Of a stretch of DNA of 34,464 nt, positions 1 to 34,464 are shown piece by piece. Source of the stretch: an uncultured Bacteroidota bacterium (GTDB lineage: Bacteria; Bacteroidota; Bacteroidia; Bacteroidales; F082); the NCBI GenBank assembly GCA_913055825.1, contig CAJXKB010000032.1, positions 1 to 34,464 of the forward strand, in the 5' to 3' direction. Each line of letters begins with the position of its first letter. Within the stretch, counting starts at the first letter, position 1. A program made the translations under genes and the position numbers. The notes below the pieces were generated by a model that was not told the DNA's origin, made no database searches, and was given only the letters and a program-made list of their open reading frames with translations.

Positions 1-491
1 AATGTCCTTAAATAATAAGTTGCACTCAAAACATCATACAAAGGTCTGTTCAAATAGTATGTGGTGTCTTTGGCCGGGTATCGTTTCGATTCAGTATAAA
101 CCCTAAGTTGCTTTTTATGCCAGTTAAAATGATAAATATTATGAATCCAGTAGCCGCCTTCCATCGTATTTTTCTCATAAAAAACAGGTTTAAAACCTTT
201 TAGCGCTACAATGGCTTGGTAATGATCCGTTACCGAAAAGATAAAACTCCATTTTTTCAAGGAGTACCCTGTAGCGTTGAGATCAACACATTTCTCTCCA
301 TGATAATTTACTACATTGGCAGTCATCTCCACGTCCCCGGCATGAACCCAAATTGGCCCCAAATTGTAGTAGGCCAGTATCTTCAAGGTTTCATGGGGAA
401 GAAAAGGGTAGTTATCCTGAGCTTGTAGGGATGCCCCTGGGAGAAGCGCTGGAAAAAAGCTGAAAATTATGATGAGTGCTTTCAAATTCAT
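1..491 (-). CDS. DUF3108 domain-containing protein, 3' part cut off by window edge
   Basis: Reading leftward from ATG at 491, the frame stays open for 163 codons to the window edge, so only the N-terminal part is present. It starts with a hydrophobic signal peptide of about 24 residues ending in a LQAQD-like cleavage region. The mature start (YPFLPHETLKILAYYNLGPI, then WVHAG) and the following YHGEKC and EGGYW segments match the DUF3108 pattern, a family of secreted beta-rich proteins that is common in Bacteroidota and has no settled function. A TACTTTTG -7 box lies 16 bp upstream of the start. The family call rests on recalled pattern, not a search. Confidence 0.75.
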   Translation of the reverse strand, partial: MNLKALIIIFSFFPALLPGASLQAQDNYPFLPHETLKILAYYNLGPIWVHAGDVEMTANVVNYHGEKCVDLNATGYSLKKWSFIFSVTDHYQAIVALKGFKPVFYEKNTMEGGYWIHNIYHFNWHKKQLRVYTESKRYPAKDTTYYLNRPLYDVLSATYYLRT

Positions 492-506
492 TGTTTGTTA
501 AAGCGT

Positions 507-514
507 CAAAAGTA
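507..514 (-). promoter_or_regulatory. -7 box of the DUF3108 gene promoter
   Basis: On the minus strand this reads TACTTTTG, a perfect TAnnTTTG, the -7 element used by the Bacteroidota primary sigma factor. It sits 16 bp before the ATG at 491. No clear TTTG -33 element is seen at the expected distance. Confidence 0.5.
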
Positions 515-680
515 GTGAAAATGGACGATGTGAGAATCATTGCACCAGGAAAAAACACTCCGGCAAATCTTACAAGGCATTTAAAAGGCTTTAAACAGGT
601 GGGTATTCAGGAGAATTTAAGCTAAAAAGGGATAATTCGCCATAAGGAATGACGGGCGTCCATGAAAATTGATGATTCAC

Positions 681-735
681 CCGACCATTGTCTCACCATT
701 GTCTGACCATTGTTTGGCTATCGTCTGACGGATGT
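681..735. repeat. 11-bp tandem repeat, about five copies
   Basis: Five consecutive 11-base units are visible: CCGACCATTGT, CTCACCATTGT, CTGACCATTGT, TTGGCTATCGT and CTGACGGATGT. The first three are near identical and the last two have drifted. The array lies in the 310-base gene-free stretch between the DUF3108 start and the tRNA. The period is close to one helical turn, so any bound protein would see every copy on the same DNA face. No function is known to me. The rest of 492-760 shows no gene. Confidence 0.75.
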
Positions 736-763
736 ATGACAACCAAAACAAACCCCCCAAAAA

Positions 764-799
764 AATAAAAAAGACCCGATGCTTTTGCACCAGGTCTTT
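764..799 (-). terminator. Intrinsic terminator of the tRNA gene
   Basis: Read on the minus strand, AAGACCTGGTGC pairs with GCATCGGGTCTT around an AAAA loop (one internal imperfection) and is followed directly by a run of T. It starts just after the tRNA 3' end, as expected for a rho-independent terminator. Confidence 0.8.
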
Positions 800-801
800 C
801 G

Positions 802-875
802 TAGCGAGGCCGAGAATTGAACTCGGGACCTCCGGGTTATGAATCCGACGCTCTAACCAACTGAGCTATCTCGCC
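802..875 (-). tRNA. tRNA-Met, anticodon CAU
   Basis: The minus strand begins GGCGAGATAGCTCAGTTGG, giving an acceptor 5' strand and a typical D arm, then an anticodon loop TTCATAA with anticodon CAU, an AGGTC variable loop and a T arm CCGAG-TTCAATT-CTCGG. The 3' CCA is not encoded. There is an A-C mismatch at the base of the anticodon loop and another at acceptor pair 7-66, and the first pair is G-U. A CAU anticodon could also belong to an initiator or a lysidine-modified isoleucine tRNA; the absence of three G-C pairs in the anticodon stem argues against initiator. The gene has its own promoter and terminator. Confidence 0.9.
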
Positions 876-887
876 GTTTTGAGGCTG

Positions 888-917
888 CAAAAGTAAAAAA
901 TTAAATCATTATCCAAA
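888..917 (-). promoter_or_regulatory. Promoter of tRNA-Met
   Basis: On the minus strand TTTG (917-914) is followed by an 18-base spacer and TACTTTTG (895-888). This is the full Bacteroidota promoter consensus TTTG-N17-23-TAnnTTTG, ending 12 bp before the tRNA 5' end. It is the best promoter match in the window. Confidence 0.8.
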
Positions 918-948
918 TAGATTCTGAAAAAATGTTTTTGAAACCGTT

Positions 949-2268
949 TTATATTTTCTGTTCCAGTTTTTCAATGAATCCTGTAATTTGTTTCCGGATA
1001 ATCCGTCCGCTGAACAATCGCAATACCAGCTCAAACAAGGCTGAAAGCACAAATGCACCCAAAATATAATAAATCAGATCAGGCATACTTTTACTGGTGT
1101 AAATTAAGGTGAGGACAATTACCGAAAGGGTAACAGCAACAGCTAAAAGTACGAGCCACAGGCTGGCACCGGTTTCCTTAATTTTAAGCAAGTGTCCGAT
1201 GTGCGTAAGTCCCTGAATGATAAGAACTGCCAGCGCTGCTACTGTTGTAATCTGCGAGAGGTTGAAAAATAACAACATGGGAATTACGATGAGTGCGCTG
1301 ACAATAAGTCCCTCGTAGGAGTGAAAGATGTTACGGTCATAAACCTCGGGGAGATCGCCTTCCTTAGCAAGTGTATAACCAATTTCGGTGGTTGCATAAA
1401 GCGTGGCATTTATGGCAGATGCGGTGGCTAACAGGGCAGTAGCAGCTATAATTTTAAATCCGATAGCTCCCAAAATCGGCCTGGCAGCTTCGGCAAGGGC
1501 ATAATCTTTGGCTGAAATCACTTTGGAAAGAGGCAGGTTTCCCAAAACAGCAATACTGGTGATGATGTAAAGGCCGGCTACCATTAAAATGGAAATCACC
1601 ATGGCTTTTAACATGTTCTTTTCCGGTTGCGTCATATCTTCCACAGTGTTGGTAATCACACTGAAGCCCTGGTAGGCAAAAAATGTAATGCCAATGGCAA
1701 AAAGCATATTGTTAAGTGGGGGCATATCAGCTGTACTCAGTAACTTCGGATTAATGGAGAACAAGGCAATAATAGCAAATGCGATTAAAATGGTCAGTTT
1801 AATAATAACTATTATATTTTCAGATTTTGCCACCACAGCGGCACCAACAAGATTAATTAGTGTAAACAGGGCCACCACACCAATTGCATAAGCATTTGCC
1901 CAAAACACAAGGTTGCTGCCATGCATAAAAGTGGCGGCATATACGCCAAACGATTTTGCCACAGCGGCAATGGCAATGAGTTGTGAGAGATAAAAGAGTA
2001 CGCCTGCGGCACCTGAAAAAATGCCTTCGCCGTATGCCTGAACAAGATATTCTATTATTCCGCCCCGCGAAGGATAGCGAATGGCCAGCTTTGCCAGAGA
2101 ATAACCGCTGAGCAGGGCCAAAATACCGCCAAATATAAATGATACCCAAACAATGTTCCCGGCAATGGCCCCTGCTTGGCCGATAACAATAAAAATTCCG
2201 GCTCCAACCATGGAACCTAAGCCAATAAATACTGCACTCCAGAGTCCAAATGCTTTCTTTTCTGCCAT
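949..2268 (-). CDS. APC superfamily amino acid permease
   Basis: A 439-residue polytopic membrane protein with about 12 hydrophobic segments. The N-terminus carries the APC-family TM1 signature GLGSMVGAGIFIVIG (residues about 17-31), the unwound glycine-rich substrate site of LeuT-fold amino acid/polyamine antiporters and symporters. Length is typical of the family. It probably moves an amino acid or amine across the inner membrane, but the substrate cannot be read from sequence. It stands alone on the minus strand, with a TAGTTTTG -7 box about 42 bp upstream, and its start region is divergent from the DUF1573 gene. Confidence 0.9.
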   Translation of the reverse strand: MAEKKAFGLWSAVFIGLGSMVGAGIFIVIGQAGAIAGNIVWVSFIFGGILALLSGYSLAKLAIRYPSRGGIIEYLVQAYGEGIFSGAAGVLFYLSQLIAIAAVAKSFGVYAATFMHGSNLVFWANAYAIGVVALFTLINLVGAAVVAKSENIIVIIKLTILIAFAIIALFSINPKLLSTADMPPLNNMLFAIGITFFAYQGFSVITNTVEDMTQPEKNMLKAMVISILMVAGLYIITSIAVLGNLPLSKVISAKDYALAEAARPILGAIGFKIIAATALLATASAINATLYATTEIGYTLAKEGDLPEVYDRNIFHSYEGLIVSALIVIPMLLFFNLSQITTVAALAVLIIQGLTHIGHLLKIKETGASLWLVLLAVAVTLSVIVLTLIYTSKSMPDLIYYILGAFVLSALFELVLRLFSGRIIRKQITGFIEKLEQKI

Positions 2269-2309
2269 CTCTTTTTTTTGTTAAGGTTGATTAAAAAACT
2301 TCGAATGAA

Positions 2310-2317
2310 CAAAACTA
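2310..2317 (-). promoter_or_regulatory. -7 box of the APC permease promoter
   Basis: The minus strand reads TAGTTTTG, a perfect TAnnTTTG, 42 bp before the permease ATG. No clear -33 TTTG is seen. Confidence 0.45.
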
Positions 2318-2403
2318 CGTTAAATACTGTTTTGTTTTGGAAAAAACGATGTATTGCAATAATGGATTCGTTGTACGGGAATCGTCTTAATCGTGCTCAA
2401 TTG

Positions 2404-2437
2404 TTTGTGGAAGTAGCTGGTTTTATTATTAACTTTG
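2404..2437 (+). promoter_or_regulatory. Promoter of the DUF1573-aminotransferase pair
   Basis: TTTG at 2404-2407, a 22-base spacer, then TAACTTTG at 2430-2437 match both Bacteroidota promoter elements. The ATG follows 25 bp later, giving a short leader. Confidence 0.65.
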
Positions 2438-2462
2438 CTACTCAATTGAAAGGAATACTATC

Positions 2463-2909
2463 ATGAAAAAACAGATTGTAATCGTGATTGTTGTTTTGCT
2501 AAGCCTTAATTTACAGGCTTTCAGCCAGAATGTTAAAGAAACAGGTACTGCCGCACAAATCACTTTTAAACAGGTGATGCACAATTTTGGAAAAATTTAC
2601 AGGGGTGCCGACGGTACTTTTGCTTTTAAATTTGTGAATACGGGCAAGGAGCCCCTCATTTTATCACGTCCCCGTTCATCATGTGGTTGCACGGTGCCTT
2701 CGTGGCCCAAAGAACCCATCTTGCCCGGTGATTCTGCACAAATTAAAGTTACATATAACACGCATCTTTTTGGCGCTTTTAACAAAACTGTTACAGTACA
2801 TTCCAATGCTCCTAAAACAATCGTTTTACGCATCAAAGGGCGGGTGGTACCCAGGCCCAAGCCGGTACTTCCGCTGAAACAGGATAGTGCAGGTCCGATT
2901 TCAAAATAG
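2463..2909 (+). CDS. DUF1573 domain-containing secreted protein
   Basis: 148 residues. A signal peptide (residues 1-21, ending AFS-Q) is followed by one DUF1573 domain, an immunoglobulin-like beta fold related to ASH/MSP domains and very common in Bacteroidota. Diagnostic features are HNFGKI near residue 40, the FVNTGKEPL segment and the RSSCGCTVP motif near residues 70-78. It ends in a proline- and lysine-rich tail. The product is probably periplasmic or surface-located; its role is unknown in the family generally. The aminotransferase gene begins 29 bp downstream, so the two may be co-transcribed. Confidence 0.88.
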   Translation: MKKQIVIVIVVLLSLNLQAFSQNVKETGTAAQITFKQVMHNFGKIYRGADGTFAFKFVNTGKEPLILSRPRSSCGCTVPSWPKEPILPGDSAQIKVTYNTHLFGAFNKTVTVHSNAPKTIVLRIKGRVVPRPKPVLPLKQDSAGPISK

Positions 2910-2938
2910 ACGTTTAAAAATTAATTAAATCGAATAAA

Positions 2939-4138
2939 ATGCCTAAAATATCATTAAAAGGGCAGCAGATGCCCGAATCGCCCATCCGTAAACTGGTTCC
3001 ATTTGCCGAAGAAGCTAAACGGAAAGGCCGGAAAGTTTTTCACCTCAACATTGGTCAGCCCGACATTGAAACGCCCGAAGTGGCACTGAATGCTGTCCGT
3101 AATTATGACCATAAGGTGATTGAGTACAGCCATTCTGCCGGAATCTTATCCTTCCGCGAAAGTTTGGTAAAGTATTACAAATCAGTAAATATCGACGTAA
3201 CTCCTGATCAGATTATTGTGGGGGCAGGGGCTTCGGAAGCCTTGTTGTTTGCTTTTCAAAGTATTATGGACCCGGATGATGAGGTGATTATCCCTGAACC
3301 TTTTTATGCCAATTATAACGGATTTGCTACCAATGCCGGTATTAAAGTCAGGCCGATTGTTTCCGGCATTGAAAGTGGTTTTGCTTTGCCTCCCATCGAA
3401 GATTTTGAAAAAAATATTACGGATAAAACCAAGGCCATTTTGGTGTGTAATCCCAACAACCCAACGGGATACCTTTATTCGAAGGAAGAGCTCGAAACTT
3501 TGCGCGATATCGTGAAAAAATACGACCTTTATCTCATTGCTGATGAGGTCTATCGCGAGTTTGTCTATGATGGCCATCAACATTATACTGCCATGCATTT
3601 GGAAGGAATTGAACAGAATGTAATTTTAATCGATTCTGTTTCTAAACGTTACAGCGCTTGTGGTGTACGCATTGGCTGGATGATCTCCCGAAATAAAGAA
3701 GTGATGGCCACCGCTTTGAAATTTGCTCAGGCCCGTTTAAGCCCACCTACGTTCGGACAGGTGGCTGCCGAGGCTGCTGTGGATACCCCGGATGAATATT
3801 TTGATGCTGTAATTAAGGAGTATGTGGCCCGTCGAAATGTTGTAGTGGAGGGAATTAACAAAATTGAAGGCGCTTATTGCCCCAATCCTGCCGGTGCTTT
3901 TTACGTTGTAGCCCGTTTGCCTATCGATGATTCCGATAAATTCTGTCGTTGGTTACTTGAAGATTTTGAATATGAAAATCAGACGGTTATGCTGGCACCT
4001 GCTTCCGGATTTTATGCTACGCCGGGTAAAGGAAAAGATGAAGTCCGCATCAGTTATGTGTTGAAGGTGGAAGATTTGCAGCGTTCGGTAAAACTGTTGG
4101 ATGAAGCCCTGAAAGTTTATCCCGGAAGGACTTTGTAA
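2939..4138 (+). CDS. Class I/II PLP-dependent aminotransferase (aspartate aminotransferase-like)
   Basis: 399 residues, the usual length for fold type I aminotransferases of subgroup I-gamma. Visible motifs: YSHSAGILSFRE (about 63-74, the Y-x-x-x-x-G-x-x-x-L-R start); NPNNPTG (171-177, substrate and PLP contacts); ADEVYREFVYDG (201-212, Asp and Tyr for the PLP ring); and SVSKRYSACGVRIGW (233-247), in which Lys236 should form the Schiff base. It likely interconverts an amino acid and 2-oxoacid in the cytoplasm, with aspartate/glutamate the default guess. Substrate cannot be decided here. The start ATG follows an A/T-rich leader without a Shine-Dalgarno, as is normal for the phylum. Confidence 0.92.
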   Translation: MPKISLKGQQMPESPIRKLVPFAEEAKRKGRKVFHLNIGQPDIETPEVALNAVRNYDHKVIEYSHSAGILSFRESLVKYYKSVNIDVTPDQIIVGAGASEALLFAFQSIMDPDDEVIIPEPFYANYNGFATNAGIKVRPIVSGIESGFALPPIEDFEKNITDKTKAILVCNPNNPTGYLYSKEELETLRDIVKKYDLYLIADEVYREFVYDGHQHYTAMHLEGIEQNVILIDSVSKRYSACGVRIGWMISRNKEVMATALKFAQARLSPPTFGQVAAEAAVDTPDEYFDAVIKEYVARRNVVVEGINKIEGAYCPNPAGAFYVVARLPIDDSDKFCRWLLEDFEYENQTVMLAPASGFYATPGKGKDEVRISYVLKVEDLQRSVKLLDEALKVYPGRTL

Positions 4139-4281
4139 TTCCAATATCGAAATTTCAAACTAAATATCGATTGTTTGTAGTGTGTAAATTAAAGTTTGTG
4201 ATTTATTTGATATTTGGAGCTCGCTATTTATAGGAATGACAGGCCATCGTTGGTTTGTATCGGTTTAGAAAAAATAATGAT

Positions 4282-4659
4282 ATGCATGAATTTTCAATAG
4301 CCATGAGTATTGTGGAGTTGGCTGAAGAAGAGGCAAAAAAAGCTGCTGCAAGTGTGATTTCACAATTGGTTCTGGAAATAGGAACAATGGCCGGAATAGA
4401 GTTCTATGCATTGGATACAGCCCTTGAAGCGGCCGTACACGGTACCCTTCTCGAAAATGCTGAAATTATTGTAGATAAAGTGCCGGCCAAAGCAAGATGT
4501 GCCGACTGTAGCCATGTTTTTGAAATTCAGCAGGTTTACGATGCCTGTCCTAAATGCAACAGCCTTTTTCACGAGATTATTCAGGGAAAAGAGCTGAAAA
4601 TAAGGTCACTTGTTGTTGAAACATTTGAAGAAGATCGGAAGACGGCAAGTAACAGATAA
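4282..4659 (+). CDS. hypA: Hydrogenase/urease nickel incorporation protein HypA
   Basis: 125 residues from the ATG at 4282. This start was chosen because HypA must begin Met-His-Glu (His2 is the nickel ligand), and the frame here gives MHEFSIAMSIV; the frame extends 9 codons upstream to 4255 but that would bury the ligand. The zinc site is complete: Cys73-x2-Cys76 and Cys89-x2-Cys92. HypA hands nickel to [NiFe]-hydrogenase precursors together with HypB. No hypB, hydrogenase or urease gene lies nearby; the neighbours are an aminotransferase and nfo, 24 bp downstream. A truncated hydrogenase maturation protease lies about 24 kb away. Confidence 0.93.
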   Translation: MHEFSIAMSIVELAEEEAKKAAASVISQLVLEIGTMAGIEFYALDTALEAAVHGTLLENAEIIVDKVPAKARCADCSHVFEIQQVYDACPKCNSLFHEIIQGKELKIRSLVVETFEEDRKTASNR

Positions 4660-4683
4660 TAATAGGATAATAAAAACAGAAAA

Positions 4684-5529
4684 ATGAAATATATAGGTGC
4701 GCACGTCAGTGCTTCCGGAGGGGTTGAAAATGCCCCGGTAAATGCACATGCCATTGGTGCCAAAGCCTTTGCCTTGTTTACCAAAAACCAGCGTCAATGG
4801 GTATCGAAACCGTTGACTTCAAAAAATATTGACCAGTTTAAGGCAAATTGCGAAAAATATGGTTATCAACCTCACCAGATTTTACCGCACGATAGTTATT
4901 TGATTAATTTGGGACATCCTGATACCGTGGCTTTGGAAAAATCACGTACAGCCTTTTTGGATGAGGTACACCGTTGTGAACTGCTCGGTATTGACCGGCT
5001 TAATTTTCACCCGGGTTCGCATTTGAAAAAAGTCACGGAAAATACATGCTTGCAGACAATTTCCGAATCTATCAATATTACACTCGACAAAACAAATGGC
5101 GTGATTGCCGTCATTGAGAATACAGCAGGCCAAGGTTCTAACATGGGTTACCGGTTTGAGCAACTGGCGGCCATTATCGACGGGGTGGAGGACAAAAGCC
5201 GTGTTGGCGTCTGTATTGACACCTGTCATGCTTACACGTCGGGATATGATATTAAAACGGAGCAGGGGTTTAACAAAACTTTTGCTGATTTTGATGCTAT
5301 TGTGGGATTTCAATATCTGAAGGGTATGCACCTGAACGATTCAAAAAAGGAGTTGGCTACCCGTGTTGACCGCCACGACAGCATTGGGAAAGGTTTTATT
5401 GGCATCGACCTGTTCCGTCGTATTATGAACGACCCGCGTTTTGATGATATACCGATGATTTTGGAAACTCCCAATACTGACCTTTGGCCTCAGGAAATAG
5501 AGTTGCTTTACAGTTTGATAGAAAAATAA
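4684..5529 (+). CDS. nfo: Endonuclease IV (AP endonuclease family 2)
   Basis: 281 residues, the normal length for Nfo. This TIM-barrel enzyme cuts DNA at abasic sites in base-excision repair using a trinuclear zinc centre. The start [17 protein letters not shown] and the metal-binding segments are all present: [34 protein letters not shown] followed by [11 protein letters not shown], and ILETPN near the C-terminus. It follows hypA closely and converges on the DUF1343 gene. No terminator hairpin was seen between them. Confidence 0.96.
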
Positions 5530-5558
5530 ACTGCTGAATTCTGTTTGTATTTCGGCTT

Positions 5559-6740
5559 TTAAGGATACAATAAATATTTCTTCCTGATTAGCAGAAATTT
5601 TTTCAAATCATTTTGCCAGCTCTGGCGGATTTGTTTTTCCGATTTTCCAGCCTCTATTTGTTTCTGTAACATATCGGTTCCGGCCAGGGTGTTGAAATAA
5701 TGATTGAAGAAGGTGGTTTTTTTACCAATTTGTTTGTATGCCGTAATCAGCCACTTTAAATGAATTTGGGCGGGTTTATGGTCAACATTATTTGCGTAGT
5801 TGCTTAAATCGAAACCTTTACATTGTTTGTTTTCAAATTTAGGATGTAAACTTGCTCCGGGGGTGCTGACGGGAACAAAAGAAAAGCTGCCTTTCATTTG
5901 AGGGTGTCCGTAAATCTGAAATGGTTTTGATGTACCGCGCCCGACACTCACCACCGTTCCTTCAAAAAAGCAAAGTGAAGGATACAAATATACGGCTTGC
6001 CAGTCGGGTAGGTTAGGGGAGGGCTTAACGGGAAGTTTTACCAACATGTTGTGATTGTATTTTTTTAGCGGAATAACTGTGAGCTTGCACTGCAGTCCGT
6101 TTTTCAACCATTTTTCACCATTCACCATGCGGGCATATTCGCCAATAGTCATTCCATAAACCACCGGAATGGGATGCAGGCCTACAAAAGATTCATATCC
6201 TTTCTGCAATACCGGGCCATCCACATAAAAACCGTTCGGGTTTGGACGGTCAAGTACGACTATCGGAATGTTTTGTTCGGCACAAGCCTCCATCACAAGG
6301 CTCAGGGTTGAGATGTAGGTATAAAAACGAACGCCAACATCCTGCAGATCGAAAACCACTATATCCACATTTTTTAAATCTGAGCTGTCGGGTTTCCTGT
6401 GCTTTCCGTATAACGATATTACAGGTAATCCGGTTTCAGGATCCATCCCGTTTTTAATTTTAGCGCCGGCATCCCGGTTTCCGCGAAAGCCGTGTTCGGG
6501 ACTAAAAATACGACTTACACTGATGCCTGCATGAAGCAGGCTGTCAACAAGGTTTGTACCATTAATCATTGAAGTATGATTGGCAACCACCGCCACATTT
6601 TTGTTTTTAAGAAGGGGTAAAAATATTTCCATTTGCTGGTCGCCGGTTATTATGGAATCAAAGCGGGTAAGGCTGGGCTGTGCAGAAACCATTTGAATCA
6701 GGAACCATGTGGAAAGGAATAGGAATAGATTGGTTTTCAT
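5559..6740 (-). CDS. DUF1343 protein, NamZ-like exo-N-acetylmuramidase (GH171)
   Basis: 393 residues from ATG 6740, which opens a clear signal peptide (MKTNLFLFLSTWFLIQMVSAQ); a TTG three codons upstream is less likely. The mature protein has the DUF1343 hallmarks: AVVANHTS, SPEHGFRG (about residue 80), VFDLQDVGVRFYTYISTL, DRPNPNG, and EGTVVSVGRGTSKPFQ in the second half. DUF1343 members from Bacillus subtilis and Tannerella forsythia (NamZ) are known to release MurNAc from the non-reducing ends of peptidoglycan fragments. By homology this would be a periplasmic wall-recycling enzyme. Exact substrate is inferred. Its start region is divergent from the LolC/E-like permease. Confidence 0.87.
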   Translation of the reverse strand: MKTNLFLFLSTWFLIQMVSAQPSLTRFDSIITGDQQMEIFLPLLKNKNVAVVANHTSMINGTNLVDSLLHAGISVSRIFSPEHGFRGNRDAGAKIKNGMDPETGLPVISLYGKHRKPDSSDLKNVDIVVFDLQDVGVRFYTYISTLSLVMEACAEQNIPIVVLDRPNPNGFYVDGPVLQKGYESFVGLHPIPVVYGMTIGEYARMVNGEKWLKNGLQCKLTVIPLKKYNHNMLVKLPVKPSPNLPDWQAVYLYPSLCFFEGTVVSVGRGTSKPFQIYGHPQMKGSFSFVPVSTPGASLHPKFENKQCKGFDLSNYANNVDHKPAQIHLKWLITAYKQIGKKTTFFNHYFNTLAGTDMLQKQIEAGKSEKQIRQSWQNDLKKFLLIRKKYLLYP

Positions 6741-6801
6741 GGAAAACAAGAATTTAATTTGTAAAAATACAAAACGCTCCCATGTAAATGGAAGGAAAAC
6801 G

Positions 6802-6809
6802 TAAATTTG
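6802..6809 (+). promoter_or_regulatory. -7 box upstream of the LolC/E-like permease
   Basis: TAAATTTG is a perfect TAnnTTTG and lies 15 bp before the TTG start at 6825, in the 84-bp divergent region. The -33 element is not evident. Confidence 0.45.
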
Positions 6810-6824
6810 TAGAAAAAAGAGAAT

Positions 6825-8051
6825 TTGAACTTCGAATATTATATTGCCAAGCGGATTGCACCGGGACGTACCGAAACTTTTGCCAAACCTGTTGTGCGTA
6901 TTGCTATACTGAGTATTGCGCTGGGCCTGGCTTTAATTCTGGCTTCGGTGGCTATTGTAATTGGCTTTAAACATTCCATCAGTCATAAAATGCTGGGTTT
7001 TGCCGCGCCAATACAGGTGATTCCTTTTGATCAAAATAAATCGATGGAAGAATCACCCCTGACGGTTCAGGCTTCTTTTTTAAAAAAACTCAAAGCCAAT
7101 CCCGATATAAATCATATTCAATTTGTAGCTCAGAAAGCGGGTGTGCTGAAAACCAAATATCAAATGCAAGGCATTATACTTAAAGGGGTAGATGCAGCTT
7201 ACGACTGGACATTTTTAAGAAAGAATCTGAATGCCGGGCAACTTCCTGATTTTAAAACAAAAGAGGCGTCAAGAGATGTTCTGATCTCTAAAAAACTGGC
7301 TAATAAGCTTTTGCTTAAAGTGGGCGACCCTGTACGGATTTGGTTTGTGAGCGGGCAACATGCCGGTGCTCTCGGTAGAAAGTTATTGGTGGCAGGAATT
7401 TATAGTACAGGGATTGATGAATTTGACAGCCGGTTTGTTATTTGCGATCTGCGACAAATACAGGCTTTGAATGGATGGAATCCACATCAGGTTGGAAGCA
7501 TCGAACTTGAGGTAAAAGATTTGACACATGTCCGTATTGTTGCACAACGGATTTATAAATCTATCCCTTACAATTTGAATATTCAAACCGTTTACGACAA
7601 ATATCCCGAAGTATTTAGCTGGCTTAGTTTGCTGGATACCAATGTGGTAGTTATTTTGGTGCTGATGTTGATTGTCGCCGGTATCACCATGATTTCCACG
7701 CTTTTTATACTTATCATCGAACGTACCGGGATGGTGGGCATTTTGAAAACACTGGGGGCAAATAATAATTCCATCCGCAAAATATTTCTGTACAAGGCAA
7801 CCTACATTATTTTGTGGGGGATGTTCTGGGGGAATCTGCTGGGAATTGGGTTTTACTCGATCCAGTATTATTTTCACTTGTTTAAACTGAATGCACAGAA
7901 TTATTATGTTTCTTATGTGCCGGTCGAGTTACATTGGCCCGGATTTCTATTAATAAACACAGGGGTTTTCCTTTTGTCTATCCTGATGCTTATTTTACCT
8001 TCTTTTTATATCACACGCATCACCCCATCTCGTGCCTTACGATATGAATAG
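6825..8051 (+). CDS. ABC transporter permease, LolC/LolE-like (FtsX/MacB domain)
   Basis: 408 residues. The start is TTG: no in-frame ATG exists at the 5' end, and the resulting N-terminus (MNFEYYIAKRIAPG) matches the conserved start of this Bacteroidota family. Order: TM1 (about 25-47), a large periplasmic MacB-PCD-like domain, then three membrane segments of the FtsX permease domain (about 270-400, including ERTGMVGILKTLGA, the cytoplasmic coupling helix region). Family members extract lipoproteins from the inner membrane together with an ATPase LolD. No ATPase is encoded nearby, so the partner must lie elsewhere. The gene probably uses the TAAATTTG promoter upstream. Confidence 0.88.
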   Translation: MNFEYYIAKRIAPGRTETFAKPVVRIAILSIALGLALILASVAIVIGFKHSISHKMLGFAAPIQVIPFDQNKSMEESPLTVQASFLKKLKANPDINHIQFVAQKAGVLKTKYQMQGIILKGVDAAYDWTFLRKNLNAGQLPDFKTKEASRDVLISKKLANKLLLKVGDPVRIWFVSGQHAGALGRKLLVAGIYSTGIDEFDSRFVICDLRQIQALNGWNPHQVGSIELEVKDLTHVRIVAQRIYKSIPYNLNIQTVYDKYPEVFSWLSLLDTNVVVILVLMLIVAGITMISTLFILIIERTGMVGILKTLGANNNSIRKIFLYKATYIILWGMFWGNLLGIGFYSIQYYFHLFKLNAQNYYVSYVPVELHWPGFLLINTGVFLLSILMLILPSFYITRITPSRALRYE

Positions 8052-8101
8052 CTTTGTCTCAGCATATTACAATCGTTAAAAAAGTATAAGTATTTTTTCA
8101 C

Positions 8102-8109
8102 TATATTTG
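8102..8109 (+). promoter_or_regulatory. -7 box of the clpS-nfeD-floA promoter
   Basis: TATATTTG is a perfect TAnnTTTG, 22 bp before the clpS ATG at 8132. An A/T-rich tract precedes it, without a clear TTTG at -33. Confidence 0.5.
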
Positions 8110-8131
8110 TTGAGAATCATTGAGAATAAAA

Positions 8132-8407
8132 ATGAGTATTAAAGAAAAAAGGAAGCCGGATATTTTTATTCATGAGGACCTCACTTCGCTGAAGAACCTG
8201 GTTTTATTTAACGACGATTATAATACTTTCGATTATGTAATTAACACTTTAATAGAGGTATGTGGCCATGGGGCACATCAGGCCGAAACTTGTGCTATGA
8301 TTGCCCATTACAAAGGAAAATGCGTGGTAAAAAAGGGCTGTTTCGAGGAACTGAAACAATGCTTTGATGAGTTGTCGTTTAGAAATTTAACTGTGGAGAT
8401 TCAGTAA
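8132..8407 (+). CDS. clpS: ATP-dependent Clp protease adaptor ClpS
   Basis: 91 residues from ATG 8132; a TTG at 8120 would add four. ClpS delivers N-degron substrates to ClpA/ClpC-type unfoldases. The core signature is present: LVLFNDDYNTFDYVINTLI (roughly residues 24-42, with the Asn-Asp-Asp that holds the substrate N-terminus), then the HxxQAE segment (HGAHQAETCAMIAHYKGKC) and a C-terminal strand. No clpA/clpC is nearby. It is the first gene of a tight cluster: nfeD starts one base after its stop. Confidence 0.93.
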   Translation: MSIKEKRKPDIFIHEDLTSLKNLVLFNDDYNTFDYVINTLIEVCGHGAHQAETCAMIAHYKGKCVVKKGCFEELKQCFDELSFRNLTVEIQ

Positions 8408-8408
8408 T

Positions 8409-8876
8409 ATGTGGGCAGTAATCGGTATCCTTATTTTGATCGGTATTTTGTTACTGGTGCTTGAAATTTTGGTCATTCCGGGTGCGGGGTTGGCCGGTGT
8501 GGTGGGCTTTTTAATGCTTGTGGCCGGTGTTTGGCTGGCTTATGCCAAAGAGGGGGCTTTTGCCGGAAACCTTACCCTGCTCATTACCGTTGTGGTTAAC
8601 GTAATAACCCTGGTGTTGGTTTTTCGGTCAAAAACATGGAAAAAGGCCCGTTTGGATACGACTATTACAGGAAAAGTAAGAACACTTGACGGGATGGGGT
8701 TACGAGCAGGTGACCGTGGTGTAAGTGTTACGCGGTGCGCGCCCATGGGAAAAGGCCAATTTGGAAAGTATGAACTGGAGGTGGATGCCGGCACTGCTTT
8801 TATCGACCCTGATACGCCCATCGAAATCAGGAGAATTGAAGGAAATAAAATTTATATTAAACCCATAAAACCTTAA
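8409..8876 (+). CDS. NfeD-family membrane protein (short form)
   Basis: 155 residues. Two or three hydrophobic segments in the first 75 residues (including LEILVIPGAGLAGVVGF, typical of NfeD) are followed by a soluble OB-fold-like domain of about 75 residues that contains LRAGDRGVSVTR and ends in PIEIRRIEGNKIYIKPI. The ClpP-like protease half of long NfeD proteins is absent. Short NfeD proteins are almost always encoded next to a flotillin, which is exactly the case here (floA starts 3 bp downstream). They are thought to interact at membrane microdomains. Confidence 0.88.
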   Translation: MWAVIGILILIGILLLVLEILVIPGAGLAGVVGFLMLVAGVWLAYAKEGAFAGNLTLLITVVVNVITLVLVFRSKTWKKARLDTTITGKVRTLDGMGLRAGDRGVSVTRCAPMGKGQFGKYELEVDAGTAFIDPDTPIEIRRIEGNKIYIKPIKP

Positions 8877-8879
8877 ATA

Positions 8880-9866
8880 ATGAATATTTATTTGATTTTG
8901 GCAACGGGAATTGGAGCCCTTTTTCTCCTTTGGATTTTACTTTATTTTATTCCGGTCGGACTTTGGTTTACGGCCTTTGTTTCCGGTGTACGGATTTCGT
9001 TGATACAGCTGGTACTGATGCGCTGGCGTAAAGTTCCGCCACAAATTATTGTCAGAAGCTTAATTACAGCGACAAAAGCGGGTATTGCCCTGAAACGGGA
9101 TGATCTGGAAGCGCATTTTCTGGCCGGAGGCCGGGTGCAGCAGGTTGTTAATGCGCTTATTTCAGCAGATAAAGCCAATATGAACCTCAATTTTAAAACC
9201 GCTACTGCCATCGACCTCGCAGGTCGTGATGTATTGGAAGCTGTGCAGATGTCGGTAAACCCTAAAGTAATTGATACAAAAAGAGTTACAGCCGTAGCCA
9301 AAGATGGTATTCAGCTGATTGCCATAGCCAGAGTAACTGTTCGGGCAAACATTCAACAATTGGTTGGTGGTGCCGGTGAAGAAACCGTATTAGCCAGGGT
9401 GGGCGAAGGAATCGTCTCTTCAATCGGTTCTGCCCATTCGCATAAAGCTGTTTTGGAAAATCCTGATAGTATTTCCCGGGTTGTGTTGGACAAAGGACTG
9501 GATTCGGGAACAGCTTTTGAAATCCTTTCTATTGATATTGCTGATATTGATATCGGAAAAAATATTGGTGCAGTGTTGCAAATGGATCAGGCTAATGCCG
9601 ATAAAAATATTGCACAGGCAAAAGCGGAAGAAAGACGTGCTATGGCTGTTGCCACCGAACAGGAAATGAAGGCCAAAGCACAGGAGGCACGGGCCAATGT
9701 GATACAGGCCGAAGCAGAAATTCCAAAAGCTATTGCAGAATCTTTCCGCTCGGGCAATCTGGGCATTATGGATTATCAGCGCTATAAAAATATTATTGCT
9801 GATACAAAAATGCGGGAATCGATAGCCGAAGACCCTGGTACGGAAGATAGAGGTGAGAAAAAGTAG
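8880..9866 (+). CDS. floA: Flotillin-like protein FloA
   Basis: 328 residues, matching the FloA (UPF0365) family length. An N-terminal membrane hairpin (about 5-25) is followed by [23 protein letters not shown]-type family sequence, an SPFH-like core (to about 220) and an alanine/glutamate-rich coiled-coil stretch (about 235-290: [20 protein letters not shown] and following). FloA scaffolds functional membrane microdomains at the inner membrane. It is third in the clpS-nfeD-floA cluster. The coding sequence ends in a charged GTEDRGEKK tail. Confidence 0.95.
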
Positions 9867-9991
9867 TTCGTTTTAGCAGGCGGCAAAAAGAAAATTTTGC
9901 AGAGACAGTGGAATGTAGCCAGTACTTTTTTCTTGTATTGTTATGTTTCCGGTTTATGATTAATTAAGTTTTTACAGCCTGTATTATTGGG

Positions 9992-9999
9992 TACTTTTG
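9992..9999 (+). promoter_or_regulatory. -7 box of the RSH gene promoter
   Basis: TACTTTTG, a perfect TAnnTTTG, lies 24 bp before the ATG at 10024. A TTTT tract about 20 bp upstream is a poor -33 element. Confidence 0.5.
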
Positions 10000-10023
10000 C
10001 ATGATGAATTTTAATTGAAGTTG

Positions 10024-12207
10024 ATGGATAATGTCCAAAAAATAATTTCACAACAACTTGACAAGCTTTTTGATTATACCGATTTGCGTGGGGACAGGGA
10101 AGTTAGATTGCAAATCCTGAAAGCTTACGAAATGGCTTCTGTAGCTTATGAAGGGAAATTGATGGAAGACGGAACGCCCTTTATCCTTCATCACCTCAAT
10201 GTGGCTTTAATTGCCATGAAAGAGATAAACCTCGGGCCTACCTCAGCCGTTTGCGCACTATTGCACAGCTTTGATACCGATAACGAATCTATCGCCGAAA
10301 AGATACGAACTACTTTTGGCGCTTCCGTTTTGGAAATTGTTAACGGATTTAAGAAAATTTCGGCAATACAAACCGAACGTGTCTCTTTTCAGTCTGATGC
10401 ATTCAGAAATATGTTTTTGTCGTTTGTTGACGATATTCGGGTGATCCTTATCAGAATGGCCCACCGGCTTAACGATGTCAGAAATCCGGCCTTGCTTACA
10501 CGTGAGCAAAAGAAAAAGTTTTTTAATGAAATAAAATACATTTATATCCCTATCGCCCACAGGCTGGGACTTTATCACATTAAACATGAAATGGAAGAGG
10601 ATCTTATGCGCTATGAGTATCCTGAAATTTATATGGCCATTTCAGATAAAATACAAGCTACCAAAAGTAAACGAGAGGTTTATATTCAGGAATTTATTCA
10701 ACCGGTAGAACGTGAACTTTTGGCTTCCGGCTTTAAATTTGATATTAAGTGGCGTACGAAATCGGTACCTTCCATTTGGGCTAAAATGAAGCGACAAAAT
10801 GTTGAATTTGAGGAGGTTTATGATTTGTTCGCCGTTAGGATTATTATTGATAGCAAATCGCAAAAAAAAGAAAAGGAGGATTGTTGGCGGGTTTATTCCA
10901 TTGTAACAAATATTTATCAACCTAATCCCAAGCGTCTGCGCGATTGGGTAACCACACCCAAAGCCTCCGGCTACGAATCGTTGCACACCACTGTGATGGG
11001 CCCCAACAAAAAATGGGTGGAGGTGCAAATAAGGACTACTCGTATGGACGATGTTGCTGAAAAGGGACAGGCTTCCCATTGGCAGTATAAGGGGCTGATG
11101 AAAACCAAGGAAGTGGACGATTGGCTTGCACAGGTAAGGGATGTGCTTGAACATCCCGAAGCCATTGGTGCGGAGTATGCTTACCGTACAAAAAAAGCGC
11201 AGGAGCATATTTTCGTGTTTACGCCTAAAGGCGATTTGAGACGACTACCCCTTGGAGCAACCGTTCTTGATTTTGCTTATGATATTCATACTAATGTCGG
11301 GGCTACGTGCAGTGGTGCCCGTGTGAATAATAGATTGGTGCCCATCAGGTATGTGCTTAAAAATGGTGATAAAGTTGATATCCAAACCTCAAAACAACAA
11401 AAACCCAAACCCGACTGGGTGGCTTTTGTCAATACGCAAAAAGCCCGTAACCATATCAAACGTCAACTGAAGGAAGAAAAATATAGAGAGGCTGAAATTG
11501 GTAAAGAAATGTTGTTGCGCAAGTTTAAAAACTGGAAACTGAAAAGTCCTGATGATCTGGTTAATGTTTTGGTCAAACATTTTAAGATGGACACGGCGGT
11601 TGACTTGTATTACCTTGTGGCTACCGATAAACTTGACATGGCTTTATTGAAAAAAGTACTTCTGGATTATGTTGATGGAACCGGGGAAATATCCGGAAAT
11701 GTTGGAAATACGGAAAAAGTAATTAAAGATACCGAACCTGTGGGCAGCGACGATGGGGATGTTTTGTATATCGGTGATAATGTGAAAAATGTTAATTATC
11801 GATATGCCAAGTGTTGTAATCCTATTCCCGGCGATCATGTTTTTGGGTTTGTTACAACATTGGGCGGCATTTCCATTCATCGCAAAAATTGTCCAAATGC
11901 TAAACGACTGCGAGAGCGATACCCCTACCGGGTGATTGATGTAAAATGGGTTAATACTTCCGATAAGCCCTTTTATATAGTGAATCTTAAAATTAGCGGA
12001 CAAGATCAATTGGGTGTGGTCGAGGCAATTACAAAATTAGTGGCCAATGATTTGCGCGTTAACATGCGATCGGTCAGTTTCCGTAGCAAAGGTAAAAAGT
12101 TTGAAGGGAAACTGAGCCTTATGATCCGCGATAATGAACATCTTACCCAATTGGTACATCGTCTGTCCCAAATTAAAGGTGTTGAAAAAGTGGTGAGGGC
12201 AAAGTAA
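10024..12207 (+). CDS. Long RelA/SpoT homolog, (p)ppGpp synthetase with degenerate hydrolase domain
   Basis: 727 residues from ATG 10024 (TTG at 10015 is possible). Order: pseudo-HD hydrolase (about 20-190), ppGpp synthetase (about 225-360), TGS (about 390-455), zinc-finger/helical region with a CCNP motif (about 595-645), and C-terminal ACT (about 655-727). The synthetase looks intact: EVYDLFAVRIII, the PKASGYESLHTTV loop, VEVQIRT and ASHWQYK. The hydrolase site does not. The HDxxED motif reads HSFDTD (81-86), and the later metal Asp of the ADRxHN motif is His147 (AHRLND). The protein therefore probably makes but does not degrade (p)ppGpp, like RelA. Another RSH or SpoT would be needed for hydrolysis. 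Confidence 0.93.
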   Translation: MDNVQKIISQQLDKLFDYTDLRGDREVRLQILKAYEMASVAYEGKLMEDGTPFILHHLNVALIAMKEINLGPTSAVCALLHSFDTDNESIAEKIRTTFGASVLEIVNGFKKISAIQTERVSFQSDAFRNMFLSFVDDIRVILIRMAHRLNDVRNPALLTREQKKKFFNEIKYIYIPIAHRLGLYHIKHEMEEDLMRYEYPEIYMAISDKIQATKSKREVYIQEFIQPVERELLASGFKFDIKWRTKSVPSIWAKMKRQNVEFEEVYDLFAVRIIIDSKSQKKEKEDCWRVYSIVTNIYQPNPKRLRDWVTTPKASGYESLHTTVMGPNKKWVEVQIRTTRMDDVAEKGQASHWQYKGLMKTKEVDDWLAQVRDVLEHPEAIGAEYAYRTKKAQEHIFVFTPKGDLRRLPLGATVLDFAYDIHTNVGATCSGARVNNRLVPIRYVLKNGDKVDIQTSKQQKPKPDWVAFVNTQKARNHIKRQLKEEKYREAEIGKEMLLRKFKNWKLKSPDDLVNVLVKHFKMDTAVDLYYLVATDKLDMALLKKVLLDYVDGTGEISGNVGNTEKVIKDTEPVGSDDGDVLYIGDNVKNVNYRYAKCCNPIPGDHVFGFVTTLGGISIHRKNCPNAKRLRERYPYRVIDVKWVNTSDKPFYIVNLKISGQDQLGVVEAITKLVANDLRVNMRSVSFRSKGKKFEGKLSLMIRDNEHLTQLVHRLSQIKGVEKVVRAK

Positions 12208-12323
12208 ATGTAACAATTGGAGCGCCTAAAGTGTGGAAGTGTAATTTTTGACCGATGACACGATAATTTCCAAATTTTCAGCATTGGTGTTTGATATTGC
12301 GGCTGAATTGCTATTTTTACTTC

Positions 12324-13721
12324 ATGGAAAAAAATTCAAAAAACAATAGGTTTATTTCTGCCTTTATCAGCCTGACTTTTCTATTTTTCATGTGGGGATT
12401 TATGACGGTACTGAACGATATTTTAATCCCTTATTTGAAAGGCGCTTTTCAGCTGAATCATTTTCAGGCTATGCTCGTTCAGTTTGCTTTTTTTACGGCT
12501 TATTTTGTGGGTTCGCTTGTGTACTTTATCATCTCTGTGTCATCAGGAGACCCAATCAACAAAATAGGATATAAAAAGGGAATTATTTTTGGATTGATCC
12601 TTTCTGGGGCGGGGGCCTTGCTTTTTTATCCGGCTGCACAGTTTCATGTTTACGGATTTTTTCTTTCAGCTCTTTTTGTGATGGGATTGGGCTTTACGTT
12701 ATTGCAAATTGCAGCCAATCCGTACATGGCTATTTTGGGGCCTGAGAAATCGGCTTCGGCGCGTTTAAACCTGGCCCAGGGATTTAATTCGTTGGGTACG
12801 ACCATCGGGCCGGTTATTGGCGGTTATCTTATTTTCGTATTTTTTAAAGATGCAACAGGAGCCTCGGCTGTGAAGGTTCCTTACTTGTTTTTTAGTTTGA
12901 TATTTCTGCTGATGGCAGGTTTCATCTGGCTTATGCCTTTGCCGCGATTGGTTCAGCAGGATCATGTTGAAAAGGGCTTTGGCGCTTTGCATTATCGCCA
13001 TCTCGTACTGGGAATGATCGCCATTTTTATGTATGTTGGCGGGGAAGTGAGTATTGGCAGTATGATGATTTCTTATCTGAACCTTCCTGAAATAGCTGGC
13101 TTAACTGCGGCACAGGCCAGTAAATTTGTTGCTTTTTATTGGGGAGGGCAGATGATTGGCCGGTTTTTGGGAGCAGTATCACTAAGCAACATGAAAAACA
13201 AACAATTAAAAAACGGATTAATGTTGGGCATTCCGGCTTTGGCATTTGGCGTTGTTTGGTTCACCAACGGTTTGGCTGTGGCCTCAATTTATGGGGTTTT
13301 GTTACTAATCAACCTACTCGCTTTCTTTGCAGGACGTTCGTTACCCAACCGCACACTTTTTATTTTTGCAGGAATTAACGTGGTTCTGCTTGCTATTGCT
13401 CTGTTAAACAGTGGTTTTGTGGCAATGTGGTCGATTATTGGAATTGGTTTGTTTAACTCCATCATGTGGTCCAACATTTTTACACTCGCTATTGCCGGAT
13501 TGGGAAAACACACTTCACAGGGATCTTCACTATTGGTGATGATGATTCTCGGTGGTGCTGTTTTGCCTGTAACCATGGGTGCTGTAGCTGATTATTTCGG
13601 AGTCCACCTTTCCTATATCATTCCGGTTTTTAGCTATCTTTACATAGCATTTTATGGTTTAAACGGATACAAACCACGAATGCTAAAGTATTTCGAAGTC
13701 GGGTCTGAAAAGGCTCATTGA
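12324..13721 (+). CDS. FucP-family sugar MFS permease, possibly N-acetylglucosamine
   Basis: 465 residues from ATG 12324; upstream in-frame starts lack family sequence. Twelve hydrophobic segments. The N-terminus FLFFMWGFMTVLNDILIP and the following LVQFAFFTAYFVGS and LGFTLLQIAANPYMAILGP segments are the signature of the FucP/GluP/NagP branch of the major facilitator superfamily, which are H+- or Na+-coupled sugar symporters of the inner membrane. The next gene, 38 bp downstream, is a GH20 beta-N-acetylhexosaminidase, which favours GlcNAc (NagP-like) as substrate. That is inference from context; L-fucose or glucose/galactose cannot be excluded. Confidence 0.9.
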   Translation: MEKNSKNNRFISAFISLTFLFFMWGFMTVLNDILIPYLKGAFQLNHFQAMLVQFAFFTAYFVGSLVYFIISVSSGDPINKIGYKKGIIFGLILSGAGALLFYPAAQFHVYGFFLSALFVMGLGFTLLQIAANPYMAILGPEKSASARLNLAQGFNSLGTTIGPVIGGYLIFVFFKDATGASAVKVPYLFFSLIFLLMAGFIWLMPLPRLVQQDHVEKGFGALHYRHLVLGMIAIFMYVGGEVSIGSMMISYLNLPEIAGLTAAQASKFVAFYWGGQMIGRFLGAVSLSNMKNKQLKNGLMLGIPALAFGVVWFTNGLAVASIYGVLLLINLLAFFAGRSLPNRTLFIFAGINVVLLAIALLNSGFVAMWSIIGIGLFNSIMWSNIFTLAIAGLGKHTSQGSSLLVMMILGGAVLPVTMGAVADYFGVHLSYIIPVFSYLYIAFYGLNGYKPRMLKYFEVGSEKAH

Positions 13722-13759
13722 TCTTTTTGTAAGTTATTTTAATTATAAATCATTGCGAT

Positions 13760-15616
13760 ATGAAACGATTTTATTTGGTTTTACTTTTTCTTCTTTCCCT
13801 TTCTTTTTTCTCATGTAATACCGATTTTAAACCCAAGCCTTTAAACATTATCCCAAAGCCGGCACATGCCTGGTTGCAGCCCGGGTATTTTACGTTGGCT
13901 GCCAACAGCCGTATTTTGCTTGGAAACCACGATTCGTTACGGTTTGAAGCGCAGTATTTAGACAGTATATTAAACAAGTATGCAGGACTAAAGCTGAAAA
14001 TTATTCCGGTTAATGGCGTTAAGGAAATCGATAACGATATTATTTTACGGTTGACACCGGGGATGAGCATCGGTGATGAGGGGTATCAACTCAGGGTGAA
14101 CAGGGGAACTATCTCTGTTCTGGCTAATAAGCCGGCCGGAGTATTTTATGGGATACAGTCGTTGTTACAACTCTTTCCTTCTTCTTTTTACACCCGAACA
14201 GCGGAGAAGAAAGATATTGAAGTCCCTCATTGTTTTATAAAAGATGAACCCCGGTTTTCGTATCGCGGTATGCATTTGGATGTAAGCCGTCATTTTTTCC
14301 CTCCGGCTGATATTAAAAAGTATATCGACATGCTTGCCATGTATAAATTCAATACTTTTCACTGGCATTTGACTGATGATCAGGGCTGGCGGATCGAAAT
14401 CAAAAAATATCCCAAACTGACCAAAATTGGCGCTTGGCGCGATTCTACTTTGATAGGCCGTTATGGTAAAAAACCTGTTCGTTACGACGAAAAGCGTTAC
14501 GGGGGATTTTATACACAAGATGAAGTTCGTGATATTGTTCGTTATGCGACGCAACGGCACATAACTATCATCCCCGAAATTGAGATGCCCGGTCATTCGA
14601 GTGCTGCATTAGCTGCTTATCCCGAATTGGCGTGTACACCCGGGCCTTTTCATGTAGCCACAACATGGGGCGTTTTTAAAGATATTTATTGTCCCAAAGA
14701 AAAAACCTTTCGCTTTTTGGAAAATGTATTAACTGAGGTGATGGAGTTGTTCCCCTCAAAATATATTCATATTGGTGGTGATGAAGTTCCTAAAGCCCGT
14801 TGGAAATCAAGCCGGTTTTGTCAGCAGCTTATCAAAAAGGATGGTTTGAAAAATGAGGAAGAACTTCAAAGTTGGTTTATTCAACGGATTGAGAAATTTT
14901 TAAATGATCATGGTCGTAAATTGATTGGCTGGGATGAAATTTTGCAGGGTGGTCTTTCTCCAAATGCTACGGTTATGTCGTGGCGTGGCATAAAAGGGGG
15001 AATTGCCGCTGCACGTGCCGGCCATGATGCCATTATGACCCCTGGTGGTTATTGCTATTTTGATCATTATCAGGCCGATCGTAACTTTCAACCTTTGGCA
15101 ATTGGCGGTTTTACTACTTTAAAAAAAGTTTATTCGTATGAACCTGTTCCTGAGGAGTTGAATGCCAAAGAGGCGAAGCATATTTTGGGGGCACAGGGCA
15201 ACGTGTGGACAGAATATATTCCTGATTTTAAAAAAGTTCAATATATGACATTACCGCGAATGGCTGCACTTGCCGAAGTGGACTGGACACCTGCCAATAA
15301 GAAAAACTGGCCCGATTTTCAGCGGCGTATACAGCAGCATTTTTTAATTTATAAGGCGTTGGGTTATAACTATTGTCCTGGTTCTTATCATGTGGATATC
15401 AGCGTTGAAGATACGACAGCCTCCGGGCTTAAGGTAACTTTAGAATCGGAAATTTATCATCCTGAAATTCGTTATACGTTGGATGGAAATGCACCTACCA
15501 TTCATTCAAAGAGATATAACAGACCTTTTGTTGTGAAGCATGGAACAACTATACAAGCTGCTGTTTTTGTAGATGGTAAATTGATGGAAAAACCGAGTGT
15601 GAAAAAGACGAAATAA
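13760..15616 (+). CDS. GH20 beta-N-acetylhexosaminidase, lipoprotein
   Basis: 618 residues. A lipoprotein signal peptide ends at Cys19 (LSFFSC), so it is probably membrane-anchored. A GH20 N-terminal alpha/beta domain (about 28-160) precedes the catalytic TIM barrel (about 163-510). The barrel shows HWHLTDDQGWRIEI (201-214), EIEMPGHS (273-280) and HIGGDE, where Asp341-Glu342 are the substrate-assisted catalytic pair. A C-terminal beta domain (about 540-612) resembles the CHB/HEX C-terminal module. It would cleave terminal GlcNAc/GalNAc from glycans or chitin oligomers. It follows the FucP-like permease, so release and uptake of amino sugar may be coupled. Confidence 0.95.
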   Translation: MKRFYLVLLFLLSLSFFSCNTDFKPKPLNIIPKPAHAWLQPGYFTLAANSRILLGNHDSLRFEAQYLDSILNKYAGLKLKIIPVNGVKEIDNDIILRLTPGMSIGDEGYQLRVNRGTISVLANKPAGVFYGIQSLLQLFPSSFYTRTAEKKDIEVPHCFIKDEPRFSYRGMHLDVSRHFFPPADIKKYIDMLAMYKFNTFHWHLTDDQGWRIEIKKYPKLTKIGAWRDSTLIGRYGKKPVRYDEKRYGGFYTQDEVRDIVRYATQRHITIIPEIEMPGHSSAALAAYPELACTPGPFHVATTWGVFKDIYCPKEKTFRFLENVLTEVMELFPSKYIHIGGDEVPKARWKSSRFCQQLIKKDGLKNEEELQSWFIQRIEKFLNDHGRKLIGWDEILQGGLSPNATVMSWRGIKGGIAAARAGHDAIMTPGGYCYFDHYQADRNFQPLAIGGFTTLKKVYSYEPVPEELNAKEAKHILGAQGNVWTEYIPDFKKVQYMTLPRMAALAEVDWTPANKKNWPDFQRRIQQHFLIYKALGYNYCPGSYHVDISVEDTTASGLKVTLESEIYHPEIRYTLDGNAPTIHSKRYNRPFVVKHGTTIQAAVFVDGKLMEKPSVKKTK

Positions 15617-15651
15617 AATGTTGAGTTGAGATAATCTGATATGCAAAAGTG

Positions 15652-16323
15652 ATGTCTATTGAGAAAAAGCGTTTCCATGCAGCCCTTATTGTTCCTCTGT
15701 TCATGCTGATACTGATGTGGATAGAACGATTTGCCGAATATGCTTTTGGAATCAGTCTGGCCTTTCTCGGGATACATCCGTTGCATGCAGATGGTTTGCC
15801 GGGTATTATTCTGTCACCTTTTATTCATGGGGGTTTCAAACATTTACTGGCCAATTCGGTGCCCTTTTTGATCCTTTCAGTAGCCTTGTTTTATTTTTAT
15901 CGCAATTTGGCTGTTAAGGTGTTACTCTTTGTTTGGCTGATGACGGGTATTTGGGTGTGGATCATGGGGCGCGAAGCTTATCATATCGGAGCAAGTGGAT
16001 TGATTTATGGCATGGCTTCTTTTTTGTTTTTCAGCGGGGTTATCCGGAAAAATACACAATTGGCTGCCCTGGCCCTCGTGGTGGCTTTTTTATACGGAAG
16101 CATGATTTGGGGGGCTGTCCCTGGGTTTTTTCCTAAAGAACATATTTCGTGGGAATCTCATCTCGGCGGGTTATTTTCAGGATTGGTAATGGCTATATAT
16201 TACCGAAAGTCAGGCCCGCAGCGTAAAAAGTATTCCTGGGAAATTGAAGAAGAAGCCGAACCTGAACCCGGAGATGAAACAGATGCCTACTGGAAAAAAC
16301 CTGATACGACCTTGAGGGAATGA
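15652..16323 (+). CDS. Rhomboid family intramembrane serine protease
   Basis: 223 residues from ATG 15652 (a GTG directly precedes it). About six membrane segments. Rhomboid marks: HGGFKHLLANS (59-69, with the His and Asn that line the oxyanion region), the catalytic GASG with Ser116 (113-116), and His170 in SWESHLGGL. Substrates are unknown. The last 35 residues form a charged, acidic cytoplasmic tail (EIEEEAEPEPGDE). The gene's final codons and stop run straight into an 8-bp tandem repeat array, and the last eight bases (16316-16323) already resemble a repeat unit at 6 of 8 positions. Confidence 0.9.
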   Translation: MSIEKKRFHAALIVPLFMLILMWIERFAEYAFGISLAFLGIHPLHADGLPGIILSPFIHGGFKHLLANSVPFLILSVALFYFYRNLAVKVLLFVWLMTGIWVWIMGREAYHIGASGLIYGMASFLFFSGVIRKNTQLAALALVVAFLYGSMIWGAVPGFFPKEHISWESHLGGLFSGLVMAIYYRKSGPQRKKYSWEIEEEAEPEPGDETDAYWKKPDTTLRE

Positions 16324-16467
16324 GATAATGAGATAATGTGCTAATGGGATAATGTGCTAATGGGATAATGTGTTAATGGGATAATGTGTTAATGGGATAA
16401 TGTGTTAATGGGATAATGAGATAATGTGCTAATGTGTTAATGGGATAATGTGATAATGAGATAATGG
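16324..16467. repeat. 8-bp tandem repeat array, 18 units
   Basis: Eighteen uninterrupted 8-base units of the form G[ACT]TAATG[TGA], such as GATAATGT, GCTAATGG and GTTAATGG. A 16-bp higher-order unit (GATAATGT plus GCTAATGG or GTTAATGG) is repeated five times in the middle. The array lies between the convergent rhomboid and POT genes and begins right after the rhomboid stop codon. Eight is not a multiple of three and TAA occurs in every unit, so it is not coding. 16468-16534 holds nothing recognisable. Confidence 0.95.
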
Positions 16468-16534
16468 GTTTTGACATGTAGGATTGCATAAAACTAAAAA
16501 TGTATCAACAACCTATTATTCATTTTCCAGCTTG

Positions 16535-17989
16535 CTATGCCTTTTTGTTATCAAGTACAAATTTGTTGTATAAAAACAAGGCGATAATCGTTACTACACC
16601 AATAGCGCTGAATATCATCCATATACGATAGGGGTGATATGAATTCCAAAGCATTTGTGTTAAACCATGTTGATCGGTGTGTAGCAATTCGGCAGCTTTT
16701 CTGAAATAATCATTTTGTGTAAAACTTTTACTGATAGCCGGGATTTCCAAGCCCCGTTTTGCCATTTCTAATTGCAGTAGAGTTACTTTATCGGACATAG
16801 ATTGATAAACCGGACCGGAAAATACTCCTGCAAGATAATTTCCAACGGCCACGGGTAAAAAAGAAGTTCCCATATATAAAGCTTCTTTCTTTTTTGGTGC
16901 AATACGTCCGATATATTCGGTAAATTTAGGTGAGCTTGCCATCTCGCCAAGCGAAAAGATAAGGATGGCAGCGATTACGTAAAAGCCATTGTTTGTCCCG
17001 AATGCGAGCCCAATACCTATTGAGACGACTGCAATACCGGTAATGATAGAATTCACAGGTTTTAGCCGCATCACCAGTGAAGAAATGATAATTTGAAACA
17101 GGATGATAAAACCGGCATCCAGGTTTACCATCATTTCAGGGGCAATAATACCCTCTTTAGTGCCTACAGCAGAAGCTATTGCCGGCGAGAAGCCATGTAT
17201 CCAATTGTAAATCATGGCCGTATCAACCCATTGGTCAATAAAATTGGGCAAGGTGTAAAACAACTGGTTAAACATGGTCCAAAAGCCAATCATAATAATC
17301 AGAAACACGGTTAGCTTCATGTCCGACAGCGCAATTAAGATGTTTTTAAGCGATTTACTAATAGACGCCCAAAAAGAATCTTCATTTTTAACACGGTCAG
17401 GTTCTTTATAAAAGAAAATGGCGAGGATGATATTTACTAAAATTGCAGATGCAGCCATAAGAAAAACAATGTGCCATCCGTAAATATGCCTCAATTTAGA
17501 CGAAAAAACGGGGCCGATAAAACCACCTATATTCACAATCATATAAAATAAACCAAACCCAATGGAGGATGTGGATTCGTCAGTGGTTTTCGCAACCGTG
17601 GCCGAAACAATGGGCTTGAAAATAGCAGCGCCAATCGCCACAAGCAAAAATGTGGCGTAAACTGCTGTATAGCTTCTGAACTGTCCCATGAGGTAATAAG
17701 CCGATGATAGAATTACAAAAGCAATGATGAGCATTTTTTTATATCCGAAACGGTCGGCCAGCGAACCGGTAAAAAGTGGTAGAAGATATAAAATGAATGT
17801 GATTGTCCCCATGATGCTCCCCTTTTGGGTCTGGCTGAAACCAAGGGCTCCCGTATCGGTGGATTGCGTGAGGTACAAAGCTAATACGGCAAACAATCCA
17901 TACCATGCCCAGCGTTCAAATAATTCCATCGAGTTGGCGATCCAGAAGGTACGCGGAAATTTTTTAAAAGTAGCTCCTATTTTGCTCAT
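16535..17989 (-). CDS. POT/PTR2 family proton-dependent peptide transporter
   Basis: 484 residues, about 12-14 membrane segments. The TM1 motif ELFERWAWYG (22-31) corresponds to the ExxERFxYYG proton-coupling motif of the POT family, with Trp at the usual Phe position. It is followed by the conserved LADRFGYKK loop (MFS motif A) and IGAAIFKPIVSATVA. Family members import di- and tripeptides with protons. A large loop near residues 425-460 is predicted before the last membrane segment. It starts 3 bp after the stop of the helix-hairpin-helix gene, so it is the last gene of a probable four-gene operon with the NSS/MetS pair. Confidence 0.88.
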   Translation of the reverse strand: MSKIGATFKKFPRTFWIANSMELFERWAWYGLFAVLALYLTQSTDTGALGFSQTQKGSIMGTITFILYLLPLFTGSLADRFGYKKMLIIAFVILSSAYYLMGQFRSYTAVYATFLLVAIGAAIFKPIVSATVAKTTDESTSSIGFGLFYMIVNIGGFIGPVFSSKLRHIYGWHIVFLMAASAILVNIILAIFFYKEPDRVKNEDSFWASISKSLKNILIALSDMKLTVFLIIMIGFWTMFNQLFYTLPNFIDQWVDTAMIYNWIHGFSPAIASAVGTKEGIIAPEMMVNLDAGFIILFQIIISSLVMRLKPVNSIITGIAVVSIGIGLAFGTNNGFYVIAAILIFSLGEMASSPKFTEYIGRIAPKKKEALYMGTSFLPVAVGNYLAGVFSGPVYQSMSDKVTLLQLEMAKRGLEIPAISKSFTQNDYFRKAAELLHTDQHGLTQMLWNSYHPYRIWMIFSAIGVVTIIALFLYNKFVLDNKKA

Positions 17990-17992
17990 GTT

Positions 17993-18934
17993 TTAATTTT
18001 TTAAGGGGCGAATATACAAATAATGCCGGATATTGTTGAATGCGGAATCGGAAAACAGATGTTGTGCTTTAAGTTGTGTTAAACTTCTGAATCCGTGAAT
18101 TTTATTTCGCATATAAATCAGTCTTCTCGTGGTTTTATAATCAAAATAAGGGTGATGTAGAATGGTTTTAAATTGTGCATGGTTCAGGTCGATTTTGTGT
18201 ATCCGGTTTGTGTCAACTGTGATATATGGGGCTATTTTTTGAAAAAGCTCAGGTTTGAGGCCATAAACATCCTTCAGCTGGAGTTTGGAATAAAAACCAC
18301 CAAGCAGATGCCTGTATTTGATAACCCTGGCTGCAAGCCATGGCTTAAGCCGGAGGTTCCTCACCAACTGACCTGAGTCACAATTATTGATTTCCAGGGA
18401 TGAAAGCCTGGAACTTATTGCTGTGGCACGGCCTCTTTTTTCTTTTTCCGATTTGTTCACTTTTTTTATCCTGATATAAGGTTTTAACACGAGGTATTCT
18501 GCTTCCGAAAGACTATAAATTCTTTGCAGATCGGATTTTTTGGAAAATATCCCTCCGTGACTCCGGTAGTTTAGGATATTCTTTATCTGCTTTTGGCTGA
18601 GCCCCATTTGTTTCCATTGCTTTTCCGAAATCTTATTCGGATCGAAGGGGAAGGGGTGAATTAACCTGGCTGCCTGGGACTGTGTTAGTTCGCCTTTTTT
18701 CTGTAACTCGTTAATTTTTAATGAATCGTTTAAACGTTGTTGGGCAATAACAAATTGTTTCACATCCTTTTGATAGCCCGGATCAGTATTTGCAGATTGC
18801 CTGATTACTTTCGGAAGGAAAAGATTGATACAAACTAACAGTACAAGCAGGAAGAGTAAAATCAAAACGCCACGTTGTTCACCCTTGTGAAGGGTATAAA
18901 AAGATTTAAACCAATGTTTAATGTTGTTGTTCAC
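17993..18934 (-). CDS. Membrane-anchored helix-hairpin-helix protein (ComEA-like repeats)
   Basis: 313 residues from a GTG start at 18934 (no in-frame ATG near). A short cytoplasmic N-terminus and one membrane segment (about 22-41) are followed by helix-hairpin-helix repeats: MGLSQKQIKNILNYRSHGGI (about 109-128), LRLKPWLAARVIKYRHLLGG (about 195-215), and a third, FDYKTTRRLIYMRNKIHGF. Such ComEA-type repeats usually bind DNA through the backbone, which suggests extracytoplasmic DNA handling, but no competence genes are nearby. Family members are common and uncharacterised in Bacteroidota. It starts 24 bp after the MetS-like gene, and a perfect ACTACGTAGT palindrome (18933-18942) overlaps its start codon. 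Confidence 0.85.
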   Translation of the reverse strand: MNNNIKHWFKSFYTLHKGEQRGVLILLFLLVLLVCINLFLPKVIRQSANTDPGYQKDVKQFVIAQQRLNDSLKINELQKKGELTQSQAARLIHPFPFDPNKISEKQWKQMGLSQKQIKNILNYRSHGGIFSKKSDLQRIYSLSEAEYLVLKPYIRIKKVNKSEKEKRGRATAISSRLSSLEINNCDSGQLVRNLRLKPWLAARVIKYRHLLGGFYSKLQLKDVYGLKPELFQKIAPYITVDTNRIHKIDLNHAQFKTILHHPYFDYKTTRRLIYMRNKIHGFRSLTQLKAQHLFSDSAFNNIRHYLYIRPLKN

Positions 18935-18958
18935 TACGTAGTAGTTACGCTTCAGTAA

Positions 18959-19096
18959 TCAAGACACAGAGTCGTCACCCGAGGCTTCCGAATTAGTTTT
19001 TTTTGGTGTTCTCAACACCTTGGTAAGGAAATAAGCGGTTATGACGGTAACCGAGCCTTGTACCAAAACCATTAATATTATTGCTGAAGTACTCAT
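18959..19096 (-). CDS. MetS-like small subunit of NSS transporter
   Basis: A 45-residue protein: one membrane helix (about residues 4-26) followed by a short polar tail. Its ATG overlaps the stop of the preceding NSS transporter gene in an ATGA, a sign of translational coupling. Corynebacterium glutamicum MetP, also an SNF/NSS transporter, needs a similarly placed tiny membrane protein, MetS. Position, size and topology fit that family, and the MVLVQGSVTVITAYFL helix resembles it. The exact partner function here is inferred. Confidence 0.8.
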   Translation of the reverse strand: MSTSAIILMVLVQGSVTVITAYFLTKVLRTPKKTNSEASGDDSVS

Positions 19097-20772
19097 GACT
19101 GTAATTTTTTAGATTTTAATTTTCTCTTTTTTGAAGCAATGTGTACGAGGTAACTCAGACCCAGGAATGTGGACAAGAGCAGAAGCCGTGACATATCTTT
19201 GAAAAACATCCCGGTAGGCATTCCGTTTTTAAACCAGATCATTTTTACGTTGATATGGAAAACCTGGGCAATAATACTGTCACTGGCCCACGGCCACGTT
19301 CCGTGTGAAAACAGCTGATGAAATGCCACCTGCCAGTCAGCCATTTCTCCATGTAGTGGTTTAAACAGCGATGTGATAAAAATTGTTAAGATAAAAATGG
19401 GAGTAACCCATTTAATGACAAACTTATAAAAGTGTGGTACTTTGATGTCGGATCCGCGGGTAATTTCTCTCCAGCCTTTTTTCAATCCAAAAATCCATGA
19501 GAACAGAATGATTTCAGCTGTAGCAAAAATGACCAGCGATACGGTTCCTGTCCAGTAGTCATATTCGTCAAATACGCCATACTGGAAGAATAAAATTGTG
19601 GGAAGAGCGAGTACTAAAATAATGATTCCCAGCACAATGGCACTCTTAACCCGACCCCAGCCGAACTCGTCTTCCACAAATCCCATAAACGGTGTTCCCA
19701 TGGCGAGTGAGGAGGTAATTCCGGCAAAAAATAACAGTCCGAACCATGCTACGCCCGACAGGGTGGCCAAAATGGTGCCCCACTGGTTAAAAAGGTAGGG
19801 CATAGTTTTAAAGGCCATCATAAAACCGGCGTTCTCTTTCACCCAGTCCAACCCCATATAACCAACAGCGATAGGAATGACAACAGATGCCCCCAGTACG
19901 ATTTCAACAAATTCATTCATCCATCCGGCCGTCATGGCGTTTAAGGCAATGTCTTCATTTTTTCGTACGTAAGCAGCATAACAATGGATGGTACCCATCC
20001 CTACCGACAGGGTGAAAAATATTTGCCCTGCCGCTGCCAGCCATACCTTCGGATTGGCGAGACTGTCAAAATTGGGTTTCCATAAAAAGTCCAGCCCGAG
20101 ATGCGAATTGCAAGTACTACATCCGGCAATACCGGTAGCGCCAAGTGTAATACCCCTGATGGCCAGAAATATACCGAATAGAATCAAAAGTGGCATGGCA
20201 ATTTTAGCAACTTTCTCTGTTCCTTCGCTTAAGCCTTTCGATAAGATATAAATGTTTATGATAAGTGTGACCAGAAAAGCAACAATAGCCCAAAAAGGTA
20301 CATTTATTGCCAGTTGATTGCCGATAATGTGACTGTGAACCCCGGCGTAGTTGTCGAACATAGTGCTTACCTGTCCTCTGTCAAGGCCGGTAAAACTCTG
20401 GAAGATAGACTTTAAGGTGTAAGATAGAGTCCATGACTCAATGTATGTGTAGTAAGAAATAATCCCGATGTTTGTGAAGATACCGAATACCCCCACATAC
20501 TTCCAGATTCTTTTTTTAGCCATACTGTCGAAAATGAAAGGAGTGGAATGGTTGCCCCTGATACCACCGTATCTTCCCATAGCCCATTCGACCCACAGCA
20601 AGGGAATTCCCATCAGAAGAAAAGAAACGAAGTATGGGATAATAAAAGCGCCGCCCCCATTTTGGACAGCCTGAACCGGAAACCTCAGAAAGTTCCCCAG
20701 TCCAACTGCATTGCCTGCCATGGCCAGGATGAGGCCTATTCGCGATCCCCACCCTTCTTTTACCTGAGTCAT
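19093..20772 (-). CDS. Sodium:neurotransmitter symporter (SNF/NSS) family transporter, MetP-like
   Basis: 559 residues, about 12 membrane segments. TM1 shows the family hallmark GNAVGLGNFLRFP followed by NGGGAFIIPYF (about 20-48), which builds the Na+ and substrate sites of LeuT-fold SLC6-type transporters. The protein is longer than LeuT. Its coupling to a one-helix subunit suggests the MetPS type, where methionine and alanine are transported; the substrate here is not proven. It is the first gene of a run NSS-metS-HHH-POT on the minus strand. No perfect TAnnTTTG box was seen upstream (nearest is TATACTTG). Confidence 0.92.
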   Translation of the reverse strand: MTQVKEGWGSRIGLILAMAGNAVGLGNFLRFPVQAVQNGGGAFIIPYFVSFLLMGIPLLWVEWAMGRYGGIRGNHSTPFIFDSMAKKRIWKYVGVFGIFTNIGIISYYTYIESWTLSYTLKSIFQSFTGLDRGQVSTMFDNYAGVHSHIIGNQLAINVPFWAIVAFLVTLIINIYILSKGLSEGTEKVAKIAMPLLILFGIFLAIRGITLGATGIAGCSTCNSHLGLDFLWKPNFDSLANPKVWLAAAGQIFFTLSVGMGTIHCYAAYVRKNEDIALNAMTAGWMNEFVEIVLGASVVIPIAVGYMGLDWVKENAGFMMAFKTMPYLFNQWGTILATLSGVAWFGLLFFAGITSSLAMGTPFMGFVEDEFGWGRVKSAIVLGIIILVLALPTILFFQYGVFDEYDYWTGTVSLVIFATAEIILFSWIFGLKKGWREITRGSDIKVPHFYKFVIKWVTPIFILTIFITSLFKPLHGEMADWQVAFHQLFSHGTWPWASDSIIAQVFHINVKMIWFKNGMPTGMFFKDMSRLLLLSTFLGLSYLVHIASKKRKLKSKKLQS

Positions 20773-20929
20773 AGGTTAATCTTTTTGGAAAATCAAAAAT
20801 TAAACTGCAAGTATAAGAAAATGTAAGATTTTTACCCCTAATTATCCATGAAATAATTTAAATTAAAGTATGCTTACAGCTTCAAGCGAGCTTTTTCTAT
20901 TCGATCTATTTTTTAGCAGCACTAACGGA

Positions 20930-22108
20930 TTAATATTCAAAGGTCCCGTGTGCAGAATGAATGGTCAGTTTTTTTGTGTTTGCGCTCTCCACATGGCCAA
21001 CAATCCGCGCATCTACGCCAAATGTCTTTGAAATTCCTATAATTTTAGTGGCAATACTTTCCGGCACATACAATTCCATGCGATGTCCCATATTGAACAC
21101 CTGATACATTTCGCGCCAAGGTGTATCCGATTGTTTTTGAATCATCTTAAAAAGGGGAGGAGTGGGGAAAAGATTATCCTTGATGATATGCAGCTTATCC
21201 ACAAAATGGAGTATTTTGGTTTGTGCCCCGCCACTGCAATGGATCATACCGTGGATTTGTGGTCTGTATGATTTAAGGATATTTTTGATAATTGGTGCAT
21301 AAGTCCGCGTGGGCGATAAAACCAGTTTGCCCGCGTTAATTCCTTCCAGAGGGCTGGTGCCGGTGAGGTTGAGTTTTCCTGAATAGACCAGTTCGTCAGG
21401 AACCGACGGGTCAAAACTTTCGGGATATTTACGGGCCAGTTCATGCGAAAACACATCATGGCGTGCCGAAGTAAGCCCATTGCTGCCCATGCCTCCATTG
21501 TAATTGTCTTCGTAAGTAGCCTGACCGAATGAGGCCAGACCTACAATTACATCACCGGATTGAATGTGGTTTTCGATGATTTGATTTCGCGGGACACGTG
21601 CTGTAACGGTAGAATCAACAATTACGGTACGCACCAAATCGCCTACGTCGGCCGTTTCGCCTCCCGTAAGCCGGATGTCAATATTCAGCTTCTGCATTTT
21701 TTCAAGGAATTTTTCAGTGCCATTGATGAGTGCAGATATAACCTCGCCGGGAATGCGGTTTTTATTCCGTCCGATGGTGGAAGAAAGCAGAATATTGTCG
21801 GTAACACCCACACACAATAAATCGTCGGTATTCATCACGATGGCATCCTGGGCAATGCCTTCCCAAACACTCAGGTCGCCTGTTTCTTTCCAGTACATAT
21901 AAGCCAGTGCCGATTTGGTGCCTGCTCCGTCAGCGTGCATGATGTTGCAATAGTCTGGGTCATTCCCTAATAAATCAGGGATTATTTTACAAAATGCATT
22001 GGGGTACAGTCCTTTATCGAGTTTGCTAATAGCTGCGTGCACGTCGTCTTTTGAAAAGGAAACCCCGCGTTTTTCGTACCGGGAATCATTGGCCGCTTTA
22101 TTTTTCAT
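20930..22108 (-). CDS. purM: AIR synthase (phosphoribosylformylglycinamidine cyclo-ligase)
   Basis: 392 residues from ATG 22108; a TTG directly before it is a weaker start. PurM closes the imidazole ring in purine synthesis (FGAM + ATP to AIR). Recognisable parts: MHADGAGTKSALA (about 57-69, the ATP-site DGxGTK), NTDDLLCVGV (about 93-102), LTGGETADVGD (about 146-156) and NGLTSARH (about 213-220). The protein is about 45 residues longer than the Escherichia coli enzyme and its motifs are shifted, which matches the divergent long form in Bacteroidota. The start codon lies inside the 3' end of the OmpA-family gene (11-base overlap). Confidence 0.87.
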   Translation of the reverse strand: MKNKAANDSRYEKRGVSFSKDDVHAAISKLDKGLYPNAFCKIIPDLLGNDPDYCNIMHADGAGTKSALAYMYWKETGDLSVWEGIAQDAIVMNTDDLLCVGVTDNILLSSTIGRNKNRIPGEVISALINGTEKFLEKMQKLNIDIRLTGGETADVGDLVRTVIVDSTVTARVPRNQIIENHIQSGDVIVGLASFGQATYEDNYNGGMGSNGLTSARHDVFSHELARKYPESFDPSVPDELVYSGKLNLTGTSPLEGINAGKLVLSPTRTYAPIIKNILKSYRPQIHGMIHCSGGAQTKILHFVDKLHIIKDNLFPTPPLFKMIQKQSDTPWREMYQVFNMGHRMELYVPESIATKIIGISKTFGVDARIVGHVESANTKKLTIHSAHGTFEY

Positions 22109-24572
22109 CAAGGATCAGAAGTTTTTTTTGCGTGTTGAAATGATGTTTACCAAATTTCGACAAAATGCGATCGCCAAATACCAGTCCTCTTTTCAATTGA
22201 TAATCCACCATAATCTGTATATTCTGAACTGTTTTGTTGGCAATACGGACATTCATTAAGTTAATTACAGCACGGTTGGCGATGGTATTATTTTTCAGGA
22301 TTTCCTCCGGGTTCCCGGCAAAATCATCCTTAGAGATTACCCCGTTTTGCAACATTTCCATAGCTTTCTTTAACGAAATGATCCCAAATTGTTTTTTGTC
22401 GTAAGTAAATTCTTCGTGATACCCATTTATAACACAACCGGTAACATAAAGCCCGGATATTTTATCAGGATGATATACGGCAGCGTTTTCCTGTGGGTTA
22501 ATGGCAATGCGAATGTTTGTATCGGCTGTAGCCATAACCAATGATTTCGGAACATAATTTTTGCGGAGCACCCTGAATTCGGAACGCCGGTTCAGCGAAT
22601 AGGCTGCTTCTTTTTCAGCTTTGCTACTCAGTGAGTTGATGTAGTTGTCGTCTAGTGTGGTTCCTTTTTTAAAGAGGAAACCATCTTTTATAATGTCCTT
22701 TTTCAGGGTACGAGGTACACGTTCTCCATAACCTTTGGGTACCAGTCGTGCAGCATCAATGCCACGCATAATGAGGTAATCAACGACCGAACGGGCCCGT
22801 TTTTGCGACAGGATATCATTGCGCTCTTCGGTGTCTCTCGAATCGGTATGGGAGGCCAGCTCGATAACCAGGTTAGGATTTTCACGCAGGGTCTGAACCA
22901 GCCCCTGCAGCGAGTCCTGATATTGTGGTTTTAAATCCCATTTACCTAAATCATACAAAATGTCAGGTAAAACAATGGGCTCGGATGAGATGGGTTTGAG
23001 CACAAAATCTTTTTTGAAGTCTTTACCCAATTCAATTCCTTTGGTCGAGATTTTACCAGTTGCGTTGAAATATCCTTCTTTACTTACTTTAATTTCGTAA
23101 TCGGTTTGGGGTTTAATCTGGCTTTTGCCAAAAGAGTAGAAACCTTTGTTGTTTGTACGCGTACTTACCGAAGATCCGTCTGAGCCTATAAGTTTGATTT
23201 GTATATTGGAGATAGCGAAAAGGGTCCTTTCGTTGGTAACCGTTCCTGAAAGGCTAAATTCAAGAGGCGGTTGGATAAAATAATAAATATCTTCTTTTCC
23301 ACGGCCACTTTTTCGATTTGAACTCAGGTAACCGAAATTTTTAGTGGGGTGTAAAACAATGCCAAAATCATCAAAGGGAGAGTTTATGGGATATTTTAAG
23401 TTCTGAGGTTTACCCCAGCTTCCCGATGAATCTATTTTACTCACGAAAATGTCCAGGCCACCCATACCGCCATGTCCGTCGGACGAAAAATAAAGGGCCG
23501 TGTCACCATGCAAGAACGGGAACATTTCGTTGCCTTTGGTGTTGACAATTTTCCCGAGATTGACCGGGCGGCTGAAAGCTGCATTTTTTGATTTGCGGAT
23601 GGCTGCCCACAAATCTTTACCTCCCTGGCCCCCTTTGCGGTCGGATGAAAAGATAAGCATCAATCCATCCGGGCTCAGTGTGGGCTGTCCGATGGTTTGC
23701 GTAGTGTCCACGGTATTTATTTTAACAAGCCGGGCTTCTCCCCAACTCCTGCCGATTCGTCGCGATACAAAAAGCTGGCATTCCGAAGCCACATTGGGGG
23801 TTCTTTTACAACGGGTAAAATATAAATTTTTAAACTGGCTGTCGGTTTGCGCTGCACCTTCGTTGGCTTTGGTGTTGATGTTTCCCGAAGCATCGATGGG
23901 TTTTGGTGTACTCCATTCCCCGTTTCGATCCTGGCGGCTCACAAAAAGGTTGCTGAAATGCTGGCCCGTCCATTTGTCAATGCCTTTATTTTTTTTGTTG
24001 GCTATTTCACGTGTGGAAGTGAAAACCAACTCGTTATAATTATTTGACAGGAAAGCGGGAGCAAAATCGGCATCGCGCGAGTTAATCTTCTTTACATTGG
24101 TAATTTCATATTTCGACGGGTTCTCTATCCATTTTTGAATGAGCGGGATAGTTTTAGCTCCCAGCCGGCCGCGCGGGTCGTCAGGAACTTTTTCGGAATA
24201 GGCCTGATAATTTTGAAGGGCTTCATCGTAATGACCGTTTATTTTTTGCATGTCGGCCAAATGCAATAAAATTTCAGGATATTTCTTGTCCCATCCGGCG
24301 CGGATAAGTCTTTTGTACGTCATTTCGGCTCTTCTGTAATTCTCGGTAAGCCGGTAACAATCAGCCAGTCTGTAATTTATCCGATTCTTCTCTTTCCGGT
24401 TATTTTTAATTTTTAAATAAGCTTTCCTGTATTTATCGATGGCAACATAATACTGATGCCTGTTATATAAATCGTCGGCAGCACGGGCGGGATTTTTTCG
24501 TTGGGCCATTATCAGTGTTGGCAGGAGTGCCAGGATAATCAACGGGATATATTTTTTAAAAAGTACTTCCAT
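22098..24572 (-). CDS. OmpA-family protein: TPR, PD40 propeller, CRD, OmpA peptidoglycan-binding, C-terminal retropepsin-like fold
   Basis: 824 residues from ATG 24572, chosen because it opens a signal peptide (1-23, ending IMAQ). Order: TPR helices (28-130); beta-propeller with PD40 repeats (about 165-432; LSPDGLMLIFSSDRKGG at 299-315, ALYFSSDGHGGMGGLDIF at 359-376); carboxypeptidase-regulatory-like beta domain (437-527); OmpA C-terminal domain (533-670; ELASHTDSRDTEERN and NRRSEF). The first four domains follow the layout of PorE, the peptidoglycan-binding component of the type IX secretion system. Residues 702-824 add a domain resembling bacterial retropepsin-like proteases, with DKK (725-727) where DTG is expected. 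Likely outer-membrane associated and facing the periplasm. T9SS membership is inferred. Confidence 0.88.
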   Translation of the reverse strand: MEVLFKKYIPLIILALLPTLIMAQRKNPARAADDLYNRHQYYVAIDKYRKAYLKIKNNRKEKNRINYRLADCYRLTENYRRAEMTYKRLIRAGWDKKYPEILLHLADMQKINGHYDEALQNYQAYSEKVPDDPRGRLGAKTIPLIQKWIENPSKYEITNVKKINSRDADFAPAFLSNNYNELVFTSTREIANKKNKGIDKWTGQHFSNLFVSRQDRNGEWSTPKPIDASGNINTKANEGAAQTDSQFKNLYFTRCKRTPNVASECQLFVSRRIGRSWGEARLVKINTVDTTQTIGQPTLSPDGLMLIFSSDRKGGQGGKDLWAAIRKSKNAAFSRPVNLGKIVNTKGNEMFPFLHGDTALYFSSDGHGGMGGLDIFVSKIDSSGSWGKPQNLKYPINSPFDDFGIVLHPTKNFGYLSSNRKSGRGKEDIYYFIQPPLEFSLSGTVTNERTLFAISNIQIKLIGSDGSSVSTRTNNKGFYSFGKSQIKPQTDYEIKVSKEGYFNATGKISTKGIELGKDFKKDFVLKPISSEPIVLPDILYDLGKWDLKPQYQDSLQGLVQTLRENPNLVIELASHTDSRDTEERNDILSQKRARSVVDYLIMRGIDAARLVPKGYGERVPRTLKKDIIKDGFLFKKGTTLDDNYINSLSSKAEKEAAYSLNRRSEFRVLRKNYVPKSLVMATADTNIRIAINPQENAAVYHPDKISGLYVTGCVINGYHEEFTYDKKQFGIISLKKAMEMLQNGVISKDDFAGNPEEILKNNTIANRAVINLMNVRIANKTVQNIQIMVDYQLKRGLVFGDRILSKFGKHHFNTQKKLLILDEK

Positions 24573-24697
24573 AAAAGTGTTATCAGCAACGGTTACATGT
24601 ATATGGTTCATAATGGATTTTGAAGCTGTAATTTTCAATATACAATGAAACTTATTTTGATCTAAACGTTTTAAATTTTGGGTTTTACACACCATAA

Positions 24698-25315
24698 CTA
24701 CATACGATGTTGGGCATATGGTTTTTCTTCTTTAAATTCAATCGTTAGCATGTTTCTTTTTTCCCCAATTTTTTCTTTTTTCAAAGGTTCAATATCTACA
24801 ACAGCACCAAATTCTATAAATATCTCATAAAACCTTTCATAATCTTTACCCCAATAAATCATTGCACATGACATTGGCGCACCTTTTCCAACATCCAACC
24901 CGTTCTCTAAAAATTTTAGTCTTGTATCATACAAAAAACTGATTGCCCTTGCTTGACCAAATACACTTTGTTTCCAATGACCTGTATTTGTTGCTACCGG
25001 AACTAAAGCAAGTATTTCTGAACCGTATCTATTGTGCGAAAGTGCACATTTTGCCAACCAATTTTTAATTGTAGTGCCGCGTTTTCTGTCTGCTCCATAA
25101 GGAGGATTCATATAGATAGTTGGAAAATTCCAGTCTTGTTTCAATCCGTCAGTATCAGGTAACATGAACTCCGTTTCAGCTTCAACTATGGAATATTCAT
25201 TTGAACAAGGGTCGAGAGATATGGTTCCACCAAAGAAGCGTTTTATTGCAGCAACATATTTAGGTGGTGTCCCCCAACTTTGACTTTGAGAATTTACACT
25301 TCTTCCTGCACTCAT
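24698..25315 (-). CDS. Phage-type DNA N6-adenine methyltransferase of an R-M pair
   Basis: 205 residues from ATG 25315. A GGAGG Shine-Dalgarno sits about 8 bases upstream, rare in this phylum, and decides this start over a TTG at 25330. The ATG overlaps the endonuclease stop as ATGA. Motifs: WGTPPKY (14-20), SLDPCSN (33-39, SAM-binding strand), DGLKQDW and NPPYG (70-74, catalytic motif IV). This is the pattern of the phage-derived Dam family (PF05869-type), usually found in prophages and mobile elements. It should protect sites against the endonuclease encoded just upstream. Recognition sequence unknown. The region is AT-rich. Confidence 0.85.
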   Translation of the reverse strand: MSAGRSVNSQSQSWGTPPKYVAAIKRFFGGTISLDPCSNEYSIVEAETEFMLPDTDGLKQDWNFPTIYMNPPYGADRKRGTTIKNWLAKCALSHNRYGSEILALVPVATNTGHWKQSVFGQARAISFLYDTRLKFLENGLDVGKGAPMSCAMIYWGKDYERFYEIFIEFGAVVDIEPLKKEKIGEKRNMLTIEFKEEKPYAQHRM

Positions 25316-26448
25316 AATATTTTCCTCCAATTTTTTGTTCTTAATTCAGAAATTGCATTTTTTAAATCTTTGATTGACTTATTTTCAGGTGTTATAATAT
25401 TGAACCATGACTCAATATTGCTAATGTTATTGGCAAAATATTTAAGTAAAGCATCATCTGCCGATTTATCCATTCTGACTTTTGTAAAGACATTTCTTTT
25501 TTTATCAGAAGAATAACTATTTTTAAATGCTTCTTGAACAGATTTATATTCTTGAGTTGGATTAAAAATTAATTCGTCAATAAATTGTGCTAACCCTTTA
25601 TCTGAAAGGAAAATTAGCCAGTCATATGATTGAGCTAATACTTTCAACTCTTTATTCTGATTTTCAGAAGTAAACCAATTTCCATGGTTACTAACGATAC
25701 CAACTGTTAAAATGAATTTTTTTAATAATTCAGAGTCTGTTGAATAAATGATTTCTTCCATCAACTCAACATAGGGTTTAATATAGGGTTCGTTATTTGA
25801 GCGATAGATTAAACCATATTTTTCGCCTTTATCTGTTCTGATTTTTTGTAATGAAGATGTTGTTCTTGCTACATATGCCCCTTGCTTTGCTTTTTCAATT
25901 GTTTGAGGACCTTTTTTTGTACCTTCCTCAATTCCTACTCTTTTGCATTCAAACATTGCATAGGGCTTATGCATTTGTTCAAACACAAACAACTCAAATT
26001 CTTGAGAATTGATTGATTTAAAGCTGGTTAATAGGAAAGTGTCATCAGACTCGCCAATTGTACAAGCGTTTCTTATTATATTGTATTTATCAAGTAAATT
26101 ATTGTTTTTCTTTTCAAATTGAGATATATCAGTTTGCTTTTCTAATTTCTTTAATATTTTTGTGGCTGTCAGCGAGTTGCCATCATTTGGAAGTCTTACA
26201 ACGAATTCATTTATGATTGGATGTAGTGAATATTCTACATTATGTGATATATCTTCATTCCCATATTCAAGAAGACCACGTTCAATTGATGTTGAGTTAT
26301 TAAAACCCCAGGTTTTTATGAGGTAGTATGTTATTATTTCAACTAGTGTACCTAATGCTCTTCCTGCAGCTTTCTTTTTATCTTTCGTATAATGAAACAC
26401 TTTTTTTCCAAGAGCATTTTGTAATTTATCTACAGATTCATATGCCAT
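25312..26448 (-). CDS. Putative type II restriction endonuclease, PD-(D/E)xK-like
   Basis: 378 residues. I do not recognise a named subfamily. Residues 27-48 form a helix with Glu37 (GTLVEIITYYLIKTW). Strands around 151-170 read FELFVF then AMFECKR, where Glu167-x-Lys169 fits the ExK half of a PD-(D/E)xK nuclease site, with the helix Glu as a further ligand. The following GPQTIEKAKQGAYVAR helix is in the usual place. An adenine methyltransferase overlaps its stop codon by four bases, which supports restriction function. Sampled stretches have only 18-30% G+C, far below the neighbours, suggesting transfer. The endonuclease gene comes first in the operon. Confidence 0.72.
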   Translation of the reverse strand: MAYESVDKLQNALGKKVFHYTKDKKKAAGRALGTLVEIITYYLIKTWGFNNSTSIERGLLEYGNEDISHNVEYSLHPIINEFVVRLPNDGNSLTATKILKKLEKQTDISQFEKKNNNLLDKYNIIRNACTIGESDDTFLLTSFKSINSQEFELFVFEQMHKPYAMFECKRVGIEEGTKKGPQTIEKAKQGAYVARTTSSLQKIRTDKGEKYGLIYRSNNEPYIKPYVELMEEIIYSTDSELLKKFILTVGIVSNHGNWFTSENQNKELKVLAQSYDWLIFLSDKGLAQFIDELIFNPTQEYKSVQEAFKNSYSSDKKRNVFTKVRMDKSADDALLKYFANNISNIESWFNIITPENKSIKDLKNAISELRTKNWRKIL

Positions 26449-26470
26449 AATTTTATTCCTAACATTTTCA

Positions 26471-26478
26471 CAAAAATA
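26471..26478 (-). promoter_or_regulatory. -7 box of the restriction-modification operon promoter
   Basis: The minus strand reads TATTTTTG, a perfect TAnnTTTG, 22 bp before the endonuclease ATG at 26448. No clear TTTG at -33; that space is occupied by a palindrome. Confidence 0.5.
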
Positions 26479-26482
26479 CTGA

Positions 26483-26499
26483 TTATTATTCCATAATAA
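26483..26499. promoter_or_regulatory. 7-3-7 palindrome in the R-M promoter, possible operator
   Basis: TTATTATTCCATAATAA has perfect 7-base arms around TCC and lies 4 bp upstream of the -7 box, inside the spacer between promoter elements. A protein bound there would block transcription of the R-M operon. No controller (C) protein gene is present, so the methyltransferase or nuclease itself, or a host factor, would be the binder. In AT-rich DNA such a palindrome could also be chance. Confidence 0.4.
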
Positions 26500-26568
26500 G
26501 AATGATTAGGTTTTAAGTTTTTCTGAGTTTTTCCGCAATTACGCCATACATAAATATATTTGCCGGTC

Positions 26569-27000
26569 TCATTTTTTTATACTTATGGATTTATCGGCTG
26601 CATGTATTTTAATATTCTCGCTATTGCCTTTTTCTTCGACTTGTGTGTCATTTTGAATATATTCAGGATCGTCATCATTATTTTTCACTTGTTCTGATGT
26701 GGTGTTGTTTTGTTCGGCTACTTTAGCTGCCGTCTTGGTGTTTTCGTTCCCGGCTTTTGTGTTGCCCTTTGTATCCTGAATTTCTTTTTTATATTTTTCG
26801 AGTTTTTTTTCGCGCTCTATTTTGTCTGCTTCACGATTGATTTCATTTTTAACATCTTCGGAAGCTCGTTTGATTTCATTGATAAATTTACCGGCACTTC
26901 TGGCAAGTTCGGGAATTTTCCCCGGACCGAAAACCAAAAAAATAGCCAACACAATGAGAAAAATTTCCCCTGATCCGAAATCAAAAAATAGAAGCGTCAC
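26569..27000 (-). CDS. tatA: TatA/TatB family Sec-independent translocase subunit
   Basis: 143 residues from a GTG start at 27000; an in-frame TAA lies a few codons upstream and no ATG fits. One short N-terminal membrane helix (about 11-25, GEIFLIVLAIFLVF) is followed by the FGPGKIPEL hinge (24-32), then an amphipathic helix (ARSAGKFINEIKRASED) and a long, charged, asparagine- and lysine-rich tail. This is the standard TatA/B layout for export of folded proteins. Hinge Phe-Gly-Pro is closer to TatA/E than TatB, but the longer tail leaves TatB possible. No tatC is nearby. It follows hemY by 72 bp but has its own TACTTTTG box. Confidence 0.88.
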   Translation of the reverse strand: MTLLFFDFGSGEIFLIVLAIFLVFGPGKIPELARSAGKFINEIKRASEDVKNEINREADKIEREKKLEKYKKEIQDTKGNTKAGNENTKTAAKVAEQNNTTSEQVKNNDDDPEYIQNDTQVEEKGNSENIKIHAADKSISIKK

Positions 27001-27021
27001 GTTCTTGAAATTTTATTTGTA

Positions 27022-27029
27022 CAAAAGTA
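27022..27029 (-). promoter_or_regulatory. -7 box of the tatA promoter
   Basis: Minus strand TACTTTTG, a perfect TAnnTTTG, 21 bp before the GTG start and just after the hemY stop. Confidence 0.5.
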
Positions 27030-27072
27030 TAAAAATCCTCTCATCTCAGCGAGGTTGTCATTCTTTAAAAAA

Positions 27073-28437
27073 TTATTCGTTTCTGCCAATAAGTTCAGCT
27101 ATTTGAAACCCTTGTTTAATACGATCGGCTATGCCAATGCCGTCGCGTATGCTTCCAGCGAGATACAGACCGGGATTAGTCTGCTCAATACGGTCGATCG
27201 CTTTCAGGCGTTCACCCGAGTCAGCACCATATTGTGCTATGGCTTTGGTATGTGGGGCAATTTCAAATAAATCGGGATTAAAATTTTTCAGGACCATGGT
27301 TTTTTTGATTTCAGCACCAATCAGTTTTTTCAATTCCTTTTTTTGTAAATCGGCAAGATGTGCTTTGCGGATACCTCCCACAAAGGTGGTCAGCAATGCC
27401 CCACCTTCAGGCGCCCGGTTTTTAAACAAAGTGGACATAAACAAAATGCCGAGGATATTTATATCTTCTTTGAAAGGGATAAGTCCGCCAAAGGCGTTTA
27501 ACGGAATGCCGTCCCATTTTTTAAAGCCAATGGCTACTTCGGTTACTTTGGCATAAATAAGTTTTTTTACGGGTGTTAAATCATTTTGATTTATAAAGGG
27601 ATACAGTTTGTCCAGCGTGCCGGCATCGGTTGTATTTACCACATGGCTATATGCAGTTTCTGTATCGCCATTCAACACCCCATAACCCGACTTTAGCTTT
27701 TTTATCTGAAGCTTTTGACAATTGGTATGTATGTTTTTTTTGCCAATGGCTTTTACCAGTGCGTTCACCAATTGTTCCAGGCCTCCTTCCACGGAGAAAA
27801 TATCGCGAGTTGCCTTTTTATCAGATTCGGTTTTGGGTTCTTTCCGTTTTTTGATAGCTCCACCAATGAAACTACCATATTTTTGTTCCAGGTTGTATAA
27901 TTTGGGTAAGGCATATTTTGGTACGATATATTCTGGATCACCGGCATAGATACCCAAAATAAAAGGGTCAATAGCATAATCGAGAAAGCTTTGTCCCATT
28001 CGTCTTTTTACCAAATCGGCAAGACTTTCGTTGGGATTCTCACCTTTTTTTCGAAAAGGTTCACCCAAAATTCCGAATTTATCTTTCCAGGTAAATAAAG
28101 GGGTTGTGATTCCTCCGCCAATTCCCGAAGGTAGTACGTGCCAACGGCCTTGTTTCCAGATTAACCGCCGGGATGCATCTTTATTGGCAATCTCCAGCTT
28201 ACAACTATCTTTCAATTCATCAAATAAATCAGCAACCTCGGCATTGCCGATAACACCGCTGTTGGGGCCTGTTTCGTAAAGAAATCCACTTTTATTTTTA
28301 GTTTGTATGACCCCGCCAATGTGATTGGATTTTTCAAAAATCTGAAACGAAATTCCTTGTTTATGAAGATAATATGCAGTTGTCAAACCGGAAATTCCTG
28401 CGCCGATGATGGCCACGTTTCTATGCTTTTTGTCCAT
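27073..28437 (-). CDS. hemY: HemY-type protoporphyrinogen/coproporphyrinogen oxidase
   Basis: 454 residues, the family length. It opens with the FAD dinucleotide-binding motif VAIIGAGISGLTTAYYL (8-24), then ETGPNSGVIG, the LADLVKRRMGQSFLDYAIDPF segment (about 144-164), VEGGLEQLVNAL (about 218-229) and the C-terminal FAD loop GLYLAGSIRDGIGIADRI. These are standard for HemY/HemG flavoenzymes that oxidise (copro)porphyrinogen in late haem synthesis at the inner membrane. Which porphyrinogen is used cannot be told from sequence alone. A perfect TAGCTTTG -7 box with a TTTG 16 bp upstream precedes the gene. Confidence 0.93.
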   Translation of the reverse strand: MDKKHRNVAIIGAGISGLTTAYYLHKQGISFQIFEKSNHIGGVIQTKNKSGFLYETGPNSGVIGNAEVADLFDELKDSCKLEIANKDASRRLIWKQGRWHVLPSGIGGGITTPLFTWKDKFGILGEPFRKKGENPNESLADLVKRRMGQSFLDYAIDPFILGIYAGDPEYIVPKYALPKLYNLEQKYGSFIGGAIKKRKEPKTESDKKATRDIFSVEGGLEQLVNALVKAIGKKNIHTNCQKLQIKKLKSGYGVLNGDTETAYSHVVNTTDAGTLDKLYPFINQNDLTPVKKLIYAKVTEVAIGFKKWDGIPLNAFGGLIPFKEDINILGILFMSTLFKNRAPEGGALLTTFVGGIRKAHLADLQKKELKKLIGAEIKKTMVLKNFNPDLFEIAPHTKAIAQYGADSGERLKAIDRIEQTNPGLYLAGSIRDGIGIADRIKQGFQIAELIGRNE

Positions 28438-28462
28438 GATTTACTTTCTGTTAAAAGTTTCG

Positions 28463-28490
28463 CAAAGCTATAAAAAAAGCAATCAGCAAA
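28463..28490 (-). promoter_or_regulatory. Promoter of hemY
   Basis: Minus strand TTTG (28490-28487), a 16-base spacer and TAGCTTTG (28470-28463). The spacer is slightly short of the usual 17-23 but the -7 box is perfect. It lies 25 bp before the hemY ATG. Confidence 0.55.
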
Positions 28491-28531
28491 GTGGAGATAA
28501 TTTCCATAAAATATACGCACGGGAATTGATT

Positions 28532-28843
28532 CTAAATATAGTTGAGTCGCTCAATGAGTAGTTTATTTGTGAGTTTGATGATTTCCGGAATTTTGGCTTC
28601 CAGCTCCTCTGATAGTTTCATTTCCATATCCTGCGGGGTATTAATGGGAACTGCAATCAAATATATTTTAGGCAGGTGATTGGTCAATATTGCCGATTCA
28701 ATCATGTCTTTTAATCCCAACGAATGGGAGCTGAGGGTAGGGGGGAAATCACCTGAATATTTCGGTTCAATCACCCTGATTTGCTCGTTATTATTTTTTC
28801 CCAGTGTGGCATCAATTTGAATAATCTTCCATGAGATAAATTC
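28532..28843 (-). pseudogene. 5'-truncated [NiFe]-hydrogenase maturation protease (HyaD/HycI, M52 family)
   Basis: The frame runs 103 codons from just after an in-frame TAA (28846-28844) to TAG at 28532, with no good start; an internal GTG at 28774 would leave 80 residues. It reads like the C-terminal two thirds of an M52 protease: the IQIDATLG strand with the metal Asp, SSHSLGLKD with the metal His, then LPKIYLIAVPI and LSEELEAKIPEII. The N-terminal GNxxRxDDGxG segment with the first metal Glu is absent from all minus-strand frames upstream to 29187. Such proteases clip the C-terminus of hydrogenase large subunits. Probably a decayed gene. Confidence 0.75.
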
Positions 28844-29187
28844 TTATTTCCAAACGTCCTGATTGTTTCTTTACACAGTTAAAGAATGTTAAAGTTTTAA
28901 CTTTTACGGACTTTTCTCTATAACTTAGCCTATTCTAATTTTAAACTATTCTTTGCCGGATGAACCAACATAACGTACTAATTACTAATTCTATGGAAAA
29001 GAATAGCTATTAATTAATTGAAATATAGTCTTTTAAAATATTTGTTGAAAAGATTTGAAACTATTTGAGTGTTTTGGTTTTGATAATTGAAGGTTGATTA
29101 ACGGGTTCTGCAATGTTCTTTTATCAAATTAACATAAATTATTTATTAGAACCCTTTTCTCTTTATGAGGACAAAATTATTGTTATT
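28844..29187. other. Gene-free AT-rich stretch upstream of the M16 peptidase
   Basis: No coding frame is supported in these 344 bases. The only ordered element seen is a GTTAAA palindrome with an extra half-site (listed separately). No perfect TAnnTTTG box was found, so the promoter of the M16 gene is not located. No tRNA or obvious structured RNA was recognised. Confidence 0.6.
28878..28901. promoter_or_regulatory. GTTAAA palindrome plus extra half-site, possible regulator site
   Basis: GTTAAAGTTTTAAC (28888-28901) has perfect 6-base arms GTTAAA/TTTAAC two bases apart. A third GTTAAA(G) starts at 28878, exactly 10 bp earlier, so all three half-sites face the same side of the helix. It lies between the hydrogenase-protease remnant and the M16 gene. 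Binder unknown. Confidence 0.35.
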
Positions 29188-31851
29188 ATGAAAAAAATCC
29201 TTTTTATTTTTGTTGCGTTTCTCCTGGCATCGCCGATGGTTGGAAGAACCATGATGGACAACAGCAGCGAGACCGTTACCAGGCATACGCTTAAAAACGG
29301 GCTTCGGGTTGTGATTGTGAGAAATCCGCTGGCTCCTGTTGTTACAACTGAAATTAATTACCTGGTGGGTTCCAACGAAGCTCCAAAAGGTTTTCCGGGA
29401 ATGGCTCATGCCCAGGAGCATATGATGTTTCGTGGCAGCCCGGGTCTGTCTGCTAATCAACTTGCGGATATTTCTGCTGCCATGGGCGGTGATTTTGATG
29501 CAGACACACGCCAGATGGTTACCCAATATTTTTTCACAATTCCTGCGGAAGATTTGGATGTAGCATTGCATATTGAATCCATTCGTATGCGCGGCGTTTT
29601 GGATACTCAGGCGCTCTGGAGTAAAGAACGTGGCGCCATTGAACAGGAAGTGGCCAGCGATATGTCGAATCCGCAGTATGTTTTCTATAAAAAACTGCTG
29701 GCAGAAATGTTCAAAGGCACACCTTATGCTCACGATGCCTTGGGAACACGCCCTTCATTTAATAAGACAACCGGTGCCATGCTTCAGAAATTCCATAACA
29801 AATGGTATGCTCCGAACAATGCTATTCTTGTCATCGTCGGTAAAGTTGATCCCAAGAAAACTTTGAAAGAAGTGGAAAAGCTTTTTGGTGATATTCCATC
29901 GAAAAAACTGCCACCCCGTCCGGCTTTCAATTTGCAACCTGTAAAAACAGATACGTTGCATTTGACCACTGATTTGCCTTACGGACTGGCCATTATTTCT
30001 TACAGAATGCCCGGCACTGATAGTCCTGATTACGCTGCTGCACAGGTTTTGTCGGATGTTTTGTCGAATCATCGTGGCAAATTATATTCACTGGTTCCAC
30101 AGGGAAAAGCATTATACACTGCGTTTGAAACCAATGGATTACGTAAGGCTGGCCTCGGATTCAGCTTTGCTGTATTCCCGAAAGGTGCGAATGCCAAAAA
30201 ATTAATCGGTGAAGTCTCGTCAGTAATTGGTTCCGAATTGAAAAGCGGTGTAAATCCTGATTTTGTGGCGGCAGCGAAAAGACATGAAATTTCTTCTTTT
30301 GAATTCCAGAAAAATTCTGTTTCAGGACTGGCAAATGTATGGTCTGAGGCGCTTGCCGTACAAGGACGTCAATCACCATCTGAAAATTTGGATGCAATCA
30401 AAAAAGTAACCGCTCAGGATGTAAATCGCGTAGCACGGAAATATTTAAATCCACAACATGCTATTTATGTTATACTGACGCCTCACGCTTCCGGGAAACC
30501 CATTTCCCGCAAGGGCTTTGGTGGAAAGGAATCTTTTGCTCCAAAGAACCCTAAACCGGTAAAATTGCCGAAATGGGCTGAAAAAGCCATAGGTCGCTTG
30601 TCTGCCCCCAAATCCATTGTAAATCCCGTGGTATCAACATTGCCGAATGGTATTAAACTGATTGTTCAGCCTGAGCATATCAGCAATACAATTAGTGTTT
30701 ATGGCAGGATCAAGAATCAGCCGTATTTGGAAACACCCAAAGGGCAGACTGGTGTTGCAGACGTTTTGGATCAGTTGTTTGAATACGGCACAAAAACATT
30801 AAACCGCATTCAGTTCCAGAAAGCTTTGGATGATATTGGTATCAACGAATCTGCCGGAAGCAGTTTTTCGCTCAATGTCTTGTCCAATCATTTCAACAGG
30901 GGAGTCCAACTGTTGGCAGACAATGAATTACACCCGGCATTACCAACACGCGCTTTCATGATAGTGCAGCATCAAACCGCTGCTTCTGTGGCCGGTCAGT
31001 TACAAAGTCCTGCTTACCTCTTTGGCAGAGCTATCCATAAGGCATTGTTGCCCAAAGAAGATCCGGCTTTGCGCCATGCCACACCAAAATCGGTGATGTC
31101 GCTGAATCTTCAGAATGTAAAAAGTTATTATCAACATGTTTTCCGCCCGGATATGACGACCATTGTTGTGATTGGAAATATTACACCTGACAAAGCAAAA
31201 ACAGTAATTGAGAAATACTTTGGCGGCTGGAACGCGTCTGGTCCAAAACCCGATGTAGATCTCAAACCGGTGCCAATGAATAAACCAAACACTATAAACG
31301 TTCCGGATGCCAGCAGAGTACAGGATAAAGTGGTTTTGGCTCAAAATTTAGCAATTACACGGTCGAATCCTGATCGTTTTGCACTGCAGGTCGGGAACAA
31401 AGTCTTGGGAGGCGGTTTCTATGCTACCAGACTTTACCGTGATCTTCGTGAAAATGGAGGACTGGTTTACTATGTTTCCTCGTCGTTTAACATTGGGAAA
31501 CATCGTTCCGATTATGCTGTAACCTACGCTTGTGACCCGCCGAATGTTTCAAAGGCTAAAGATATGGTTACAAAGGATTTGAAACAGATGCAGCAAACAG
31601 ATGTGACCCCAAAAGAATTAAATCAGGCCAAATCGTTACTGTTGCGTGACATTACACTGTCAGAATCAAGTATCAACGCCATTGCAGGTGGTTTACTGAA
31701 TCGATCATTGGAAGGCTTACCACTGAATGAGCCTACAATTGCTGCTAAGCATTATGTATCAATTACGGCCAAACAGGTCAAAAATGCTTTTGCAAAATGG
31801 ATGAGCCCTGATAACCTGGTTCAGGTTTCTCAGGGACCCAGTCCTAAATAA
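29188..31851 (+). CDS. M16 family zinc metallopeptidase with two M16 repeats
   Basis: 887 residues from ATG 29188, chosen because it opens a signal peptide (MKKILFIFVAFLLASPMVG); the frame extends 25 codons upstream without one. The first M16 domain has the inverted zinc motif HAQEH (74-78) and the distal ligand Glu154 in IEQEV, 76 residues after His78 as the family requires. The second half (about 480-887) repeats the M16 fold without HxxEH and carries the substrate-gripping RLYRDLRENGGLVYYVSSSF segment. It is probably a periplasmic or outer-membrane-associated peptidase that degrades peptides, built like pitrilysin-type fusions. A terminator follows. Confidence 0.93.
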   Translation: MKKILFIFVAFLLASPMVGRTMMDNSSETVTRHTLKNGLRVVIVRNPLAPVVTTEINYLVGSNEAPKGFPGMAHAQEHMMFRGSPGLSANQLADISAAMGGDFDADTRQMVTQYFFTIPAEDLDVALHIESIRMRGVLDTQALWSKERGAIEQEVASDMSNPQYVFYKKLLAEMFKGTPYAHDALGTRPSFNKTTGAMLQKFHNKWYAPNNAILVIVGKVDPKKTLKEVEKLFGDIPSKKLPPRPAFNLQPVKTDTLHLTTDLPYGLAIISYRMPGTDSPDYAAAQVLSDVLSNHRGKLYSLVPQGKALYTAFETNGLRKAGLGFSFAVFPKGANAKKLIGEVSSVIGSELKSGVNPDFVAAAKRHEISSFEFQKNSVSGLANVWSEALAVQGRQSPSENLDAIKKVTAQDVNRVARKYLNPQHAIYVILTPHASGKPISRKGFGGKESFAPKNPKPVKLPKWAEKAIGRLSAPKSIVNPVVSTLPNGIKLIVQPEHISNTISVYGRIKNQPYLETPKGQTGVADVLDQLFEYGTKTLNRIQFQKALDDIGINESAGSSFSLNVLSNHFNRGVQLLADNELHPALPTRAFMIVQHQTAASVAGQLQSPAYLFGRAIHKALLPKEDPALRHATPKSVMSLNLQNVKSYYQHVFRPDMTTIVVIGNITPDKAKTVIEKYFGGWNASGPKPDVDLKPVPMNKPNTINVPDASRVQDKVVLAQNLAITRSNPDRFALQVGNKVLGGGFYATRLYRDLRENGGLVYYVSSSFNIGKHRSDYAVTYACDPPNVSKAKDMVTKDLKQMQQTDVTPKELNQAKSLLLRDITLSESSINAIAGGLLNRSLEGLPLNEPTIAAKHYVSITAKQVKNAFAKWMSPDNLVQVSQGPSPK

Positions 31852-31872
31852 ATCTTCAAGGTAAATAAAGAG

Positions 31873-31906
31873 AGGCTGTCTGCTTATGTGGGCAGTCTTT
31901 CTTTTT
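31873..31906 (+). terminator. Intrinsic terminator after the M16 gene
   Basis: AGGCTGTCTGC pairs with GTGGGCAGTCT across a TTAT loop (several G-U pairs, one mismatch), followed by TTTCTTTTT. It lies 22 bp after the M16 stop. A T-rich run on the other strand means it may also serve the convergent SGNH gene. Confidence 0.65.
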
Positions 31907-31970
31907 GGTAGGTTTGTTTCACAAAAATCGGTACTTACAATTATGCATGGGATAAATTATTCCAAATTTA

Positions 31971-32930
31971 TTACTGCCTTACCGGATTTGAGTTTTTGTT
32001 GGTATCAGGGATGGTATTAATTTTTCCGGCCAGCCACAAAGAAATTGCTTTTGCTCCGGCGCGGTTTAAATGATTTACGTCGTGCCAATAGTCCGTATTT
32101 TGCATGATTTGCAAGGGAGGAATCCAGACTTCCCCATATTTTAAATAGGTTTTATATTCTTTTGGTTTACTTAAAGAAGTGCCGTAAGAAGACAAGTATA
32201 AAAATATGATTTTGATACTGTTTTTAGTGCATAATTTGTCAATTCGCTTCAAGTAGCCTCTCGCAAAGCTCATATGAAAATTACGTTCAAATGGCGTAAG
32301 TTTCTTTCCGGGTCTGTTTTGCTTTTTTTTGGCTCCATTCAGGCTTTTTCCAGATGCGGTATCCGGTGACGATGCAAATCCGAAATCATTCTTCCTGATA
32401 GGTGTGCTCAATGCTTTGGTGAATAACCTGTCCTGGATCAATTCGATTTTGTAGGAGAAATGAGTCCAGATATCGGATAATATATCCCGGTCGAAAAACG
32501 GCCAGGGAAAAAGTACGTCTTTGTCGGAAGCGATATAGGGGAAAATTGGATGACTGTAATAATCTTCATTCTCCCTGACCTCAAGAAATAAATATTTTGG
32601 GTGTTTCTTTTTCAGGATTTCTTTTAACAAAACATAATCGAGGTTACGACCTAACCGGCAATATCCGAAATTAACAACTGATAAATTACCTTTCCTGATA
32701 TTCCTCTGAATCAACTGATCATCTATTCCGTTAATGGTGTGTGACGAACCGAGGAATACAATATCGATTGGTTTCGGATTGTTGACAATCCTGTCATATA
32801 TCCAGAGGCCATGATTAAAACAATCGTGCTTTAAACCGATATATTTCAGGCGTTTATTTACAGGTGAAATAAAAATCAGCGCCAGCAGCGGCAACAAAAA
32901 GAGGACGATATTTCGATAAATTTTTTTCAT
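31971..32930 (-). CDS. SGNH-like membrane-anchored protein, partner of MBOAT acyltransferase
   Basis: 319 residues. One N-terminal membrane segment (about 7-23), then an SGNH/GDSL-like domain facing the periplasm: DIVFLGSSHTINGID (56-70) has Ser62-Ser63 in the nucleophile position, and WHDVNHLNRAG (282-292) supplies Asp284-x-x-His287. This resembles DltD/AlgJ/AlgX-type proteins that pass acyl groups to cell-surface polymers. Its ATG directly follows the TAA of the MBOAT gene with no gap. Low-complexity lysine-rich sequence (about 195-210) interrupts the domain. The acceptor, whether exopolysaccharide, O-antigen or wall polymer, is unknown. Confidence 0.8.
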   Translation of the reverse strand: MKKIYRNIVLFLLPLLALIFISPVNKRLKYIGLKHDCFNHGLWIYDRIVNNPKPIDIVFLGSSHTINGIDDQLIQRNIRKGNLSVVNFGYCRLGRNLDYVLLKEILKKKHPKYLFLEVRENEDYYSHPIFPYIASDKDVLFPWPFFDRDILSDIWTHFSYKIELIQDRLFTKALSTPIRKNDFGFASSPDTASGKSLNGAKKKQNRPGKKLTPFERNFHMSFARGYLKRIDKLCTKNSIKIIFLYLSSYGTSLSKPKEYKTYLKYGEVWIPPLQIMQNTDYWHDVNHLNRAGAKAISLWLAGKINTIPDTNKNSNPVRQ

Positions 32931-34355
32931 TTAAAATTGAAAATAGATAAAGTAGGGTTTCACGGTAAAGTTTCCTGCAAAAAGAATCAGCATGACAATC
33001 AAATAGTAAAGTGTAAATCGTGTGGCCTTTGATTTGCTCATGATCCATTCATTAAAATCTTTTAATTTTAAGTTATATTCAATGATCAAAAAGAAAACAG
33101 TAACGAGCATCAGACCTGCAAACCGGGAAACAGAAAAAGTATCAATAATTTGATAAAATCGATACAATGAGTAAGAACCGAAATGCACCAACGAAGCGGA
33201 TAGTTTCGCGAACTGATCATAATTTTTTGCCCTGAACGGAATCCATAACAGTACAGTGCTAAGCAGCACTATTGTAGCATAGATGTATTTGTTTATCTTT
33301 CGTTTAATTTGTTTTTCAATGATTAATGCGGAGCCGTGAAGGCCTCCCCAAATAAGAAAAGTGATATCTGCTCCGTGCCATAGACCGGAAAGAAGAAACG
33401 TCACCATAAGATTGGAAGACACTCTGAGTTTTGTGCTCCTGTTGCCCCCTAAAGGAATGTAAAGGTAATCTCTGAACCATGTTGACAGCGATATATGCCA
33501 GCGGTGCCAGAACTCGCCGAATGAAGTGGCAAAATAGGGCGTGGCAAAGTTTTTCATTAAATCAAAGCCCAGCATTTTTGATATACCGATGGCAATGTCG
33601 GAATAGCCCGAAAAATCGGCATAAATCTGTAGGGCAAAAAACAAGGCGCCTGCTATGGTCAAGAGTCCTGAAGGTGCCTGAGTGGAACTGAAAATATGAT
33701 CGGTGAGTACGCCAAAATTATCGGCAATCACAATCTTTTTAAAAAATCCCCACAAAGCAAGTCTGAGACCGGTAACTTCATCATCGTAACTAAACCTCTT
33801 TCGCTCCTGAAACTGCTTTAACAAGTGGCTTGCCCGCTCGATGGGTCCGGCAACCAGCTGTGGAAAAAAGGATACAAAGGCAAAAAACGATAGTATGTCT
33901 TTAGTGGGCTCAATACGCCTTTTATACACATCAATCGTGTAGCTTAAAGTTTGAAAAGTATAAAAAGAGATGCCGACCGGAAGTATTATTCTTAGCATGT
34001 TGATATTCAGCGATATGGAAAACATTGCCATAAAACCGTTGAGGGAATCGATAAAAAAGTTGAAATATTTGAAGAAGCCGAGTACTCCCAAGTTAGCAAC
34101 AAGACTTGTGGCCAGCAGAAGTTTCCTGCGTTTTTTATTCTCCTCGTTTGCGAGGAGGAGCCCGATAATGTAATCGACAGCTGAACTAAAGATGATTAAA
34201 CTTAAAAATCGCCAGTCCCACCAACCATAAAACAGATAACTCGATAAAACAGTAAATAAATTTCTGGTGCTTATTGATAATCTGTTGTTAATCAGCCAAT
34301 ATAGCTGAAAGAAGATAAGAAAGAAGATAAGGAAAGTAATCGAGTTAAATATCAT
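32931..34355 (-). CDS. MBOAT family O-acyltransferase (AlgI/DltB-like)
   Basis: 474 residues with about 11 hydrophobic segments. Family marks: FNSITFLIFFL at the N-terminus, LPVGISFYTFQTLSYTIDVY (about 126-145), FFPQLVAGPIERA, FWHRWHISLSTWFRDYLYIP (about 290-309) and SGLWHGADITFLIWGGLHG (about 331-349), whose His is the catalytic residue of membrane-bound O-acyltransferases. AlgI-type proteins move acyl groups, often acetyl, across the inner membrane for polysaccharide O-acylation, working with an SGNH protein as encoded immediately downstream. Acyl donor and acceptor cannot be named. Confidence 0.92.
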   Translation of the reverse strand: MIFNSITFLIFFLIFFQLYWLINNRLSISTRNLFTVLSSYLFYGWWDWRFLSLIIFSSAVDYIIGLLLANEENKKRRKLLLATSLVANLGVLGFFKYFNFFIDSLNGFMAMFSISLNINMLRIILPVGISFYTFQTLSYTIDVYKRRIEPTKDILSFFAFVSFFPQLVAGPIERASHLLKQFQERKRFSYDDEVTGLRLALWGFFKKIVIADNFGVLTDHIFSSTQAPSGLLTIAGALFFALQIYADFSGYSDIAIGISKMLGFDLMKNFATPYFATSFGEFWHRWHISLSTWFRDYLYIPLGGNRSTKLRVSSNLMVTFLLSGLWHGADITFLIWGGLHGSALIIEKQIKRKINKYIYATIVLLSTVLLWIPFRAKNYDQFAKLSASLVHFGSYSLYRFYQIIDTFSVSRFAGLMLVTVFFLIIEYNLKLKDFNEWIMSKSKATRFTLYYLIVMLILFAGNFTVKPYFIYFQF

Positions 34356-34396
34356 GTTGGTTTATTGCCTGAAAGTTTGGTAAGACCTTAATACTG

Positions 34397-34464
34397 TTAA
34401 TTTTTAAAATTCAGATAGCTTCTCTCTTCTCCTGCTTCCCATTCTTTTTTAATCGTTTCTAACT
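34397..34464 (-). CDS. C-terminal end of an unidentified gene, cut by the window edge
   Basis: One minus-strand frame is open from the edge for 21 codons to TAA at 34397, ending in the charged sequence EWEAGEERSYLNFKN; the other two frames stop within five codons. It lies 41 bp upstream of the MBOAT start in the same direction, so it could be the preceding gene of that operon. Too short to identify; it may be chance. Confidence 0.4.
   Translation of the reverse strand, partial: LETIKKEWEAGEERSYLNFKN

Follow-up and report, generated by a model that had tools for sequence, protein, structure and literature searches.

What does a retropepsin-like domain that lacks the catalytic D-T-G do at the end of a protein resembling PorE, of the type IX secretion system (T9SS)? 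The question is raised by contig CAJXKB010000032.1 of an uncultured Bacteroidota bacterium (Bacteroidales, F082), of which all 34,464 nucleotides were analyzed and are called the window here. An open frame read on the minus strand from position 24572 down to 22098 encodes a protein of 824 residues. The NCBIfam model T9SS_PorE (NF052230) covers residues 12 to 670 of this protein, with profile positions 5 to 648 of 648 aligned (E = 2.8e-168, 561.2 bits). Because this score does not reach the curated cut-off of 600 bits, the protein is named PorE-like rather than filed as PorE. Its layout up to the OmpA domain also resembles that of the CHU_0125 family OmpA-like protein (NF053607; E = 7.9e-116), against which it scores 388 bits versus a cut-off of 620.

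All the features described here lie on the minus strand. The N terminus is an ordinary-looking signal peptide (about residues 1 to 23; 24504..24572), with no lipobox cysteine according to the translation and a crude lipobox pattern. It is followed by a TPR domain (about residues 30 to 150, limits rounded; 24123..24485), recognized by Pfam TPR_14 at residues 99 to 137 and by other TPR models, and by a beta-propeller (about residues 167 to 435; 23268..24074) that PD40 matches in two stretches, its limits being borrowed from the Porphyromonas gingivalis PorE (PMC7192894). The carboxypeptidase regulatory-like domain (CRD; residues 440 to 511; 23040..23255) is identified by PF13620 (E = 5.2e-07; 30.4 bits, just below the cut-off of 32.3) and PF13715, which reaches residue 511 (E = 0.0029). 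Finally, the OmpA-type domain (about residues 534 to 670; 22563..22973) is matched by PF00691 over residues 540 to 625 (E = 7.8e-16). The Pfam order, TPR, PD40, CarboxypepD_reg (just below cut-off), and OmpA, is that of PorE and, together with the NF052230 match, bears out the domain layout proposed in a preliminary description of this DNA.

P. gingivalis PorE (PG1058) comprises four domains, OmpA being the last, and binds peptidoglycan through D576, N584, and R591 (PMC7192894). D577, N585, and R592 of the window protein have the same spacing, and a pattern with this Asp/Asn/Arg spacing occurs in 109 of the 113 tail-bearing frames that are at least 350 amino acids long. Thus, the TPR-propeller-CRD-OmpA order and the triad spacing are common to both proteins, whereas the window protein differs by its sub-cut-off score, by having no lipobox that could be seen, and by an additional retropepsin-like tail. 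The crude pattern detected no lipobox in the window protein, in 46 of 49 tail-bearing rows, or in 15 of 22 tailless rows. Because most of the tailless rows examined are also without a lipobox, we abandoned the idea that the tail goes together with loss of the lipid anchor.

The tail comprises approximately the last 128 residues (about 697 to 824; 22101..22484). An AlphaFold2 model of the single chain has a pLDDT of 89.3, and its best PDB matches by Foldseek and VIA-align are a Rickettsia retropepsin, followed by DDI1. A hidden Markov model (HMM) built from 15 domains that keep D-T/S-G matches the window protein with E = 3e-17. In the opposite direction, the nearest sequence relatives of the tail are standalone or TPR-linked retropepsin domains of Bacteroidota (L141, L142, L144, L146, and L150), matched by the tail profile at E = 1.5e-24 to 4.1e-18 and, in all five cases, by PF13975 at E = 1.8e-17 to 3.9e-14; unlike the tail, these retain D-T-G-A-S and are unlinked to PorE. 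Chance resemblance is ruled out by the agreement of the two-way profile searches with the fold, and the preliminary description's claim of a retropepsin-like C-terminal fold stands on the structure model, Foldseek, VIA-align, and these searches. No Pfam retropepsin model matches the window protein's tail above cut-off, and PF13975 matches 15 of 31 tails weakly (best E = 0.0013). When the tail profile was compared with the sequences of solved structures, five weak matches were obtained (best E = 0.047), none of them a retropepsin, so the link to retropepsins came from the genome relatives and the fold.

V798-F799-G800 (22173..22181) aligns as the counterpart of the hydrophobic-hydrophobic-Gly motif, the Gly of which is retained in 87 of 115 tails. 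The window tail thus has the fold and, as VFG, this motif in common with Rickettsia APRc, Pseudomonas RloA (from its published description), and DDI1; it differs from them in being without D-T/S-G and fused to a PorE-like protein. Other retropepsin domains were found along the way. For example, L148, L149, L150, and L151 contain frames of 685 to 742 amino acids with a C-terminal DTG-bearing retropepsin domain; Pfam identifies TPR repeats in L150, the other three look similar by eye, and L149 has two such frames. Another DTG-bearing domain, L159 (G323:C8:5722-6084), contains four stop codons and is an apparent pseudogene.

Alignment to the 15 DTG-bearing domains places D725-K726-K727 (22392..22400) at the position of the catalytic D-T-G, as the preliminary description had read it. 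At this site, the 15 domains have D in 15 of 15, G in 15 of 15, and T in 12 or S in 3; they were retrieved with the tail profile and are thus not an independent set, with a Pfam check on 5 of the 15. The same description had raised the question of whether any ortholog retains D-T-G: it is found at the catalytic site in none of 115 distinct PorE-linked tails, and D-S-G in one (L029). Asp is present in 66 of the 115, and Thr/Ser and Gly are gone from nearly every tail; in the alignment register, the G position is a gap in 14 tails and the T position in 3. Two further tails (L189 and L205) contain the letters D-T-G or D-S-G away from the catalytic site. D-S-G at the site in L029 and D-P-G-T-S in L205 are features of single tails that could be remnants or coincidence. 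Dropped from the set were two broken or cut-off PorE frames (L008 and L010), a copy of the window (L111), a non-PorE frame reading D-T-G (L155), and a chance-like match (L160); the set includes L156, a contig-edge tail lacking D-T-G that was assigned to PorE by inference. Four matches outside the order, read by eye from printed alignments, comprise three with D-T-G and one with D-T-L, so a non-PorE copy can also lose the motif.

The tail profile matches in 91 of the 295 genomes of the order. By hand count, a PorE-like frame carries the tail in 82 of these (the core HMM identifies 81 and one is inferred), and the remaining 9 have non-PorE matches only. The 82 genomes represent 36 sampled families of one order (hand count). 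Within the window's own family, the match reaches the tail in 33 of 36 genomes; in the other three, it ends before the tail, in two cases at a contig start. Across the phylum, the tail profile matches in 5 of 395 genomes, one being the window's own and the other four lying outside the order, and the PorE core was not matched in the fetched stretch of any of these four. The PorE profile, with at most four candidates scored per genome, has a match at E ≤ 1e-100 in 262 of the order's 295 genomes. Among the PorE-profile matches listed, the best have frames of 577 to 749 amino acids, too short for PorE plus the tail; the 82 tail-bearing genomes have one such listed match in 65 cases, two or three in 15, and none in two (hand count). 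In the 36 families, two listed genomes, G221 and G280, have no tail match. In G280, the PorE profile matches at 3.1e-105 and the only frames seen are of 660 and 668 amino acids, which may reflect loss of the tail or a missing contig.

In a tree of the PorE core, one branch (SH-aLRT 99) separates the 62 rows that have a tail from the 35 that do not; the rows were our own choice (62 of 114 and 35 of 81, respectively), and the tree was built by a quick method that warns of long branches. Repeated recent fusion is ruled out for the sampled rows, as the tree needs one change. The preliminary description had counted a tail missing from orthologs against its reading; other PorE-type proteins do lack the tail, but its absence follows clades rather than being random. 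The C-terminal extensions of two PorE-like proteins from other Bacteroidota (L054 and L057) are not matched by the retropepsin tail profile. In 2016, some PG1058 homologues were reported to have N- and C-terminal extensions and 47 sequences were set aside; the portion of that paper available does not identify the extensions (PMC5053529). A PorE-retropepsin fusion is named in no title or abstract from our literature searches, most subscription journals being outside their scope.

Purifying selection on the tail is of similar strength to that on the core, and the tail is maintained rather than decaying. The omega values are 0.030 to 0.108 for the tail and 0.018 to 0.132 for the core, each computable in 13 of 14 close pairs and rough because several dS values exceed 1. 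Column entropies of the tails were compared, with sample sizes made equal, with those of the DTG-bearing domains, the two sets differing in kind (one orthologous clade versus 15 scattered relatives). Conservation falls most at +2, +36, +3, +71, +74, +4, +12, +72, the catalytic Asp, and +78, followed by +1, +63, -2, -5, +75, +77, +48, and -17; +36 and +71 to +78 would line the cleft, as in retropepsin structures. The largest gains are at +17, +27, +24, +34, +96, +35, +41, +45, and +22. They include a helix and the K748-x-x-F751 segment (L741 to F751; 22320..22352), where, among the 115 tails, L741 (+17) is found in 112, I746 (+22) in 107, K748 (+24) in 91, and F751 (+27) in 109. We interpret the shift as a change in working surface; packing may also be reflected in it, with L741 and I746 simply buried. 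Gains near the flap (+34, +35, +39, +41, and +45) and at +96, and losses away from the active site (+12, +48, +63, -2, -5, and -17), indicate that the shift extends beyond any single surface.

The genome of the window encodes porP, porK, porL, porM, and porN consecutively, so a search for porK/L/M/N, suggested in the preliminary description, was positive. Sov/SprA was found as well, along with 43 matches to T9SS cargo tails, 42 of them above cut-off. In P. gingivalis, a Sov pull-down is reported to have brought down PorE (PMC8754138). A purM-like gene follows the PorE-like gene in the window and in all four relatives inspected by eye; in two of these relatives, a tatA-like gene precedes it. 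The PorE-like gene has a tatA-like frame immediately before it in L031 and L035, and in L032 and L035, a frame that appears SecDF-like by eye (1033 and 1051 amino acids) precedes the PorE-like gene or tatA plus the PorE-like gene. In the window, the interval between tatA and the PorE-like gene (24698-26448) contains a Dam-type adenine methyltransferase gene (PF05869, E = 9.6e-15; a PADLOC orphan methyltransferase) and a gene for 378 amino acids with no Pfam, NCBIfam, or PADLOC match.

The data directly support the fold, the absence of D-T-G, the confinement of tails to one side of the sampled tree, the action of purifying selection, and the presence of a T9SS in the genome, and several functions could be built on these. 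Continued proteolysis, through other residues or in a mixed dimer with an active partner, is very improbable: Asp at the site in 66 tails and D-S-G in L029 are what it has to draw on, against the loss of Thr/Ser and Gly from nearly every tail and a PF13650 search of the window's genome that gave no match. A domain that merely shields or stiffens the OmpA domain, with no other binding, would suit its position immediately after that domain, yet the core-like purifying selection and the near-fixed single residues suggest more, and we consider this improbable. Slightly less doubtful is the binding of a peptide, for example, of a cargo protein or a cell wall enzyme, in the old cleft. The cleft-shaped fold is kept and some flap positions are conserved (I at +40 in 101 of 115 tails; gains at +39, +41, and +45), whereas some of the largest conservation losses fall in the catalytic loop and at +71 to +78 (the second loop), and such binding seems unlikely.

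Pairing of two PorE-like proteins via their pseudo-retropepsin domains would join two peptidoglycan-bound anchors. Bacterial retropepsins form dimers (PMC12239564), and the modeled tail retains the fold; however, the same paper places the D-T-G loop at the dimer interface, and this loop is lost in the tail. Pairing therefore also strikes us as unlikely, if the least so of these alternatives. The preliminary description had suggested binding or dimerization; because the retropepsin pairing loop is the part lost, binding via another surface fits somewhat better than binding via that loop. We lean toward the interpretation that the tail is a pseudoprotease reused for noncatalytic docking at the T9SS peptidoglycan anchor. 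The PorE-like protein would reside in the periplasm, with its OmpA domain holding peptidoglycan, and the tail, just after that domain, would dock a periplasmic partner, either a T9SS component or another envelope protein. The docking surface would lie around L741, I746, K748, and F751, not at the old active site.

More tentatively, a clade of Bacteroidales might have rebuilt its T9SS anchor by capturing a retropepsin that lost its active site early and whose K-x-x-F helix became a docking site for a further component. If so, these T9SSs would have an interaction missing from the models for Flavobacterium and P. gingivalis. The protease-derived domain described here adds a fifth to the four reported for PorE (PMC7192894) and sets a large clade apart, and L741, I746, K748, and F751 are concrete residues for testing. 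The tail offers a naturally occurring example of a retropepsin that persists with its catalytic motif gone, and it suggests that this clade has its own connection between the secretion machine and peptidoglycan.
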